Source: Winogradskyella sp. PG-2
GTDB lineage: Bacteria > Bacteroidota > Bacteroidia > Flavobacteriales > Flavobacteriaceae
Assembly (NCBI RefSeq): GCF_000828715.1
Contig: NZ_AP014583.1
Location: 742,001-806,000, forward strand
DNA: 64,000 bases
Direction of reading: 5' to 3'
The translations under genes and the position numbers were made by a program. The notes below the pieces were generated by a model. The model was not told the origin of the DNA. It did no database searches and saw only the letters and a program-made list of their open reading frames with translations. Below, piece by piece: positions 1 to 64,000 of this stretch (within the stretch, counting starts at the first letter, position 1; each line of letters begins with the position of its first letter).

Positions 1-147
1 TTTGCTATCCCAAACTGACAGCATTACTGCTTTAGCCTCTTCATTATTTACTCCACCATCTTGTGCAGACCAATTGAGTTTCTCTGGTACTCGATTCTCA
101 TCAAGTTCAACATTTAGTACTATTTTAGATTTAATAATCTTAGACAT
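1..147 (-). CDS. gldC: Gliding motility protein GldC (partial, C-terminus outside window)
   Basis: The minus strand encodes an open frame starting at the ATG at 145-147 and running off the left edge. The visible 49 residues start MSKIIKSKIVLNVELDENR and include NWSAQDGG and EEAKAVMLSVWD, which I recognise as the N-terminus of GldC. GldC is a small soluble protein of the Bacteroidota gliding/T9SS machinery. Its ATG overlaps the gldB stop codon by one base (TAATG), so the two are translationally coupled in one operon, the usual flavobacterial gldB-gldC order. Only about 40% of the protein is present. Confidence 0.85.
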   Translation of the reverse strand, partial: MSKIIKSKIVLNVELDENRVPEKLNWSAQDGGVNNEEAKAVMLSVWDSK

Positions 148-1115
148 TACTTTTTGGGTTTAAATTTAGATTTTCTAAAAATTTCTTCAGGTTCAGTTTC
201 TAATATTCTCATAACATTTTCACCTGTACTATCTGCATAAGCCTTTACAATTTGCCAACCTATATATTGACCTAATCGTCCTGGTGATTCATTGTCAAAC
301 TCCATATAAAATTTAGAAAAAGGAGCATCAGCAATAAAACGATTTGGTAATTTATTATCTGTACTATATAATAATTCTTTCTCAATAAAATAACTCCAAA
401 TTGGACTTTCATTAGCTTTAGCCCATTTTATCTGTTCTTCAGTATAACCGATTTTCTCAGCATTAGTTTTAAACGGAATCATTATATCCTTGAAGTAAAG
501 TAACTTTCCGGAATAAATCATTTCGTCTAGTAATGTTTTTCTATTTGTTTGATAAGCATACTTCTGAGCAAAACCATTGGCAACATCTACTACAATTTGT
601 TCCTTTTTAAAGTTTTTTGCTAAATATGCAGGAATATTACCATTAACATAAAACTTATGGTGTTCTCCTAAATAATTATCTAATGATAGAAGTAAGATAC
701 TGTCGTTAACAATCACTTTATCTCTATATTGAACATAGTTTGTTAAAGTCACTACTCTAGGTATTGAAAAGACTTTATCATAATATTTAATGTGCTGAAA
801 CATACTCCTCAATTCTTCTTTTATAGCCTTAAAATCTTCGAAAGTGGCATTCACCTCATTCAGAATTTCATTCTGTAAGGTATCATTTAGTCTATTCACC
901 CATATTGAATCTGGTGTATGTTTTGAAAAGAAAAATGGAAAGGCTCGTTTTAACTTTGGCAAGTCATTTGGTGTTGCATTCAATTCTGCTTTATCAAACC
1001 GTTCAACTACAAATTTAGCTTCTATCTTAGCAATGTCAGATTCGAGTTTAGAATCTTTATTACAAGACACTAAAAACAATACTAATATTAAAATTATGTA
1101 AATTCTTAACTGCAT
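147..1115 (-). CDS. gldB: Gliding motility lipoprotein GldB
   Basis: GldB is a lipoprotein needed for gliding motility and associated with T9SS function. The frame is open from 1184, but I place the start at the ATG at 1113-1115. From there the protein is about 322 residues and begins MQLRIYIILILVLFLVSC, a textbook lipoprotein signal peptide with the lipobox LVSC followed by NKDSK. A Bacteroidota-type -7 element on the minus strand (TACCTTTG, 1164-1171) lies inside the longer frame, which argues against the upstream starts; an ATG at 1125-1127 is the only other reasonable choice. Conserved-looking internal stretches include MIYSGKLLYFKDIMIP and GRLGQYIGWQIVKAY near the C-terminus. It is divergent from nadE and coupled to gldC downstream. 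Confidence 0.88.
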   Translation of the reverse strand: MQLRIYIILILVLFLVSCNKDSKLESDIAKIEAKFVVERFDKAELNATPNDLPKLKRAFPFFFSKHTPDSIWVNRLNDTLQNEILNEVNATFEDFKAIKEELRSMFQHIKYYDKVFSIPRVVTLTNYVQYRDKVIVNDSILLLSLDNYLGEHHKFYVNGNIPAYLAKNFKKEQIVVDVANGFAQKYAYQTNRKTLLDEMIYSGKLLYFKDIMIPFKTNAEKIGYTEEQIKWAKANESPIWSYFIEKELLYSTDNKLPNRFIADAPFSKFYMEFDNESPGRLGQYIGWQIVKAYADSTGENVMRILETEPEEIFRKSKFKPKK

Positions 1116-1150
1116 TGGGTAAAACATTTTTAATCCTAGCACGATTGCTT

Positions 1151-1158
1151 TATTTTTG
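1151..1158 (+). promoter_or_regulatory. Promoter -7 element for nadE
   Basis: TATTTTTG matches TAnnTTTG on the plus strand, 42 bases before the nadE ATG. It sits only 5 bases from the oppositely oriented gldB element, so the two promoters are divergent and probably mutually exclusive. The -33 element is not evident. Confidence 0.45.
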
Positions 1159-1163
1159 TTATG

Positions 1164-1171
1164 CAAAGGTA
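1164..1171 (-). promoter_or_regulatory. Promoter -7 element for gldBC
   Basis: TACCTTTG on the minus strand matches the Bacteroidota TAnnTTTG consensus exactly. Predicted transcription start is near 1157-1160, about 45 bases before the chosen gldB ATG. No clear -33 TTG is seen. It lies within the longest possible gldB frame and so decides the start. Confidence 0.55.
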
Positions 1172-1199
1172 CACTTCTTTGCATTAAATTTTAAACATT

Positions 1200-1988
1200 A
1201 TGCAAACAGAAAAAGTTATTGATTATATCGTAGATTGGTTAAAAGATTATGCGACAAATGCCAGAGTAAAGGGGTTTGTTATAGGTATTTCGGGAGGAAT
1301 AGATTCTGCAGTAACCTCAACGCTTTGTGCAAAAACAGGTTTAGAGCTTTTATGTATTGAAATGCCTATTCACCAAGCTGCTAGCCATGTCAGCAGAGCA
1401 CAAGAACACATTGCTCAATTAAAAAAGCGTTTTCCTAATGTTAGCGACACAAGAACAGATTTAACTCCTGTTTTTGAAGAATTTAAAACAGAAGTAAGTC
1501 TTGAAGGAAAACAGGTAACAGTAGATATGGCCTTAGCCAATACCAGAGCAAGATTAAGAATGACCACTTTATATTATCATGCAGGTTTACTTGGACTTTT
1601 AGTTGCAGGTACTGGCAATAAGGTTGAAGATTTTGGTGTAGGTTTTTATACTAAATATGGTGATGGTGGAGTAGACTTAAGTCCCATTGCCGATTTATTA
1701 AAGTCTGAAGTCTATAAAATTGGAAATTATTTAAATGTACCAGAATCAATTATGAAAGCTGCGCCTAGCGATGGCTTATTTGGAGATGCTAGAAGTGATG
1801 AAGATCAGATTGGTGCCACTTATCCAGAATTAGAATGGGCTATGCAAATGCTAGACGAAGGAAAAACTGTAAACGACTTTGAAGGTAGACAACGTGATGC
1901 TTTTGAAATTTTTATGTGTTACAATACATCAAACAAACATAAGATGATTCCTATTCCAATTTGCGAAATTCCTAAAAATTTGAAATAA
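1200..1988 (+). CDS. nadE: NAD+ synthetase, short ammonia-dependent form
   Basis: NadE makes NAD+ from deamido-NAD+, ATP and ammonia in the cytoplasm, the last step of NAD synthesis. The 262-residue length fits the short form without a glutaminase domain. The ATP-pyrophosphatase P-loop SGGIDS is at residues 31-36. Other family stretches are VAGTGNKVEDFGVGFYTKYGDGGVD and PSDGLFGDARSDEDQIGATY. It is a single gene between divergent gldB and the LuxR-type regulator. In flavobacteria gldB, gldC and nadE are commonly adjacent, which supports normal chromosomal context. Confidence 0.95.
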   Translation: MQTEKVIDYIVDWLKDYATNARVKGFVIGISGGIDSAVTSTLCAKTGLELLCIEMPIHQAASHVSRAQEHIAQLKKRFPNVSDTRTDLTPVFEEFKTEVSLEGKQVTVDMALANTRARLRMTTLYYHAGLLGLLVAGTGNKVEDFGVGFYTKYGDGGVDLSPIADLLKSEVYKIGNYLNVPESIMKAAPSDGLFGDARSDEDQIGATYPELEWAMQMLDEGKTVNDFEGRQRDAFEIFMCYNTSNKHKMIPIPICEIPKNLK

Positions 1989-2035
1989 TTCTTGCAGTTT
2001 ATCGAATAAATTAGGCAATCTGTTTAATTTTTAAC

Positions 2036-2043
2036 TATTTTTG
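2036..2043 (+). promoter_or_regulatory. Candidate promoter for the LuxR-type regulator
   Basis: TATTTTTG matches TAnnTTTG and lies 82 bases upstream of the regulator ATG at 2125. No good -33 TTG is visible, so the call is tentative. Confidence 0.3.
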
Positions 2044-2124
2044 TTTAACGAATCTCCGCTATTTACTTGACTGAGCTTTTGCTATTGTTATTATAACCCT
2101 AACCAAAACCAAAATCAATTTGTT

Positions 2125-2754
2125 ATGATACAAATTCTGATTGTTGACAGCCATCCTATTGTAAGAACTGGTCTAGAATTGTTCTTAAATAGTAAACCCG
2201 ATTTTAAAGTTATAGGAAGTTTAAGTAGTGGAATTGAAATATTCGAATTCGTTAGACGTCATGATGTTGACGTTATTATATCCGAAGTTGATCTACCAGA
2301 ACTTAATGGTATTACTGCGCTTAGAGCCATTAAAAAAGAAAACAAATCTGTTAATGTTTTGATGTTTAGTCATCAACCTGAAGAGATCTATGCCATTAGT
2401 ACATTAAAAGCTGGAGCCTCTGGATACCTCAATAAAACTGCTAGTACTGAGGAAGTTGAAACAGCTGTAAGAAAAATTCATTCTGGTGAAGTTTCTCTTA
2501 GTGAAAAAATGGATAAACATTTGCGCTATGAAGATACTCGTAAAAGCAGAAGTCGTTTATTCAAAAAACTATCAACTAGAGAGGTTGAAGTATTAAAGTT
2601 ACTTTCTATTGGTAGAAAGAATAAAGAGATTGCTGAAGAATTAGATATTAACGAGAAAACTGTTAGTACTTATAAGGCAAGGCTTTTTAAGAAGCTAAAT
2701 GTAACAAATATTGTAGATTTAATTCACCAAGCAAAACACCACAATCTGGCTTAA
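2125..2754 (+). CDS. LuxR/NarL-type regulator with atypical receiver domain
   Basis: The 209-residue protein has an N-terminal receiver fold (about 1-125) and a C-terminal LuxR helix-turn-helix (about 145-205; LSTREVEVLKLLSIGRKNKEIAEEL and KTVSTYKARLFKKL). The receiver lacks normal phosphorylation chemistry. The usual acidic pair is D8-S9, and the phosphoacceptor position (VIISEVDLPELNG) is Glu54 instead of Asp, although D56 lies two residues further on. The switch Ser and the conserved Lys (GYLNK) are kept. I infer that it works without phosphorylation or mimics the phosphorylated state. No kinase gene is adjacent. Its stop overlaps the convergent dnaG stop by 3 bases. Targets are unknown. 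Confidence 0.85.
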   Translation: MIQILIVDSHPIVRTGLELFLNSKPDFKVIGSLSSGIEIFEFVRRHDVDVIISEVDLPELNGITALRAIKKENKSVNVLMFSHQPEEIYAISTLKAGASGYLNKTASTEEVETAVRKIHSGEVSLSEKMDKHLRYEDTRKSRSRLFKKLSTREVEVLKLLSIGRKNKEIAEELDINEKTVSTYKARLFKKLNVTNIVDLIHQAKHHNLA

Positions 2755-4715
2755 CCAATTACTTTACCAAGTTTACGGGATAATAACATTTTAAGACCTA
2801 CGTAGTCTTTCACATCTTCTATGATGGATCGTGAATCTGAATCTTCTTTTAAAGTCTCATTTTTATACTCTGCTACTTTTTGGTCTATTAAATAGCAGCG
2901 TAAACTTAATATGGTTTGACTCACTAATTGTGGTACTGAATGTTCCTTTTCTTTTGGTATTATTTGATTACGTTCCCAATCGTGTAAATTATATTTTTCA
3001 TCTTCCATTAAGATACTGGTTATTGTACCTGCTGATTCTTGATCTAATTGATTAACAAAATTTCTTGTAGAGAAATCTTCATCTTGATTAAGCTTATCAA
3101 TAATAGAATAATACAACACTTTAAATTGCTCATTTGAAAACATCATCTCATCCTCCTGTAGATCTAAATATATTTTTTCAAACACACGTGCTTCTTGCAT
3201 TGTAGGTTCTAAAACCAATTCACCCGTTACTTCGTCTTCCTTTAATATCAAATCTTCAAACTGCTCTGTTCGGTCTCCATAGAGCATTAAAATTTCGATG
3301 ATTTTTCGCTCTAACTCATATTGAACATTTATCTTTTGTTTGGGTTGTTCAACATTTTTAACCACTTCAAAAGCTTTCTGCTCTTGCTTATATTTTTTAT
3401 TAGCTTCATGAAAGTCTTTTTTGCTAATTTGTGCTAACGTACTGAATAAGACATTCTCGCTAATATCCATAATGCGTGCACATTCTTGTATATAAACTTC
3501 ACGCTTTATAGAATCTGGTATTTTAGAAATGCTATTTACAATATCTCTTATGGTTTCTGCCTTTTTAATCGGATCATTATTAGCTTCTTTTACCAATAAA
3601 GATGCCTTAAACTGAATGAAATCTTTAGCATTTTCGTTAAGATAAGCCGTTAACTCTTCTAAAGTATTTGATTTTGCAAAACTATCTGGATCTTCACCAT
3701 CCGGAAATGTACAGACCTTAACGTTCATTCCTTGTTCTAGGATTAAATCAATACCGCGAATTGAAGCTCTAATACCAGCAGCATCACCATCAAAAAGTAC
3801 AGTTATATTATTGGTCAATCTATTAATTAAACGAATCTGATCTGGTGTGAGTGCTGTACCAGAAGACGACACTACATTCTTAACTCCTGTTTGGTAGAAC
3901 TGAATTACATCTGTATATCCTTCGACCAAAAAACAATTATCTTCTTTAGCAATGGTTTGCTTTGCGTAATACAAACCATAAAGCACTTTACTTTTATGAT
4001 AGATTTCGCTTTCCGGAGAATTGAGGTACTTTGCCGCTTTTTTATCGTTAGTTAGAATACGTCCACCAAAACCTAAAATACGACCGCTCATACTGTGGAT
4101 AGGAAACATAACTCTACCTTTAAACCTATCGAATCGTTTCTCATCCTTTACAATGGTAAGACCTGTACCAGATAGAAAATCTATATTATAACCTTTACCC
4201 AAAGCATCATCTGTAAAGGCTTGCCATTCATCTAAAGAATAGCCTAATTGAAATTTTTTAATAGTCTCTTCTGAAAAGCCTCGTTCCTTAAAATAGCTTA
4301 AACCTATGGCTTTGCCTTGATCCGTTTGGTGTAGTATTTTTTGAAAATATGTGTTTGCATATTCACTGACTAAATACAGACTTTCTCTTGTATCTGCTTG
4401 TGCCTTTTCTTCATCTGTACGTTCAGTTTCTTCAATTTCTATATTATACTTCTTGGCTAAATATTTAATGGCCTCAGGATATGTAAAATGTTCGTGCTCC
4501 ATTAAAAAGCTTACGGCATTACCACCTTTACCTGTTGAGAAATCTTTCCAAATTTGTTTTACAGGAGATACCATAAAACTTGGTGTACGTTCTTCACTAA
4601 AAGGACTTAAGCCTTTAAAACTACTTCCCGATTTTTTTAGTTGAACAAAATCACCAATGACCTCCTCAACGCGAGCGGTTTCAAATACTTGTGCTATGGT
4701 GTTTTGTGAAATCAA
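2751..4715 (-). CDS. dnaG: DNA primase DnaG, zinc ligands replaced
   Basis: DnaG synthesises RNA primers at the replication fork. The 654-residue protein has the N-terminal zinc-finger-like fold, the catalytic TOPRIM region (VEGYTDVI, then LFDGDAAGIRASIRGID) and a C-terminal helicase-binding region. In place of the CHC2 ligands (E. coli C40, H43, C61, C64) it has S37, S40, D58 and T61 at identical spacing (GLSPFSEERTPSF ... KDFSTGKGG), so it cannot bind zinc in the usual way. I recall the same loss in other flavobacterial primases, so this may be a lineage trait. The start codon is TTG (4713-4715): an in-frame TAA lies two codons upstream, and the first internal ATG (residue 48) would cut into the fold. 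Confidence 0.93.
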   Translation of the reverse strand: MISQNTIAQVFETARVEEVIGDFVQLKKSGSSFKGLSPFSEERTPSFMVSPVKQIWKDFSTGKGGNAVSFLMEHEHFTYPEAIKYLAKKYNIEIEETERTDEEKAQADTRESLYLVSEYANTYFQKILHQTDQGKAIGLSYFKERGFSEETIKKFQLGYSLDEWQAFTDDALGKGYNIDFLSGTGLTIVKDEKRFDRFKGRVMFPIHSMSGRILGFGGRILTNDKKAAKYLNSPESEIYHKSKVLYGLYYAKQTIAKEDNCFLVEGYTDVIQFYQTGVKNVVSSSGTALTPDQIRLINRLTNNITVLFDGDAAGIRASIRGIDLILEQGMNVKVCTFPDGEDPDSFAKSNTLEELTAYLNENAKDFIQFKASLLVKEANNDPIKKAETIRDIVNSISKIPDSIKREVYIQECARIMDISENVLFSTLAQISKKDFHEANKKYKQEQKAFEVVKNVEQPKQKINVQYELERKIIEILMLYGDRTEQFEDLILKEDEVTGELVLEPTMQEARVFEKIYLDLQEDEMMFSNEQFKVLYYSIIDKLNQDEDFSTRNFVNQLDQESAGTITSILMEDEKYNLHDWERNQIIPKEKEHSVPQLVSQTILSLRCYLIDQKVAEYKNETLKEDSDSRSIIEDVKDYVGLKMLLSRKLGKVIG

Positions 4716-4810
4716 AAATTAGGGGTTTAGCAAGTTTGTAAATTTAAGATAAACAATTTGTTTTAAAAATTTAAAATCTATATTAACTAGACTTTCTTGG
4801 ATGTGGTTAA

Positions 4811-4844
4811 TAAAAAAAGCCTTCATCTGAAATAAAAGAAGACT
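4811..4844 (-). terminator. Rho-independent terminator after the outer-membrane gene
   Basis: On the minus strand AGTCTTC (4844-4838) pairs with GAAGGCT (4824-4818), including one G-T pair, followed by a run of six T. It lies 24 bases past the stop of the gene ending at 4868 and ends the sigma-factor operon. Confidence 0.7.
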
Positions 4845-4867
4845 TTAACACTTAAAAAATTATTGAT

Positions 4868-5947
4868 TTAGTCTAAGTCCCATCGAAGACCAAGAGAAAT
4901 ATTATTTTGCTCAAACGCCTGATCTTTAAATAAGGGACTTAAGTCGTATTTAGCATATATAGATAAATCACCAAAGCCAATATAACCACTCAATCCATAA
5001 ACAAAGTTAGATGTATTGAAATTTCGTTTTTCTTTATTCTTAACTCGGTTACCGTCCTCATCTTCGTATAATAGTTTCTGCTGTGTACCTAATCTTACTC
5101 CACCAAAACCACCAAGTCCTATTTTAAAATGGTTATCAGTTGTATATCTTAATCTATCTTTAAAATCCCTTTTTTTAGATGGACCAAACTCAAAATGTAC
5201 TGGCAGAACTAAATTGGTTACTCTCAACTTTGCTTTTTTAAGATCTAATGGAAACTCTTGTAATGTTGTTTCATCACCGTCTTGCACAAAGTATTGATTA
5301 TTCTTTATATTTAATTTATTCCATTGAAACGAAAATCCATAGTTTAATCTAGCAAAATTAGAGTCTTTAAACAATCTTGTTTCCCATACCCAACCTAATT
5401 CTACAAAACCTGAACCACCTTTTTTGTAAGGTGAGTCATCTAAGCTTTGTCCATCTCCTATGGTATTGTTAAATCCTATAGCAAATAATAATTTATTTGA
5501 TGTACGTATATCGTATTTAGGTTTTTGTTTTTTATTTGGTCCTAAATTTATATAAACTCCATTACTTCCAACACTCAAAGAAATTTGTTCATCTTCAGAC
5601 GAGGTAGAATCATATCCATTGCGCTTTATTAATTCAATTTTACTATTAATAATTGCTGTTCTATCTTCTATATTTAAAGCTGCTTTTTGGGCTGCTGCTT
5701 TCTTTAATTCTTCAGCATTAGCAGCTGTAATTTCATCATTATCGAGTTGCTTATTAATTGCTTCAATTCTTAATTTTAAAGCTGCTTTTTCTGATTCTCT
5801 TATCTTTTCTTTCTGCTGCGTTAAAATTTTAATTCTGTATTCAGTTGTTTGTCTTTGAATTGAATCATTTTCCTTGTTTTGACTTTGTACAGTAGCAAAA
5901 GTTAATGAGATAACTAAGTAAACTACTAATCGTGTAATTGTATTCAT
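4868..5947 (-). CDS. Outer-membrane beta-barrel protein with N-terminal coiled coil
   Basis: The 359-residue protein has a signal peptide (about 1-22, ending TVQSQ), then a charged helical region rich in Lys, Glu and Ala (about 30-110) that looks like a coiled coil, and a C-terminal half with alternating strands (ELGWVWETRL, NYGFSFQWNK, FKIGLGGFGGVRLG, YGLSGYIGFGDLSIYAKYDLS, ending ISLGLRWDLD). The final aromatic residues and strand pattern are typical of outer-membrane barrels. It is the third gene of the sigma - anti-sigma-like - barrel operon and is followed by a terminator. A cargo or envelope-stress role is possible but I do not recognise a specific function. Confidence 0.75.
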   Translation of the reverse strand: MNTITRLVVYLVISLTFATVQSQNKENDSIQRQTTEYRIKILTQQKEKIRESEKAALKLRIEAINKQLDNDEITAANAEELKKAAAQKAALNIEDRTAIINSKIELIKRNGYDSTSSEDEQISLSVGSNGVYINLGPNKKQKPKYDIRTSNKLLFAIGFNNTIGDGQSLDDSPYKKGGSGFVELGWVWETRLFKDSNFARLNYGFSFQWNKLNIKNNQYFVQDGDETTLQEFPLDLKKAKLRVTNLVLPVHFEFGPSKKRDFKDRLRYTTDNHFKIGLGGFGGVRLGTQQKLLYEDEDGNRVKNKEKRNFNTSNFVYGLSGYIGFGDLSIYAKYDLSPLFKDQAFEQNNISLGLRWDLD

Positions 5948-5991
5948 AACTGTTCGTTTTTTGATTTATTGATGTTAATTTGATTCTTGTT

Positions 5992-6777
5992 TTAATTATT
6001 GCGCTCTGCAACTTTTGTTTTCACTGTTTCATAACTTTCTTTAAGTGCTTCAAACACTTTAGTTCTAAAGGATTGCCCCATATCTTCTTGTACACTTAGT
6101 AATAAAGCGTCAGCATCAACTGTCTTAGAAGATTCCTTTTGTAGTTTGTTTTTAAAAAGTTCTTTACTTGCTACTTTTAATAGTGAATCTATTTCTCTAT
6201 CCGTTACAGAATTATCATCTGATTTCAACTGTTTAATCGCAGTTGCCACAGCATCTTCTATGATTAATTTACCCGAATTAACTGACAAATCTTCTTTCAA
6301 CAAATCTTCCTTATTTGGTATAGCTGTTTTAATTGTTGATTTATTATTTTCTGCAATCTGTATCATAGACTTAGGTCTCTTTTCTGTTACTTTTTTATAC
6401 TCAATAATCCGTGGTTTATTGATAATTGGCGCGTCGTCCTTTAAATGCTCATTACTTTCATCTTCTATTGCTAATTCAGTAGTTTCTTTAATATTGATAT
6501 TTTGAGTTTCCTTTTCTTTTTGAAATTCTCTTTGTACTTCTTCAACAACTTGTTGAATAATTTCTTCACTACCTTCATTATTAAAAAACTGAACAGAAAC
6601 CGCAATCATAATAATTAAACCGGCAGCAATACTTAGCCACCAATAAATCAGGTTTCTAGACTTCTTTTGATCTGCATCTAAACGTTCAGACAACTTAGAC
6701 CAACCTTCTGCTGATGGAGATAACGAGCGTTTCTCGAGCTTATCTTTTAAATGTTCTTCAAATTTAATTGGTGCCAT
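5992..6777 (-). CDS. One-TM protein after the sigma factor, probable anti-sigma factor
   Basis: The 261-residue protein has a cytoplasmic N-terminal part (about 1-43, with PSAEGWSKLSERLD), one membrane segment (about 45-65, LIYWWLSIAAGLIIMIAVSV) and a long charged periplasmic part. That layout, plus an overlap of 14 bases with the sigma-factor gene upstream, suggests that it binds and controls the sigma factor. It lacks a clear zinc-containing anti-sigma motif, so the role is inferred from context. The barrel gene follows after 44 bases. Confidence 0.65.
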   Translation of the reverse strand: MAPIKFEEHLKDKLEKRSLSPSAEGWSKLSERLDADQKKSRNLIYWWLSIAAGLIIMIAVSVQFFNNEGSEEIIQQVVEEVQREFQKEKETQNINIKETTELAIEDESNEHLKDDAPIINKPRIIEYKKVTEKRPKSMIQIAENNKSTIKTAIPNKEDLLKEDLSVNSGKLIIEDAVATAIKQLKSDDNSVTDREIDSLLKVASKELFKNKLQKESSKTVDADALLLSVQEDMGQSFRTKVFEALKESYETVKTKVAERNN

Positions 6778-7327
6778 AACTGTTGTTATTTAATTCTTTA
6801 ATTTTTTTCTGAAGCATTTGCCTTGCTTTAAACAATTGCGACTTTGATGTGCCTTGAGATATATTCAATAATTCTGCAATCTCACTATGCTTATAACCTT
6901 CTATTGCATACATCACAAATACCATTTTATATCCTTCTGGCAAACTATCTATGAGTTGTTGTATCTCTGCAACTTCAATATTTGTTTTTATGTTGTTAGA
7001 ATAATCGTGTTCTAAATAATCATCTTCTGTAGCAAACTCAATATTTTTTTTCTGTCTTAAATATGATATCGCTTCCCTTACCATAATGCGTCTCATCCAA
7101 CCCTCAAAACTACCTTCTCCTTTAAATGTTTTTAAGTACTTAAATACTTTAAAAAAACCATTAAGCATTACTTCTTCTGCCTGATGAACATCTTTAATGT
7201 AATACCTACAGATACTTAACATCTTTGGCGCAAGCAATTCATACAATACATTTTGGGCTTCACGATTCTGCTTCGTTGCTCTTTGTATGAGTTTAGTTTC
7301 GTTTTTATGAAGTTGAATAACTTTCAT
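6764..7327 (-). CDS. ECF-type RNA polymerase sigma factor
   Basis: The 187-residue protein has region 2 (about 25-95; YYIKDVHQAEEVMLNGFFKVFKYL, SFEGWMRRIMVREAISYLR) and region 4 (about 125-180; LPEGYKMVFVMYAIEGYKHSEIAELLNISQGTSKSQLFKARQML), the sigma-70 ECF layout. It directs polymerase to a specialised promoter set, probably for envelope genes given the membrane and barrel genes that follow. A sequence upstream (7347-7385) resembles ones before two genes near 48.5-49 kb, which may mark its regulon and autoregulation. Confidence 0.88.
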   Translation of the reverse strand: MKVIQLHKNETKLIQRATKQNREAQNVLYELLAPKMLSICRYYIKDVHQAEEVMLNGFFKVFKYLKTFKGEGSFEGWMRRIMVREAISYLRQKKNIEFATEDDYLEHDYSNNIKTNIEVAEIQQLIDSLPEGYKMVFVMYAIEGYKHSEIAELLNISQGTSKSQLFKARQMLQKKIKELNNNSYGTN

Positions 7328-7346
7328 TCTGTTTTTACGATTGCGC

Positions 7347-7385
7347 TTCTATTTACAAAGACGCAATTTTGTTGCCAAGGGTTGT
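7347..7385 (-). promoter_or_regulatory. Candidate ECF promoter of the sigma-factor operon
   Basis: On the minus strand ACAACCC (7385-7379) is followed, after about 15 bases, by TCTTTGTAAATAGAA (7361-7347), 20 bases before the sigma-factor ATG. The same two blocks occur at 48447-48484 and 48976-49013. It lacks TAnnTTTG, which fits an alternative sigma factor, possibly the product of this operon itself. Confidence 0.45.
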
Positions 7386-7444
7386 CTGGAAAGTGAAAAA
7401 TAGTTTAATTAATCAACAACTTACTGGTTGTCAGTGCTTTATTT

Positions 7445-8422
7445 TTATTTTTTTCTGTCAATAACGTAATCAACCATGAGCTTTAAAGACGCTCTATATT
7501 CTGATTGAGGATAAGTATGTAATAAAACCAACGCTTCTTTTTGAAATTCCTTCATTCTTGTAATGGCGTATTCTAATCCCCCTTTAATTTTTACAAAAGC
7601 AATGACTTCCTTAACACGTTTTTTGTCTTTATTATGACTTTTTACTGAATTAATAAGCCAAGACTTTTCCTTTTTAGAGCAGTTGTTAAGCACATATATT
7701 AGAGGTAAGGTCATCTTTTGTTCCTTAATATCTATGCCTGTTGGTTTACCAATAGCTTCTTCACCATAATCAAATAAATCATCTTTTATTTGAAATGCCA
7801 TACCTATGAGTTCACCAAACTTTCGCATAGTTTCTACATCTGGCGAATTAGGTTTTACAGAAGCTGCACCAAGACTACAACAAGCCGCTATTAAAGTAGC
7901 CGTTTTTTGCCTGATAATATCATAATAAACTTCTTCAGTTATATCAAGTTGCCTTGCCTTTTCTATTTGAAGTAACTCTCCTTCACTCATCTCCCGTACA
8001 GCAACTGAAATGATTTTAAGTAAATCAAAATCATTATTATCGATAGAGAGTAATAATCCTTTTGATAATAAATAATCACCTATGAGAACTGCAATTTTAT
8101 TTTTCCATAGTGCATTAATCGAGAAAAAACCACGTCTACGGTTGCTATCATCTACAACATCATCATGAACTAAAGTCGCAGTATGTATTAACTCAATAAC
8201 CGAAGCTCCTCTATAGGTACGCTCTCTCACTTCGCCATTATTCATCATTTTAGCTACCAAAAACACAAACATAGGTCGCATTTGCTTGCCTTTTCTATTA
8301 ACAATATAGTGGGTAATTCGATTTAACAACGCCACCTTACTAGCCATAGAAAGTTGAAACTTTTGCTCGAAAAGTTCCATCTCATAGGCGATTGGTTGTT
8401 TTATTTGTTCGGTTATTTTCAT
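7445..8422 (-). CDS. Polyprenyl (probably long-chain) diphosphate synthase
   Basis: The enzyme adds isopentenyl diphosphate units to an allylic diphosphate to build the isoprenoid chain of menaquinone or a related carrier. The 325-residue protein is all-helical and has both Asp-rich motifs: DDVVDD at residues 87-92 and DDLFD at 214-218. GKQMRP near residue 45 and the Lys/Gln-rich stretch IRQKTATL are typical of the family. The chain length made cannot be read from the sequence; flavobacteria usually make MK-6, so a hexa- to octaprenyl product is expected. The gene stands downstream of the rlmN block and is divergent from the T9SS cargo gene at 8556. Confidence 0.9.
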   Translation of the reverse strand: MKITEQIKQPIAYEMELFEQKFQLSMASKVALLNRITHYIVNRKGKQMRPMFVFLVAKMMNNGEVRERTYRGASVIELIHTATLVHDDVVDDSNRRRGFFSINALWKNKIAVLIGDYLLSKGLLLSIDNNDFDLLKIISVAVREMSEGELLQIEKARQLDITEEVYYDIIRQKTATLIAACCSLGAASVKPNSPDVETMRKFGELIGMAFQIKDDLFDYGEEAIGKPTGIDIKEQKMTLPLIYVLNNCSKKEKSWLINSVKSHNKDKKRVKEVIAFVKIKGGLEYAITRMKEFQKEALVLLHTYPQSEYRASLKLMVDYVIDRKK

Positions 8423-8555
8423 TAATAGCTTAAATCATTGTAAAATTACGAATTCTGAGCCCTTTTTATTCTTAAAATCGAAATTATGAATAATTAACAT
8501 GACGCTGTAACATTTATTTGTAACTTCCTTCCTATTAATCCAAAAACTAAACTTT

Positions 8556-10139
8556 ATGAAAAAAATTACTTTATTAATTTTAATACTAAGCATTTGTTTT
8601 ACAAGCTACGCTCAGTTGCCTGAAACTTTTGACAGTGAAATCCCTGCAACATGGGCAATATTTCCAGGAGAAAATGGATTGGGAGCAGCTCAAACTTGGG
8701 GACATAATGCAGGTGGATTTCCATTAATTATATGGGAAGACGTAGCTGGTGGTTTAGCTGAAGATTGGCTAGTAACTCCGCAGGTTAGTATTACTGCCGC
8801 TACAAATTTACTTAACGTTGATCTTACAGATTTAAATGCTGGTAATTTTAATTCTAACATAAGCATTAGAGTTTCAGATGGGTTAAGTCAAACTACCATT
8901 GCAGATTTTTCGGCACCTCTATTAACTGTAGCTGAAACAGACATAGCAACAGCTCAAACCTTTCAGACATTCACGGTAGATTTAAGTGCTTATATTGGTT
9001 CTAGTGTTTATATTGCTTTTATAATGACCAATGATGATGGAGATGGTTGGATATTAGACAATGTTGATTTAACTGGCGGTTGTGCAAACCCTACTGTTAC
9101 ATTTGACGATTTCACTCAAACGACAGCTGATATATCTATGGCGACATCAGGGAATTATGATGTAGAATGGGGGATTTTCCCATATACGCAAGGTTCTGGA
9201 GGTAGTACTGCAACCGTTACAGGTGGAGATACATATCAATTAACAGGTTTAACTTCTGGAATTTCCTATAATGTTTTTGTAAGACAAGACTGTGGTGGTG
9301 GTGAATTCTCAAACTATACAGAAACAATTGTTGGAACAAGCCCATCTAATTTGAACACTTTGCCATATACTGAGGATGTTGAACCAGATGCAAACCAGGC
9401 CTTATTATTAAATTTTGGTTTTAGTTTCGCAGGAACAGGTAGTTGGAACTTTAATCTTGATGATAATACTGATGGTGATACTACCAATGATTTCTCCAAT
9501 GATGGTCTTGCTTCGTTATTTGCAAACAATACTACGACGACAACTGATGCTGATGCTTGGCTTTATATTGGGCCTTTCAATTTAACAACAGATAATGAAT
9601 ATACTTTTTCATTTTTTCAGAGAAACCTAGCAGTTGCATCTGCAACTAGACCTAATAAGGATATTGAAATTGCTGTTTCTACCACTAATGATGGCACAGG
9701 AGATACAATATTACTAACATTGGATGACTTAGACAATATCGGTTATCTTGAAAGAATGGTTACCTACACGCCTACAGTATCTGGTGATTTTTATTTCGGT
9801 ATTCATGATAAATCTAGTTTTCTAGCTTCGGCTACGGCTGGAAATTCAGTTTTTGTAGATACATTTAGTGTAACAAGTCAACCACTAAGTATAGATGAAT
9901 TTGATCAAAACACATTTACACATAGTTATAGCAAAACTCAGAAAATGCTTAATTTAGAATCGTCTAATATGGCTATGACTGGTTTAAATATTTATTCCAT
10001 TTTAGGTCAAAAAGTTGCTTCTAGAACTTTAGCTGGTAATAATGCATCTATTGATGTATCATCTTTAACGGATGGTATTTACTTAGCTAAAGTGAATATT
10101 GGCGGGAATTCTAAAACGATTAAATTTGTTAAAAATTAA
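8556..10139 (+). CDS. Secreted T9SS cargo protein with choice-of-anchor-J-like domain
   Basis: The 527-residue protein has a signal peptide (about 1-19, cleaved after SYAQ), a domain starting LPETFDSEIPATWAIF that resembles the choice-of-anchor J/MAM-like fold (about 20-175), a fibronectin III-like stretch (about 178-262; YQLTGLTSGISYNVFVRQDCGG), a second beta-rich domain (about 270-440) and a T9SS type A sorting tail (about 455-527; LNIYSILGQKVASRTL, ending DGIYLAKVNIGGNSKTIKFVKN). It is secreted to the surface or medium and is probably an adhesin or binding protein. No catalytic motif is seen. It interrupts a minus-strand block of core genes and has its own terminator. Confidence 0.85.
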   Translation: MKKITLLILILSICFTSYAQLPETFDSEIPATWAIFPGENGLGAAQTWGHNAGGFPLIIWEDVAGGLAEDWLVTPQVSITAATNLLNVDLTDLNAGNFNSNISIRVSDGLSQTTIADFSAPLLTVAETDIATAQTFQTFTVDLSAYIGSSVYIAFIMTNDDGDGWILDNVDLTGGCANPTVTFDDFTQTTADISMATSGNYDVEWGIFPYTQGSGGSTATVTGGDTYQLTGLTSGISYNVFVRQDCGGGEFSNYTETIVGTSPSNLNTLPYTEDVEPDANQALLLNFGFSFAGTGSWNFNLDDNTDGDTTNDFSNDGLASLFANNTTTTTDADAWLYIGPFNLTTDNEYTFSFFQRNLAVASATRPNKDIEIAVSTTNDGTGDTILLTLDDLDNIGYLERMVTYTPTVSGDFYFGIHDKSSFLASATAGNSVFVDTFSVTSQPLSIDEFDQNTFTHSYSKTQKMLNLESSNMAMTGLNIYSILGQKVASRTLAGNNASIDVSSLTDGIYLAKVNIGGNSKTIKFVKN

Positions 10140-10160
10140 CAGATAGTTATATGATTTAAA

Positions 10161-10184
10161 AAAGCGGCAATTGCCGCTTTTTTT
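10161..10184 (+). terminator. Bidirectional rho-independent terminator
   Basis: The 20-base perfect palindrome AAAGCGGCAATTGCCGCTTT (10161-10180) is followed by T on the plus strand and preceded by A, so it works for the cargo gene (plus) and for rlmN (minus), whose ends face each other here. Confidence 0.9.
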
Positions 10185-10189
10185 ATGTC

Positions 10190-11230
10190 TTAACTTTTAT
10201 TAGCCAACTGTCCACAAGCAGCATCAATATCCTTTCCTCTGCTTCGTCTTACAGTTACTGTAATATTATTGGCTTCAAGAATTTTAACATACATATCTAT
10301 AGCTTTTGAATTAGCTTGCTGAAACTCACCATCATCTATTGGATTGTATTCTATAATATTAACTTTACTTGGTGCAAATTTGCAAAATTCAACCAATGCA
10401 TCTACGTCTTTTCGCTGGTCATTTATTCCATTCCAAACCACATATTCATAGGTAATTCTATTCTTAGTTTTCGCATACCAATATTGAAGAGCCTCTCTTA
10501 AATCATTTAAAGGAAATGTAGCATTAAAAGGCATAATAGACGTTCTTACTTCGTCTATTGCAGAATGTAAAGAAACAGCAAGTTTAAACTTAACATCATC
10601 GTCTGCCATTTTCTTAATCATCTTTGGGACACCTGAAGTAGACACTACAATTCTTTTAGGAGACATTCCTAAACCTTCTGGTGATGTTATTTTATCTATA
10701 GCCTTCAGTACATTATTATAGTTCATGAGTGGTTCACCCATTCCCATAAATACGATATTACTCAAAGGTCTGTTATGATATAATCTACTTTCGTTATCTA
10801 TAGCAACTACTTGATCGTATATTTCATCTGGATTAAGGTTACGCATACGCTTTAATCTTGCTGTAGCACAAAATTTACAATCTAAACTACATCCAACTTG
10901 TGAGGATACACAAGCAGTTGTTCTTGAAGCTGTAGGAATTAAAACAGATTCTACTATTAAGTCATCATGAAGTCGAACAGCATTCTTTATTGTTCCGTCA
11001 GAACTGCGTTGCATTTGATCTACTTTGATGTGATTAATCACAAAGTTATCTTTAAGTATCTGACGTGTTTCTAAAGAAATATTTGTCATATCCTCAAAAC
11101 TATGTACTGACTTTTGCCATAACCATTCATAGACCTGATTTCCTCTAAAGGCTTTGTCACCATTGCTCACAAAGAACTCTCGGAGTTGTTCTTTAGTTAA
11201 GGCACGTATGTCTTTCTTTTTTATTTCCAT
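10190..11230 (-). CDS. rlmN: Dual-specificity 23S rRNA/tRNA adenine C2-methyltransferase RlmN
   Basis: RlmN is a radical SAM enzyme that methylates C2 of A2503 in 23S rRNA and A37 in some tRNAs. The radical SAM cluster motif is CSLDCKFC (Cys at about 114, 118 and 121), followed by ATARLKRMRNL and the SAM-binding VFMGMGEPLMNY. The C-terminal Cys needed for the methyl-carrier mechanism is in AACGQLA. I choose the ATG at 11228-11230 (MEIKKKDIRALT); the frame extends 9 bases to a TTG at 11239, but the promoter element covers that codon. The gene is bounded by terminators on both sides. Confidence 0.94.
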   Translation of the reverse strand: MEIKKKDIRALTKEQLREFFVSNGDKAFRGNQVYEWLWQKSVHSFEDMTNISLETRQILKDNFVINHIKVDQMQRSSDGTIKNAVRLHDDLIVESVLIPTASRTTACVSSQVGCSLDCKFCATARLKRMRNLNPDEIYDQVVAIDNESRLYHNRPLSNIVFMGMGEPLMNYNNVLKAIDKITSPEGLGMSPKRIVVSTSGVPKMIKKMADDDVKFKLAVSLHSAIDEVRTSIMPFNATFPLNDLREALQYWYAKTKNRITYEYVVWNGINDQRKDVDALVEFCKFAPSKVNIIEYNPIDDGEFQQANSKAIDMYVKILEANNITVTVRRSRGKDIDAACGQLANKS

Positions 11231-11236
11231 TTGATG

Positions 11237-11244
11237 CAAAAGTA
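11237..11244 (-). promoter_or_regulatory. Promoter -7 element for rlmN, giving a very short leader
   Basis: TACTTTTG (minus strand) matches TAnnTTTG and ends 6 bases before the chosen ATG. Transcription would start within a few bases of the ATG, so the mRNA would be leaderless or nearly so. The upstream queA terminator means rlmN needs its own promoter. Confidence 0.45.
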
Positions 11245-11272
11245 ATTAAATGAAATGGGTTTTTGCTAAAAC

Positions 11273-11296
11273 AAAAAAGCCTCAATTAAGAGGCTT
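11273..11296 (-). terminator. Rho-independent terminator after queA
   Basis: On the minus strand AAGCCTC (11296-11290) and GAGGCTT (11283-11277) form a stem with a 6-base loop, followed by T. It lies 25 bases past the queA stop. Confidence 0.85.
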
Positions 11297-11320
11297 TCTA
11301 ATTCATATCTATTTATAATA

Positions 11321-12370
11321 TTAGATGATGAGCATGGCATCACCATAAGAATAAAATTTATATTTTTCTTTCACGGCTTCTTCATAAGCTTTCTTCATAA
11401 AATCATGACCTGCAAAAGCAGATGTCATCATTAATAATGTTGACTTTGGTGTATGAAAGTTAGTAATCATACAATTAGCTATACTAAAATCATAAGGTGG
11501 AAAAATAAATTTATTAGTCCATCCTTCATAATCATTTAATCTTCCGTTAGATGATACTGAACTTTCGATAGTACGCATTGATGTTGTACCTACAGCACAA
11601 ACACGTCTTTTGTTGTTAATCCCTTTATTAATTTTATCGGCAGCTTGCTCAGTAATAACAATCTCTTCACTATCCATTTTGTGCTTAGACAAATCTTCTA
11701 CTTCAACTGGATTAAAGGTTCCTAAACCTACATGTAAAGTTACTTCTGCCATTTCAACACCTTTTATTTCTAAACGTTTTAATAAATGTTTAGAAAAGTG
11801 CAAACCTGCAGTTGGTGCAGCAACAGCTCCTTCATTCTTTGCGAAAATTGTTTGGTAACGCTCTTCATCTTCTGGTTCAACGTCTCTATTAATGTATTTA
11901 GGTAAAGGCGTTTCTCCAAGTTGAGTTAATTTCCTTCTAAAATCTGTATAAGATCCATCATAAAGAAAACGCAATGTTCTTCCTCTTGACGTTGTATTGT
12001 CTATAACCTCAGCGACTAAAGTTTCGTCATCACCAAAGTATAATTTATTACCGATTCTAATTTTACGTGCAGGATCTACTAAAACATCCCAAAGACGTTG
12101 ATCCTGGTTTAATTCGCGTAATAAAAATACTTCGATACGGGCTCCTGTTTTTTCTTTATTACCATAAAGTCTAGCCGGAAATACTTTTGTGTTATTCAAA
12201 ATCATCACATCACCTTCATCAAAGTAATCGATAACATCTTTGAACATTTTATGCTCAATAGTTTGTTTTTCTCTGTTAAGGACCATTAACCTAGATTCAT
12301 CTCTGTGTTCTGCAGGATGTTCTGCTAATAATTCTTCTGGAAGGTCAAAACTAAAGTGTGATAATTTCAT
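11321..12370 (-). CDS. queA: tRNA preQ1(34) S-adenosylmethionine ribosyltransferase-isomerase
   Basis: QueA transfers and isomerises the ribosyl group of SAM onto preQ1 in tRNA to give epoxyqueuosine, a step in queuosine synthesis. The 349-residue protein matches the family in length and motifs: [23 protein letters not shown] at the start, [16 protein letters not shown] strand ([12 protein letters not shown]), [29 protein letters not shown] and [18 protein letters not shown] near the C-terminus. It is preceded by a good promoter (12399-12430) and ended by its own terminator, so it is probably monocistronic even though it lies between aroA and rlmN. Confidence 0.96.
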
Positions 12371-12398
12371 GTATACGTTTTATTTTTTAAACAAGATG

Positions 12399-12430
12399 CA
12401 AATATACAATCTCAACATAGGCCTTGTCAA
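12399..12430 (-). promoter_or_regulatory. Bacteroidota-type promoter for queA
   Basis: On the minus strand TTG (12430-12428) and TATATTTG (12406-12399) are separated by 21 bases, matching the -33 TTG / -7 TAnnTTTG consensus. It is the clearest promoter in the window. The leader would be about 20-25 bases. Confidence 0.7.
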
Positions 12431-12442
12431 GTAAATGCGTGA

Positions 12443-13666
12443 TTATTTTAAATTGAAACCAATCCCCTTAAAATCTTCCCAAAATTGAGGATAAGATTTG
12501 CTAACAACATCTGCTTTTTCAATTATAATTGAAGTTTTTAACCCGAGTGGTGCAAATGCCATTGCCATACGATGATCTTTGTATGTTACTATTGAAACAT
12601 TTGGATTAATTGTATTTGAAGATTTTAAACTTAGAGATTCGTCAGTAATACTAACGTCAGCTCCCAACTTTTCTAATTCAGTTTTAAGTGCTACTAATCT
12701 ATCTGTTTCTTTGATTTTAAGGGTATGTAAACCTGTCATCTCACAAGCTTTACCTAAACCATAAGCTGTAACTGCAATCGTCTGTGCAATATCTGGCGCA
12801 TCACTTAAATGAAAATTTAAATCTTTTGCTAATGTGTCATTTACTTTAACTAAACGAACAGAATTTTCGTTATAATGAGTTTCTACATCAAAACTTTGAT
12901 AGATTTCTGCTAAAACTGAATCCCCTTGTAAACTTTGTATCTTGTATGATGAAATAGTGATTTCTGAGCCAACATCGCTCAATGCAATAAGGCTATAAAA
13001 ATAAGAAGCTGAAGACCAATCTGATTCTACAGTTAACACCTTAGGTTTTAAATTTGAAGCGTTTGATTTTACTTTAATCGTATTTTCTATAAAACTAGTT
13101 TCTATACCAACCTCATTTAAAAGACTTAGCGTCATTTTAATGTATGGTACTGAAGTGATTTTCCCTTCTAAATTTAATTCAAGTCCATTTTCTAATCTAG
13201 AAGCAATTAACAATAATGCAGAAATATATTGACTACTTACATTTGCTTTTAAAGCTACTCTGCTCTTTGTGAGTTTTTTTCCTGTAATCTTTATTGGTGG
13301 ATAACCATCATTTTCTAAATACTGAATATCTGCTCCTAACGCCCTCAATGCATCGACTAATATTTTTATAGGTCGTTCTTTCATACGAGAAGAACCTGTT
13401 AAAATTACTTCTCTATCGTTTTGAATAGAAAAATATGCTGTAAGAAATCGCATAGCAGTACCAGCATGATGGATATCTACAATTTCGTTATTTGTTGTCA
13501 ATGCTTTTTGCATTAACACAGAATCATCTGAATTAGATAAATTCTCTATTGAAATTTCAGGGTAAAGTGCTTGTAGTAATAGTAACCGATTAGATTCACT
13601 TTTGGATCCAGTGATTTTAATATTCTGATGATTAAGAAGCTTAGATTTTTGGATTCTGATGTCCAT
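12443..13666 (-). CDS. aroA: 3-phosphoshikimate 1-carboxyvinyltransferase (EPSP synthase)
   Basis: AroA joins shikimate 3-phosphate and phosphoenolpyruvate, the sixth step of the shikimate pathway that feeds the aromatic operon at 28.6-32.7 kb. The 407-residue protein has the family motifs: SKSESNRLLLLQAL for substrate binding near the N-terminus, HAGTAMRFLTAYF, SSQYISALLLIAS, ESDWSSASYF, KETDRLVALKTELEKLG and YKDHRMAMAFAPLGL. The gene is somewhat shorter than the enterobacterial enzyme, as is normal in this group. The pyrophosphohydrolase gene ends 32 bases upstream, and a possible internal promoter element lies between them. Confidence 0.95.
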   Translation of the reverse strand: MDIRIQKSKLLNHQNIKITGSKSESNRLLLLQALYPEISIENLSNSDDSVLMQKALTTNNEIVDIHHAGTAMRFLTAYFSIQNDREVILTGSSRMKERPIKILVDALRALGADIQYLENDGYPPIKITGKKLTKSRVALKANVSSQYISALLLIASRLENGLELNLEGKITSVPYIKMTLSLLNEVGIETSFIENTIKVKSNASNLKPKVLTVESDWSSASYFYSLIALSDVGSEITISSYKIQSLQGDSVLAEIYQSFDVETHYNENSVRLVKVNDTLAKDLNFHLSDAPDIAQTIAVTAYGLGKACEMTGLHTLKIKETDRLVALKTELEKLGADVSITDESLSLKSSNTINPNVSIVTYKDHRMAMAFAPLGLKTSIIIEKADVVSKSYPQFWEDFKGIGFNLK

Positions 13667-13693
13667 AAGGAAACTCTAAATAAATTGAAGCTA

Positions 13694-13701
13694 CAAATCT
13701 A
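13694..13701 (-). promoter_or_regulatory. Possible internal promoter before aroA
   Basis: TAGATTTG on the minus strand matches TAnnTTTG, 27 bases before the aroA ATG, and overlaps the stop of the upstream gene. No -33 TTG is seen. Confidence 0.3.
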
Positions 13702-14025
13702 CTTTAATTTCTCATTATTATGATGTCTATCGTGATCTCGTTTTGTTTTTTTATCCATTTTTTTATCAAACGCATCTTGTAAATCAATTCCTGTTTGGTT
13801 TGCTAAACATAAAACCACAAACATAACATCCGCTAATTCTTCTCCTAAGTCTTTATCCTTATCACTTTCTTTTTCACTTTGCTCACCATAACGTCTAGCA
13901 ATTATGCGTGCTACTTCTCCAACTTCCTCTGTGAGTTGGGCCATATTAGTAAGCTCATTAAAGTAACGTACTCCATGTTCTTTAATCCAATCGTCGACTT
14001 CTTTTTGTGAATTTTTAATATTCAT
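13699..14025 (-). CDS. MazG-like nucleotide pyrophosphohydrolase
   Basis: The 108-residue protein has the all-alpha NTP pyrophosphohydrolase pattern: LTEEVGEVARIIARRYGE (metal-binding EExxE near residues 32-36) and, further on, DLGEELADVMFVVLCLANQTGIDL, with acidic residues E and D spaced as in MazG-like enzymes. It probably hydrolyses a non-canonical or surplus nucleoside triphosphate to the monophosphate. The C-terminus is a basic tail (KKMDKKTKRDHDRHH). The stop of the DUF3857 gene upstream is 2 bases away, so it is in the same transcript. Confidence 0.87.
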   Translation of the reverse strand: MNIKNSQKEVDDWIKEHGVRYFNELTNMAQLTEEVGEVARIIARRYGEQSEKESDKDKDLGEELADVMFVVLCLANQTGIDLQDAFDKKMDKKTKRDHDRHHNNEKLK

Positions 14026-14027
14026 AA

Positions 14028-16046
14028 CTAGGCTTTAGTTAAAACTATTTGTTCTGCTTGTTTTTCTACAACTTTGCTAAAAAAAGACTTAAAATCCTGA
14101 TAATCTAATGATTGTACTATAGGATTATTAATTTCTAATTTCATACTTAATTGTAAATACTTACCGCTTTCTTTAAATATATACTCAAATTTTACAGCAC
14201 CATCTTTAAATGCTAGAGCTTCACTTTTTGGTAAAGACTCAACCTTATAACCTTCTGGCATGAGGATATTAACTAAAAATTTATCTTGGTATGGCAAGAC
14301 AAAATCAATAGGATATATGCGCTCTTCTAATTTAAAAGGATTCTCTTTGGTTGCCAAAAATAATAATGGTGAAAAATAAAGTTTATCTCCCACTTCGTCT
14401 ATACCATCAGACAATTCATAATCATAAGTTATTTTAACAGGTTTACTTATATCCTTATCGTTTTCAAAACTTAATTCGCTAATTTCTATATCTCCTTTAT
14501 TGGCTTCTATAGATTTAATATGGTCATCTTTACTTAGGTTAGTATATCTATTTCTATATGACATTGCCAAATACGACGTGTAGCTTTTCCTCACTTTACC
14601 ATTTGCTGAGAAATCATCATTAACAGTCACATTCAACATTGTAGATTCGGTAGATTTTTTATTCGGTTTTATATTTATCCATCTCGACCTGCCTCCTTCT
14701 AAAATAACACGTCCTTGCCAATTTAAAACACGCTCTGGCAATACATTATTACCACTAAATCTTTCTGTAGCATCAATTAATAAATAACTATTACCGCTTT
14801 GAACTACACAAATCACATAATTAAAACCTTCTCTCGTTGGGAATAATGGAACACCATTGTTTCTAGTACTTATTAATACAGGATTTGCATTTACACCCAA
14901 AGATCTCAGCATTGAAGTCACCAATAGATTTAGGTCCGCAACATTACCTTCACCATCTTTATAAGCAGATCGAATTCCTTTTTGAGCATATTTTCCATAA
15001 TTACCATTCCATTTAACTTTTGACTTCACTAAACTTTCAACTAAAAATGCTTTCTGAAAATCATTATCAATGCCTTGAGTTATGGTACTTAGATCATCTT
15101 TATAAAAACTAAATTTTTCAATTTGACCTCCAAAGCTATTACTCTCATATATGTTTTTAGCAACTCTATCCCAACTTGAAGCAAATGATTTTTCTACAAC
15201 ACCATCCAAATTTAATCTCGCCTCTAATTCTAAACTTAATTTTGCTTTGTAGTTATTAATATTTCCTGAGTAAGATTCTGCCTTTAATGAAGGAATGTTT
15301 TCTTCTGAAAGCATCACTACATTATCGAAATATCTTGTTTCACTACTCTTACGAGAAACGCCTGAACCTACATAACTACCATTTTCAACTTTTCTGCTGG
15401 TACTTAAAATTTTATCTTTTCTGGTTGTTGTATAATTTACATTATAGAAAGCCTTCGGATTCAAGCGAACATTGTATCTATAGAATTGAGGAGTAGCTAC
15501 ACTAACATCTATTTTTTTGACAGGAATAGCATACTGTACATTAATATCATCTAACTGAACAAAGGGAGATGATATTGTATATTTATATTCTATTACAGAT
15601 CCAACCTTTACGTTTCGCAGTGTAAATGAAGTTGCCTCGTAAATCTCAGATGCTTCTTCCTTAAAAATTCCGTCACTTTTTAATTTTTCCTTCTTAATCT
15701 TACCACCTTCTAAATTATATGTCGTTCCTTTTAATCCTTTTATATTTTCATTATTTCCTCCACTCCCTTTGTAGAGATATACCTTTTTATTGGCCCAATC
15801 AAAACCTTCCTTATTATATATTTTTATACGCATTTCAACCTCTTTTTGCTGCGTAAACCCGTTATTTTGATTAAAAGTGAATATAATATTTTCGCTTCTA
15901 TATAGAATTGCAGCGCTTGCACTAGAATCTGTTGGGTAATATTTTTCTTGCAATTCGCTTTTTGAGACTTTACCAAAATCATAGTTTTGACCATTGATTT
16001 GATTTAGAGAAAAAACGAATGTATAAATGAGTAATAAATTTTTCAT
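14028..16046 (-). CDS. DUF3857 / transglutaminase-like secreted protein, active site lost
   Basis: The 672-residue protein has a signal peptide (about 1-19, NQINGQ), a DUF3857 domain (about 50-290) and a transglutaminase-like domain (about 300-460). In the usual active-site region (GdCkDls) it has GEGNVADLNLLVTSMLRSLG near residue 367, so the catalytic Cys is missing, and the strand that normally carries the His reads FNYVICVV; the Asp (LLIDATE) is kept. A beta-rich C-terminal domain follows. I infer a non-catalytic, binding or structural periplasmic protein. It lies 45 bases after its Cys-containing paralogue, which suggests division of labour. Confidence 0.83.
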   Translation of the reverse strand: MKNLLLIYTFVFSLNQINGQNYDFGKVSKSELQEKYYPTDSSASAAILYRSENIIFTFNQNNGFTQQKEVEMRIKIYNKEGFDWANKKVYLYKGSGGNNENIKGLKGTTYNLEGGKIKKEKLKSDGIFKEEASEIYEATSFTLRNVKVGSVIEYKYTISSPFVQLDDINVQYAIPVKKIDVSVATPQFYRYNVRLNPKAFYNVNYTTTRKDKILSTSRKVENGSYVGSGVSRKSSETRYFDNVVMLSEENIPSLKAESYSGNINNYKAKLSLELEARLNLDGVVEKSFASSWDRVAKNIYESNSFGGQIEKFSFYKDDLSTITQGIDNDFQKAFLVESLVKSKVKWNGNYGKYAQKGIRSAYKDGEGNVADLNLLVTSMLRSLGVNANPVLISTRNNGVPLFPTREGFNYVICVVQSGNSYLLIDATERFSGNNVLPERVLNWQGRVILEGGRSRWINIKPNKKSTESTMLNVTVNDDFSANGKVRKSYTSYLAMSYRNRYTNLSKDDHIKSIEANKGDIEISELSFENDKDISKPVKITYDYELSDGIDEVGDKLYFSPLLFLATKENPFKLEERIYPIDFVLPYQDKFLVNILMPEGYKVESLPKSEALAFKDGAVKFEYIFKESGKYLQLSMKLEINNPIVQSLDYQDFKSFFSKVVEKQAEQIVLTKA

Positions 16047-16091
16047 GTGATAAGATGGTATTAATAGCTAATTTAATGTTGAGTAATGATT

Positions 16092-17996
16092 TTAAGCTTT
16101 AATTAAAACGACTTTAGTTTTGTCGTTTTTAACGATTTGTTTTCTAAAATCTCTGAAGGCTTTATAATCTTCTTTTTCGTAATTACCTTTATTTAAAATA
16201 TAGGTTCTAGCATATTTAATTTTGTTACCCTCTAAAGCTTCTAGTTTAAAGTTATAGGTACCAAATTTTGTATTCAATTCTTTGCCTTCAGTCATGGCTT
16301 CAATTTTTAACCCCTCCGGAATTTGTATCACAAATTCGTCTACATCTTTAAAGGCACGATCAATTTTAAACTCAAGTCTTCGCTCAGAATATCGTGGAGG
16401 AATATTTGTTACCTTATTAAACATATTAGGCTGAAATATGAGTCTCACACCACTTTTTGAGGCATAATTTGTTGAAGATAATTTTATATCCTCTTTATAA
16501 ATTATATTCTTCTTGTCATTCTCAATTACTATATCATTAATAGTTAAACCATTGATATTATCCCAATAATCTTTATAATGTAATTGTTGATCTCTTTCTG
16601 TTTCTGTTTCAATACCTTCATGAATATTATACTGAAATCCTGTAGTAGTTATATTAACTTCTGCAGTAAAACTACCTGTATCATCTAAATTAATTCTTGC
16701 TACTGTTTTTTGAATACTATCATCAGCTTCATACACTTTAGTATGCACAATTTCACCTCCTTCAGGCTTAACCAATAAAACATCTCTATCATCAGTAAAA
16801 CCTGCTGTAAAACCAAAAGGATTGGTTTGGCTCGTACATTCTAAAAATATATTTTCATCTTCATTGGGCACACAGAGAATCACATGATTACCTTCTATTT
16901 GAGAAAACTCATCATCAATATTTCTAATACTATTACCACCATAAACAACGGTGTAATATGATGGTACATCCACAGCTTCTAATAGAGCTTTAGTATAATT
17001 AGTTAAGCCTTTACAGTCTGCATAACCTAACTTATCTACATCATTAGCTAACATAGGTTTCCATCCACCTATACCAACTTGTATACTTATATAGCGTGTT
17101 TTGTCTTGCATGTATTTATATATCATTTTTGCACGCTCTATTTTATCGGTAACTCCAGCGGTTAGGTTTTGAACTTCAGTAATTCGTTGTTCCGGAATTT
17201 GATCTGTGCCAGTTAATAAACGGTCGTACATCCATTTACCAAAGTCATTCCAATCATTATTTACACCTTCTACACCAATCATACTAAATGATTTCAAAGC
17301 CACTTTGTAATTAGGAAGTATACTTTTTAAGTTGGGAGTATAAGCTTCATATTTTACCCCTTTTATATTATTTGCTTTAAAATGGTGCTCAGCAACCTCT
17401 TCTATATTATAATTATTAAAATTCTCCTTTTTTACTTTTAAATCAACACCAGCTGTATTGACAATTTTGTATTCAGCATGTTGTACACTCAGATAAAAAT
17501 CATCTATAGGTTGCCAATTTGGAAAAAACGCAGTGCTTTTATATTTAACTTCTGAAGTATACTCTACAGTATAAGGATATTTAACAGGAATATATTTTAG
17601 GTATTTAACACGGTCATCTTCATAGATTGATATTTGACTCACAGCACTCGCATCCACAAAATCCCGTTCTTTTATCTTTTTAATTTCTTCACCAGAGGCA
17701 TCGTAAATACGAGCTTCTATGTCTTTTATTTCCCTATGAGAATCATACCCTTCACCTGCATTAATATGTCTATTACCATATTTATTAAACACAGTAGTAA
17801 TGCGCTTTTTAGTCACCTTTATCTCTTCTACACTAATAATCTCAACTATTTTTTGCTCATACCTAACGACAGCATTTACTTTAGTTTTCAATTCATCTGG
17901 TACCAATAAAGCACTGTAGGCATCTTCTGTTTGTGAAAAGCTGTAAAATGAAATAAATAATAAAAAGAGGGATAGAATAGATTTTATTCTAGGCAT
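16092..17996 (-). CDS. DUF3857 / transglutaminase-like secreted protein, active-site Cys present
   Basis: From the ATG at 17996 the protein has about 634 residues and begins MPRIKSILSLFLLFISFYSFSQ, a good signal peptide; the frame is open to 18026 but the upstream Met gives a poor signal. It has a DUF3857 domain (about 50-260) and a transglutaminase-like domain with YADCKGLTNYTKALLEAV (Cys about residue 327), GNHVILCVP with the His, and LECTSQTNPFG with Glu in the Asp position. It may cleave or cross-link peptide substrates in the periplasm; the true reaction is unknown for this family. It forms a tandem pair with the inactive-looking paralogue downstream. Confidence 0.83.
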   Translation of the reverse strand: MPRIKSILSLFLLFISFYSFSQTEDAYSALLVPDELKTKVNAVVRYEQKIVEIISVEEIKVTKKRITTVFNKYGNRHINAGEGYDSHREIKDIEARIYDASGEEIKKIKERDFVDASAVSQISIYEDDRVKYLKYIPVKYPYTVEYTSEVKYKSTAFFPNWQPIDDFYLSVQHAEYKIVNTAGVDLKVKKENFNNYNIEEVAEHHFKANNIKGVKYEAYTPNLKSILPNYKVALKSFSMIGVEGVNNDWNDFGKWMYDRLLTGTDQIPEQRITEVQNLTAGVTDKIERAKMIYKYMQDKTRYISIQVGIGGWKPMLANDVDKLGYADCKGLTNYTKALLEAVDVPSYYTVVYGGNSIRNIDDEFSQIEGNHVILCVPNEDENIFLECTSQTNPFGFTAGFTDDRDVLLVKPEGGEIVHTKVYEADDSIQKTVARINLDDTGSFTAEVNITTTGFQYNIHEGIETETERDQQLHYKDYWDNINGLTINDIVIENDKKNIIYKEDIKLSSTNYASKSGVRLIFQPNMFNKVTNIPPRYSERRLEFKIDRAFKDVDEFVIQIPEGLKIEAMTEGKELNTKFGTYNFKLEALEGNKIKYARTYILNKGNYEKEDYKAFRDFRKQIVKNDKTKVVLIKA

Positions 17997-18093
17997 AGAT
18001 TGATGTAATTGAGTTAGGTTATACAATATAAAAAGTAAATCCTTTACAACAAACGATTTATATCATATATTTCCTACGTTTATCAATTATTCG

Positions 18094-18642
18094 TTAATCT
18101 GCTCTTTTTTTAGATTTCTGATAATAATTGCGTGATTCTCTCGCTATAAACATAACAGCCAAAACTATAAAACATGGTATACCAATATATTTTAGCTCGC
18201 TCAATAGAACGTTAACTCCCCATTCTGAAAAAAAACGCTCAACACCAATAGGAGATACTTTTATTTCTCTAAACGGAAAAAAATATCTCGAATTTTCAAA
18301 CGGTATAAAAAAACCAACTCCTTTTCCTCCAGATGTCATTGCGTCTAAAGCGCCATGAGATAATGTAGAGAGAAACAAAACAATTGAAAATATAAGTTTT
18401 CTAGATTTTCCAAATAAAAATTAGAGTAAAACACTCTATAGCAACGCAAATAATAAAGAATGTGTAAAGCCTCTGTGACCAAAAGGATGTGAATATGAAA
18501 TTCCGAAATTAAAAGTTAAAACATCTAAATCTGGTAAAATTGAAGAACAAATGGCTAAAAACAAAAGCAATTTACTCGATTTAGAATCTATAAGTTTTGA
18601 TGTGGTAAAAGCGACTAATCCATGACCAAAGAGTGATGCCAT
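18094..18642 (-). pseudogene. Metal-dependent hydrolase (YdjM/DUF457-like), broken by two in-frame stops
   Basis: One continuous frame encodes a membrane hydrolase of the YdjM-like family: MASLFGHGLVAFTTSKLID, SILPDLDVLTF, HPFGHRGFTHSLLFALL, then after the breaks STLSHGALDAMTSGGKGVGFFIPF and SPIGVERFFSEWGV. The metal-binding His and Asp residues are retained (HG, PDLD, HRGFTH, SHGALDA). The frame is interrupted by TAG at 18436-18438 and TAA at 18421-18423, five codons apart and with no frameshift. The TAG falls where I would expect Trp (one base change from TGG). The two open pieces (68 and 94 codons) are therefore one dead gene, unless stops are read through. It overlaps dtd by one base. Confidence 0.8.
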
Positions 18643-19094
18643 TAGATTTTGTCTTTAGAGTCTATGATTATTGTCACTGGTCCGTCATTCACTAAATGGA
18701 CTTTCATGTCTGCCCCAAATTCTCCTGTTTGAATAGGTTTCCCTGATTCAGTTTTAAGTGTTTTTACAAAAGCTTCATAAAGCGGAATTGCAACATCTGG
18801 TTTAGCGGCTTTAATATAACTTGGACGATTCCCTTTTTTTGTACTTGCATGAAGTGTAAACTGACTTACTACAATTATATTTCCTTCAGCATCTAACAAT
18901 GAGGTATTCATCACATTATTTGTATCTGGGAAGATACGTAGATTCAAAATCTTGTTACAAAGCCAATTGATATCATCTTGACTATCTTCACTAACAATTC
19001 CTAGAAGAATTAATAGCCCCTTTTTAATTGATGCAACTTCAGAGTTATTAATTATAACTGAAGCTTCTGAAACTCTTTGTATCACTACTTTCAT
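18642..19094 (-). CDS. dtd: D-aminoacyl-tRNA deacylase
   Basis: Dtd removes D-amino acids (and glycine) wrongly attached to tRNA. The 150-residue protein has MKVVIQRVSEASVIIN at the start, the signature SQFTLHASTKKGNRPSYIKAAKPD (about residues 77-100) and the C-terminal NDGPVTIIIDS; SQFTL and GPVT are the two active-site motifs of the family. The start overlaps the rsgA stop by 4 bases and the stop overlaps the start of the broken hydrolase gene by one base, so the three form a tightly coupled operon. Confidence 0.95.
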   Translation of the reverse strand: MKVVIQRVSEASVIINNSEVASIKKGLLILLGIVSEDSQDDINWLCNKILNLRIFPDTNNVMNTSLLDAEGNIIVVSQFTLHASTKKGNRPSYIKAAKPDVAIPLYEAFVKTLKTESGKPIQTGEFGADMKVHLVNDGPVTIIIDSKDKI

Positions 19095-20041
19095 TCGTTA
19101 TCCCAATTATCAGTTCTATAATGTTCATTTTCTCCTTCTAGTATCTGAAGATAACTTCTGTATCTAGAATATGAAACCTCATCATTATCTAGCGCAGCTT
19201 TTACAGCACATTTAGGCTCTTTTAAATGCAAGCAATTATTGAATTTACAATCTTGTTTTAAAGCAAAAAATTCAGGAAAATAATCACCAACTTCTTCGCG
19301 TTCCATATCCACAACTCCAAAGCCTTTTATACCTGGAGTATCTATAATTTTAGCATCAAAACTTAAATCGAACATCTCTGCAAAAGTTGTTGTATGCTGA
19401 CCTTGCATATGTTGCTCAGAAATAGCCTTAGTTTTTAAATCTAATAAAGGTTCAATAGCATTTACTAAAGTAGATTTACCAACACCTGAATGACCTGCAA
19501 ACATACTGACTTTATCAATCATCAAATCTTTTACCTTTTCAATGTTTTCAGATGTTTTAGCAGAAATTTCTATACACTCATATCCAATTTGCCTATAAAC
19601 ACTTGCCAAATATTTCACCTCAAGCAAGGTCTCTTCTTCATAAGTATCAATCTTATTGAATAATAAAACAGTTTTTACAGAATAGGCTTCTGCTGTTACT
19701 AAAAAACGATCAATAAAACTGGTAAATGTCGTTGGATTATCAATAGTTACTAATAGAAATACTTGATCTATATTAGAAGCAATAATGTGTGTTTGCTTAG
19801 AGAGATTAACAGACTTTCTTACGATATAGTTTTTACGTTCTTCAATACGATTAATAACTCCTGTTTGGGTATTGTTTTTTGTTTCAAGCTCAAACTCTAC
19901 TATATCTCCTACCGCAATAGGATTAGTGCTTTTAATACCCTCTAACCTAAAACGCCCTTTAATTCTACATTCATAGAATTTACCGTTTATAGTTTTTACA
20001 GTGTACCAACTACCTGTAGATTTATATACTGTTCCTGTCAT
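19091..20041 (-). CDS. rsgA: Small ribosomal subunit biogenesis GTPase RsgA
   Basis: RsgA is a circularly permuted GTPase that checks late 30S subunit assembly. The 316-residue protein has an N-terminal OB fold (about 1-75), then the permuted GTPase motifs with G4 (LLFNKIDTYEEE) before G1 (GHSGVGKSTLVNAIEP) and G3 (IIDTPGIKGFG), and a C-terminal zinc region with CKFNNCLHLKEPKCAV. It is the first gene of the minus-strand rsgA-dtd-hydrolase transcript and is divergent from the gene at 20124. Confidence 0.95.
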   Translation of the reverse strand: MTGTVYKSTGSWYTVKTINGKFYECRIKGRFRLEGIKSTNPIAVGDIVEFELETKNNTQTGVINRIEERKNYIVRKSVNLSKQTHIIASNIDQVFLLVTIDNPTTFTSFIDRFLVTAEAYSVKTVLLFNKIDTYEEETLLEVKYLASVYRQIGYECIEISAKTSENIEKVKDLMIDKVSMFAGHSGVGKSTLVNAIEPLLDLKTKAISEQHMQGQHTTTFAEMFDLSFDAKIIDTPGIKGFGVVDMEREEVGDYFPEFFALKQDCKFNNCLHLKEPKCAVKAALDNDEVSYSRYRSYLQILEGENEHYRTDNWDNE

Positions 20042-20123
20042 TCATATTAATTAGACAATAGCAAAGGAAACAATTTTATAATAAAAATCATTATTTTAGA
20101 GTCCTAATACTAAAACACTTATC

Positions 20124-20618
20124 ATGAAAAAAAATTCCTTATTTATCGCAGCGATTGCTGTTGGCCTTGTTTCTTTTTCTTTTATCAATAAAGAAAATAC
20201 TAATGAAGAAAAATCAATGGCTCAGGTTGAGTACAAAGTTGTAACTGTAATTGAATCTGTTGTACCTAATGGACTTGGTAGATCTCGTATGATTTCTGCA
20301 AATGAAGTTAAAGATTACCAAGAGTATACAACGACAAGATCTGGTGATAAGGATAAAGATGAAAAAAACAAATCTAAAAGAGGAGACATCCGTATTAAAG
20401 ATTATGAAGAAACTAAATTATTAAACTTCTATAATTTAGGTGGTATTCGTTTCCAAAATATTGCGGCAAATGATGCTATAATGACGTCAAAGATTAATGC
20501 AATGATTGCTGAAGGTTGGGAAATCGCTTTTATAAATACTGGTGTTGAAAGTGTAGGAGGAAAAGGAGATAACAAAGGTATTTTTATTACTAGATATACT
20601 TTTAAAAGAAGTTTATAA
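20124..20618 (+). CDS. Hypothetical secreted protein
   Basis: I do not recognise a family. The 164-residue protein has a short N-terminal hydrophobic segment (KKNSLFIAAIAVGLVSFSFI) that could be a signal peptide or anchor, then VEYKVVTVIESVVPNGLGRSRMIS, a highly charged low-complexity stretch (about 73-91, rich in Lys and Asp) and a C-terminal part with NAMIAEGWEIAFINTGVES and KGIFITRYTFKRSL. The pattern of a strand at the start and a helix followed by EGWE resembles small DUF4177-like proteins, but this is only a resemblance. It is monocistronic, with a terminator following. Confidence 0.6.
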   Translation: MKKNSLFIAAIAVGLVSFSFINKENTNEEKSMAQVEYKVVTVIESVVPNGLGRSRMISANEVKDYQEYTTTRSGDKDKDEKNKSKRGDIRIKDYEETKLLNFYNLGGIRFQNIAANDAIMTSKINAMIAEGWEIAFINTGVESVGGKGDNKGIFITRYTFKRSL

Positions 20619-20634
20619 CTTGTTAATTCTAACT

Positions 20635-20673
20635 AAGGAAAAGGTTTGCAAATTAGCAAGCCTTTTCCTTATT
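20635..20673 (+). terminator. Rho-independent terminator
   Basis: AAGGAAAAGG (20635-20644) plus TTGC pairs with GCAAG and CCTTTTCCTT (ending 20670), giving a long stem with a 6-base loop. The T tract is interrupted. It lies 17 bases after the stop of the gene at 20124-20618. Confidence 0.7.
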
Positions 20674-20752
20674 CTTATCTTTCTTCAATACTATAACGCA
20701 CCAAATCTAAAAACTTTAATTCATCTACACGATATAAAAACAGATCTTATTG

Positions 20753-20803
20753 TTTAAGTTATTTATTAAAAAACGAATTAAAAAACGAATTAAATAACTT
20801 AAA
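20753..20803. repeat. 13-bp inverted repeat enclosing a direct repeat, upstream of the efflux operon
   Basis: TTTAAGTTATTTA (20753-20765) and its exact reverse complement TAAATAACTTAAA (20791-20803) flank 25 bases that contain AAAAAACGAATT twice, 13 bases apart. There is no T tract, so it is not a good terminator. It lies about 35 bases upstream of the candidate -33 element of the efflux operon and may be an operator. Confidence 0.6.
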
Positions 20804-20836
20804 ACATTAAACAAAATTGAAATAGCACTTAAATTA

Positions 20837-20867
20837 TTGGTTCATAAACAAATATGAACTACTTTTA
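20837..20867 (+). promoter_or_regulatory. Candidate promoter of the RND efflux operon
   Basis: TTG (20837-20839) and TACTTTTA (20860-20867) are 20 bases apart, fitting -33 TTG / -7 TAnnTTTG with one mismatch in the last base. The leader would be about 25 bases. The gene-free stretch 20619-20896 holds only this, the inverted repeat and the previous terminator. Confidence 0.4.
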
Positions 20868-20896
20868 TTATTTATACCAACTTAAACACCTAACCA

Positions 20897-23236
20897 ATGC
20901 GTCATTTCCCCAGTATTTTTATTGCTTTATGCATTACTGCGTTTTCTTTTGGCCAAACAAAAACATACAAAATAGGTTATCTACTGGATAAAAATTCTAC
21001 TGAAATAGAAGGGCTTTTAAAAGAATTGTCTAATGAAATATCTGCTGTTGTAGGTGAAGATGCAATTATAGAATTTCCTCAAAATAATATGTTGGTTAAC
21101 AACTTTGATACAACTATAGCATTAAACAACTACAATACTCTTGTACAAAACGACACCAATATCATTATTGCATTTGGAATAGTTAATAATGCCGTTATTT
21201 CTAAGATTGGCACTTATGAAAAACCAACTATCGTTTTTGGCGCATTGAGCGAAGAGTTACTGAAAGATCAGACCTTAGTTTCAAATATAAAAAACTACAC
21301 ATCGATTGTAACATCTCAATCTTATACTGAAGATATAAAGCTCTTGCAAAAGTTGTCTAATCCTAAAAAAATTGGAGTGATAGTAGAAAAAGCTTTCACT
21401 GACAATTTACCAATCGCTAAAACATTTGATGATATTGGCAGAGCATTAGATCTTGAAATGCGACTTATTACTTTTGAGAATTATTCTGATATAATAGCAA
21501 GCTTAGAGGATATTGATGCAGTATATCTAGCAGGTGGCTTTTACTTATCTGATAGTGAAATGCAGCAATTGGCAAATGTATTGATAGAAAAAAAATTACC
21601 ATCATTTACGTCTAATCCCGTTAAAGACGTAATGAATGGTATTCTTGCAACCAATCATGACCAATCTGAATTAAACCAATTTTTTAGAAGAATAGCTTTA
21701 ACAGTAGAGTCTGTTGTAAATGGTGATGATTTATCAACATTAAGCACAAAGTTAGAATCAAAAAGCACCTTAACAGTTAACTATAATACTGCTGAAAAAA
21801 TTGGTTTACCCCTCAAGTACAGTTTAATTGCATCAACCAGCTTTGTAGGTAACCCCAAAGAAATTGTAGCTGATAAGACTTATACATTAGTAAGCGTAAT
21901 GCAAGAAGTAATTGCCAAAAACTTGGAGTTGCAGACCATTGAAAAAGACATTAGTCTTACACAAAAAGATTTACAACTCGCTAAGAGTGACTACTTACCA
22001 GATATTTCTGCCGGTGCGACCGGAACATATGTAGATCCAGAGTTAGCAGAAGTTAGTAATGGTCAGAATCCTGAAGTTTCAACTTCTGGCAATGTAACAT
22101 TACAGCAAACCATATTCTCTGAAGCTGCAAATGCTAACATAAGTATACAGAAGTCATTGAGAGATGCACAGCAAGAAAAGTATAATAGTGAAGTTCTAAA
22201 CACTGTTTTTAATACAGCTACAGCTTATTTTACGGCTTTAATCCTAAAAGCAAATTTATCTATTCAGAATCAAAATTTAGAATTAACAAAGTATAACTTA
22301 AAAATTGCTACAGAAAATTACGAAGCTGGGCAGGCTGGGAAATCTGATGTTTTAAGATTTAAATCTGAAATGGCGCAGAATACGCAACAAATGGTTGAGG
22401 CGATTAATCAATTGGAGCAAGGTTATTATACATTAAATCAATTATTAAATAATCCAATAGATACAAAAATTGATGTTGAGGAAGCTGAATTGCAAAAAGG
22501 AATATTCAGTAATTATAATTACGAACAATTAGGACAATTTTTAGACGACCCAACGCTTAGAATCCCTTTTGTAAAGTTCTTAGTACAAGAAGCTATTGCT
22601 AATGCTCCAGAGTTAAAGGCTTTAGATTATAATCTAAAAGCTACTGAGCGAAGCGAACGGTTGTTTGGAGCTGGACGTTTTTTACCAACATTGGCATTAC
22701 AAGGTCAGTATAATTACGAATTTTCACGATCTGGAGCTGGAGCTAATTTCCCACAAACGTTTCCTGCATTACCAGATGGCTATTACACCGTTGGTCTAAA
22801 TGTATCTATACCTATTTTTAATCAGAATAAGCAAAATATAAACAAACAGATAGCTTCAATTCAAAAGGAACAAATTGAAATTTCCAAGGATAATGTTACT
22901 CTTAATATCGAAAAGAATATCAATGATGCTGTCCTAGAATTAATTAATCAAGTTTCAAATATTCAGTTATCAAAAGTATTTGAAGAAACAGCAAAAGAAG
23001 CCTTAGATTTAACGCAAACATCTTATGCCAATGGCGCTGTAAATATTGTTCAGTTATTAGATGCTCAAAATAATTATTTACAAGCTCAGCTTGCAAGTGC
23101 AAATGCAACATACAATTATTTACAAGGATCCATGCAACTAGAACGCTCTTTAGGTTTGTTTTTCTTATTACAAGATGAAAGTGAACGCCAAGCCTTTATT
23201 CAACGCTTTTTAGAATTTACTCAAAATAACGATTAA
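20897..23236 (+). CDS. Periplasmic-binding-protein / TolC-family outer-membrane fusion
   Basis: The 779-residue protein has a signal peptide (about 1-19, AFSFGQ), then a domain of about 290 residues (about 22-310) that looks like an ABC-type substrate-binding protein: TYKIGYLLDKNS, NIIIAFGIVNNAVI, KPTIVFGALSEELL, KKIGVIVEKAFTDNLPIAKTF, DAVYLAGGFYLSDSE and NPVKDVMNGILATNHDQ. After it comes a full TolC/OEP-type channel (about 335-779) with two long coiled-coil repeats (KNLELQTIEKDISLTQKDLQLAKSDYLP..., and QTSYANGAVNIVQLLDAQNNYLQAQ). It is the first gene of an RND operon, so it should be the outer-membrane channel. The extra domain would sit in the periplasm and may sense or gather substrate. 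Confidence 0.85.
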   Translation: MRHFPSIFIALCITAFSFGQTKTYKIGYLLDKNSTEIEGLLKELSNEISAVVGEDAIIEFPQNNMLVNNFDTTIALNNYNTLVQNDTNIIIAFGIVNNAVISKIGTYEKPTIVFGALSEELLKDQTLVSNIKNYTSIVTSQSYTEDIKLLQKLSNPKKIGVIVEKAFTDNLPIAKTFDDIGRALDLEMRLITFENYSDIIASLEDIDAVYLAGGFYLSDSEMQQLANVLIEKKLPSFTSNPVKDVMNGILATNHDQSELNQFFRRIALTVESVVNGDDLSTLSTKLESKSTLTVNYNTAEKIGLPLKYSLIASTSFVGNPKEIVADKTYTLVSVMQEVIAKNLELQTIEKDISLTQKDLQLAKSDYLPDISAGATGTYVDPELAEVSNGQNPEVSTSGNVTLQQTIFSEAANANISIQKSLRDAQQEKYNSEVLNTVFNTATAYFTALILKANLSIQNQNLELTKYNLKIATENYEAGQAGKSDVLRFKSEMAQNTQQMVEAINQLEQGYYTLNQLLNNPIDTKIDVEEAELQKGIFSNYNYEQLGQFLDDPTLRIPFVKFLVQEAIANAPELKALDYNLKATERSERLFGAGRFLPTLALQGQYNYEFSRSGAGANFPQTFPALPDGYYTVGLNVSIPIFNQNKQNINKQIASIQKEQIEISKDNVTLNIEKNINDAVLELINQVSNIQLSKVFEETAKEALDLTQTSYANGAVNIVQLLDAQNNYLQAQLASANATYNYLQGSMQLERSLGLFFLLQDESERQAFIQRFLEFTQNND

Positions 23237-23249
23237 CACAAAACACAAT

Positions 23250-24344
23250 ATGATAATGCTATCTAATCGAATCTTTAAAATAAGTAGTTTACTTATAGTA
23301 CTCCTTTTAATGAGTTGTGGAGAAAAAGAAGTTAAAGAAGAAGTTATTTTACGACCTGTAAAATATGGTGAAGTCACCTATTTGGGTGGAGAAAAAGCTC
23401 GTCAATTTAGTGGTACTGCCAAGACAGAAAAAATTGTTAATCTCAGTTTTAGAAGTAATGGGATTATTACTAAACTAGACATGAAGTTAGGTCAAAAAGT
23501 TAAAAAAGGTCAGCTATTAGGAACACTCGATAACGTTAGTGCTAGATTAAATTATGAGTCTTCTATTTCATCCAAAAACAGCTCGGAATCTCAAATGAAT
23601 ACTGCCAAACTATCATTAAACCGAGTGCGAACTTTATACGAAAAAGGTAGTGCTTCGTTAAGTGACTATGAAGCTGCAAAAAACTCATACAGAACAGCAG
23701 TCGCGAGTTTTGAATCTTCAAAACGTAGTGTTGCGATTCAACAAGATCAGATTCGATTTGGTTATTTATATGCTCCTGAAGATGGAGTTATTGCTTCTGT
23801 CGCTGCTGAAGTAGATGAAAACGTTACGCCAGGTCAAGTGGTTGGTGTTTTGAATGCGGGAACAGCAATTGAAATTGGTTTAGGCTTGCCAGAATCTGTT
23901 ATTAATACCGTAAAGAAAGACATGAAAGTAAAAGTGACCTTTACTGCTATTGAAGGTGAAACATTCAGTGCTATAATTACTGAGGTTGCTCCAGCTCTAG
24001 ATACTAACACATCTACATACCCAATTACAGTTATGGTAACGGATTCTGACGAACGCATTAAAAGTGGCATGGCTGCTAATGTGCTTTTTGAATTTGTTGA
24101 TGAAGACCTAGGAAAAGATATGCTCGTTGTTCCAGCCAGTGCTGTAGGTGAAGATGGAGATGGACGATTTGTCTTCTTAATAGAAGGTGAAAAAGATAAA
24201 GCAACTGTAAAGCGGCAAACAGTTACAATAGGTGAGCTTACTCCTGAAGGTTTTGAGATTAAAACAGGCCTAAATGCTGGTCAAAAAATTGCAACAGCTG
24301 GCTTACAGACATTATTAGATGGACAAGACGTAAAACTAAACTAA
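23250..24344 (+). CDS. RND efflux periplasmic adaptor (membrane fusion) lipoprotein
   Basis: The 364-residue protein links the RND pump to the outer-membrane channel. It has a lipoprotein signal peptide (IVLLLMSCGEKE), the split lipoyl motif (LDMKLGQKVKKGQLLGTLD at about 75-95 and FGYLYAPEDGVIASVAAEVDENVTPGQVVGV at about 170-200) around a helical hairpin (SESQMNTAKLSLNRVRTLYEKG...), and the beta-barrel and membrane-proximal parts (PALDTNTSTYPITV; LVVPASAVGEDGDGRFVFLIEG). It begins 13 bases after the fusion gene and ends 6 bases before the pump gene. Confidence 0.93.
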   Translation: MIMLSNRIFKISSLLIVLLLMSCGEKEVKEEVILRPVKYGEVTYLGGEKARQFSGTAKTEKIVNLSFRSNGIITKLDMKLGQKVKKGQLLGTLDNVSARLNYESSISSKNSSESQMNTAKLSLNRVRTLYEKGSASLSDYEAAKNSYRTAVASFESSKRSVAIQQDQIRFGYLYAPEDGVIASVAAEVDENVTPGQVVGVLNAGTAIEIGLGLPESVINTVKKDMKVKVTFTAIEGETFSAIITEVAPALDTNTSTYPITVMVTDSDERIKSGMAANVLFEFVDEDLGKDMLVVPASAVGEDGDGRFVFLIEGEKDKATVKRQTVTIGELTPEGFEIKTGLNAGQKIATAGLQTLLDGQDVKLN

Positions 24345-24350
24345 GCTTAG

Positions 24351-27300
24351 ATGAACTTAACAGCATTTTCCATCAATAGAAACCGAATTACATTTACAGT
24401 TCTTACCACAATTTTAATTATGGGTATGGTATTCTATCAATCGTTATCTCGAGATAGTATGCCTCCTTATACGGTTAGAGTTGCTACGGTAGTTTCGTCC
24501 TTCCCTGGTTCAAGTCCTGAGCGTGTAGAACAATTAGTAACTGATAAAGTTGAAAAAATAGTACAAGAATTACCTGAATTAAAAAAGGTAACAAGTACAT
24601 CTAGGTCAGGTCTTTCAGTAGTAACAGTAGAATTAAAAGACCAGGTAAAACCTGAAGATTTACAATCAGTTTGGGACAGACTAAGACGTAAGCTCTCTCA
24701 ATTACAAGGTTTACCCTCTGGAGTTAATCCAAATCTTAATGATGATGGTTTAGGTGAAGTTTTTGGCATTGCTGTAGGTTTAGTAATTGATGGCTATTCC
24801 TATGCTGAGGCTAAAGACTATGTGGATGATATAAAAGATGATCTTATAAAATTAGACTTAGCAGCAAAAGTTGAAGTTGGTGGAGTACAAGATGAACGCA
24901 TATTTATAGAATTTGACAATACAAGATTAAAAGAATATGGCTTATCTGCTTCTAAATTACAAAGTATTATAGGATCAACTAATATTCTAAGTTCTGGTGG
25001 ACAAGTTAATTTAGGTAACGAACGTATTATACTAGAACCCACTGGTAATTTTAATTCAATTGAAGATATTAAGCAAACGTTGATTCCTGTGGGAGATGGT
25101 ACTCAATTAGTATATTTAGGTGACATTACCACTGTAAAACAAGATTATATAGATCCTCCTAAACAATTAGTCACTGTAAATGGTCAAGAAGCTATTTCAA
25201 TGCATGTCAGTCTCAAAGAAGGGGCAAATGTAATTCAACTTGGATCTGATCTCGACCTTGTAATAAAGGAATGGAAAAATAAGCTTCCTGTTGGCCTTGA
25301 GCTAAAACGTTTGTCCTCTTTGGATACTTATATTGATAATAAGATTAGTGATTTTATTGTCAACTTAATTCAGTCTATATCTATTGTATTAATTGTAATG
25401 TTAGTTTTCTTAGGTGTAAGAACTGGAGGTATCATTGCAAGTTTAATACCAATGGTAACTATAATGACCTTAATGCTTATGGGAATTATAGATATGGGAT
25501 TAAATCAGGTAACTCTTGCGGCTCTTATTATGGCATTAGGTATGATGGTAGATAATGCCATTGTTGTTGCGGAAACTATTTTGGTAAAGATGGAGAATGG
25601 TGTAGAAGCTAAAAAAGCTGCTATTGATGCTTGTAGAGAACTATTTACACCACTGCTCATTTCTACCTTAACAACATCTGCTGCATTCTTGGCTTTTTAT
25701 ATGGCAGAATCTACAATGGGAGATATTGTAGGCCCAATATTCGTAGTAATTTCATTAGCATTATTATCATCTTGGATTTTGGCATTAACCGTAATCACCT
25801 TATTATGTTTTATGTTCCTTAAAGTGACACCAAAAGCTGAGAAAAAGGAATCTTTTATTGATAAAATCATCAATAAACTTAAACTCTATTATAAAAATTT
25901 AATACTCATAGCTCTCTCATATAAGCGCTTTGTACTGTTTGGAATTATTGCTGCATTCTTTTTGTCACTTTTAGGTTTTGGAAAAATCCCATTTGTATTC
26001 TTTCCAGATAGTGATCGTAACATGGTAACTATAGACATTAATTTACCCCAAGGTTCACGCATTGAAGCAACACAAGAAGTCATAAAAGATATTGAAGCGT
26101 TCATTGTATCTGATTTATTAGTAAATGATACTAGAGCTAATGGTATTTCAGATTGGTCTGCTTACATTGGCGAAGGCCCTTCTTCTTATGATCTAGGTTA
26201 TTCTACTGATGAGCCAGATGCAAGTTATGCTCATATCTTAATTAATACCTCAGACTTTATTTACAATAATGAAATTGTAGAAAAATTAGACAGCTATTGT
26301 TTTAATAATTTTCCTAATGCTGACATTAAAGTCGGACTCTTAGCTTCTGGTGGTGGTGGTACACCGATCGAGATTAAAATTTCAGGAGATAATCCAGATA
26401 TTTTAGCAAAACTTTCAGAACAGACTAAACAAAAACTAAAAACGGTTTCTGGTACTAAAAATATTAAAGATGATTGGGGACCAAAAACAAAAAAGTTTGC
26501 TGTTAATATTGATCAGAACAAAGCACAAATGGCTGGTGTTACTAGTGCTGATATAGCTACATCACTTCAAACTGTTTTAGATGGTTTTCAAACTGGTGAA
26601 TATCGTGAAAACGACAAGTCAATTCCTATCTTAATGCGCAGTAATGAAAGTCAACAACAAACCTTAGCATCTATAGAAACATTGAATATTTACGCACAGA
26701 ATTCTGGCAAAAGTGTTCCCTTACTCCAAGTGGCCAGTATTGAGCCAAAGTGGCAATATGCTAAAATAAAGCGACTAGATATTGATAGAACAATTAATGT
26801 AGGTTCAGAATTAAATGCCAATGGAAATGCTTCTGCAATAATGAAAATAATTACTCCTTATATGGAAGAAGTTTCTAAAGACTGGCCTGAGGGTTATACC
26901 TATAAGTTTGGTGGTGATGCTGAAAATACAGCAGAGAATATGGGTGCAGTTATAAGTTATTTACCACTTTCTGGTTTTATAATACTTCTCCTTTTAATTA
27001 TTCAGTTTAATTCAGTTAGAAAAACAATAATGGTAGCCTCTACTATACCATTAGGAATTATTGGCGTTGTAATTGGCTTATTAATATTTCAAGAACCTTT
27101 TGGTTTTATGCCTTTCTTAGGTGTTATTTCCTTAGCAGGAATAGTTATTAATAATGCAATCGTTTTAATAGACAGAATTCAAATAGAAGAAAGTGAAATA
27201 AAACGACCTATTGAAGATGCCATTATTGCTGCGTGTTTGCAACGATTTAGACCTATACTTCTAGCGACCTTCACAACAGTTTTAGGCTTAATTCCATTAT

Positions 27301-27464
27301 ATTTAAGTGGAGGAGAAATGTGGGAAGGTATGGCAGTAAGTATTATGATTGGTTTACTCTTCGGAACAGTAATCACATTGCTTTTTATTCCTTCATTCTA
27401 CAGTATTTTATTTAAAGTAAACTACAAGGGCTATAAATTTGATGAATCTATAATGGACGATTAG
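24351..27464 (+). CDS. RND-family efflux transporter permease
   Basis: The 1037-residue inner-membrane pump has the RND layout of 12 membrane segments and two large periplasmic loops. The N-terminus (TAFSINRNRITFTVLTTILIMGMVFYQSL) and FPGSSPERVEQLVTDKVE are typical. The proton-relay segment TM4 reads MALGMMVDNAIVVAETI (about residue 400) with one Asp rather than the AcrB Asp pair. The second half repeats the pattern (LPLSGFIILLLLIIQFNSVRKTI, SLAGIVINNAIVLIDRI, PILLATFTTVLGLIPLYLSGGEMWEGMAVSIMIG). The substrate cannot be read; it looks like the HAE (drug/hydrophobe) rather than the heavy-metal subgroup. Confidence 0.94.
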   Translation: MNLTAFSINRNRITFTVLTTILIMGMVFYQSLSRDSMPPYTVRVATVVSSFPGSSPERVEQLVTDKVEKIVQELPELKKVTSTSRSGLSVVTVELKDQVKPEDLQSVWDRLRRKLSQLQGLPSGVNPNLNDDGLGEVFGIAVGLVIDGYSYAEAKDYVDDIKDDLIKLDLAAKVEVGGVQDERIFIEFDNTRLKEYGLSASKLQSIIGSTNILSSGGQVNLGNERIILEPTGNFNSIEDIKQTLIPVGDGTQLVYLGDITTVKQDYIDPPKQLVTVNGQEAISMHVSLKEGANVIQLGSDLDLVIKEWKNKLPVGLELKRLSSLDTYIDNKISDFIVNLIQSISIVLIVMLVFLGVRTGGIIASLIPMVTIMTLMLMGIIDMGLNQVTLAALIMALGMMVDNAIVVAETILVKMENGVEAKKAAIDACRELFTPLLISTLTTSAAFLAFYMAESTMGDIVGPIFVVISLALLSSWILALTVITLLCFMFLKVTPKAEKKESFIDKIINKLKLYYKNLILIALSYKRFVLFGIIAAFFLSLLGFGKIPFVFFPDSDRNMVTIDINLPQGSRIEATQEVIKDIEAFIVSDLLVNDTRANGISDWSAYIGEGPSSYDLGYSTDEPDASYAHILINTSDFIYNNEIVEKLDSYCFNNFPNADIKVGLLASGGGGTPIEIKISGDNPDILAKLSEQTKQKLKTVSGTKNIKDDWGPKTKKFAVNIDQNKAQMAGVTSADIATSLQTVLDGFQTGEYRENDKSIPILMRSNESQQQTLASIETLNIYAQNSGKSVPLLQVASIEPKWQYAKIKRLDIDRTINVGSELNANGNASAIMKIITPYMEEVSKDWPEGYTYKFGGDAENTAENMGAVISYLPLSGFIILLLLIIQFNSVRKTIMVASTIPLGIIGVVIGLLIFQEPFGFMPFLGVISLAGIVINNAIVLIDRIQIEESEIKRPIEDAIIAACLQRFRPILLATFTTVLGLIPLYLSGGEMWEGMAVSIMIGLLFGTVITLLFIPSFYSILFKVNYKGYKFDESIMDD

Positions 27465-27474
27465 TATAACTTTA

Positions 27475-28134
27475 GTGATAGACAGATTATATACATATCG
27501 TTTTGAACTGTTTCTAATTACTCAGTTGTTTATACTATTTGGATCTTTATTTATTCCAATTCAGCTATTTGAAAATTGGATAATGCCTATTTTTCTTTTG
27601 TTCAATATAGTATCAGGAGTGTTATTAGTATGTAAAAACCGAAAATCATCTTTTTTTATTTTAGTTTTTATAGGGTTATTTATTACTGGGTTAATAGCTA
27701 ACATTTTGAATTCAGGTGACAACGACAGCTTCAACTATATTAAATTAGCCTCTTACTTTATATTTTATGGATTAGTTACCATTGAAATAATTATACAAGT
27801 CTGGAAAGCTAAACTTGTAGGTAAAAATGTCATTTTAGGTTTAATAAGCGGTTACATTTCATTAGGGCTTTTATCTTTTTTTATGTGTCTAAGCATTGAA
27901 ATTATTTATCCTAATTCATTTTCTGGATTGATGCTTGATAATGGAGAAATGACAGAATCACTAATGTATTATAGCTATATTACTTTAATGACAATCGGAT
28001 ATGGTGACATTTTACCAATAACACCGATAGCTCAAAAAGCATCAGTATTTATTGGATTAATAGGTCAATTCTATTTGGTTATTTTAACTGCTATAGTTGT
28101 TGGAAAGTATATAAATCAAAAAAATAGAACTTAG
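27475..28134 (+). CDS. Six-TM ion channel protein, K+-channel type filter
   Basis: The start is GTG at 27475, 11 bases after the pump stop. The 219-residue protein has six predicted membrane segments (about 10-30, 38-56, 60-80, 88-110, 120-144 and 188-212). Between the last two is a pore loop with SYITLMTIGYGDILPITP; TIGYGD is the K+ selectivity filter. There are no regular Arg/Lys repeats in segment 4, so it is not voltage gated in the usual way, and there is no cytoplasmic RCK domain. Its place in the same operon as an RND pump is unusual; it might balance charge during efflux, which is inference. Confidence 0.85.
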   Translation: MIDRLYTYRFELFLITQLFILFGSLFIPIQLFENWIMPIFLLFNIVSGVLLVCKNRKSSFFILVFIGLFITGLIANILNSGDNDSFNYIKLASYFIFYGLVTIEIIIQVWKAKLVGKNVILGLISGYISLGLLSFFMCLSIEIIYPNSFSGLMLDNGEMTESLMYYSYITLMTIGYGDILPITPIAQKASVFIGLIGQFYLVILTAIVVGKYINQKNRT

Positions 28135-28158
28135 ATAATAAATTTATAAAACAAAACT

Positions 28159-28587
28159 ATGATGAAAACAATTAAACTAATTTTTATATTAATTTTTGTA
28201 CTAACATTTTCTTTTGCGATTGGTCAATCCCAAAAGGAATTGGATAGAGAAAAAAATAAAGTTGAAATATTGACCGTTGAAGAAAGAGCAAATCTGCAAA
28301 TGCTTTTTTATAACAAAATGAAAAAAATGAAGCTCACAGACGAGGTTGAAGAAGAGTATTATAGATATTTATTACATTATGTCTATGACATGCAACGTCT
28401 TAATGATAAAGATAAAGATTACACAGATGAGGAAATGAAAGAAGAGCTTGGGAAGCTAGTTACCAAAATGGATACCCGAATAGAACCTATCTTAACAGAA
28501 GAGCAATTTAAAATGCACAAAAAGAATTGGAATGATATTATGAAAGTTGTCTATTTTAAAAATGGTTGGAAATGGAATGAAGAATAA
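28159..28587 (+). CDS. Small helical secreted protein, unknown function
   Basis: The 142-residue protein has a signal peptide (about 1-23, LTFSFAIGQSQ) and then only charged helices: VEERANLQMLFYNKMKKMKLTDEVEEEYYRYLLHY, DYTDEEMKEELGKLV and ILTEEQFKMHKKNWNDIMK. The last phrase resembles the LTxxQ-type motif of Spy/CpxP-like periplasmic proteins, but length and spacing do not let me assign it. It starts 24 bases after the channel gene and is followed by the operon terminator, so it is the fifth gene of the efflux operon. Confidence 0.6.
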   Translation: MMKTIKLIFILIFVLTFSFAIGQSQKELDREKNKVEILTVEERANLQMLFYNKMKKMKLTDEVEEEYYRYLLHYVYDMQRLNDKDKDYTDEEMKEELGKLVTKMDTRIEPILTEEQFKMHKKNWNDIMKVVYFKNGWKWNEE

Positions 28588-28591
28588 CATA

Positions 28592-28620
28592 AAAGGCTCA
28601 CAAATTGTGAGCCTTTTTTT
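28592..28620 (+). terminator. Rho-independent terminator of the efflux operon
   Basis: AAAGGCTCACAA (from 28592) pairs with TTGTGAGCCTTT, followed by T. It lies 5 bases after the last gene and just before the convergent end of the DAHP synthase gene. Confidence 0.9.
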
Positions 28621-28635
28621 ATTTATATATGAATC

Positions 28636-29718
28636 TTAATGGTTAATGACCTTCTCTTGATGGTTAATCGATTCTTGATGAATCGCCTTAAACATTCGTA
28701 AAATAAACTCTTCACTCAGTCCTCTTTCCTCACCTTCTAAGACCATTTTGCCTAAAATTTCGTTCCAACGTTTAGATTGTAAAACAGCAACATTCTTTTG
28801 TTTTTTAAGTTTCCCAATACCGTCAGCAACTTTCATTCGCTTCCCTAAAAGGTCTATGATTTGATTATCTACAACATCAATCTGAGCCCTTAAGTTATTA
28901 AGTTCTGAGTTGTACTCAGCTTCAGGATCTGACTCTTTTCTAATCTTTAAATCTTTCATCATTTGAACCAAGGTATTTGGTGTAACTTGCTGTGCAGCAT
29001 CACTCCAAGCATTATCAGGATCTGTATGCGTTTCGATCATTAAGCCATCAAAATTAAGATCTAAGGCAGTTTGAGACACATCAAAAACCATATCTCTCTT
29101 ACCTGTAATATGTGATGGGTCGTTAATTAGTGGTAAATCTGGAAACTTATTCTGAAACTCAATTGCCAATTGCCACTCTGGTATATTTCTATATTTAGAC
29201 TTTTCATAAGTTGAAAATCCTCTATGAATTGCACCTAAATTTTTAATACCTGCAGTATATAATCTTTCAATACCTCCTAACCATAGAGCTAAATCTGGGT
29301 TTACTGGATTCTTAACTAATACTATCTTATCAGTACCAGCTAAAGCATCTGCTAATTCTTGCATTATAAAAGGACTCACTGTAGAACGTGCACCAATCCA
29401 TAACAAATCTACATCGTGTTCTAATGCTAATTCTACATGATTTCTATTAGCAACTTCAGTACAAGTTTTCATTCCTGTTTCTGATTTTACTTTTTGCAAC
29501 CATTTTAAACCTAATGCTCCAACCCCTTCAAAATTTCCTGGACGCGTTCTTGGTTTCCAAATACCAGCTCTATAGTAGTTAACATCAGTATCTTTTAGCT
29601 CGTGAGCTATTTTTAACACTTGTTCTTCAGTCTCTGCGCTACATGGTCCTGCTATAACTAGTGGATGATTTAATTTCATATCATCCAACCATGTTCTCAT
29701 TTCTTTTTTATTTTCCAT
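28636..29718 (-). CDS. Bifunctional DAHP synthase / chorismate mutase
   Basis: The enzyme starts and later branches the aromatic pathway: DAHP synthase joins PEP and erythrose 4-phosphate, and chorismate mutase makes prephenate. The N-terminal part (about 1-265) has HPLVIAGPCSAETEEQVL, YRAGIWKPRTRPGNFEGVG, KTCTEVAN, NPVNPDLALWLGGIERLYTAG and INDPSHITGKRDMV, the KDO8P-synthase-like class of DAHP synthase. The C-terminal part (about 270-360) is an AroQ-type mutase (NLRAQIDVVDNQIIDLLGKRMKVADGIGKLKKQKNVAVLQSKRWNEIL). It is the last gene of the pheA operon. Confidence 0.93.
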   Translation of the reverse strand: MENKKEMRTWLDDMKLNHPLVIAGPCSAETEEQVLKIAHELKDTDVNYYRAGIWKPRTRPGNFEGVGALGLKWLQKVKSETGMKTCTEVANRNHVELALEHDVDLLWIGARSTVSPFIMQELADALAGTDKIVLVKNPVNPDLALWLGGIERLYTAGIKNLGAIHRGFSTYEKSKYRNIPEWQLAIEFQNKFPDLPLINDPSHITGKRDMVFDVSQTALDLNFDGLMIETHTDPDNAWSDAAQQVTPNTLVQMMKDLKIRKESDPEAEYNSELNNLRAQIDVVDNQIIDLLGKRMKVADGIGKLKKQKNVAVLQSKRWNEILGKMVLEGEERGLSEEFILRMFKAIHQESINHQEKVINH

Positions 29719-29746
29719 TTTGCTTATTAATCTTCTTTTATAAGTT

Positions 29747-30598
29747 TTATTTAATTCCGTTTAATATGTCTGTTATATGATTCGTTGTTTCCATTTCTTT
29801 ATAAACTGCTTCAAAATCCCCATCTTCCATCAGTTTTTTAAAATGCTTAAGGTTATTTATATATTCATCTAAAGTTTCGATAACGTTAGTCTTATTTTGC
29901 TCAAAAATTGGTGTCCACATTGCTGGCGAACTTTTGGCTAAACGCACAGTACTTTCAAATCCACTACCCGCCATATCAAAAATATCGCGCTCATTTTTCT
30001 CTTTATCAATTACTGTTTTACCTAGCATAAATGAACTAATATGAGATAAATGAGATACATAGGCAATATGTTTGTCATGCGCTTTAGGATTCATATAACG
30101 AATTCGCATTCCTAATTCTGAAAATAACTTTAATGCTTTTTCTTGAAGCTTAAAAGCAGTTTCTTCTACCTCACAAATAATATTAGTTTTATTCTTATAT
30201 AGGCCATAAATCGCTGCACTTGGGCCCGAATATTCTGTACCTGCTATTGGATGTGCTGCTAAATAATTTCTGCGTTTTGGATGGTCTTTAACCTTAGTAC
30301 AAATATCTTCCTTAGTCGATCCAGCATCAAAAACAATTGCATGGTCTGAAACATTATCTAAAACTTTTGGCAATACTTTTAAAGTCGCATCAACCGGAAT
30401 CGCAACGACAACTAAATCTGCTTTATCTAAATCTTCGAGTTTTGATTTTTTATCAATAACACCTAATTCAATGGCTTCATTTAAATGTGCATCATCCTTA
30501 TCAATTCCATAGATTGTACATTCTGAATTTTGCTTTTTTATATCCAAAGCAAAACTGCCTCCAATTAAACCAACTCCTATGATAAAAATATGTTTCAT
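29747..30598 (-). CDS. tyrA: Prephenate dehydrogenase
   Basis: TyrA oxidatively decarboxylates prephenate to 4-hydroxyphenylpyruvate, the precursor of tyrosine. The 283-residue protein has the NAD-binding motif FIIGVGLIGGSFALDIK (GxGxxGG, residues 8-13), the catalytic-region HPIAGTEYSGP, and the helical C-terminal dimerisation domain with SHLSHISSFMLGKTV and AGSGFESTVRLAKSSPAMW. There is no mutase domain; that activity is on the adjacent DAHP synthase. It begins 3 bases after the aminotransferase stop. Confidence 0.93.
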   Translation of the reverse strand: MKHIFIIGVGLIGGSFALDIKKQNSECTIYGIDKDDAHLNEAIELGVIDKKSKLEDLDKADLVVVAIPVDATLKVLPKVLDNVSDHAIVFDAGSTKEDICTKVKDHPKRRNYLAAHPIAGTEYSGPSAAIYGLYKNKTNIICEVEETAFKLQEKALKLFSELGMRIRYMNPKAHDKHIAYVSHLSHISSFMLGKTVIDKEKNERDIFDMAGSGFESTVRLAKSSPAMWTPIFEQNKTNVIETLDEYINNLKHFKKLMEDGDFEAVYKEMETTNHITDILNGIK

Positions 30599-30601
30599 TT
30601 C

Positions 30602-31744
30602 TTATACCCTTGCTATTGCTTCTTTAATTACTTCTTCTGATGCACATAATGAAAAACGCACATATCCTTCTCCATTAGTCCCAAAAACTGTTCCTGGCGT
30701 TATAAATATGGAATGCTCTTTTAAAACTATATCTGTAAACGCTTCAGATTTTAAATTTGACGGCAATTTTGCCCAAACAAATAAACCTGTTGCATCTTTA
30801 TCGTAAGTACAATTGAGACTTTCTGCGAGTTTCCAAATCAATTCTCTCCTTAGTTGATAAACACTATTTAAACTTGCAAACCACATGTCAGAACATTTCA
30901 AAGCTTCAATAGATCCTTTTTGAATGCCATAAAACATACCCGAATCCATATTACTCTTAACTCTTAAAACAGCATTAATATGGTCGTAACTTCCAACCAA
31001 CATGCCTACTCTCCAACCAGCCATATTAAAGGTTTTGCTTAGAGAATTTAACTCTAAACAAACATCTTTTGCATTATTGTAACGCATAATGCTTATTGGC
31101 CTTTCATTCAACACAAAACTGTATGGATTATCGTTTACAATAAGAATATTATGGCGTTTAGCGAAAGCAATAACCTCATCATAAAACTTATTTGTGGCAT
31201 TTGCACCTGTTGGCATATGCGGATAATTTATCCACATAATTTTCACTTTGCTAAGGTCTAAACGTTCTAAAGCGATAAAATCTGGCAGCCAATTATTATC
31301 TTCATTTAAATCGTAATAGATAGGATTTGCTTCTAATAATTTTGTAACCGCACCATAAGTTGGATAACCTGGATTTGGTACTAAGGCTTCATCTCCAGGG
31401 TTTAAAAAAGCCATAGAAATGTGCATTATACCTTCCTTACTACCTAATAATGGTAATACTTCAGTCTTAGCGCTTAAGTTAACTCTATAACGCTTATTAT
31501 AAAAATTTGCAATTTCTTCTCGCAGTTCTGGTAATCCTTGATAACCCTGATATTTGTTTGCACCTTCATCATCTAAACTATCTCTTAACAACATCGTTGC
31601 CTTAAAAGGTGGTTCTAAGTCAGGACTTCCTATTCCTAAGTTTATAATTGGTTTTCCTTGCGATTTTAAAAACGCAACTTCTCTCAACTTTTTAGAAAAG
31701 TAGTATTCTTCTACATGCTTTAAACGGTTAGCAACTTCAATCAT
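30602..31744 (-). CDS. PLP-dependent aminotransferase of the aromatic operon
   Basis: The 380-residue fold-type I aminotransferase probably transaminates phenylpyruvate and 4-hydroxyphenylpyruvate (or prephenate). Motifs are INLGIGSPDLEPP, YQGYQGLPELREEIANFY, PLLGSKEGIMHISMAFLNPGDE, VPNPGYPTY, MWINYPHMPTGANAT, NDNPYSFV and the PLP lysine stretch LNSLSKTFNMAGWRVGM (about residue 235). It overlaps pheA by 4 bases and lies 3 bases before tyrA, so it belongs to aromatic synthesis even though the motif pattern also resembles LL-diaminopimelate aminotransferases. Confidence 0.88.
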   Translation of the reverse strand: MIEVANRLKHVEEYYFSKKLREVAFLKSQGKPIINLGIGSPDLEPPFKATMLLRDSLDDEGANKYQGYQGLPELREEIANFYNKRYRVNLSAKTEVLPLLGSKEGIMHISMAFLNPGDEALVPNPGYPTYGAVTKLLEANPIYYDLNEDNNWLPDFIALERLDLSKVKIMWINYPHMPTGANATNKFYDEVIAFAKRHNILIVNDNPYSFVLNERPISIMRYNNAKDVCLELNSLSKTFNMAGWRVGMLVGSYDHINAVLRVKSNMDSGMFYGIQKGSIEALKCSDMWFASLNSVYQLRRELIWKLAESLNCTYDKDATGLFVWAKLPSNLKSEAFTDIVLKEHSIFITPGTVFGTNGEGYVRFSLCASEEVIKEAIARV

Positions 31745-32568
31745 AATCTCGCATTTTTATATTCTCCCAACACTTTAAAATTCTCTGCCATTAATTGCAT
31801 AATTGAACTGGCTTTTTCGTAGTCTTTATAATCTTCAAAAGTAACATCTACAAAAAAAGCATACTTCCATGGAGTCTCAATTTTTGGCAATGATTGAATT
31901 TTAGTTAGGTTTAGTTTACAATCACTCATTACATTGAGTATTGTAGCTAAACTACCACGTTTATGATCTAATTCAAATTTTAGAGAGGCCTTATTAAGTT
32001 CTTTTCGTTCAGTTATTTGAATTTCACGTTTAACAATAACAAATCGTGTTTCATTATGTTTAATCGTCTGAATACTTTCTTCCAGCACATCAAGTTCATA
32101 TATTTTAGCTGCATTTTTACTTGCTATGGCTGCAATACCTTTTAGGTTTTGGTCAGAAATTTGCTTTGCTACATCTGCAGTATCCTGTGCTTCAACCAAT
32201 TTTATATGTGAATATTTCTTAAAAAACACTTTACATTGTAATAAAGCCATTGGGTGTGAATGCACCTCCTTAATTTCAGTTATCGACTGCCCATTTAAGG
32301 CTAGCAAATTATGCTGAATATCTAAGTAATGCTCTCCTACAATACTTAAGTTATGTGTATCAATAAGCGCATAGTTAGGAATAATAGAACCCGCTATTGA
32401 ATTCTCAAGTGCCATTACGATATGGTCTGTATCTCCATTTAGTAAATGATTTACAGTACCATCAAAAGACATACACTCAACTATTTCTGCTTTATCGCTA
32501 AAGTACACCTGTGCAACTTCGTGATGAAACGACCCTTTAATTCCTTGTATTGCTATTGGTTTTGTCAT
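31741..32568 (-). CDS. pheA: Prephenate dehydratase with ACT domain
   Basis: The enzyme converts prephenate to phenylpyruvate, committing it to phenylalanine. The 275-residue protein has the dehydratase domain (about 1-180; IQGIKGSFHHEVAQVYF, VMALENSIAGSIIPNYALI, CKVFFKKYSH, AAIASKNAAKIY and NETRFVIV, where TRF is the signature) and a C-terminal ACT domain (about 195-275; KFELDHKRGSLATILNVMSDCKLNLTKIQSLP) for phenylalanine feedback. It lacks the N-terminal mutase of the enterobacterial P-protein. It is first in the operon, and its ATG follows directly after the T tract of an attenuator hairpin and an aromatic leader peptide. Confidence 0.93.
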   Translation of the reverse strand: MTKPIAIQGIKGSFHHEVAQVYFSDKAEIVECMSFDGTVNHLLNGDTDHIVMALENSIAGSIIPNYALIDTHNLSIVGEHYLDIQHNLLALNGQSITEIKEVHSHPMALLQCKVFFKKYSHIKLVEAQDTADVAKQISDQNLKGIAAIASKNAAKIYELDVLEESIQTIKHNETRFVIVKREIQITERKELNKASLKFELDHKRGSLATILNVMSDCKLNLTKIQSLPKIETPWKYAFFVDVTFEDYKDYEKASSIMQLMAENFKVLGEYKNARL

Positions 32569-32571
32569 AAT

Positions 32572-32637
32572 AAAAAAGTCCCGATTTAAAATCGAGACTT
32601 AATAATTTATATTTTAATTAAAACATACTCGGTCTCG
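32572..32637 (-). promoter_or_regulatory. Transcription attenuator of the pheA operon
   Basis: Terminator: on the minus strand AAGTCTCGATTT (32600-32589) pairs with AAATCGGGACTT (32587-32576), with one T-G pair, followed by six T (32577-32572, the first two within the stem) and, 3 bases later, the pheA ATG. Antiterminator: CGAGAC (32637-32632), which begins 5 bases after the leader-peptide stop, is the exact complement of GTCTCG (32598-32593) in the first arm of the terminator. A ribosome at the leader stop codon would cover CGAGAC and let the terminator form. A ribosome stalled at the aromatic codons would leave it free to pair and break the terminator. The geometry is that of classical amino-acid attenuation. 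Confidence 0.85.
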
Positions 32638-32642
32638 TTCTT

Positions 32643-32693
32643 TTAGCTAAAAAAGAAATAAAACCAGTTATAATATGTTTTAGATATATTCAT
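32643..32693 (-). CDS. Aromatic leader peptide of the pheA operon (MNISKTYYNWFYFFFS)
   Basis: The minus strand at 32693-32643 reads ATG, then 15 codons, then TAA. The 16-residue product MNISKTYYNWFYFFFS has eight aromatic residues among nine consecutive positions (7-15): three Tyr, one Trp and four Phe. This is the signature of an attenuation leader peptide whose translation speed reports aromatic aminoacyl-tRNA supply. It lies 74 bases before the pheA ATG and 42 bases before the attenuator hairpin. Codons used are TAT for Tyr, TTT or TTC for Phe and TGG for Trp. The mix of Phe, Tyr and Trp fits an operon that makes both phenylalanine and tyrosine and contains the pathway entry enzyme. Confidence 0.88.
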   Translation of the reverse strand: MNISKTYYNWFYFFFS

Positions 32694-32819
32694 TGTTGTA
32701 TATAAGTGGCTAATGTAACTAATATTTTTATAAATCAGAATGTGAGGATTGCTTTTTTAAACTTATTATAAAAGTTTTAAAGAATTAGCAATAAACCTTA
32801 TACAATATTATATAATACT

Positions 32820-32827
32820 TATTTTTG
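32820..32827 (+). promoter_or_regulatory. Promoter -7 element for gldA
   Basis: TATTTTTG matches TAnnTTTG 17 bases before the gldA ATG. No clear -33 TTG. The leader would be about 12 bases. The remaining gene-free sequence between 32694 and 32819 is AT-rich, and I see no convincing promoter for the leader peptide there; TACATTAG on the minus strand is the nearest match. Confidence 0.4.
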
Positions 32828-32844
32828 AATAAACTTTTTCTAAC

Positions 32845-33738
32845 ATGTCGATTGAAGTTCAAAACATAACAAAACTATACAAAGAGCAAAAGGCACTAAA
32901 TAATGTTTCTTTTAAAGTGAATAATGCTGAAATTGTTGGTTTTCTTGGTCCTAATGGTGCAGGAAAATCTACAATGATGAAAATTTTGACCACATACATT
33001 GAAGCTTCTGAAGGTTCTGCTAATGTCAATGGGTTTGATGTTAATACGGATAAGAAAAGTGTACAAAGTTCTGTTGGCTATTTGCCAGAGCATAACCCAC
33101 TTTATACAGACTTATATGTTAAAGAGTATCTAAATTTTAATGCCAATGTTTACGGTACTTCTAAATCTAGAATTGAAGAGGTCATTGAATTAACTGGTTT
33201 GTCACCCGAAGCTCATAAGAAAATTGGTCAGCTTTCTAAAGGTTATAGGCAGCGTGTTGGCCTGGCAAATGCCTTATTACATAATCCTGATGTTTTAATT
33301 TTAGACGAACCCACTACAGGATTAGACCCTAACCAATTGGTAGATATTAGAAACCTAATTAAAACTATAGGTAAAGAAAAAACAGTTTTCCTCTCCACAC
33401 ATATAATGCAAGAAGTTGAAGCCATGTGTGACCGCGTAATTATTATCAATAGAGGAGAAGTTGTAGCTGATAAGTATTTAAAAGATTTACGTGAAGGACA
33501 AGAGCAAATTGTTATTGTTGAGTTTGATTACAGAGTCGAGGATGCTTTTTTATTAAAATTACCTAAAGTATCTTCTGTAAAAAACACCCATGGTTTTATT
33601 TACGAAATTACATTTTCAACCAAAGAAGATATGCGATCTCATGTTTTTGATTTTGCACACGATAAGGACTTAAAAATTCTTCAACTCAATCAGAAAAATG
33701 CAAGTTTAGAGAGCCTATTTAGGGAAATGACTAGTTAA
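32845..33738 (+). CDS. gldA: ABC transporter ATP-binding protein, GldA-like
   Basis: The 297-residue ATPase has Walker A GPNGAGKST (about residues 36-44), Q-loop region VGYLPEHNPLYTDLYVKEYL, signature LSKGYRQRVGLANALL, Walker B VLILDEPTTGLDPNQ and the H-loop FLSTHIMQEVEAM, followed by a C-terminal regulatory region of about 80 residues. The sequence looks like GldA, the ATPase of the GldAFG complex linked to gliding motility. The partner permeases gldF and gldG are not adjacent, as is usual. It ends 8 bases into the convergent GIN-domain gene. Confidence 0.85.
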   Translation: MSIEVQNITKLYKEQKALNNVSFKVNNAEIVGFLGPNGAGKSTMMKILTTYIEASEGSANVNGFDVNTDKKSVQSSVGYLPEHNPLYTDLYVKEYLNFNANVYGTSKSRIEEVIELTGLSPEAHKKIGQLSKGYRQRVGLANALLHNPDVLILDEPTTGLDPNQLVDIRNLIKTIGKEKTVFLSTHIMQEVEAMCDRVIIINRGEVVADKYLKDLREGQEQIVIVEFDYRVEDAFLLKLPKVSSVKNTHGFIYEITFSTKEDMRSHVFDFAHDKDLKILQLNQKNASLESLFREMTS

Positions 33739-34474
33739 AAAATAATTGCCCAGTATAATATCTTTCTATATCTACAAGAATAGGCTCATTTACAGAAATT
33801 AGGTTCCCTGTACCTTTAAGTTCACCTGTGAGTGATTGAATAGGGTTTACGACCATATCATTACTGCTTCTATGAAATACATTTATATTTTGAGCTACTA
33901 AATTACTACCTTCAAATCTACTCGAACCAGCAAAAAAGCCAACTACTAGATTTTCAACGTTACCATCAATATAAAAGAATGACAGATTATTAGATGCAAT
34001 ATTTAAACTTAGAGAGTTCACAGATAAACGAAAATCCCCAACAGTAAACTCACTTTCATCTATTACATCCTCTGAAAAAAGACTCAGTGCTTCATAATCT
34101 AAAATACCATCTGAAGAAATATCGTATTGTGTCGATGTTCTTATTTCTGTAAGATTTGGAGCTTCAACATAAATCTTTGTGATGCCAAATTCTCTAACAT
34201 AGTTGCAGCTATTATTATCATTTAATACTAATTGATTACCAATGATCTCAACCTTGACATCATTAATTAAATTTTCTCCTGTCTCTACAGTTACCTTATA
34301 TTCTGAAGCGTCTTTTATAATAAGTTCAATATCTCTATTAACCAATATGCTTTCAAAATTTGATACAGTAATCTCTTTTTGAATTACACTGCCTGAAGTT
34401 TGAAAACAATCATTAGCATCTTTACTGTTACAAGTAAAGAGAAGTAAAACCAATATATAAAATACCTTTTTCAT
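33731..34474 (-). CDS. GIN-domain (DUF2807) lipoprotein
   Basis: The 247-residue protein starts with a short lipoprotein-like signal (FYILVLLLFTCNSKD). The rest is a repetitive beta-solenoid-like DUF2807/GIN domain: ITVSNFESILVNRDIELIIKDASEYKVTVETGENL, YVEAPNLTEIRTSTQYDI, then successive short strands with regular Asn and Ser turns. The function of this family is unknown; it is usually a cell-surface or periplasmic protein. It is 41 bases downstream of the PagL-like gene and may be cotranscribed with it. Confidence 0.82.
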   Translation of the reverse strand: MKKVFYILVLLLFTCNSKDANDCFQTSGSVIQKEITVSNFESILVNRDIELIIKDASEYKVTVETGENLINDVKVEIIGNQLVLNDNNSCNYVREFGITKIYVEAPNLTEIRTSTQYDISSDGILDYEALSLFSEDVIDESEFTVGDFRLSVNSLSLNIASNNLSFFYIDGNVENLVVGFFAGSSRFEGSNLVAQNINVFHRSSNDMVVNPIQSLTGELKGTGNLISVNEPILVDIERYYTGQLFFN

Positions 34475-34515
34475 GTAATCATTTTATTATGCCAGTATAT
34501 TTTCGTTGAAATATT

Positions 34516-35610
34516 TCATAATCTCACACCAATTCCAAATTCAACAGCTTCTGCTTTTGCACCATGTGATTTTAAGGTTATAGCACCAAAAAACTTGTTT
34601 CCAAAATACCGTTTTAGGCCTATTCTTATATAAGTTTGTCCTTCAAAATCAAAAGGATAATAGACATAATAACCCAATTGAGTTTCAATAGACGTTTTAT
34701 GAATAAACAATTCATGGCCTAGAAAAAGTCCAACGCGCTTATAATCTTCATCACCACTTACATTTTCTTCCGGAAATGAAACCGATCGATAGTAAATTAA
34801 TTCTTTTAAAAAGTTTGAAAAAAACACATCTGCACCAAACTGAATTGCACTAGTATGACTCAGTCGTTTATCGGCATATGCCGATAAAATGTAAAATGGA
34901 AATTGTCCACTTCCAATTATATCACTTTGGTTTAAACCCGATCTAAATGCTATATTATACTTTATAGGTTCAGTATATTTCTCATCACTTGGTTTATCAA
35001 TATATTCAAGGTTTTCATCTCCAAGATTATAAGTTAACCCTACATTTAAAGCCATTGTATTAATGCTTGTATTTGGCGCTTTTACATTCGCATTAGAATA
35101 ATGAATAAAAGACAAGCCTGCTTGTAATCCTAAATAATCAAAAATACGCTCCTTTTTGTAATTCAACATTAGATATGTAGAACTTAAAAGATGTGTTCCA
35201 AAAGCTATATTTTTTGGATTTTTAATCTTGTCATATGGATTTGTGGTGTAAGCTAATCCTTGGGCAATTCTAAGCATCACATTTCGTTTAAAAAAATAAA
35301 GATTGTAATGTGCGTAGAGGCCAAAATTATGTCCTAGTTTCTCATTTTTAAAATCTTGATAAATAAAGGATGCCCCATAATCTGGGTAATTAAAACGTTG
35401 TTCCCAAGCTTCATTACCAAATGTTTTCTTATTCCAACTAAAAATAAAACCTTCAGGATGACCTGTTATCAAATGCAGAATATCATTGTTATGAAGTGCT
35501 ATATTACCTGAGAAATAATTCAGGTCAAAATAAGAATTAGATGATTCTTCTTCTTGACAAAAAGACAATAATCCAATTAAGGTAATTAAACTCGTAAGCC
35601 AGTATTTCAT
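34516..35610 (-). CDS. Acyloxyacyl hydrolase / PagL-like lipid A deacylase
   Basis: The 364-residue outer-membrane barrel has a signal peptide (about 1-18) and beta-strand pattern throughout. Residues SFIHYSNANVKAP (about 165-178) contain the His-x-Ser-Asn of the PagL active site. The C-terminus (FGAITLKSHGAKAEAVEFGIGVRL) is a typical last strand. PagL removes a 3-linked acyl chain of lipid A; the protein is longer than the Gram-negative prototype (about 170 residues), with an N-terminal extra region, as is common in Bacteroidota. Exact substrate unproven. Confidence 0.82.
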   Translation of the reverse strand: MKYWLTSLITLIGLLSFCQEEESSNSYFDLNYFSGNIALHNNDILHLITGHPEGFIFSWNKKTFGNEAWEQRFNYPDYGASFIYQDFKNEKLGHNFGLYAHYNLYFFKRNVMLRIAQGLAYTTNPYDKIKNPKNIAFGTHLLSSTYLMLNYKKERIFDYLGLQAGLSFIHYSNANVKAPNTSINTMALNVGLTYNLGDENLEYIDKPSDEKYTEPIKYNIAFRSGLNQSDIIGSGQFPFYILSAYADKRLSHTSAIQFGADVFFSNFLKELIYYRSVSFPEENVSGDEDYKRVGLFLGHELFIHKTSIETQLGYYVYYPFDFEGQTYIRIGLKRYFGNKFFGAITLKSHGAKAEAVEFGIGVRL

Positions 35611-35672
35611 TTACAAATGGTTACTGACAAATGTAAAACAATAAACGTAAAATTAAACTTCTAGTGCCGATT

Positions 35673-35771
35673 CTATTTCACAAAAAAAGTAGCGATCAAG
35701 GAAATAGCTGTTAACACTAATATTTGTATTATAAATCTAAATACTGATTGATTCTTTTTTATTCGTTTCAT
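35673..35771 (-). CDS. Possible 32-residue membrane peptide
   Basis: In the 255-base gap between the PagL-like and ferredoxin genes the minus strand has ATG at 35769-35771 and TAG at 35673-35675. The product has a strongly basic start (MKRIKKNQ) and one hydrophobic segment (FRFIIQILVLTAISLIATFF) ending FVK. The basic-then-hydrophobic pattern and the purine-rich bases before ATG make it a plausible small membrane protein. There is no homology I can name. The rest of the gap is AT-rich with nothing I can support. Confidence 0.4.
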   Translation of the reverse strand: MKRIKKNQSVFRFIIQILVLTAISLIATFFVK

Positions 35772-35865
35772 TTTTTGGAGCTTAAATTTCAATACAAATA
35801 TCTTACTTAAAAAAAACTCTATTGTTAATTAAAATCGAATAAATAGTTATCCTTTTGTTTGAAAA

Positions 35866-36195
35866 TTAAACCTCTGGAGCTAGTTCTATTTCTAACTCAT
35901 TTAAAGTGTCTGAAATAGGAATTTGACAACTTAATCTACTATTATTTTTCACATTAAAAGCTTCGGCTAAAATAGCATCTTCTTCATCTTCCATACTACT
36001 CAATTGATGCTTAGAGTTGATATAACATTGACAAGATGCGCACATCGCCATACCTCCACAGATTCCAATTGTACCCTCTGGTGCTAACTCATAAGAACGT
36101 GCAACTTCCATTAAATTCATTGCCATATCGGTTGGTGCCGAAACGCTGTGTTTTTTTCCTTCTCTATCTGTGATATGTATGGTGACATCTTGCAT
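35866..36195 (-). CDS. 2Fe-2S ferredoxin
   Basis: The 109-residue protein is an adrenodoxin/plant-type ferredoxin with cluster ligands in GICGGMAMCASCQCYI and, distally, RLSCQIPIS. It carries electrons, probably from the adjacent reductase to the sulfite reductase at 38617-40710. It overlaps the reductase stop by one base (TAATG), so the two are cotranslated. It ends the sulfur operon on the minus strand. Confidence 0.9.
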   Translation of the reverse strand: MQDVTIHITDREGKKHSVSAPTDMAMNLMEVARSYELAPEGTIGICGGMAMCASCQCYINSKHQLSSMEDEEDAILAEAFNVKNNSRLSCQIPISDTLNELEIELAPEV

Positions 36196-37244
36196 TATAC
36201 TATAGCTTTTACAACGGCTTTTGGTGATTCTTTTCTTGTACCATCAAACCCATTAATTCCACTTACTGTGGTATATTTTAGAACAAATTTCTTACCCGGA
36301 TTTAATCGTTTGTATGCTGATTGACACATTAAAGTTGCTTCATGAAAACCACAAAGAATCAGTTTCAGTTTGCCTTCGTAGGTATTCACATCACCAATGG
36401 CATAAATACCTAGAATATTAGTCTGGTAATCTATAGTATCAACTTTTATAGCGTTCTTTTCAATCTCAAGTCCCCAATCACCAATTGGGCCTAATTTTGG
36501 TGATAAGCCAAAAAGTGGAATAAAAGCATCTGCATCTAAAACTTGTGTTGCACCATTTTTAGTAACCGAAACTCCTTCAATTTGAGTTTCGCCATGCAAA
36601 GCTGTAATCTCTGCTTGAGTAATTAGATTTATTTTGTTGAGCAATTTTAATTCTTGAACCTGCTCAACAGAATCTAAAGCGCCTCTAAATTCGTTTCGTC
36701 TATGCACCAAAGTGACTTCTGAAGCAACATCGGCAAGAAAAATACTCCAATCTAATGCTGAATCTCCACCACCAGCAATCACTACTTTCTTATTGCGATA
36801 TACTTCTGGATCCTTAATAAAATAAGCGACACCTTTGTCTTCGTAGTTTTCAATGCCTTGTAATTTAGGTTTTCTAGGTTCAAAACTTCCTAAACCACCA
36901 GCAATAGCGATAATTGGTGCATGGTGCTGAGTCCCTTTATTGGTCGTAACAATAAAGCTTCCATCTTCTTGCTTTTCTATAGTCTCAGCACGTTCTCCTA
37001 AGGTAAAACCTGGTTGAAATTGTTTCCCTTGCTCTAATAAATTAGACGTTAAATCACCAGCCAATATTTCTGGAAAACCTGGAATATCATAAATCGGTTT
37101 TTTAGGATATAATTCGGAACATTGACCACCAGGTTGAGGCAGTGCATCTATTAAATGGCACTTTAATTTCAGTAATCCTGCCTCAAACACGGTAAATAAT
37201 CCTGTTGGTCCTGCTCCTATAATGAGTATATCTGTTTTAATCAT
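36195..37244 (-). CDS. Thioredoxin-reductase-like ferredoxin:NAD(P)+ oxidoreductase
   Basis: The 349-residue flavoprotein has two dinucleotide-binding motifs: FAD site DILIIGAGPTGLFTVFEAG (GxGxxG, about 8-13) and NAD(P) site VVIAGGGDSALDWSIFLADVA (about 155-175), plus IYAIGDVNTYEGKLKLILCGFHEA at the FAD C-terminal contact. It lacks the CxxC of thioredoxin reductase, which fits a type 2 ferredoxin-NADP+ reductase. It forms an electron-transfer pair with the ferredoxin downstream. Confidence 0.9.
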   Translation of the reverse strand: MIKTDILIIGAGPTGLFTVFEAGLLKLKCHLIDALPQPGGQCSELYPKKPIYDIPGFPEILAGDLTSNLLEQGKQFQPGFTLGERAETIEKQEDGSFIVTTNKGTQHHAPIIAIAGGLGSFEPRKPKLQGIENYEDKGVAYFIKDPEVYRNKKVVIAGGGDSALDWSIFLADVASEVTLVHRRNEFRGALDSVEQVQELKLLNKINLITQAEITALHGETQIEGVSVTKNGATQVLDADAFIPLFGLSPKLGPIGDWGLEIEKNAIKVDTIDYQTNILGIYAIGDVNTYEGKLKLILCGFHEATLMCQSAYKRLNPGKKFVLKYTTVSGINGFDGTRKESPKAVVKAIV

Positions 37245-37248
37245 TTTT

Positions 37249-37827
37249 CTATATTTTTTCCACTAATCCTTTAGTGAATTCGTTTAATTTTTCGACTTTC
37301 TGTTCAAAGTCTCCTTTAATTGTTTTTCTATATATATTGAGATTCTTTACCAAATCATCTATGTTTTCTGGTATTACATCTTCAAAAAATTGCCGTAATC
37401 GCTTTGCTGTTGTAGGTGATTTGCCGTTAGTAGAAATAGCCACCTTAACGTTACCTTTAGTTACGATTCCTCCCATGTAAAAGTCACAATATGGTGGGTT
37501 ATCCGCTACATTTGCTAACTTATTTTGTGCTCTACAATCCTCATATATTTTGATATTCACTTCTGGTAAATCAGTTGTTGCAATAACAATATGATGCCCT
37601 TTTAAATAACCATTCTTGTAGGTATCTTCGATACGTTTTACGTTTCCTGAATTGGCAATTTTAATAGTTCCATCTCTATACATAGGTGACACCATAGTCA
37701 CATTAGCATCTGGACTAGACTTTAATAAAAATGTCAATTTTTCCTCTGCAACATAACCCCCACCAACAATTAAAACATTTAGATTTTTTACTTTTAGGAA
37801 GATTGGATATAGATTATTTCTTTCCAT
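37249..37827 (-). CDS. Precorrin-2 dehydrogenase / siroheme synthase N-terminal type
   Basis: The 192-residue protein matches the N-terminal half of CysG: NLYPIFLKVKNLNVLIVGGGYVAEEKLTFLLKSS, with an NAD-binding GGGxxA, then VIATTDLPEVNIKIYEDC and NKLANVADNPPYCDFYMGGIVTKGNVKVAISTNGKSPTTAKRLRQFFED. It oxidises precorrin-2 to sirohydrochlorin and may chelate iron to give siroheme, the cofactor of the sulfite reductase. The methyltransferase half is a separate gene 2 bases upstream, so CysG is split here. Confidence 0.9.
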   Translation of the reverse strand: MERNNLYPIFLKVKNLNVLIVGGGYVAEEKLTFLLKSSPDANVTMVSPMYRDGTIKIANSGNVKRIEDTYKNGYLKGHHIVIATTDLPEVNIKIYEDCRAQNKLANVADNPPYCDFYMGGIVTKGNVKVAISTNGKSPTTAKRLRQFFEDVIPENIDDLVKNLNIYRKTIKGDFEQKVEKLNEFTKGLVEKI

Positions 37828-37829
37828 TA

Positions 37830-38609
37830 TTAAGCAATGTATTTTCTTGAATTCTTCATTGCCAAATCCGCTTTAGCATAAATATCTGTGAGGTCTACAC
37901 GTTGATTTACAACCTCTCCAATAATGATAATTGCTGGATTAGATAATTGTTTTTCTTCTACAATAGATTCGATATTCGAAATTATTCCGATTCCAACATT
38001 ATGATCTATTCTTGTACCATTTTGAATAATGGCCACAGCAGTTTTAGACTTTCCTTCTTTAGAAAAAATTTGAACAATTTCTGATAGCTTACTCATTCCC
38101 ATTAAAATCACAACAGTTGCAGTTGATTTCACTGCTAATGCAACATCACTAGAGATTTTATGAGATTTGGTTGTACCTGTAATAACCCAAAAGCTTTCTG
38201 AAGCATTACGTTTAGTTAAAGGAATACCTTGATAAGCTGGCACAGCAGCACATGACGAAATCCCTGGTACTACAGCTACTTCAATAGCATAGTCTTTAGC
38301 ATATTCCAACTCCTCGGCTCCACGCCCAAATATAAATGGATCTCCCCCTTTAAGTCGTACTACATGTCCGCATCTTAATGCACGTTCTACAATTAAATCA
38401 TTGATTTGACTTTGCTGATACGCATAGCAACCTTTACGTTTACCAACAAATATTTTTTCTGCTTTTGGTGATGCATACTGCAATAATTCTTCGTTTGTTA
38501 GCGCATCAAATAAAATAACATCTGCAGATGCTATAGCCTTGATTGCCTTTAAGGTGATTAAATCTGCATCACCTGGACCTGCTCCTACTACTGTTAATCT
38601 TGGTGTCAT
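37830..38609 (-). CDS. cobA: Uroporphyrinogen-III C-methyltransferase
   Basis: The enzyme methylates uroporphyrinogen III twice with SAM to give precorrin-2, the first step of siroheme synthesis. The 259-residue protein has LTVVGAGPGDADLITLKAIKAI at the start (GxGxG motif), ADVILFDALTNEELL, the signature VRLKGGDPFIFGRGAEEL, VVPGISSCAAVPAYQGIPLTKR and VVILMGMSKL. It lies 7 bases after the sulfite reductase and 2 bases before the dehydrogenase. Confidence 0.93.
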   Translation of the reverse strand: MTPRLTVVGAGPGDADLITLKAIKAIASADVILFDALTNEELLQYASPKAEKIFVGKRKGCYAYQQSQINDLIVERALRCGHVVRLKGGDPFIFGRGAEELEYAKDYAIEVAVVPGISSCAAVPAYQGIPLTKRNASESFWVITGTTKSHKISSDVALAVKSTATVVILMGMSKLSEIVQIFSKEGKSKTAVAIIQNGTRIDHNVGIGIISNIESIVEEKQLSNPAIIIIGEVVNQRVDLTDIYAKADLAMKNSRKYIA

Positions 38610-38616
38610 ATTTTTT

Positions 38617-40710
38617 TTAGCTTTTTATAGCAACTTGTAATTCTCTATATGCCCTTAAGTGCTTTAAAAATTGCATTGCTACATTTATATAATTATTGGC
38701 AAAATCTTTTGAAGGTGGATATACTTTAATTTGATAGATAACATCAGAAAATGACGTTCCTAAATCAATTTTTTTGTTCTCCACAAAAAGTTCATCGAAT
38801 TGTTTAATGATACTAGCCTGAGTGTTGGTCTTTATATTTTCTGAAAGTAAAATAGCTTTAGCTGAATTTACCATTGAGCGATACGCTTCATAAATGGCAC
38901 CTGAATAGACTTTATTATTAAAAGCTTCTTTTGCTTCAGCAATTTTCTCATCACTTTCTAAAAAAAGTGTTGCTATTAAATCGATAACAACTCCTGCACA
39001 CTCACCTATTCCTATAGCTTTTACATATTGCTCTTCTGTTCCCCAATCAATAAAATCTTCTTGAGTAAGATTGTCAATACTAGATAGATCTGTGAGTAAC
39101 TGATAGAAATACTTTTCACCTTTTTCCTTATAGTAATCGACAAATAATTTTCCTTTTGAATTGGATTCAAAATCATTTAAAATTCTACGTAAAGCTTCTG
39201 GTCCTCTTCGACTCGGAATTTTAACCACTTTATCAGCGAAATAAGCACTTCCATTTCCTAAGTTACCTCCACCTAAAAGCACTTGTAATGCTGGCAAAAC
39301 TAATTTATCTTTAGTACGAATAGACATCCCTTGAAAACCAATATTTGCCATATTGTGTTGTCCACAAGCATTCATACATCCACTAATTTTAATTACTAGA
39401 TCTTGATTGCTTAAATATTGAGGATACTCCGCCTTAATCACGCGTTCTAGTTCTTCAGCGATCCCAGTACTGCTCGCTATCCCCAAATTACAAGTATCAG
39501 TACCAGGACATGCTGTGATATCTACGGCTTTGTTATAGCCTGCTTCTACAAAACCTAACTTTTCTAATTCTGTATAGAAAAAGGGAAGTAAATCTTCCTT
39601 AACAAAAGGGATTAAAATATTTTGACGCAAACTCAGTCTAATTTCACCTGCTGCGTAATTCTCTACTAAATCTGCCAATAAACGTGCTTTATCCGTATAG
39701 AAATCGCCTAATAGAACTTTGATTCCGATAGCGAAGTAACCTTTTTGTTTTTGGGCAATAAGGTTTGTAGACTTCCACAAATGGTAAGCTTCTTTATTCT
39801 GAATTTCTACTTTTGGATTTTCTACTAAAACTGGTGTTGAAGCTGTATAATTTGCTTCATCTATGGTTACAGTTTTGTATTCAATTGCATTTTGCTCTTC
39901 TTCTACTAAAACTTTAAAAGCGTCTAATCCAATATCTTTTAATAAGAATTTAAGTCGGGCTTTAGCTCTACTTTTTCTTTCGCCATAGCGATCAAAAACT
40001 CTTAATACACCTTCCATCAATGGAATTATTTTATCAGATGGTAAAAACTCGTAAAACAAATCTGCATGTCTTGGCTGAGAACCTAAGCCACCACCTAACA
40101 TTACTTTAAAACCTTTTACTCCATTTTTAATTTTAGCAATAAAACCTAAATCGTGCATATACGACAAACCGGTGTCTTCGTCTGTTCCTGAAAAGGATAC
40201 TTTAAATTTTCTACCCATTTCTTGACAGATAGGGTTTCTTAAAAAGAATTTAAATAATGCATCTGCGTAAGAAGAAACATCAAATGGCTCATTGACATCA
40301 ATACCTGCAGTTTCACTTGCAGTAACATTTCTTACTGTATTTCCACAAGCCTCTCTTAGCGTGACATTATCGCGTTCTAACTCAGCCCACAATTCTGGAG
40401 TTCTATTTAAATCCACATAATGAATTTGAATATCTTGACGCGTTGTAATATGCAAACGGCTTCTTGAATATTCATCTGAAACCTCAGAAATACGGTGCAA
40501 TTGATGACTCAATACTTTACCATAAGGCAATTTAATTCTGATCATCTGTACTCCTTCTTGGCGTTGACCATAAACTCCTCTTGCTAAACGAAGACTTCTA
40601 AATTTTTCTTCATCTATTTTTCCATTACGAAAAAGCTCAATTTTATTAGCTAATTCAAGGATATCCTTTTCTACTATTGGACTTTCTAATTCTGTTCTAA
40701 AACTTTGCAT
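38617..40710 (-). CDS. Sulfite/nitrite reductase (siroheme) with C-terminal HEPN-like domain
   Basis: The 697-residue protein reduces sulfite to sulfide (or nitrite to ammonia) with siroheme and a 4Fe-4S cluster. Two halves of the reductase repeat are seen, with RLHITTRQDIQIHYV and RLSLRQNILIPFV as the siroheme-binding strands and the cluster ligands in TACPGTDTCNLGI and SGCMNACGQHNMANIGFQG. Residues of about 600-697 form an extra helical domain (EAKEAFNNKVYSGAIYEAYRSMVNSAKAILL) that looks like HEPN. Neighbouring PAPS reductase, siroheme and ferredoxin genes favour a sulfite role. A degenerate copy of the operator at 41686-41708 precedes it. Confidence 0.9.
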   Translation of the reverse strand: MQSFRTELESPIVEKDILELANKIELFRNGKIDEEKFRSLRLARGVYGQRQEGVQMIRIKLPYGKVLSHQLHRISEVSDEYSRSRLHITTRQDIQIHYVDLNRTPELWAELERDNVTLREACGNTVRNVTASETAGIDVNEPFDVSSYADALFKFFLRNPICQEMGRKFKVSFSGTDEDTGLSYMHDLGFIAKIKNGVKGFKVMLGGGLGSQPRHADLFYEFLPSDKIIPLMEGVLRVFDRYGERKSRAKARLKFLLKDIGLDAFKVLVEEEQNAIEYKTVTIDEANYTASTPVLVENPKVEIQNKEAYHLWKSTNLIAQKQKGYFAIGIKVLLGDFYTDKARLLADLVENYAAGEIRLSLRQNILIPFVKEDLLPFFYTELEKLGFVEAGYNKAVDITACPGTDTCNLGIASSTGIAEELERVIKAEYPQYLSNQDLVIKISGCMNACGQHNMANIGFQGMSIRTKDKLVLPALQVLLGGGNLGNGSAYFADKVVKIPSRRGPEALRRILNDFESNSKGKLFVDYYKEKGEKYFYQLLTDLSSIDNLTQEDFIDWGTEEQYVKAIGIGECAGVVIDLIATLFLESDEKIAEAKEAFNNKVYSGAIYEAYRSMVNSAKAILLSENIKTNTQASIIKQFDELFVENKKIDLGTSFSDVIYQIKVYPPSKDFANNYINVAMQFLKHLRAYRELQVAIKS

Positions 40711-40721
40711 TATATTATATT

Positions 40722-40744
40722 ATTCCTATAGATTTAATAGATTT
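40722..40744 (-). promoter_or_regulatory. Degenerate second copy of the Rrf2-type operator
   Basis: ATTCCTAT-A-GA-T-TTA-A-TAG at 40722-40738 matches the operator at 41686-41708 at about 16 of 23 positions; the left half-site is kept and the right one is weak. It lies 12 bases before the sulfite reductase start, in the 76-base gap after the PAPS reductase. Confidence 0.4.
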
Positions 40745-40786
40745 TATAAAAAAACAATTTATTTACTAATGATTATTATTTAAGTA

Positions 40787-41401
40787 TTACTGAAGATGGA
40801 TACCACACTCTCTATTAAGTAAGGCTTTTATAGAATCGAAATAATAGCTATTTTTCTCCAATTGATTTTCCTCTATATACCTGTCTAATTCAGCATCACT
40901 CCAATAGTAAAATGGACTCACTTTAAGAATACCATCTTTACTATAACTTAAAATATCTTTCTTGTCTCTATATTCTGTCTGCCTCACCCTAATATTTGTA
41001 AACCATATATCTGGATCCTGTTCTTTTAATGCTCGTCTAAAAGGTTCTAATTTTACGGCCTCTGAAAAAATGGCATGATTATCATCTTCTAAACTTGGTA
41101 ATCCAATTGAAGCGTCAATTTCTTCTTTACTATATAAAGATTGGTATTTAAGAATATTGAGATTGTATTTCTTTATTAATTTTGAAGCATGCTCATATGT
41201 GCTTGGTTGATTATATAAAGTATCACACCAAACGACTCTTATTCCCTTGTCTATCTTAGACATTGTACTCAATAATACTGAAGAGTAAATACCAAAACTT
41301 GTTGTTACAATTCTATTATCAGATAAACTTAATGCCCACTCAGCAATTTCATTAGGTTTTTTATCTCTAAGCTTTTTGTTCCAAAAATCTATATCTATCA
41401 T
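40787..41401 (-). CDS. cysH: Phosphoadenylyl-sulfate reductase
   Basis: CysH reduces PAPS (or APS) to sulfite with a thiol donor. The protein has about 204 residues from the ATG at 41401 (the frame extends to 41410). Motifs: VTTSFGIYSSVLL (PP-loop region), IRVVWCDTLYNQPSTYEHA, KLEPFRRALKEQDPDIWFTNIRVRQTEYR, LKVSPFYYWSDAELDRYIEEN and the catalytic RECGIHLQ at the C-terminus. The paired Cys needed for a 4Fe-4S cluster in APS reductases is absent, so PAPS is the more likely substrate. The start overlaps the upstream stop as ATGA. cysD and cysN, which usually follow, are missing here. Confidence 0.88.
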   Translation of the reverse strand: MIDIDFWNKKLRDKKPNEIAEWALSLSDNRIVTTSFGIYSSVLLSTMSKIDKGIRVVWCDTLYNQPSTYEHASKLIKKYNLNILKYQSLYSKEEIDASIGLPSLEDDNHAIFSEAVKLEPFRRALKEQDPDIWFTNIRVRQTEYRDKKDILSYSKDGILKVSPFYYWSDAELDRYIEENQLEKNSYYFDSIKALLNRECGIHLQ

Positions 41402-41658
41402 TTTCCCCATTTAATATTATTCCACGCGCGTTCGTGAAAGAAATAAAGCGCCATTTTAGAAACTAATTCTATGCCTCCTATAGAGAAAGCCAAAGCCATT
41501 GTACCTGTAATGATATACGAAATAGTCACTGTAGCCAAGGTACCGACAACACGCCAACTAATTGTTTTCACTATACTCCTCTTAATATTCTCTTGAGTTG
41601 CTAAAGAATCCTTTTCTTCTTTTTCAACACTTAAATCTGACTGAATTACACTATCCAT
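41398..41658 (-). CDS. DUF2061 membrane protein
   Basis: The 86-residue protein has a charged N-terminal part (about 1-27) and the DUF2061 pattern RSIVKTISWRVVGTLATVTISYIITGTMALAFSIGGIELVSKMALYFFHERAWNNIKWG, with two membrane segments. The function is unknown, but the gene is commonly linked with sulfate assimilation in flavobacteria and is the first gene of this operon, after the operator. It overlaps cysH. Confidence 0.85.
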   Translation of the reverse strand: MDSVIQSDLSVEKEEKDSLATQENIKRSIVKTISWRVVGTLATVTISYIITGTMALAFSIGGIELVSKMALYFFHERAWNNIKWGK

Positions 41659-41685
41659 AATTATGTTGTCATTTTTTAATCTTTT

Positions 41686-41708
41686 ATTCCTATCGACTTA
41701 GTAGGAAT
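41686..41708 (-). promoter_or_regulatory. Palindromic operator (probable Rrf2 site) at the sulfur-operon promoter
   Basis: ATTCCTA (41686-41692) and TAGGAAT (41702-41708) form a perfect 7-bp inverted repeat around 9 bases. It covers the expected transcription start of the promoter at 41712-41719, the right place for a repressor. The adjacent Rrf2-family gene makes that protein the likely ligand. Confidence 0.6.
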
Positions 41709-41711
41709 ATG

Positions 41712-41719
41712 CAAACATA
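41712..41719 (-). promoter_or_regulatory. Promoter -7 element of the sulfur operon
   Basis: TATGTTTG on the minus strand matches TAnnTTTG exactly, 54 bases before the DUF2061 start at 41658. No good -33 TTG is seen, which would fit an activator- or repressor-dependent promoter. Confidence 0.55.
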
Positions 41720-41783
41720 AATATTATTTTAGAATAAGAAAGTATTTATTTCGAAAAAATTAACATAAGAAATTGAGAATATG

Positions 41784-42194
41784 CTAATTAGATAAATCAG
41801 CCAAAGTAGTATTGCGAAATATATCTAATGTATTATCACGTACTTGAAGCATTAAATTATGCACTGCGCAAACATTTTCATCAGGACAGTCGTCACACTT
41901 TTCATAGAAATTCAAGCTCACACAAGGTACCATAGCTATTGGTCCTTCTAAAAGTCGCATTACAGTTGTCATAGGAATATCTTTTGGTTCTTTCAATAAA
42001 TAATAACCGCCTCCTTTACCTTTTTTTGATCCTAAAACACCATTTTTTCTTAAAGTTAATAAGATACTTTCTAAAAACTTACGTGAAATATTTTCAGACT
42101 TGGATATTGAAGAAATCTGTATAGGGTTTCTATCTTTCTGTTTTGCTAAATAGACTAAAGCCTTTATACCGTATTTTGTTTTTTTTGATAGCAT
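41784..42194 (-). CDS. Rrf2-family transcriptional regulator
   Basis: The 136-residue protein has an N-terminal winged helix (MLSKKTKYGIKALVYLAKQKDRNPIQISSISKSENISRKFLESILLTLRKNGVLGSKKGKGGGYYLLKEP) and a Cys-rich C-terminal part (PCVSLNFYEKCDDCPDENVCAVH: four Cys after PC, spacing different from IscR). The layout fits either a CymR-like sulfur regulator or an Fe-S sensor. The position directly upstream of the sulfur operon and the palindrome between them suggest it controls that operon, probably as a repressor. Confidence 0.88.
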   Translation of the reverse strand: MLSKKTKYGIKALVYLAKQKDRNPIQISSISKSENISRKFLESILLTLRKNGVLGSKKGKGGGYYLLKEPKDIPMTTVMRLLEGPIAMVPCVSLNFYEKCDDCPDENVCAVHNLMLQVRDNTLDIFRNTTLADLSN

Positions 42195-42227
42195 TACTCT
42201 ATTATTAAATGTTTCAAATATTATATA

Positions 42228-43372
42228 TTAATTTGTATGTGTTTTATCTAAAGCGTAAAACGTCACTTGAGCATAATCATCTCCTGTGTTATTTAAGTGA
42301 TATAATCCAGCTTTAAAATACATATACTGACCACCAACATTGAAACCACTATTAAACATGTTAACCGTTTGAACAACATCATCTTTTCCTTCTCTTAGTA
42401 TTGTACAAGTTAAAATATCACCAATAACTTTAATCGTATAGCTAAATTTTTCATTGAGCGCTCTTCCATCTGAAGGATTATCAGCACTATTACTCCTAGA
42501 GCCTATCATTTCGCACCATTGTTCATCACCATTTCCATCTGTTGGTTCGTGAGCAAAATATATAGAACCTAATGAATTATTAGGTAATTTTCTGTAATAT
42601 ATACGAATTGGCTCGTCGCTATTAGCATGTATTTGTCAAATTACTAAACGTCCAACATGACTATTACTTCCTGTTGTTGTTACATGATTAACTACAAGAG
42701 TAGCATTCATTTCACCGTCATAACCAGCAGCAGCATTTATATCTGAGGCTGGAGCCGAACCAAAAACCCCATTATTTCCATTAACCCCTTGTGTACTAAT
42801 ACTCGTATTTGTTCCTCTAAACATTTCACGTAACTCTACTCTAGTATATACTGTATTTGCAGACGTTGTAAAGCCATCTATAGGACATTTAAAAACCATT
42901 CCTCCATCATCCCCTAAAAAAAATAATTGCTATTTTCATAACCAGCATTGATTTCAGAAACAGATATAGTTTTAGAAAAACCACTTCCATTATTCTCTGG
43001 TGTTTTTAATTTCCATGTAGATAAATCAAAATTTTGTGATGGTGTTTTATTTGGGTCTAACTCACCTGAATTTTCTTCGCCTGCTGCTTGTGTAATTGTT
43101 AAGGTTTTTGAAATACTACAACCTGTAACAGTTATTGTTCCATCATTTGTTCCATAAGTTGGTGAAAGCGTAATCCAAGTATTAGTATTACTGACATACC
43201 AATATAAATTCGCAGTTACTGAAACTGTTTGTGATTCTTGGTTTGCAGAAAATTCTGTAATTGAAGATAGACTTAAGCTATCTTGTTGCCCTCCTTCATT
43301 GGAATCGTCAGAACTACAACTAAATAGAACTATAAAAACTAAAAACGTAAAAACAATGTTTAATAATTTCAT
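42228..43372 (-). pseudogene. Alginate lyase (PL7-type) lipoprotein, broken by a frameshift and a stop
   Basis: The remains encode a lipoprotein signal (VFTFLVFIVLFSCSSDD), a BACON-like domain (about 27-115; NTWITLSPTYGTNDGTITVT), and a PL7 alginate-lyase domain with YTRVELREM, QIHANSDEP and YFKAGLYHLNN, the three catalytic-region motifs. Two lesions are seen. An 8-base T run (minus strand, 42916-42923) lacks one base relative to a frame reading NYFF-LGDDGGMVF, which shifts the frame. A TGA at 42634-42636 replaces one codon before QIHAN, where Gly (GGA, one change) is expected. Three open pieces remain. The first lesion could be a sequencing or slippage error; the second makes a functional protein unlikely. 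Confidence 0.8.
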
Positions 43373-43474
43373 ATGTCTATAAATTCTTTTTTTACAAAAA
43401 TAACAAAAATCGAGTATGAAAATATAAGTAGAAATCAAAAGCCAGAAACTGTTGTTTTATAGTATATAAATATA

Positions 43475-44644
43475 TTAATTTTCTAATGCTTGTTTTAAAT
43501 CCCCAATAATATCATCTATATGTTCTAAACCAACCGAAACTCTAATAAGTCCACTAGTAATTCCTGTAATTAAACGATCTTCTTCAGATAATTTTGCATG
43601 TGTCGTAGATGCTGGATGTGTTACGATACTTCTTGTATCACCTAAATTAGCAGATAAAGACAATAGTTTAATTGTATTTAAAAAATTTCTTCCGGCATCA
43701 ATACCACCTTTAATTTCAAAAGCCACAATATTACCGCCTAATTTCATTTGCTTTTTAGCCAGTTTATATTGAGGGTGAGATTTTAAAAATGGGTATTTCA
43801 CAAAATTCACATGATCATTTGATTCTAAAAATTCCGCCACATTTAATGCATTATCACAATGCATATTTATTCTAGCTGGCAAAGTTTCTAAACTCTTAGA
43901 CAAGACCCAAGCATTAAAGGGTGACAAAGCCGGACCTGTATTTCTAGAAAATAAATAAATCTTTTGAATTAAATCTGAATTTCCAACGGTTACACCTCCA
44001 AGAACTCTACCTTGTCCATCTATTAATTTTGTAGCTGAATGAATAACTAGATCAGCACCAAACTTTATAGGTTGTTGGAGATAAGGTGTCGCGAAACAAT
44101 TATCAACTAGGAAAATAAGGTTATGCTTCTTAGCAATACTACCCAGTAGCTCTAAATCTAAAATATCTACAGCCGGATTTGTTGGGCTTTCCGTATACAA
44201 TATTTTCGTATTGGGCTGTATTAAACTTTCAATTTTGTCTATTTCATCTATCTTAAAAGAGCTTGTTGAAATATTCCATTTTGGTAAAATGTTATTAAAC
44301 ATAGTCTGGGTAGAACCAAAAATACTCCGCGAAAACACAATATGATCTCCTGAGTTGAGTAAAGCTGCAAAAGTTGAAAACACAGCAGACATACCAGATG
44401 CAAAGGCATAACCTTGTTCGGCACCTTCCATCTTACAGATCTTATCTATAAACTCTGATGTATTGGGATTAGAATAGCGACTATAAATGTTACGCACTTT
44501 CTCATCGGCAAACGATGCTCTCATATCTTCAGCATCTTCAAATACATAACTTGATGTAAGATATAAGGGGTTAGAATGTTCTAAAAATTGAGAACGTTCA
44601 ATTTGTGTTCGGATGGCTTGTGTTTCTATGTGTTTAGAACTCAT
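43475..44644 (-). CDS. metZ: O-succinylhomoserine sulfhydrylase (trans-sulfuration family)
   Basis: The 389-residue PLP enzyme makes homocysteine from an activated homoserine and sulfide. Family motifs: NPLYLTSSYVFEDAEDM, RYSNPNTSEFIDKICKMEGAE, FASGMSAVFSTFAAL, DNCFATPYLQQPIKFGADLVIHSATKLIDGQGR with the PLP lysine at about residue 205, and the C-terminal SVGLEHIDDIIGDLKQAL. MetZ and cystathionine gamma-synthase (MetB) look alike; the neighbouring sulfide-producing operon favours direct sulfhydrylation. It is preceded by a SAM-I riboswitch (44784-44869). Confidence 0.88.
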   Translation of the reverse strand: MSSKHIETQAIRTQIERSQFLEHSNPLYLTSSYVFEDAEDMRASFADEKVRNIYSRYSNPNTSEFIDKICKMEGAEQGYAFASGMSAVFSTFAALLNSGDHIVFSRSIFGSTQTMFNNILPKWNISTSSFKIDEIDKIESLIQPNTKILYTESPTNPAVDILDLELLGSIAKKHNLIFLVDNCFATPYLQQPIKFGADLVIHSATKLIDGQGRVLGGVTVGNSDLIQKIYLFSRNTGPALSPFNAWVLSKSLETLPARINMHCDNALNVAEFLESNDHVNFVKYPFLKSHPQYKLAKKQMKLGGNIVAFEIKGGIDAGRNFLNTIKLLSLSANLGDTRSIVTHPASTTHAKLSEEDRLITGITSGLIRVSVGLEHIDDIIGDLKQALEN

Positions 44645-44783
44645 TTTTCTTGTATTTATTATAAAGTCAATTCAACCTCAATTATAGGTTTATTCATTAG
44701 AAAAATGTCATTGCAAAAACGTAATCAGAGTGATTTTGATTCGTTTAGTTATCTATCTAGTTTTAAATAAATGAATAAAAAAC

Positions 44784-44869
44784 TATGTAGAATTTAGCAC
44801 CTTCTCAGTAAATCTAAGGGTTGCTAAGGTTTCAAAGGGTCTAATCCCTCCACCTTTCTTGATAACATT
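44784..44869 (-). promoter_or_regulatory. SAM-I (S-box) riboswitch upstream of metZ
   Basis: On the minus strand from 44869 the conserved S-box core is seen in order: TTATCAAGAAAGGTGGAGGG, then ACCCTTTGAAACC, TTAGCAACC and, after the third helix, AAGGTGCTAAATTC. The outer helix pairs ATGT (44868-44865) with ACAT (44788-44785). P2 pairs AAGGT with ACCTT. A T-run directly follows the outer helix. I do not see a clear terminator or sequestering hairpin in the 140 bases to the metZ ATG, so the expression platform is unassigned. Confidence 0.88.
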
Positions 44870-44976
44870 TTAGTAAGTGTTTGAACTTTGTGGTTACAAA
44901 TATTGTATCAGAATATTTTAAAAACAAATTAAATCATAAAAAAAGTAAAATAAATTTACGTTCCATTTAATTTATC

Positions 44977-44984
44977 TACTTTTG
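44977..44984 (+). promoter_or_regulatory. Promoter -7 element of metK
   Basis: TACTTTTG matches TAnnTTTG exactly. Predicted transcription start (about 44990) falls just before the SAM-II-like aptamer at 44998, which is the expected order. The -33 region is weak. Confidence 0.55.
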
Positions 44985-44997
44985 TACAATCAATATT

Positions 44998-45050
44998 TAG
45001 AGGAAGAATTTGATCTGATTGCAACCTCTTAAAAAAATGCTAAAGCAATA
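44998..45050 (+). promoter_or_regulatory. SAM-II-like riboswitch upstream of metK
   Basis: The leader has AGAGG (44999-45003) pairing with CCTCT (45025-45029). The loop reads AAGAATTTGATCTGATTGCAA and contains ATTGC (45018-45022), which can form a pseudoknot with GCAAT (45045-45049) after TTAAAAAAATGCTAAA. The small H-type pseudoknot with a loop resembling GATTT...ATTGCA and a downstream GCTAAA matches the SAM-II (metA) class. It starts about 75 bases before the metK ATG. A short CCTA/TAGG stem sits next to the ATG and could be the expression platform. Confidence 0.7.
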
Positions 45051-45125
45051 AGTTATATACTTCTCTAGCGACTAGGCAATCAATTAAATTTTAGTAAAAC
45101 AATTATAACCTAAAAAATAGGATTT

Positions 45126-46379
45126 ATGCCATATTTATTTACTTCAGAAAGTGTTTCTGAAGGCCATCCAGATAAAGTAGCTGATCAAATTAGTGACGCT
45201 TTAATTGACAATTTTTTAGCTTTTGACCCAGAATCTAAAGTAGCTTGTGAGACATTAGTTACCACTGGTCAAGTTATTCTTGCTGGTGAAGTTAAATCTA
45301 ACACTTATTTAGATGTTCAGAAAATAGCAAGAGACACTATAAATAAAATAGGATATACAAAAAGCGAATATATGTTCGATGGAAATTCCTGTGGTGTTTT
45401 ATCTGCCATACATGAACAATCTGAAGATATTAATCGTGGTGTAGATCGTGCTTCTAAAGAAGAACAAGGAGCAGGTGACCAAGGAATGATGTTTGGTTAT
45501 GCCACAAACGAAACTGATAACTATATGCCATTGGCTTTAGATTTATCGCACAGAATTTTAAAGGAATTAGCTGAATTACGTCGCGAGAATAAATATATTA
45601 CCTATTTACGACCAGATTCTAAAAGCCAAGTTACTATAGAATATAGCGATGATAATACACCTCAACGTATTGATGCTATTGTTGTTTCTACTCAACACGA
45701 TGATTTTGGTACTGATGATGTAATGTTAACAAAAATCAGAAAAGATATTGTTGACATCTTAATTCCAAGAGTTGTTGCTAAAGTTCCAGACCATATTAAA
45801 CCTTTATTTAATAGTGATATTAAATATCATATTAACCCAACAGGGAAATTCGTAATCGGAGGACCTCATGGTGATACAGGTTTAACAGGTCGTAAAATTA
45901 TTGTAGATACTTATGGCGGAAAAGGAGCACATGGTGGTGGAGCATTTTCTGGTAAAGATCCGAGTAAAGTGGACCGAAGTGCAGCTTACGCAACAAGACA
46001 TATTGCTAAAAACCTAGTTGCTGCTGGTTTATGTGATGAAGTTTTGGTACAGGTATCTTATGCTATTGGAGTTGTAGAACCTATGGGTATTTTTATAGAT
46101 ACTTATGGTACTTGTGATTTTAATTTAACAGATGGTGAAATCGCTAAAAAAGTAGAAGCCATTTTTGATATGAGACCTTCTGCAATTGAAAGTCGTTTAA
46201 AACTACGCCAACCAATTTATAGTGAAACCGCAGCATATGGACATATGGGAAGAAACAATGAAGTAGTTTCTAAAACTTTTGTCCAACCACTTGGTGAATC
46301 AATTTCTATGGATGTTGAATTATTTACATGGGAAAAATTAGATTACGTAGACAAAGTTAAAGCAGCATTTGACCTTTAA
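45126..46379 (+). CDS. metK: S-adenosylmethionine synthetase
   Basis: MetK makes SAM from methionine and ATP. The 417-residue protein has [26 protein letters not shown] at the start (HPD for ATP contact), [16 protein letters not shown] (loop motif), [24 protein letters not shown] and [32 protein letters not shown], all signatures of the family. It is divergent from metZ across a 481-base gap holding a riboswitch for each gene. A terminator follows it. Confidence 0.96.
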
Positions 46380-46401
46380 GAAACCAAATATTGAATACTT
46401 A

Positions 46402-46434
46402 AAAACCTCGTAATTAAGTTTATGAGGTTTTTTT
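46402..46434 (+). terminator. Rho-independent terminator after metK
   Basis: AAAACCTC pairs with GAGGTTTT around a loop of about 13 bases, followed by T. It lies 22 bases after the metK stop. Confidence 0.8.
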
Positions 46435-46539
46435 ATTTTTTAAATTTCCTAAGGCTATTAGGTAGGATATTAAGCATTTAAACTGTTTAATCATTGAGTA
46501 ACAACTCTAACAAATAAAATCTCAATTAAATCAACACTT

Positions 46540-48366
46540 ATGAAAAACATTAAAAAATTCCCCAATCTTATTTTAGTGCTTTTATTTTCTACGCTTATAG
46601 TTACATCTTGTCAACAAGACGATGTCAATTCCAGTGGAGGTGAGCAACAAAACAGTATCCCAGATACATTCTCTGAATATTTTGGAAATACGGTTTCTAG
46701 AAATTTTCTTGGTAATGTTATAGACATAAATAAAAATCCTATTGAAGGAGTTACAATTACTGTTGGAAACGAAACTGCGACAACGGATAGTAACGGTATT
46801 TTTGTTATTAATAATGCCAATGTGAAAGAACGTTTTGGTTTTGTAAAAGCGCAAAAGGCTGGTTATATCCATGGATCTCGATCTGTTGTACCTTCAAACG
46901 GAACAAATAAGGTTACAATTATGCTACTCGAAGCTACAGTTGTGAGTACAATAGCTAGTGATTCTCCTGAAACAGTTACAATAGGTAATGGAAGTTCTGT
47001 GAGTTTTGATGGTAACTTTATTAAAGAAGATGGCTCAGAATATTCTGGCTCTATCGATGTAATAATGCATCATTTAGATCCTGCTGATGAAGATATGTCA
47101 ATGCAAATGCCAGGTATGTTGTACGCAGAAAATGAAGCAGGTGCAGAACGTATGCTACAAACCCTAGGCATGTTGGCTGTTGAATTAAGAGGAACAAATG
47201 GTGAAGACTTAAATTTACCTGAAGGTTCAACTTCTGAAATTAAAATTCCTCTAGATCCAAGTTTAATGGGAATAGCACCTGCAAGTATTCCACTTTGGTA
47301 TTTTGATGAAGCCAATGGCTACTGGAAAGAAGAAGGGCAAGCTATTTTGCAAGGAAACATGTATGTAGGTACGGTAACTCATTTCTCATTTTGGAATTGC
47401 GATATACCAGCTGAAGCTATTACACTTTGTATTACTGCAGCGGATGATGAGACTAATTCTCTTGGGAATTTATGGGTGAGTATTACTAGTGGAACCTTCG
47501 GAACTACATATGGATATACAAATGAAAATGGGGAAGTTTGTGGTTTTGTACCAAGTAATGAAACCTTAGAACTTAATGTTTACAGCTATGATTTTTGTGG
47601 TGAAACTCCCTTACTTACTGAGTCTATTGGACCTTTTACAATGGATTCAAATATTTCTATAATTGTTCATGATAATACAGATGTAATTGCAGAAACTATA
47701 ATTGGTAATTTAAATACTTGTGCTGGTGACGCGGTTACGGATGGCTATGTACAATTAGCTTACGAAAATCAGACCTTTACTAATATGGTAAGTGATGGTA
47801 CATTCGAAATTAATATGCTACGTTGTGAAGGAGATAATACCTTTCAGATTAAAGGTAGTGATTATGTCAACTTACAAACTACGGATAGTATAAGCTACAC
47901 ATTTACAACTCCGCTAACTGATATAGGAACTATTAGTGCTTGTAATACAGTAACCGAATTTATTCAATACACCATTGATGATGATGAATCCGTACTTATT
48001 TTCGAAAATATTAATGCGAATTTTTATTTAAGCGGTGATGCAACAGGAAACTTCAATGGGCCTACTATAGATATTTTCGCAGGTAATAATAGCCAAGACA
48101 CTTGTTTTTATATGTATGGTGTTTTAAATGAAACTGTTTATGAAGGTACTTATGATAATTACGATTGGAATAGTGCTGACGACATAGGTTTCTTTATAGG
48201 TGAATGTTTAAGTGTATCTAACGAGAACAATGAAATTACATATAACTTAACTTCTATAGGAGAAGTTAGTGATTATATTGATATTAACTTTACTGGTGCT
48301 TATGAAGATTATAATGGAGATCCTCATACTATAACGGGAGTAGTTCATGTATATAGAGACAATTAA
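46540..48366 (+). CDS. Surface lipoprotein with carboxypeptidase-regulatory-like domain
   Basis: The 608-residue protein begins with a lipoprotein signal (LLFSTLIVTSCQQDD) and a carboxypeptidase-regulatory/transthyretin-like domain (about 50-135; FLGNVIDINKNPIEGVTITVGNETATTDSNGIF). Next is a ZU5/UPA-like region (about 140-310; IDVIMHHLDPADEDMSM, IPLWYFDEANGYWKEEG, GTVTHFSFWNCD) and further beta-rich repeats to the C-terminus with several Cys pairs. No enzymatic motif is seen. It is probably an adhesin or structural surface protein. The next gene is a short paralogue of its N-terminal 135 residues. It has its own terminator. Confidence 0.8.
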   Translation: MKNIKKFPNLILVLLFSTLIVTSCQQDDVNSSGGEQQNSIPDTFSEYFGNTVSRNFLGNVIDINKNPIEGVTITVGNETATTDSNGIFVINNANVKERFGFVKAQKAGYIHGSRSVVPSNGTNKVTIMLLEATVVSTIASDSPETVTIGNGSSVSFDGNFIKEDGSEYSGSIDVIMHHLDPADEDMSMQMPGMLYAENEAGAERMLQTLGMLAVELRGTNGEDLNLPEGSTSEIKIPLDPSLMGIAPASIPLWYFDEANGYWKEEGQAILQGNMYVGTVTHFSFWNCDIPAEAITLCITAADDETNSLGNLWVSITSGTFGTTYGYTNENGEVCGFVPSNETLELNVYSYDFCGETPLLTESIGPFTMDSNISIIVHDNTDVIAETIIGNLNTCAGDAVTDGYVQLAYENQTFTNMVSDGTFEINMLRCEGDNTFQIKGSDYVNLQTTDSISYTFTTPLTDIGTISACNTVTEFIQYTIDDDESVLIFENINANFYLSGDATGNFNGPTIDIFAGNNSQDTCFYMYGVLNETVYEGTYDNYDWNSADDIGFFIGECLSVSNENNEITYNLTSIGEVSDYIDINFTGAYEDYNGDPHTITGVVHVYRDN

Positions 48367-48387
48367 AACCTAATAAAATTCATAAAA

Positions 48388-48428
48388 AAGCCTTAGATTC
48401 TTAGTGTAAAAAATCGAAGGCTTTTTTT
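48388..48428 (+). terminator. Rho-independent terminator
   Basis: AAGCCTT and GATT pair with AATC and AAGGCTT with one mismatch, followed by T (48421-48428). It lies 22 bases after the lipoprotein stop. Confidence 0.8.
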
Positions 48429-48446
48429 ATTTACCAGAATTTTAAT

Positions 48447-48484
48447 GCAACCCTTTTACAGTTGCTGTATCTTGTAAATAGAAA
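48447..48484 (+). promoter_or_regulatory. Candidate ECF promoter, copy 2
   Basis: GCAACCC at 48447-48453 is followed after about 16 bases by TCTTGTAAATAGAAA (from 48470), the same two blocks as before the sigma-factor operon at 7347-7385 and at 48976-49013. It is 25 bases before the ATG at 48509. Confidence 0.45.
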
Positions 48485-48508
48485 CTATCATCAATCATCA
48501 ATCAAAAA

Positions 48509-48955
48509 ATGAAGTCAGTTATTCCTATATGGAAGCTCTTAGCTATCTGTATTATTTTCACAATTGCATGTGAAAATAAAAGTGAGCCTACTAATAACAA
48601 CAAACCTATAGTTAAGCCTAAATTCTTTACAGATTACTTAGGAGATAAAGTCACTGGAGATTTTAAAGGTATTGTTATCGATGAGAATAAAATTCCTATT
48701 AAAGACGTCATCATTACTATTGGTAACAAAACGACAACAACTGATTCTAACGGAAATTTTAAAATCAAGAAGGCTAATGTAAATGTTCTTTTTACATATG
48801 TAAAGTTTAAAAAAAATGGTTATATAAACACCTCCAAAAGTATGATTCCAAAAGATTCAATTAATGAAATTATAAAGATTTTACGCAAAGAAATCGAACC
48901 TAGTTTATTTAGGTTTTCCAAAAATAATTATAACCTACCCTTATCCGATAATTAA
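48509..48955 (+). CDS. Truncated paralogue of the adjacent lipoprotein
   Basis: The 148-residue protein has a lipoprotein signal (LLAICIIFTIACENKSE) and one carboxypeptidase-regulatory-like domain. It aligns with the first 135 residues of the 608-residue neighbour: FTDYLGDKVTGDFKGIVIDENKIPIKDVIITIGNKTTTTDSNGNF against FSEYFGNTVSRNFLGNVIDINKNPIEGVTITVGNETATTDSNGIF. The match stops near residue 128 and the last 20 residues look unrelated and low in structure. It is either a decayed tandem copy or a small independent lipoprotein. Its upstream sequence is shared with the next gene, not with the parent gene. Confidence 0.7.
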   Translation: MKSVIPIWKLLAICIIFTIACENKSEPTNNNKPIVKPKFFTDYLGDKVTGDFKGIVIDENKIPIKDVIITIGNKTTTTDSNGNFKIKKANVNVLFTYVKFKKNGYINTSKSMIPKDSINEIIKILRKEIEPSLFRFSKNNYNLPLSDN

Positions 48956-48975
48956 GTAATTCACAGTTATTTAAC

Positions 48976-49013
48976 GCAACCTTTTTACACTTTCTGTATC
49001 TTACTAATAGAAA
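48976..49013 (+). promoter_or_regulatory. Candidate ECF promoter, copy 3
   Basis: GCAACCT at 48976 followed by TCTTACTAATAGAAA (from 48999), nearly identical over about 38 bases to the sequence at 48447-48484. It is 11 bases before the ATG of the broken T9SS cargo gene. Confidence 0.45.
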
Positions 49014-49023
49014 TCAATCCATT

Positions 49024-50895
49024 ATGAAAAAAACTACCCTCTCATTCGTTTTATTATTTTTTGTTTTATCATTCACTTACGCTCAGAATACCTGTGCTGA
49101 TGCTACATAATTATGTGGGTCTTTTGGTTCTGAATTCTCTAGTACTTCAGGAACAAGTTCTGCGGAACTAGGACCTGACTACGGCTGTCTAGGAAGTCAA
49201 CCAAGACCAACTTGATTTTATATTCCTATTATAACAACCGGAAATATTAGTTTTCAGATTTCTCAATTTTCAGGACCGAATGGAACTGGTAATGGTAATG
49301 ATGTAGATTATATAGTTTGGGGACCATTTGATGACGTTGCATGTAGCCCTGAAGAATTATCTAGCGAAAACGAAGTTGATTGTAGTTTTAGTGCCTCTAA
49401 TATTGAACAAGTTTTTATCCCTAACGTGCAACCTGGTGAAGTCTATATGTTGTTAGTTACAAATTACAGTACATCAGAAGGCTTTATACAAATGACAGAA
49501 GTTGATGGAGGTAATTTCTTCGATACTGTAGATTGTACAGGTTTTACATTAAATACATTTGTTGACACCAATGGTAATGATATTAGGGATGAAGACGAAG
49601 CTCTTTTTCCTTATGGAGATTTAAATTATTCTGTTAATAGTGGTAATGAAGTTGCATTAAATAATGATTCTGGTAGCTATTATATCTTCGATGAAAATGA
49701 AAATAATAGCTATGATTTTGAATATATTCTAGATGATACATTTATAGATTACTTTTCGCTTGAAACTCCTAGTATTCAGAATCAATTTATAACTCAAGGA
49801 GAGATTACTAATTTTGATATCCCTATTGATATTATTACTCCACTTACCAATGTTTCAATACATATTACACCTGTTAACTCACCTAATCCAGGATTTGATA
49901 CTGAGCAACTCATTACATTAAAAAACTTAGGAACATCTCAAATAGATAATGGAACAATCACTTATACTTTTGATCCTTTAACAACATTTGTAAGTTCTAC
50001 AGACCCAAGTACAACACAATTAGATAATACATTAACTATACCTTTTACAGACTTAGCTCCTTTTGAAACTAGATATATAAACATTGTGTTAAATACCAAT
50101 GCACCACCAGAGGTAAATATTGATAATGTTTTAACGTTTTCGGCTTCTATTAGCGCAGGAGATATAAATGATATTTATTTAGATGATAATACTTCTGAAA
50201 TAGATGTTGTTGTCATTGGTTCTTTTGATCCTAATGATAAATTAGAAAGTCATGGCGGAACAATTGCTTATGAAAGCTTTACAACGGACGATTTTCTTTT
50301 TTATACCATAAGGTTTCAGAATACAGGAACAGCAAGTGCACAGAATGTGGAGATTAAAGATTTTTTAACTGACGAACACGATGCTAGCTCTATTGTTATG
50401 ATAAGTGCTAGTCATAACTACCAACTAAAAATAGATGACCAAGATTTAGAATGGGATTTTAGAAATATTAATTTACCAGATAGTACTAATGACGAGCCAA
50501 ATAGCCATGGCTTTGTTTCGTTTAAAATAAAATCTACTGCTGGTTATAACATTAATACTGTGTTTGAAAATACTGCCGAAATTTATTTCGATTTCAACCT
50601 ACCTATTATAACTAATACGGTTGTGACATCATTAGCTAGTGGACTAAGTATTGAAGAATTAGAAAACGCAATAGTAAGATTTCATCCTAATCCTACAAAT
50701 GGCATTGTTAATATAACATCTAAGTCTGTATTAAAACATATAGAAGTTACAAATATATTAGGACAAATACTTTTATCACAATCCTTAAATACATTAGAAA
50801 CAAAAATAGATTTACAATCTTTTGTCGCTGGTAATTATTTTATTTCTCTTCAAACGGATAATGGAAGTATTATAAAACGGGTTATTAAAAATTAA
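49024..50895 (+). pseudogene. T9SS cargo protein, broken by two in-frame stops
   Basis: One frame from the ATG at 49024 encodes a signal peptide (KKTTLSFVLLFFVLSFTYAQ), then a Cys-containing domain (NTCADAT, stop, LCGSFGSEFSSTSGTS, GPDYGCLGSQPRPT, stop, FYIPIITTGNISFQI, DVDYIVWGPFDD), a DUF11/CARDB-like domain (FDPNDKLESHGG, LFYTIRFQNTGTASAQNVEIKD) and a T9SS type A tail (FHPNPTNGIVNIT ... IIKRVIKN). Stops are TAA at codon 29 (49108-49110) and TGA at codon 64 (49213-49215). At the TGA the family normally has Trp, one base change away. There is no frameshift. The 489-codon open part from 49426 starts with GTG, lacks a signal peptide and is unlikely to be exported. Confidence 0.82.
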
Positions 50896-50901
50896 AAATA
50901 T

Positions 50902-50930
50902 AAAGCCTTCTCAATTGAGAAGGCTTTTTT
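50902..50930 (+). terminator. Rho-independent terminator
   Basis: The stem AAAGCCTTCTC and GAGAAGGCTTT around AATT is a 26-base perfect palindrome (50902-50927) followed by T. It lies 6 bases after the pseudogene stop and 20 bases before the convergent receptor gene; it may serve both. Confidence 0.88.
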
Positions 50931-50950
50931 TATTTACTATTTATAACATT

Positions 50951-53734
50951 CTATAATGTATACGTCAACCTAAACGTAATAAATCTTGGTTGTATAAATG
51001 TTTCTGAACTAAATACAGAAATATTACCAGCACCATTACTAATATTAGAGTCAATATCTAATAAGTTAGAGGCTCTTAACGAATATTCCCATTTGGCATC
51101 TCTATCTTTTCTGTAACGCAATGATGCATTCCATGTTTTAAAAGCCACTTTTTCACCATTACTTTCTTGCTCATTATATGTAAAATCAGTTACAAAAGTC
51201 ACAGCGTCTAATATATAAGCATCAAACTCTACAGATGGTGCTCTTGTAATAAATTTAGTAGTATTAGTACCTTGATCGTTATCTCTTACAGTATATCGAT
51301 ATCTTAATCTTACATTAGGCGCTTCTCGAAAGTTAGTTCTTATTTCTGGGGTGTAAGTCTGTGTAAAACTCTCATTTAGAGATTGTCTTCCTTGGACAAA
51401 TTGATTGTTCTTACTGTAGTTAAAATTTGTTCTTAAACTAGCTCTAAATTTTCCAAAAGTACGCTGTACACGTCCAAATACCGAAGCGCTCTCATCTGCA
51501 AACTGCGAATTAAAGAATGAGCTTGTTCTAATTACACTTTCAAAATTTGTTAAGGATCTAATCTGATCTATATTCTTACTATAGTTTGCACCTGCAAATA
51601 CATTTGTATAATTAAAAAGATTAAAGCTACTATAAAACAATCTTACATTATGAGAAAGGGCATTTTGCAACTCAGGGTTACCAAACTGAATACTATTAAA
51701 ATTATTTAATACTAAACCTTCAGCGATGTTAGTCACATCTGTAAATGTATTTGTCATATTATAGTTTAACTGGAGACTCTCACTCTTTTTAAACTGAATA
51801 CGAGCTTCAAAGTCTGGTAATACATTAAAAAAATTATCTTCAAATGTTGTACCTGCTTGTGTATTTTGGTTGCCATAAGCATGGAAGGATACACCTGGTG
51901 TAAAGGTGAATTTACCAGTTTTAAATCGGTAATGCACACCTAAATAAAGATCTCTAAAACGATACTCTACATCATCATTAGTAGCTGATAATAAATTACC
52001 ATCTAAATCAGTAGTTGTTGGAGTAGGATCTAATCGTGTACCATCATCTAAAAATTGAAATATATTTGAATTAAATTTCTGATTACTTAAAATAGTTCCT
52101 AAGGTTAAATTAATATTACTCTTGGCGTTTAAGATATTATAGTAATCTAATTTTGCATCTAATTGATTAGACTTAACTCGCTGTTCTTGATTAATATTAT
52201 AACCAAACTGATCTCTATCAAAACCTAAACCTTCTGCTGTACTATCAAAAGCATCCTCATCTGGCGAGTCATTATTTGTAGGATCGTTTGTTAATAACGC
52301 ATTGTAGAATGGATCTTCGTCTTTTAATAAATGTTGTGCTTCAAAAGCGAAAATATTATTTTCATTTAGCGTATAATAATAATTTACATTTTGGTTAAAA
52401 CTATATGGTTTTGCTTCATCTACCTGATCTGTGTTACCAACTACAGAGGAGAATAAATCCTGCTTTTCTTGATCATCTGAAAAACGTCCTAAAATATCAT
52501 AATCTAATTGATTATTAACGTTAGGTTTATAAGATGCACTCAATTTAGCTATAGCTTGGTTAGATGCTTCTCTACCTCTTGAAATTGTCGCTTCATCTGG
52601 TGGAAGACTAGCCGACTCATCTTCTGGTGTGCTTGGATCATCTTCGATTTCTATATAATCTATAAAACTATCTTCTCTAGTTCTTAATCGACTACTATTA
52701 TAGATAAGAAAACCACTTAAATCCAAAGCCTTATTAGGTGAGTAACTAAAATTAGCTGTAGCTAATTTTGTAACGACTTCTTGCGAATTTTGAACATTGG
52801 TTAAACCACCAAGTCCATTATTACCTAAATTAATACTCGTACCACTAGTTCTACTTGGCAATCTAAATCCTCCGCCAAAGCCTCTTAAATCTCTATTTGT
52901 TAAAGCCACTTCACCTATATTATTCATATCTCCAATAAGATTTATACTATACTTAGGACTGTAATAAAATAATTTTGGTTGTACTAAATATAATTCGTCA
53001 TTTGGTGAAGGTGCTGTACCTGCACCTGCTGTGATATCACCAAACCAGAAGTTTTCTTTACCTTCTTTTAACTTAATATTTATGGCAACATTATCTTGAT
53101 TATTTTGAACACCTCTTAACTGACCTACCTCAGCATAATTTCTTAACACTTGTACTTTATCTACAGCATTAGACGGAATATTTTTAGTTGCTAGTTTAGT
53201 ATCACCATCAAAAAAGTCTTTTCCATTTACCATTAACTTACTAACCTCTTTTCCTTCGACTTCAATATTTCCATCATCATTAATCTCAACACCTGGTAGT
53301 TTTTTAAGGACATCCTCTAACTTCCTTTCAGAACCATTTTTAAAAGAATCTGCATTATAAATTAACGTGTCTCCTTTTATGGTCACAGGCATTTCATAGG
53401 TCAATTCTACAGCATCTAAAGAATTATCTGGGACTAATTTATAGTCCTTGGTAATACCCTCTTCATTTGTAGTGATTATTTCTTCAAATGTTTTTAAGCC
53501 TATATAACTTACTTGTATTTTATAAGTACCATTCTTTCCTAGAGACAAAATATATTTACCCTTATCATCAGTAATCGCATAAGACTCTAATGTATTAGAC
53601 TCTTGATTAATAGCAATTATATTTGCAAGTTCTAATGGCGTACCAATACTATCTTTTACGATGCCTTGCATTTTAATTTGGGCAAATGAACTACCTGCTA
53701 CTACTAAACATAGTAGCACTAATAATTTTTTCAT
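50951..53734 (-). CDS. Outer-membrane TonB-dependent-receptor-like protein
   Basis: The 927-residue protein has a signal peptide (about 1-18), a carboxypeptidase-regulatory-like domain (about 22-105; QGIVKDSIGTPLELANIIAINQE), a plug domain (about 120-225; NADSFKNGSERKLEDVLKKLPGVEINDDGNIEVEGKEVSKLMVNGKDFFDGD) and a long beta-barrel (about 240-927) ending FITFRLTYTL. The layout is that of TonB-dependent or related barrel receptors of Bacteroidota with an N-terminal CarboxypepD_reg domain. No SusD partner is adjacent. It is the last gene before the three GLPGLI genes upstream and probably works with them. Confidence 0.86.
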   Translation of the reverse strand: MKKLLVLLCLVVAGSSFAQIKMQGIVKDSIGTPLELANIIAINQESNTLESYAITDDKGKYILSLGKNGTYKIQVSYIGLKTFEEIITTNEEGITKDYKLVPDNSLDAVELTYEMPVTIKGDTLIYNADSFKNGSERKLEDVLKKLPGVEINDDGNIEVEGKEVSKLMVNGKDFFDGDTKLATKNIPSNAVDKVQVLRNYAEVGQLRGVQNNQDNVAINIKLKEGKENFWFGDITAGAGTAPSPNDELYLVQPKLFYYSPKYSINLIGDMNNIGEVALTNRDLRGFGGGFRLPSRTSGTSINLGNNGLGGLTNVQNSQEVVTKLATANFSYSPNKALDLSGFLIYNSSRLRTREDSFIDYIEIEDDPSTPEDESASLPPDEATISRGREASNQAIAKLSASYKPNVNNQLDYDILGRFSDDQEKQDLFSSVVGNTDQVDEAKPYSFNQNVNYYYTLNENNIFAFEAQHLLKDEDPFYNALLTNDPTNNDSPDEDAFDSTAEGLGFDRDQFGYNINQEQRVKSNQLDAKLDYYNILNAKSNINLTLGTILSNQKFNSNIFQFLDDGTRLDPTPTTTDLDGNLLSATNDDVEYRFRDLYLGVHYRFKTGKFTFTPGVSFHAYGNQNTQAGTTFEDNFFNVLPDFEARIQFKKSESLQLNYNMTNTFTDVTNIAEGLVLNNFNSIQFGNPELQNALSHNVRLFYSSFNLFNYTNVFAGANYSKNIDQIRSLTNFESVIRTSSFFNSQFADESASVFGRVQRTFGKFRASLRTNFNYSKNNQFVQGRQSLNESFTQTYTPEIRTNFREAPNVRLRYRYTVRDNDQGTNTTKFITRAPSVEFDAYILDAVTFVTDFTYNEQESNGEKVAFKTWNASLRYRKDRDAKWEYSLRASNLLDIDSNISNGAGNISVFSSETFIQPRFITFRLTYTL

Positions 53735-53810
53735 GTTTTAGTTATTTCTTTTGGTTGATTAAGGATGTGTAAACATATCCTTGGTTAATCGAATGTTATA
53801 CTGTGGGACT

Positions 53811-54722
53811 TTAGTTTCTTCGTCCGCCACCTCTTCCACCTCGTCCTCCACGACCTCGGTACATTTCACGCATTTCATTCATTTTCTTAGTAATTATTTC
53901 TGTGTATTCTGCTTGAGTAACTTCATCACCTTTACTTGGTTTATTAATGTCCTCTTTTTCTTCAGGATTCATGACAATTTTTGTACATAAAATTGTGGTA
54001 CGATCTGCATTAATCTCTAAAATTAATCCAGGCAAACCCCAATAACTGTCTGGTCCTTGATTAATTGGTATTTGTGGAGTATACCATGCTACAACTTCAA
54101 TAGTTTTAGGGACTTCAATTTCACTCATTGGATCGTCTGAATTTGTTTTAGCTTCATCAGTTTTAGTTGAATCCTTCTTTTGGTCTCTATTTCCATCTCT
54201 TCCGCCCCTTCTTCTCATACTTCTCCAATCAAATTCATCCACCGTTTTAGTCGCTGTAGCCTTGAAACATGTATAGTTTCCAATTTTCTTGGTCTCAGAA
54301 CCCATTTTCCATTCGAGATTTTTGAGTTCATCTTTAATTAAAAACTGTTTTCCAAAGAACTCTTGATCTTGTACAACTTCTTTAGATTTTACATTTTTAT
54401 ATTTTGGACCTCCGGTAAGACTACTACTAAATCCACCAAAACCACGTCCACCCGCACCAGGTGCTTCAAGTTTTTCATCTTCTTTATAGATAGATTCTTC
54501 TTTATTAAACGTTAGTATGTATTCTTTTTCTAAAAAGCTTTTCATACGCTCCTCCATCTGCTTTTTACGTTCTGGGGTCATCTCTCTTCCTCCAAAGTCA
54601 TCCATATTCATGGTTGTTTTAGACATGTAATAAGCTTTACCTTGAAAATCTTGTGAAAAAGACATGGATACAAAACAAAGTGCAAATAGCGATAATGTTA
54701 ATTTTAAAAAAGGTGTTTTCAT
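53811..54722 (-). CDS. GLPGLI-family secreted protein 1, with Arg/Gly-rich tail
   Basis: The 303-residue protein has a signal peptide (about 1-23, SMSFSQ), then the family start FQGKAYYMSKTTM, LEKEYILTFNKEESIYKEDEKL, QFLIKDEL, WKMGSETKKIGNYTCFKATAT, an internal Arg/Asp/Lys-rich loop and the signature WYTPQIPINQGPDSYWGLPGLILEI, ILCTKIVMNPEE. The last 17 residues are Arg/Gly-rich (YRGRGGRGGRGGGRRN). The function of the family is unknown; it is strongly linked to outer-membrane barrels. It is 76 bases upstream of the receptor gene. Confidence 0.88.
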   Translation of the reverse strand: MKTPFLKLTLSLFALCFVSMSFSQDFQGKAYYMSKTTMNMDDFGGREMTPERKKQMEERMKSFLEKEYILTFNKEESIYKEDEKLEAPGAGGRGFGGFSSSLTGGPKYKNVKSKEVVQDQEFFGKQFLIKDELKNLEWKMGSETKKIGNYTCFKATATKTVDEFDWRSMRRRGGRDGNRDQKKDSTKTDEAKTNSDDPMSEIEVPKTIEVVAWYTPQIPINQGPDSYWGLPGLILEINADRTTILCTKIVMNPEEKEDINKPSKGDEVTQAEYTEIITKKMNEMREMYRGRGGRGGRGGGRRN

Positions 54723-54881
54723 CTCAAATAGTTAATGTTGCCTGACAAGTGTAACTTTATATTTCTAAGACTTTCTTAAAAAAACGTTACATAAACTCAT
54801 ATTGAAAATATGTTAATTATGAGTAAGACTCTACAAAGCATAAAAAGTTAAATCACTATTAGTTAAACTTATGTTAAGAAA

Positions 54882-55745
54882 TTAACCTCTTGGTCTTCCC
54901 ATTCTATTATTACGAAATTCTTTCATCTTTTCAACTATTGTATTTTGATATGCAGCCTTTGTAATAATCTTGCCTTTTTCTGGTGCCTCTATCTCAGTTT
55001 TCTCCTCAGGATTCATCACTATTTTAGAACACAACATCGTTGTATTGCCTGCACTAACTTCTAAAATTAAACCAGGTAAACCCCAATACTCTGAAGGTCC
55101 GTGACTAACAGGGATTTGAGGCGCATACCATGCTTCAACATCAGTCATATCTACAACTACTTCTTCAGCACCTTCTTCTTTGGAATCTCCTTCATTACTG
55201 TTTGAGCTTCTTAAACGATTCCATGAAAAATCATACCAAGTTAATTCATTCGTTGGTATTGATGCTGTAGCTTTAAAACACGTATAGTTTCCTATTACCT
55301 TTGTTTCTTTTCCCATTTCCCAGTTGATACCTAACAAGCTATCCTTTACTAAGAATTTTTTTCCATAGAACTCTTGATTCTGAACTTGACTATTAGTTTT
55401 TACATTTTTATACTGATTACCTTGTGTAAAGTTCTTCCCCCAAGAATCTGTTGCTCCTGACATAGCGTCTAATTTATCTTGTTCATCAAAATAAGATTCT
55501 TCTTTATTAAAGGTTAAAACGTAAGTTTTTTCTAATCTATTTTTTAATCGCGCTGCAATTTGTTTTTTTTGTGCTTCGCTTAATCGTGCTCCCCATTTTC
55601 CCAACTCCATGTTAGACTTTGAAATATAATAGGCTTTGCCCTGAAAATCTTGAGGCGTATAATCTAGATTTTCATTTTTATTAAAAACTATAGAGCTTAA
55701 TAAAGTAATAGATATTAAACTAAATTTTAAAAGAATTGATTTCAT
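54882..55745 (-). CDS. GLPGLI-family secreted protein 2
   Basis: The 287-residue paralogue has a signal peptide (about 1-21), FQGKAYYISKSNMELGKWG, LEKTYVLTFNKEESYFDEQDKL, KNVKTNSQVQNQEFYGKKFLVKD, WEMGKETKVIGNYTCFKAT, an acidic loop (GDSKEEGAEEVVVDM) and WYAPQIPVSHGPSEYWGLPGLILEV, then LCSKIVMNPEE. It ends EFRNNRMGRPRG. It is very close in sequence to copy 1 except for the loops and the tail. It has its own plausible promoter (55777-55784). Confidence 0.88.
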   Translation of the reverse strand: MKSILLKFSLISITLLSSIVFNKNENLDYTPQDFQGKAYYISKSNMELGKWGARLSEAQKKQIAARLKNRLEKTYVLTFNKEESYFDEQDKLDAMSGATDSWGKNFTQGNQYKNVKTNSQVQNQEFYGKKFLVKDSLLGINWEMGKETKVIGNYTCFKATASIPTNELTWYDFSWNRLRSSNSNEGDSKEEGAEEVVVDMTDVEAWYAPQIPVSHGPSEYWGLPGLILEVSAGNTTMLCSKIVMNPEEKTEIEAPEKGKIITKAAYQNTIVEKMKEFRNNRMGRPRG

Positions 55746-55776
55746 AATAATGATAGTATAAATTAATTTTGTTCGA

Positions 55777-55784
55777 CAAATTTA
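55777..55784 (-). promoter_or_regulatory. Promoter -7 element of GLPGLI gene 2
   Basis: TAAATTTG (minus strand) matches TAnnTTTG, 32 bases before the ATG. The upstream stretch to 55830 has repeated TTAA blocks at roughly 10-base spacing, a weak resemblance to the repeats at 57181-57206. Confidence 0.4.
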
Positions 55785-55857
55785 ATAAAACATTAAACAT
55801 ATTAAATTTGTTTACCAAAACATTAACAAATACATACTTAAAAATCAATCCAATAAA

Positions 55858-56721
55858 TTAGCCACCTATAGTAATAGAGATACTTTCTCCCTCTCTACCT
55901 TTTCTAGGTCTGTAACGTTCCATCATTTCTTTTGCCTTTTTTTCCGTAATGTCGTCGTACTTTTTTTGATTAACTTCTTTACCTTTTTCTGGCTCTTTTA
56001 TCTCAATCTTGTCCTCAGGATTTAAGACAATTTTACTACAAATCACAGTTAGCTTCCCATCATGAATCTCTAAAATCAAACCTGGTAAACCTTGATACAT
56101 AGCTGGTCCATTATTCACAGGGATTTGCGGTGTATACCATGCAGTTATAGTGCGCTCTTCCATTTCTGGCTCTTTTTCTTCCTCTTCTTCTTTTTCATCA
56201 TCATCATCAATGCTAAAACCACTTTCATTAAAAACTTCTACCATTTTTGTGTATGTTGCTTTATAACATTGATATTCTCCTATGTACTTAGAGTCTGCTT
56301 CTAGCTTCCATTCAATAGGCTCAATCTCATCTTTTACTAAAAACATTTTTCCCATTGTATCCTTTTGGTCTGCATATCGGTTCTCCTTTGTATTTTTATA
56401 AAGTACATCTGATCCACCTCCAGCACCTACCATAACCACTTGGAATTCGCCTCCCATTGCAGCTTGTGGTTTCGCAAGGCTCTCTTCTTCTTTGTATAGA
56501 GAAGCTGCTTTATTAAAAGTAAGTTTATAGGTTTTTTGAAATTGCTTCTTCATCATCTCCATCATCTGAGCTTGCATCTCATTATTTACTTGAGTGCTAT
56601 CCATCTTTATGTCTATTTGACGCTGCGTTTTGTAAGTCGCAATGCCTTGGAAATCTTGTGCATGAATACCTGTGAATGCTAATGTTAACGCTATCACCAA
56701 TGTTCTAATAATTATTGCCAT
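55858..56721 (-). CDS. GLPGLI-family secreted protein 3
   Basis: The 287-residue paralogue has a signal peptide (about 1-21, TGIHAQ), FQGIATYKTQRQIDIKM, FQKTYKLTFNKAASLYKEEESL, MFLVKDEIEPIEWKLEADSKYIGEYQCYKATYTKM, a strongly acidic loop (DDDEKEEEEEKEPEMEE) and WYTPQIPVNNGPAMYQGLPGLILEI, then CSKIVLNPEDKIEIKEPEKGKEV. It is the most divergent of the three and the first after the small secreted gene at 56727-57119, 5 bases away, with which it is probably cotranscribed. Confidence 0.88.
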   Translation of the reverse strand: MAIIIRTLVIALTLAFTGIHAQDFQGIATYKTQRQIDIKMDSTQVNNEMQAQMMEMMKKQFQKTYKLTFNKAASLYKEEESLAKPQAAMGGEFQVVMVGAGGGSDVLYKNTKENRYADQKDTMGKMFLVKDEIEPIEWKLEADSKYIGEYQCYKATYTKMVEVFNESGFSIDDDDEKEEEEEKEPEMEERTITAWYTPQIPVNNGPAMYQGLPGLILEIHDGKLTVICSKIVLNPEDKIEIKEPEKGKEVNQKKYDDITEKKAKEMMERYRPRKGREGESISITIGG

Positions 56722-56726
56722 TTTAT

Positions 56727-57119
56727 TTAGTTTTTATTTTTATAATATTTAATTGCTGCTTTTCTTATTTTTTTAATGCGCTTTAAAAATTCTTCTTTAT
56801 TATCTGTATTACCTTTTACCGTATAAGACATATGAGATTTTAATCCATTTGACATTTTTTCACCATTACAAATAATCTTAAAAGAAATCTCTTCGCCATC
56901 TTCTGTCTCATCTAAAAGTTCCTTTAAGCCTTTTGTCGTAAAAGTAGATTTAATTTCCTCTTCTGAATCTACAGTAACTTCTATAGCTACATTTTTGAGC
57001 TTTATTTCTTCATTAATATACGTCACTTCAGCATTAATATCTTTCTTAATAGTATGTGATTGACTAAAACCAACAGTTGAAATTAATAATGCTAAACAAA
57101 TGATTAAATTTTTTTTCAT
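56727..57119 (-). CDS. Hypothetical secreted protein of the GLPGLI locus
   Basis: I do not recognise a family. The 130-residue protein has a signal peptide (about 1-20, VGFSQ), strands with alternating charges (HTIKKDINAEVTYINEEIKLKNVAIEVTVDSEEEI), GKMSNGLKSHMSYTVKG-like middle part (GEKMSNGLKSHMSYTVKGN) and a Lys-rich helical C-terminus. It is the first gene of the minus-strand locus, divergent from the histidine kinase, and starts right of the GTTAAC repeats, so it is the most likely direct target of the regulator. Confidence 0.65.
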   Translation of the reverse strand: MKKNLIICLALLISTVGFSQSHTIKKDINAEVTYINEEIKLKNVAIEVTVDSEEEIKSTFTTKGLKELLDETEDGEEISFKIICNGEKMSNGLKSHMSYTVKGNTDNKEEFLKRIKKIRKAAIKYYKNKN

Positions 57120-57180
57120 GATTTTATAGTATTTTATGTTTAGTACACAACAAATATCTCAAGACATATTCTGTTTTTGC

Positions 57181-57206
57181 GTTAACGAACGTTAACGTGT
57201 GTTAAC
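57181..57206. repeat. Three GTTAAC repeats at 10-bp spacing, probable response-regulator box
   Basis: GTTAAC begins at 57181, 57191 and 57201, exactly 10 bases apart, in the 127-base gap between the divergent secreted gene and the kinase gene. OmpR/PhoB-type regulators bind direct repeats spaced one helical turn apart, and such a regulator is encoded at 58775. Each unit is also a palindrome. It lies 40 bases before the kinase ATG. Confidence 0.55.
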
Positions 57207-57246
57207 CGATTAGTAATAAGTGATATTTAACATTTACTTTTGAAAT

Positions 57247-58782
57247 ATGAATGACAAAAAGTATAAATGGATTCTATATACTATTGTTGCTGTAATTATT
57301 GCAACTATTGGTATTCAGTTCTTTTGGAATTATAAAAACTATCAAACTAATAAGCAACAACTTATTAATGAAGTACAGATAAGCCTAGATAAAGCCGTTG
57401 ATGATTACTATGCGTCTCTTGCCGAGCGGACCACTATGGGGATTTTTCTGGAAGGTGACAATCAGAAAGATGTTTTTGTAGAAGGTGGAAAGATTGAAAC
57501 ATTTTTAACACAAATTGATACTCTAAAAAATGAATTTAAAAATCTCGATTCTTTACCTATTCAAGATATAGAAGGCATAACGGTTGTTAGAGGCTTAAAA
57601 TTAGACTCAATGCTTGAGGAACATGACAAAATTCATCCATCTGTTTCACCAGAAACTTTCAAACTAAAAATAGATAGTATTAAAAACCAAAACAAAGATT
57701 TAGATATTGATGATTTTGAGATGTTAACCTCAAAAATTGTCATTTCTATTACTAATGATAGTTTAAATTTAAAAGAAATAGATAGTCTATTAAAAGGTGA
57801 ATTTGATAGAAAAAAGATTACGGTAGATTACGAATTGTATTATGATAAAGGAAAACAAAACAGAAAATTCTCTAAAGATTTTCTCAAACCCGTAAGTGAT
57901 TCCATTTTCAATACCGATGATATTTTAAAAACTACTTCTAAGTCTACATTTCTCCCAAAAAAAAGTACACTTGAGATTGGTTTTACGAATGAAACTAAAG
58001 TGATTCTACAACGTATATTAGGTGGTGTACTTATCTCCACGCTTTTAGTTATAGCCGTTATAAGTTGTCTCTTCTATTTACTAAAAATCATAAAATATCA
58101 AAAGCAACTCGCTGAAGTTAAAAACGACCTCATAAGTAATATTACACATGAGTTTAAAACGCCTATTGCAACCATTGGAGTTGCCTTAGAGAGCATTAAC
58201 AACTTCAACGCTATTGAAGATAAAACTAAAACCAGGGAATATATTAATATGTCTTCTGAGCAATTAGGAAAGCTTAATACTATGGTAGAAAAATTACTAG
58301 AAACCGCAACTTTAGATAGTGACAATTTAGAACTAAATAAAGAATCTATTGATATTATAGAGTTATTTAATTCATTAATTAATCGCTATAAAATTCAGTT
58401 TCCTGAGAAGGAATTTAATACTAGTTTTAAAGTTGAAAATTTATTAGCTAATGTTGATATCTTCCATTTTGAAAATGCTCTAAATAATATTCTAGACAAT
58501 GCCGTAAAGTATGGAGGTGATATTATTTCTTTAGACTTAATCCCAACAGACAAAAAACTCAACATCTTGATTTCTGATAACGGAAATTCATTATCTAAAA
58601 CTAACAAAGAACGCATTTTTGAAAAGTTTTATCGTGTACCAAAAGGAAACACTCATGATGTAAAAGGATTTGGTATTGGTTTATACTATACCAAAACTAT
58701 TATAGAAAAACATAATGGTTCAATAGGTCTAGATTTAGCAAAAAACTTAACCACATTTAAAATTTCGCTTCCTAATGTCTGA
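57247..58782 (+). CDS. Two-component sensor histidine kinase
   Basis: The 511-residue protein has TM1 (about 8-28), a periplasmic sensor region of about 225 residues with no known fold, TM2 (about 256-281), a HisKA domain with LISNITHEFKTPIATIGVALESI (phospho-acceptor His301) and a HATPase domain with the N-box NALNNILDNAVKYGG, ILISDNGN and GFGIGLYYTKTIIEKHNG. It presumably senses envelope conditions and phosphorylates the adjacent regulator. It overlaps the regulator by 8 bases. Confidence 0.92.
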   Translation: MNDKKYKWILYTIVAVIIATIGIQFFWNYKNYQTNKQQLINEVQISLDKAVDDYYASLAERTTMGIFLEGDNQKDVFVEGGKIETFLTQIDTLKNEFKNLDSLPIQDIEGITVVRGLKLDSMLEEHDKIHPSVSPETFKLKIDSIKNQNKDLDIDDFEMLTSKIVISITNDSLNLKEIDSLLKGEFDRKKITVDYELYYDKGKQNRKFSKDFLKPVSDSIFNTDDILKTTSKSTFLPKKSTLEIGFTNETKVILQRILGGVLISTLLVIAVISCLFYLLKIIKYQKQLAEVKNDLISNITHEFKTPIATIGVALESINNFNAIEDKTKTREYINMSSEQLGKLNTMVEKLLETATLDSDNLELNKESIDIIELFNSLINRYKIQFPEKEFNTSFKVENLLANVDIFHFENALNNILDNAVKYGGDIISLDLIPTDKKLNILISDNGNSLSKTNKERIFEKFYRVPKGNTHDVKGFGIGLYYTKTIIEKHNGSIGLDLAKNLTTFKISLPNV

Positions 58783-59458
58783 AAAAATTAAACTATTATT
58801 AGCCGAAGATGAAGCTGCTTTGGGACAGATTATAAAAGAAAGTTTAGAGACTAGAGACTTTGAAGTGGTATTATGTGATAATGGAGAAAAAGCTTTTGAG
58901 AAATATAAATCTGAATCACCAGAATTATTGGTTCTAGATGTAATGATGCCAAAAAAAGATGGTTTTACATTAGCTAAAGAAATTAGAGCTATTGATGATG
59001 CAATTCCAATTATATTTTTAACTGCCAAATCTCAAACTTCAGATGTTGTTGAAGGATTTTCGGTAGGTGGCAACGACTATCTTAAAAAGCCTTTTAGTAT
59101 GGAAGAGCTTATCGTTAGGATTCATAATCTTGTGAATCGTTCTCGTATTCAAAAATCATCATCAGTACTAAAAATTGGCAATTATATTTTCGATTTCCCT
59201 AAGCAGCAATTACAATTTCTTAACGAAGCTATTGTTCAATTAACCCATAGAGAAGCGCACTTATTATTTCATTTAATAAAGAATAAAAACGAAGTGCTTG
59301 ATCGTTCTTTAATTCTCAATAAACTTTGGGGCACTGACGATTTCTTTTCTGCCAGGAGTATGGATGTATTTATTACTAAGCTTAGAAAAAAGCTTAAAAA
59401 AGACGAAAACATTCAGATTATTAATGTTCGTGGTTTTGGATATAAATTAACAGATTAA
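58775..59458 (+). CDS. OmpR/PhoB-family response regulator
   Basis: The 227-residue protein has a complete receiver (AEDEAAL with the acidic residues E11 and D12; LLVLDVMMPKKDG with phospho-acceptor Asp55; FLTAKSQ; DYLKKPF with Lys105) and a C-terminal winged helix (about 130-227; LNEAIVQLTHREAHLLFHLIKNKNEVLDRSLILNKLW and VFITKLRKKLKKDENIQIINVRGFGYKL). It is cotranslated with the kinase and probably binds the GTTAAC repeats upstream of the kinase gene. Confidence 0.93.
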   Translation: MSEKIKLLLAEDEAALGQIIKESLETRDFEVVLCDNGEKAFEKYKSESPELLVLDVMMPKKDGFTLAKEIRAIDDAIPIIFLTAKSQTSDVVEGFSVGGNDYLKKPFSMEELIVRIHNLVNRSRIQKSSSVLKIGNYIFDFPKQQLQFLNEAIVQLTHREAHLLFHLIKNKNEVLDRSLILNKLWGTDDFFSARSMDVFITKLRKKLKKDENIQIINVRGFGYKLTD

Positions 59459-59539
59459 ACCAGCTATACTAAATACTGGTTTTAGAAAGTTATAGAATGG
59501 AGCAATTTTTGTATTTTTCTCTACAATTGCTTCAACACT

Positions 59540-60322
59540 ATGCTAAAGCTATTTTATATACTTTTTCTTTTCGGTTTTACTTGTTTTGCACAAGAACAAG
59601 TAAAAGCTAGTATCAAAGACTCTACACATTTAAAAGCAGAATCTATTTTTGGTGTTGACACTTTTAATACCGTGTACTATACAACTGAGAATAATTCCTT
59701 TCATAAAAAAACAAAAGATACAGTTATTACTTACTCCAATTTTCAACTTAGTAAAATCACTTCAGCCAATACTTTTAATCCTTTAAAAATAAACTTATTC
59801 TATAAAGACTTTAATACAGTTGTGATTCTAGACAATCGGCTAGCTGAAATATATAAAATAGATTTTAATACCAATCAACCCTACAAAAATGTTAGCTACG
59901 TTTCAACAGGTTTTGATAATACCCTATGGATTTTTAATCAAGATTTACAACAGCTCGAGTTATATGATTATAAAACCAATAAAATTAGATTGAAAACTGT
60001 ACCTATACAATCTGAAGTTTTAGATCTTAGAAGCGATTATAACAATTGCTATATGCTTACTGAAAATTATCTATACGTCTATAACTATTTTGGAAGTCTA
60101 GTCGCTAAACACAAAAATGAAGGTTATGAAAATTTAGCATTTAGCAAAGCTAATTTAGTACTAAAAAAGGGTAATCAACTGCATATATTACAAAAAAATA
60201 AGACAGAAATTCAACCTATTGAGCATCCAAATATGTTAATAAGTCAGTTTTTGGTAACCAATGAAACCTTGTATATTTACGACGACGAAATTCTACGTCA
60301 GTACCAACTTAAATTAGAATAG
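59540..60322 (+). CDS. Secreted protein with propeller-like repeats
   Basis: The 260-residue protein has a signal peptide (about 1-17, GFTCFAQ) and a series of about 35-45-residue beta-rich units (NTVVILDNRLAEIYKIDFNTNQ, FDNTLWIFNQDLQQLELYDYKTN, NCYMLTENYLYVYNYFGSLV, NQLHILQKNKTEI, NETLYIYDDEILRQYQL), which resemble propeller blades with the YDY/DNTLW-type turns. No catalytic or binding motif is seen. It ends 3 bases before the kinase gene, so the two may be cotranscribed. Confidence 0.7.
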   Translation: MLKLFYILFLFGFTCFAQEQVKASIKDSTHLKAESIFGVDTFNTVYYTTENNSFHKKTKDTVITYSNFQLSKITSANTFNPLKINLFYKDFNTVVILDNRLAEIYKIDFNTNQPYKNVSYVSTGFDNTLWIFNQDLQQLELYDYKTNKIRLKTVPIQSEVLDLRSDYNNCYMLTENYLYVYNYFGSLVAKHKNEGYENLAFSKANLVLKKGNQLHILQKNKTEIQPIEHPNMLISQFLVTNETLYIYDDEILRQYQLKLE

Positions 60323-60325
60323 ATT

Positions 60326-60940
60326 ATGCATATTGCTGTAGCAGGAAACATTGGCGCAGGTAAGACTACACTGACTAAACTTTTAGCTAAACATTACAGA
60401 TGGGAAGCACAATTAGAAGATGTTGTAGATAATCCTTATTTAGATGATTTTTACAATCAGATGGAACGCTGGAGCTTCAATTTGCAGGTTTATTTCTTAA
60501 ACAGTAGGTTTCGTCAAGTTAGTCAAATTCACGAGAGTGGTAAAGATATTATACAAGACAGAACTATCTATGAAGATGCACATATTTTTGCACCCAACCT
60601 TCATGCTATGGGTTTGATGACAAATCGTGATTTTGAAAATTATTCTTCACTTTTTGAGTTAATGGAATCTTTTGTAAAAGGGCCAGATTTATTGATTTAT
60701 TTAAGAAGCTCTATTCCAAATTTAGTGGCTCAAATCCACAAACGAGGTCGTGATTATGAAAATACAATCAGCATTGATTACTTAAGTCGACTTAATGAAC
60801 GTTACGAAGCATGGATTTCTAAATACGACAAAGGAAATTTACTAATCATAGACGTAGATGACTTAGATTTTGTTGCTAATCCTGAAGATTTAGGTGGTAT
60901 TATCAATAAAATTGATGCCCAGATTAATGGTCTATTCTAA
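60326..60940 (+). CDS. Deoxynucleoside kinase
   Basis: The 204-residue enzyme phosphorylates deoxynucleosides in salvage. It has the P-loop GNIGAGKTT (residues 7-15), the D-R-S/E region QDRTIYEDAHIFAPNLHAMG (DRT-IYED), LIYLRSSIPNLVAQIHKRGRDYE (lid-like KRGRDYE) and SIDYLSRLNERYEAWI. The DRTIYED pattern is typical of the dGK/dAK-type family, but the substrate cannot be told. The stop overlaps the convergent App1-like gene by 4 bases. Confidence 0.9.
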   Translation: MHIAVAGNIGAGKTTLTKLLAKHYRWEAQLEDVVDNPYLDDFYNQMERWSFNLQVYFLNSRFRQVSQIHESGKDIIQDRTIYEDAHIFAPNLHAMGLMTNRDFENYSSLFELMESFVKGPDLLIYLRSSIPNLVAQIHKRGRDYENTISIDYLSRLNERYEAWISKYDKGNLLIIDVDDLDFVANPEDLGGIINKIDAQINGLF

Positions 60941-61938
60941 TGAATAAAATTATGCTTTCGAGCATGGTTTATAGCTTCATTACTACTTTCAACAATTAAA
61001 ACTGGTACGTCCTTATAATCTTCAAATAAAGAAGACATTCTATTCATTCTTTTAGAATGCTCTACAGCTCTTAAATAAATTGCTGAAATACGATTAGGGA
61101 ATTTCTTGACGACATCTAAATATATATAAGCATCTTTTTCACCACAATCACCAATAAGTATAAAATTTAACTTTGGATATGTATTTAGAATATTATATAT
61201 CTCATGATACTTATGAGCTAATTCAGTTTTAGGTGTACGATCAAAAGGTGTTCTAAAATCTCGAAGCAAAATTGGGCCTTTAGGAAAATTATTACGTTTA
61301 AGAAAAAACTCTAAATAACGATATAAGTTCCATGGGCTATTGCTAACATAAAAAATTGGGTTAGCTTCCTTTTTTGATTTCCCACAATGTAAAGAATGGT
61401 AAAACTCTGCTGAACCTTCTAACGCTTTCCGTCTATGTGGTGTCTTAAAAAAAGTATTAACTATAACTCTCCATTTTAAACGTGATGCTACACCAGTATG
61501 TAAAATTGTATCGTCAATATCACTGATAACTCCAAAACTAGAATCTAATTTTGGAACCAACATTTGTCCTATAAATTGATTCTCTTGTTGAATCTTCCTC
61601 TTGTGATCTGATGCATAAGCAACTGTATAACTCAACCAACCTTCATTATCTAATAATTTATAGGTGTCATCTGATGATTCATCAACTAAAAAATAACCTT
61701 CTGCATCTGTATTGCATTTTATAATAGAGCCATTTGAAAACGTAATAGACAGAGGTGTATTTCTAATTTCATCTGTTTCAAAACGCTTCCATGAGTTTAT
61801 CAAAAGATTAAACCAACCTTTTTTATCTAGGTCAATATCTTCATCTTCTAATGCTCTACCTCTAAGATATAGATGTGTTTTTGTCCCATAGCTTCTAAAT
61901 GCAATAATTTGCAAGGGATCTTTTCTAAACCAACTCAA
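60937..61938 (-). CDS. App1-family (DUF2183) phosphatidate phosphatase-like protein
   Basis: The 333-residue protein has the haloacid-dehalogenase-like catalytic start FGVISDIDDTILHTG (DxDxT; about residues 134-148), YVSNSPWNLYRYLEFFLKRNNFPKGPILLRDF, and LNFILIGDCGEKDAYIYLDVV with the acidic GDCGEKD motif. The N-terminal 130 residues are a separate beta-rich part. The start codon is TTG at 61938: an in-frame TAG lies two codons upstream and no ATG follows within the first 130 residues. App1 acts on phosphatidate in yeast; the bacterial substrate is unknown. Confidence 0.86.
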   Translation of the reverse strand: MSWFRKDPLQIIAFRSYGTKTHLYLRGRALEDEDIDLDKKGWFNLLINSWKRFETDEIRNTPLSITFSNGSIIKCNTDAEGYFLVDESSDDTYKLLDNEGWLSYTVAYASDHKRKIQQENQFIGQMLVPKLDSSFGVISDIDDTILHTGVASRLKWRVIVNTFFKTPHRRKALEGSAEFYHSLHCGKSKKEANPIFYVSNSPWNLYRYLEFFLKRNNFPKGPILLRDFRTPFDRTPKTELAHKYHEIYNILNTYPKLNFILIGDCGEKDAYIYLDVVKKFPNRISAIYLRAVEHSKRMNRMSSLFEDYKDVPVLIVESSNEAINHARKHNFIH

Positions 61939-62108
61939 ATACTAAATAATTTTTAAGTTTCAAGGTACTAAACTATCGCGAACTATTTATCTTAAAAAAC
62001 ATACTTGATTAACTTAAATGTTAAATATTAACAAGTTCCATAATTTTAAATATTATTCAGAGTATTTTAGTAACATCATGATTACTTAAAACTAAAACCA
62101 ACCAACTC

Positions 62109-64000
62109 ATGAAATCAAAAATCTACAATTGCTTTAGCATTGACAACCTAATGACTAAAAAAAATATTGCTCTTTTTATTTTAAGCCTATCTCTTTGTTT
62201 TTCTTATGCTCAAAATAATGAAAATCCTAATCCTAATTATAGAGCTGCTGCTAAATATTCACCTACTAACTTAAGCAAGTTAGTACATTCAACATCTGTG
62301 AGGCCACATTGGCTTAAAAACGGCAATCGCTTTTGGTATCAGTACAAAACCACTGAAGGTTCTAAATATTATATAGTTGATGCCGATAAGCGTAGTAAAA
62401 AAGAACTTTTTGATAATGAAAAAATGGCGCAATGGTTAACAGAAATAACTAAAGATCCTTATGATGCTAAACATCTACCTCGTTTTAGTTTTAAGTTCGT
62501 AAAAAATGAAACAGCTATTCAATTCTATATAACGTCTACAGAAAAAGTTGAAGAAGAGAAAGAAGACGATGACAAGAAAAAAGATGCTGTAATTAAAACA
62601 GACTCTACTAAAACAGATTCAACAAAAACTAAAAAAAAGAAAAAGAGTAAACCAAAGATGGTTAATAAAGTTTACCATTTTGAATATAAGTTAGGAAGCA
62701 GTTCTTTAACTATTTTAGACAATAAAAAGAAAGGAAAAGAAGACTGGAAAAAATGGGCCAATATAGCTCCAGATAGCTCTGTTGTATTATTCTCTAAGCA
62801 TTACAATTTGTACTGGATGGATAAAGCCAACTTTTTAAAAGCAGTTAAAAATGAAAAGGATACGACTATCGTTGAGAATCAATGGACAAAAGATGGAGAA
62901 TTATACTATTCTTATGGAGGAGGTAGTGGTAGAGGTGAAACTAATGAATCCATGAAGAAAAATAAAGACAAGCGTAAACGTGTGTTTGGGGTTTGGTCTC
63001 ACGATTCTAAAAAGTTTGTATTTCAAAGAAATGATTCGCGTCACATTAATGATTTATGGGTCATCAATACAACTAAAGGAAAGCGACCAACATTAGAGAC
63101 ATACAAATATCATATGCCTGGTGAGGATGAGTTTTACAAAACTGAGCTACATGTGTTTGACATACCCACCAAAAGTAGTATTCAGGTTCAATTAGACTCC
63201 ATTAAACAGCAAAGTATTCAAGTCTATCGCGAACCTTTAAAAAAGGCCAACTATGACGATGATTTTAGACCTTCATTATTACTATCAAGAAAAGGTAAAA
63301 TCTATTACAGCACCATCAGTAGAGACCGTAAAAAACTAGATATCTGTGTCGCTGATATAAATTCTGGTGAAGTAAAAGTATTAATTGAAGAACGATTTAA
63401 TACGTATATAGAATCAAGGCAATTGATGCTTTTTAATAATGAATCAGAAATGCTACATTGGGCTGAACGCTCTGGTTGGGCACATTATTACTTATATGAT
63501 GCTGAGGGCAATTTAAAAAATCAAGTTACCAAAGGATCTTACCATGTTGAACAAGCCATTGGTGTTGATGAAAAAACTCGAACACTTTTCTTTACAGCAC
63601 ATGGTATTCCAAAAGATCAAGATCCATATTACGAACATGTTTATAAAATTAACTTAAATGGTACTGGACTTAAAGCGCTAAATCCGGGAGACTACAACTC
63701 TCGAACTAATATGGCCGATTCTAATGGCTATTTTGTTAGCAATTATTCTAGAGTTAATACGATTCCAAAATCTGAGTTGAGAAATAGCGCTGGTAATATG
63801 GTAATGCAATTAGAAGAGGCTGATTTATCACAATTGATGGCAACAGGTTACAAATTTCCTGAGCCATTTAAAATGAAAGCAGATGATGGAATTACAGATA
63901 TTTATGGTGTAATGTATAAACCCTTTGAAATGGATTCTACTAAAAAATATCCGTTACTAGAGTATGTATATCCTGGTCCACAAACTGAAGCTGTAAACAA
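62109..64000 (+). CDS. S9-family peptidase (dipeptidyl-peptidase-IV-like), C-terminus outside window
   Basis: The frame opens at the ATG at 62109 and runs to the right edge without a stop (at least 630 residues). The ATG at 62151 (MTKKNIALFILSLSLCFSYAQ) gives a better signal peptide and is the more likely start. The visible part is the propeller-like N-terminal domain of an S9 peptidase, with WVINTTKG, DLWVINTTKGKRP, ELHVFDIPTKSS, LDICVADINSGEV, WAERSGWAHYYLYDAEGNLKNQVTKGSYHVEQ and the linker TDIYGVMYKPFEMDSTKKYPLLEYVYPGPQ that leads into the hydrolase domain. A Lys/Asp-rich insert (about 140-185) is unusual. The catalytic Ser-Asp-His lie beyond the window. Confidence 0.88.
   Translation, partial: MKSKIYNCFSIDNLMTKKNIALFILSLSLCFSYAQNNENPNPNYRAAAKYSPTNLSKLVHSTSVRPHWLKNGNRFWYQYKTTEGSKYYIVDADKRSKKELFDNEKMAQWLTEITKDPYDAKHLPRFSFKFVKNETAIQFYITSTEKVEEEKEDDDKKKDAVIKTDSTKTDSTKTKKKKKSKPKMVNKVYHFEYKLGSSSLTILDNKKKGKEDWKKWANIAPDSSVVLFSKHYNLYWMDKANFLKAVKNEKDTTIVENQWTKDGELYYSYGGGSGRGETNESMKKNKDKRKRVFGVWSHDSKKFVFQRNDSRHINDLWVINTTKGKRPTLETYKYHMPGEDEFYKTELHVFDIPTKSSIQVQLDSIKQQSIQVYREPLKKANYDDDFRPSLLLSRKGKIYYSTISRDRKKLDICVADINSGEVKVLIEERFNTYIESRQLMLFNNESEMLHWAERSGWAHYYLYDAEGNLKNQVTKGSYHVEQAIGVDEKTRTLFFTAHGIPKDQDPYYEHVYKINLNGTGLKALNPGDYNSRTNMADSNGYFVSNYSRVNTIPKSELRNSAGNMVMQLEEADLSQLMATGYKFPEPFKMKADDGITDIYGVMYKPFEMDSTKKYPLLEYVYPGPQTEAVN

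Follow-up and report, generated by a model that had tools for sequence, protein, structure and literature searches.

A predicted Phe/Tyr-reading attenuator, with optional Trp input, before the pheA operon of Flavobacteriaceae

The window considered here, the whole stretch of 64 kb that was analysed, belongs to a genome of 3.81 Mb in a single contig, whose nearest named relatives by PheA are Winogradskyella. On its minus strand lies an operon for aromatic amino acid synthesis that opens with pheA, encoding prephenate dehydratase (31741..32568; PF00800, 1.3e-54), and continues with a class I/II aminotransferase (30602..31744; PF00155), tyrA for prephenate dehydrogenase (29747..30598; PF02153 and PF20463, with NF006307 above its cut-off), and a DAHP synthase fused to chorismate mutase (28636..29718; PF00793 and PF01817). 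An earlier note, made from the sequence alone, had placed the entry enzyme of the pathway in this operon, and the Pfam assignments to the last gene bear this out. The same arrangement, pheA-aminotransferase-tyrA-DAHP synthase/chorismate mutase, occurs in 76 of 109 loci of a genus-level set; another 28 show pheA-aminotransferase-tyrA within a shorter available sequence, and the other five differ.

Upstream of pheA, and on the same strand, is an ORF of 16 codons, MNISKTYYNWFYFFFS (32643..32693), with its ATG at 32693, AGC as its last codon and TAA at 32645-32643. Its codons for Tyr Tyr Asn Trp Phe Tyr Phe Phe Phe (32649..32675) make up region 1, the regulatory codons of the putative attenuator. 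This is the 16-residue aromatic leader peptide that the earlier note had described, and the count of eight aromatics in nine positions is correct for YYNWFYFFF. The neighboring features that it named are likewise in place: the leader stop is followed by a 5-nt spacer, AAGAA, and then by CGAGAC at 32637-32632; the complementary GTCTCG at 32598-32593 lies inside the 5′ arm of a terminator hairpin; and the terminator ends 3 bases before pheA, with its T run followed by ATT and then by the ATG at 32568. Among short ATG ORFs (7-45 codons) on both strands of the window, eight aromatics in nine is unique to the leader, the runners-up being six ORFs with six in nine each. When the 400 nt before pheA were dinucleotide-shuffled 5000 times, a run of this density arose twice, and the predicted folding energy of RNA 32700-32566 is -30.4 kcal/mol, versus -15.25 for shuffles (sd 2.87; z -5.28).

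No Shine-Dalgarno-like sequence was seen by eye before the leader ORF. Motif conservation marks a putative -7 promoter box of the TAnnTTnG type, TACATTAG, at 32710..32717 (minus strand); in 97 of 106 genera a box of this type is found in the 45 nt that precede the leader ATG (median distance 17 nt), versus 458 of 5300 mononucleotide shuffles. Since the box is placed at -12 to -5 from the transcript start in the available text of PMC9723704, transcription would begin approximately 12 nt before the leader ATG.

The earlier note had proposed aligning the pheA leaders of related flavobacteria for a conserved short ORF with aromatic codons and for matching helices, and the short ORF proved to be widespread. 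Close relatives were represented by the best 80 of 382, on named contigs; in 78 of them at least six aromatics in nine precede pheA, one of these, L064, with a GTG start only, and the two leaderless relatives, L045 and L062, retain just ~150 and ~130 nt of upstream sequence on their contigs. PheA matches were found in 178 of 199 Flavobacteriaceae genomes searched, and 107 of these 178, together with the window, made up a genus-level set of 108 loci, one per genus; the genomes outside the set were mostly lower-scoring, L082 was excluded as belonging to the same genus, and L087 was excluded for its short contig end. Of these 108 loci, 104 carry an ATG ORF with six or more aromatics in nine no farther than 400 nt from pheA, and 106 carry one with five or more, whereas the threshold of six is reached by 39 of 2160 shuffles and by 1 of 108 antisense strands. 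Of the two loci below five, L161 has its leader 457 nt upstream of pheA, beyond the scanned stretch, and in L177 the genus-level scan found no aromatic leader element. Judging from these sequence comparisons, the aromatic ORF before pheA is not due to chance.

What is conserved in the leader is its aromatic content. Close relatives mostly keep TY[YF][NS]W[FY][YF]FFF or a near variant, and departures from the commonest residue, counted as sequences rather than events over 98 distinct leader DNAs in the [NS]W register, are aromatic in 55 cases and non-aromatic in 32. By the codon table, seven of the eight amino-acid changes one base from TTT are non-aromatic. Both TTT/TTC and TAT/TAC are found at most leader positions in the same 98 DNAs. 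Between genera the residue order varies while the composition is kept, as in MVQTAYNWNFYFFFFYFFKGRTGRL, MSNKTLHTAFYFWYFFFLK, MNNFSTFYNYWFFYFRKEIGKPM and also MKLFNTYYFGYFYYFSKSRG, a pattern that suits codon reading. The 106 genus-level leaders have medians of 5 Phe, 4 Tyr and 1 Trp; Phe and Tyr are both present in all 106, while Trp is present in 67 and absent from 39, with at least 21 switches between the two states on a PheA FastTree. Asn ranks third among the residues of the aromatic run, with 143 counted over the 12-residue stretches of the 106 leaders, and over whole leaders it is encoded by AAC 171 times and by AAT 62 times.

Downstream of the leader codons are the arms of two alternative structures. 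Region 2, the 5′ arm of the antiterminator, is AAGAACGAGACCGAGT (32627..32642, minus strand, with the core CGAGAC at 32632-32637), as defined by duplex prediction, a swap test and a hexamer table. Region 3, recognized from the fold, the duplex prediction and the hexamer table, lies at 32590..32600 with GTCTCG at 32593-32598 and serves both as the 3′ arm of the antiterminator and as the 5′ arm of the terminator; region 4, the terminator 3′ arm in the fold, occupies 32576..32586, and the U tract of six T occupies 32572..32577. The predicted terminator hairpin of the window thus has 11 bp, 32600-32590 with 32586-32576, and a loop of 3. In a minimum-energy fold without a ribosome, the leader codons pair with region 2 in a predicted 1:2 hairpin (32619..32682, minus strand).

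Both the terminator and the complementarity of the antiterminator are maintained in relatives. A hairpin with a U run at or below -8 kcal/mol lies downstream of the aromatic run in all 106 genera, versus 26 of 1060 shuffles; two loci, L110 and L151, in which the terminator picks look wrong, are retained in the counts. Region 2/region 3 duplexes of the same genus average -12.26 kcal/mol, versus -9.61 when the arms are swapped between genera, and the mean of the genus's own duplexes was reached by none of 2000 permutations, in a test that ignores kinship between genera. The core hexamers vary in step: 29 genera combine GTCTCG with CGAGAC, 17 combine GTCCCG with CGGGAC, and the remaining genera carry other or GU-containing combinations, including a minor class, GTCCTG (10 genera), that is poorly matched and without a perfect Watson-Crick hexamer. 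The two labelled variable pairs are Watson-Crick matched in 86 of 101 genera and unmatched in 15 (5 of 106 were unlabelled). The helix matching and the terminator that the earlier note had proposed to seek in relatives are both found. On the PheA FastTree, the labels of regions 2 and 3 change 14 times or more each, and an underpowered test of independent branch pairs returned just 5 and 3 supported pairs of matched changes in the two regions.

The placement of the leader relative to these arms was examined with a geometry model in which the leading edge of the ribosome lies 12 nt from the first base of the A-site codon and the remaining RNA adopts its minimum-energy fold. With the ribosome at an aromatic codon, the antiterminator can form at 0.976 of 958 codons from 106 genera; with the ribosome at the stop codon, it is blocked in 104 of 106 genera. 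The ribosome geometry that attenuation needs is thus present in the model. The share of genera in which the antiterminator can form is 0.97 with the ribosome at the last aromatic codon, 0.48 two codons farther and 0.11 three codons farther, and according to the model the aromatic run ends where a ribosome would start covering the antiterminator. With edges from 10 to 15 nt the aromatic-codon share is still 0.976, and the number of genera that retain the antiterminator with the ribosome at the stop lies between 1 and 4. Most genera have an ORF that continues over region 2, with a median of 27 nt from the last aromatic codon to the end of the stop. The window is one of the two exceptions to closure at the stop: its ORF stops early, and a ribosome at the stop leaves 5-6 antiterminator pairs in place until its edge is set as far as 16 nt, so that shut-off may be leakier, and basal readthrough higher, than in most genera. 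Within the limits of such modelling, both the starvation arm and the shut-off arm of the attenuator model are well supported.

Taken together, these features very probably represent ribosome-mediated transcription attenuation of the pheA-aminotransferase-tyrA-DAHP synthase/chorismate mutase operon, a reading drawn from comparison of the conservation and coding character of the ORF, the terminator, the complementarity of the antiterminator, the spacing, and the operon content. A ribosome would load on the leader ORF soon after transcription begins. When charged tRNA-Phe or tRNA-Tyr (here also tRNA-Trp) is scarce, it would stall on one of the eight aromatic codons, leaving region 2 (AAGAACGAGACC) free to pair with region 3 (GTCTCGATT); the 3:4 terminator would then not form in time, and RNA polymerase would enter the pheA operon. 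When the aromatic codons are read fast, the ribosome at the end of the ORF would cover region 2, the terminator would form and the operon would be off. Because all of the aromatic codons lie upstream of the same switch point, a shortage of any one of the amino acids should open the switch. The leader could thus act as an OR gate, in which Phe and Tyr are constant inputs and Trp is optional.

Other mechanisms could conceivably use the same elements. TnaC provides a precedent for an arrest peptide that responds to free Trp, and the pheA leader peptide might similarly stall the ribosome on binding free Phe, Tyr or Trp, with slow codons playing no part. A long hydrophobic aromatic run could contact the exit tunnel, and the peptide is fairly constant among close relatives; however, the order of its residues is reshuffled between genera while the composition is kept, as codon reading predicts, and before biosynthetic genes a free amino acid should close, rather than open, the switch. 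Nor does the drifting order preserve TnaC-like residues at a fixed distance from a stall site. We therefore consider nascent-peptide arrest very unlikely. Equally improbable is translational control, in which the 3:4 hairpin would hide the start site of pheA and transcription would not be terminated. Such a lock is suggested in the window by the hairpin and U run adjoining the pheA start codon (3 nt), but the hairpin and U run persist in every one of the 106 genera while their distance from the pheA start ranges from 0 to 156 nt (median 28; 185 loci), and a hairpin kept at a variable distance is what would be expected of a terminator and not of a start-site lock.

A closer rival accepts the attenuator and concerns only its inputs. 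The earlier note had suggested one signal that mixes Phe, Tyr and Trp codons and could read general aromatic starvation. The mixed signal stands for the window's genus; as a general statement it does not, given the leaders without Trp, and the proposed sensor is better recast as one of Phe/Tyr starvation that has an optional third input from Trp. A WWW leader of its own precedes trpE in 28 of 30 Flavobacteriaceae loci (L295-L324; the best-scoring 30 of 45 genomes), and in the window's genome the trpE leader is MKTKTNHTWWWNFSNLCS, followed by a terminator by eye (L232, minus strand). Trp would accordingly be sensed by a leader of its own, and the mixed signal of the pheA leader would belong to the Phe/Tyr branch and the entry enzyme. 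It is possible, though we hold it to be the less probable view, that the sensor reads Phe and Tyr only, that the Trp codon is irrelevant as a signal, and that Trp limitation has no real effect; TGG would then be retained by descent or since its two G pair with region 2. The frequent absence of Trp, its repeated gain or loss on the PheA tree, and the separate trpE leader all agree with this, as does the pairing of the GG of TGG with the CC of region 2 in the 1:2 hairpin fold of the window. On the other hand, a stall at Trp opens the switch like a stall at other codons (0.985 of 68 Trp codons in the geometry model), and the operon contains DAHP synthase, which also feeds Trp synthesis.

Ribosome-free folds bear on a further arm of the classical model. 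When the transcript ends after region 3, the predicted fold contains the antiterminator, and not the 1:2 hairpin, in 65 of 106 genera, and these folds do not generally support the E. coli rule by which an untranslated leader terminates, while at full length the terminator wins in 105 of 106 genera. One idea, that leaders with an early stop are offset by a stronger 1:2 hairpin, was discarded: in ribosome-free folds of the window and L002-L082, the antiterminator persists in 20 of 33 early-stop and in 28 of 47 late-stop leaders.

A riboswitch or T-box was also considered and rejected, as none is among the eight Rfam matches at 32500-32860 with E up to 10. The scan of the leader site gave no family above its cut-off, and the Trp_leader family (RF00513) was set aside at 15.3 bits against a cut-off of 41 (E 1.8). 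The only Rfam hits above cut-off in the 64-kb window are SAM and SAM-II, at 44.7-45.1 kb, where two classes of SAM riboswitch lie back to back. The SAM element (S box, RF00162; 44746-44868, minus strand) precedes a gene at 43475-44644 (minus strand) whose product resembles, by eye, a PLP-dependent enzyme acting in Cys/Met metabolism; SAM-II (RF01726; 44994-45053, plus strand) precedes a gene at 45126-46379 (plus strand) that by eye is SAM synthetase-like.

Beyond Flavobacteriaceae, the leader is found less uniformly, in counts that compare groups of differing base composition without correction. Among other families of Flavobacteriales, at least six aromatics in nine were found in 6 of 17 loci (17 of 41 matches), and five in 2 more. 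The nine leaderless loci comprise four from genomes of ~600 kb, four with a distant PheA and one other. In the ~600-kb genomes (L198-L201), no aromatic leader lies within 560 nt of pheA, while pheA-aminotransferase-tyrA-DAHP synthase/chorismate mutase is kept, and attenuator control has apparently been lost in these reduced genomes. For the four loci with a distant PheA, no operon partner was found in the available stretch; our guess is that these genomes are Weeksellaceae. Elsewhere in the Bacteroidia, the leader is present in 19 of 30 loci (30 of 34 matches) and five aromatics in 2 more, and many of the loci that were folded show by eye clear terminators with matching arms. Other classes of the phylum gave no leader near pheA in 29 loci taken from the best-scoring of 138 matching genomes, with 12 of the 29 coming from one family. 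One of the loci from these classes, L247, has a chance aromatic ORF far upstream of pheA.

One locus from this survey, L229 (G365:C11:530910-534500), has two aromatic leaders, MLQTRFFFGYYYFYAAA and MVPTQQVFFTYGYYFFYLKKPARCCQC, in tandem from ~306 to 80 nt upstream of pheA. Each is followed by a terminator-like hairpin (the first by eye), and pheA-aminotransferase-tyrA lies downstream. If true, the tandem modules would act as an AND of two gates.

Ribosome-mediated attenuation is a textbook mechanism that was worked out in enterobacteria, where the pheL leader of E. coli reads Phe only and trpL reads Trp only, and where leaders for multiple amino acids are known from ilvGMEDA and thr. Like the attenuators of E. 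coli pheA and trp, the flavobacterial element combines a leader ORF of cognate codons, an alternative antiterminator and an intrinsic terminator before the first gene. Unlike pheL and trpL, however, its leader mixes Phe, Tyr and often Trp, and it further differs from the E. coli systems in its probable transcript start so near the ATG, in a leader ORF where no Shine-Dalgarno was seen, in its Bacteroidota-type promoter box and, with respect to trp, in the lack of a sequence relation suggested by the low Trp_leader score. In reading several amino acids of one branched pathway through one leader, it resembles the leaders of ilvGMEDA and thr, which read branched-chain amino acids or Thr/Ile where the present one reads aromatic amino acids.

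Work on Bacteroidota has already pointed in this direction. For Bacteroides thetaiotaomicron, Table 7 of PMC1173090 (2005) lists a predicted attenuator before pheA>hisHb>aroAI-beta-aroQ>tyrA, a gene set almost identical to the present one and from the same phylum; in the available text it is a prediction taken from an attenuator website, with no mention of a leader peptide. Short ORFs recalling leader peptides have also been described in long 5′ UTRs of B. thetaiotaomicron, according to the available passages of PMC7366714. As the accessible part of PMC9723704 (2021) reports, amino-acid operons of Flavobacterium psychrophilum show strong signs of upstream leader-peptide attenuation, and a structured 5′ element precedes pheA; the pheA and hisG elements are said to occur in other genera as well and to have no Rfam hits. 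That pheA element precedes the same gene in the same family and is very probably the same element as the attenuator of the window; its description, in the text available, gives no leader peptide, codons or helices, and the supplement may already contain the peptide. Until their own Firmicutes case in 2010, the authors of PMC2965389, in the passages available, knew of leader-peptide systems in Proteobacteria and Actinobacteria only, except for the ermC leader. For Actinobacteria, the available part of PMC1262725 reports that no conserved RNA structure was found ahead of operons for Phe or Tyr. On these partial sources, attenuation of the pheA operon in Bacteroidota is not undescribed, with hints for B. 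thetaiotaomicron and F. psychrophilum. Titles, openings of abstracts and available passages (including PMC4833913) yielded no description of a mixed Phe/Tyr/Trp leader. What is new is the Phe+Tyr(+Trp) input and its taxonomic reach, the kind of attenuator being already known.

The window's genome also has a His-rich leader before hisG, MIFIQTHHHFHTIVQAS, that is followed by a terminator-like hairpin by eye (L235, minus strand). With some confidence, we favor a broader picture in which the Bacteroidia possess an old, multi-input attenuator of the Phe/Tyr operon that acts as an OR gate beside the single-input leaders of trpE (WWW) and hisG (His-rich), so that these bacteria without Shine-Dalgarno sequences would still rely on tight coupling of transcription and translation, and in which the tandem modules of L229 would work as an AND. 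By comparison, attenuation appears to be a regular means of control in numerous genera of a large class with mRNAs that have no Shine-Dalgarno sequences, and the combined Phe+Tyr(+Trp) signal precedes an operon that holds the entry enzyme of the pathway. The system would offer a natural test of transcription-translation coupling in Bacteroidia and of how one leader weighs several amino acids, and since the aromatic run ends sharply at the switch point, clear predictions follow for single codons. Finally, the findings suggest a simple annotation rule for the amino-acid operons of flavobacteria.
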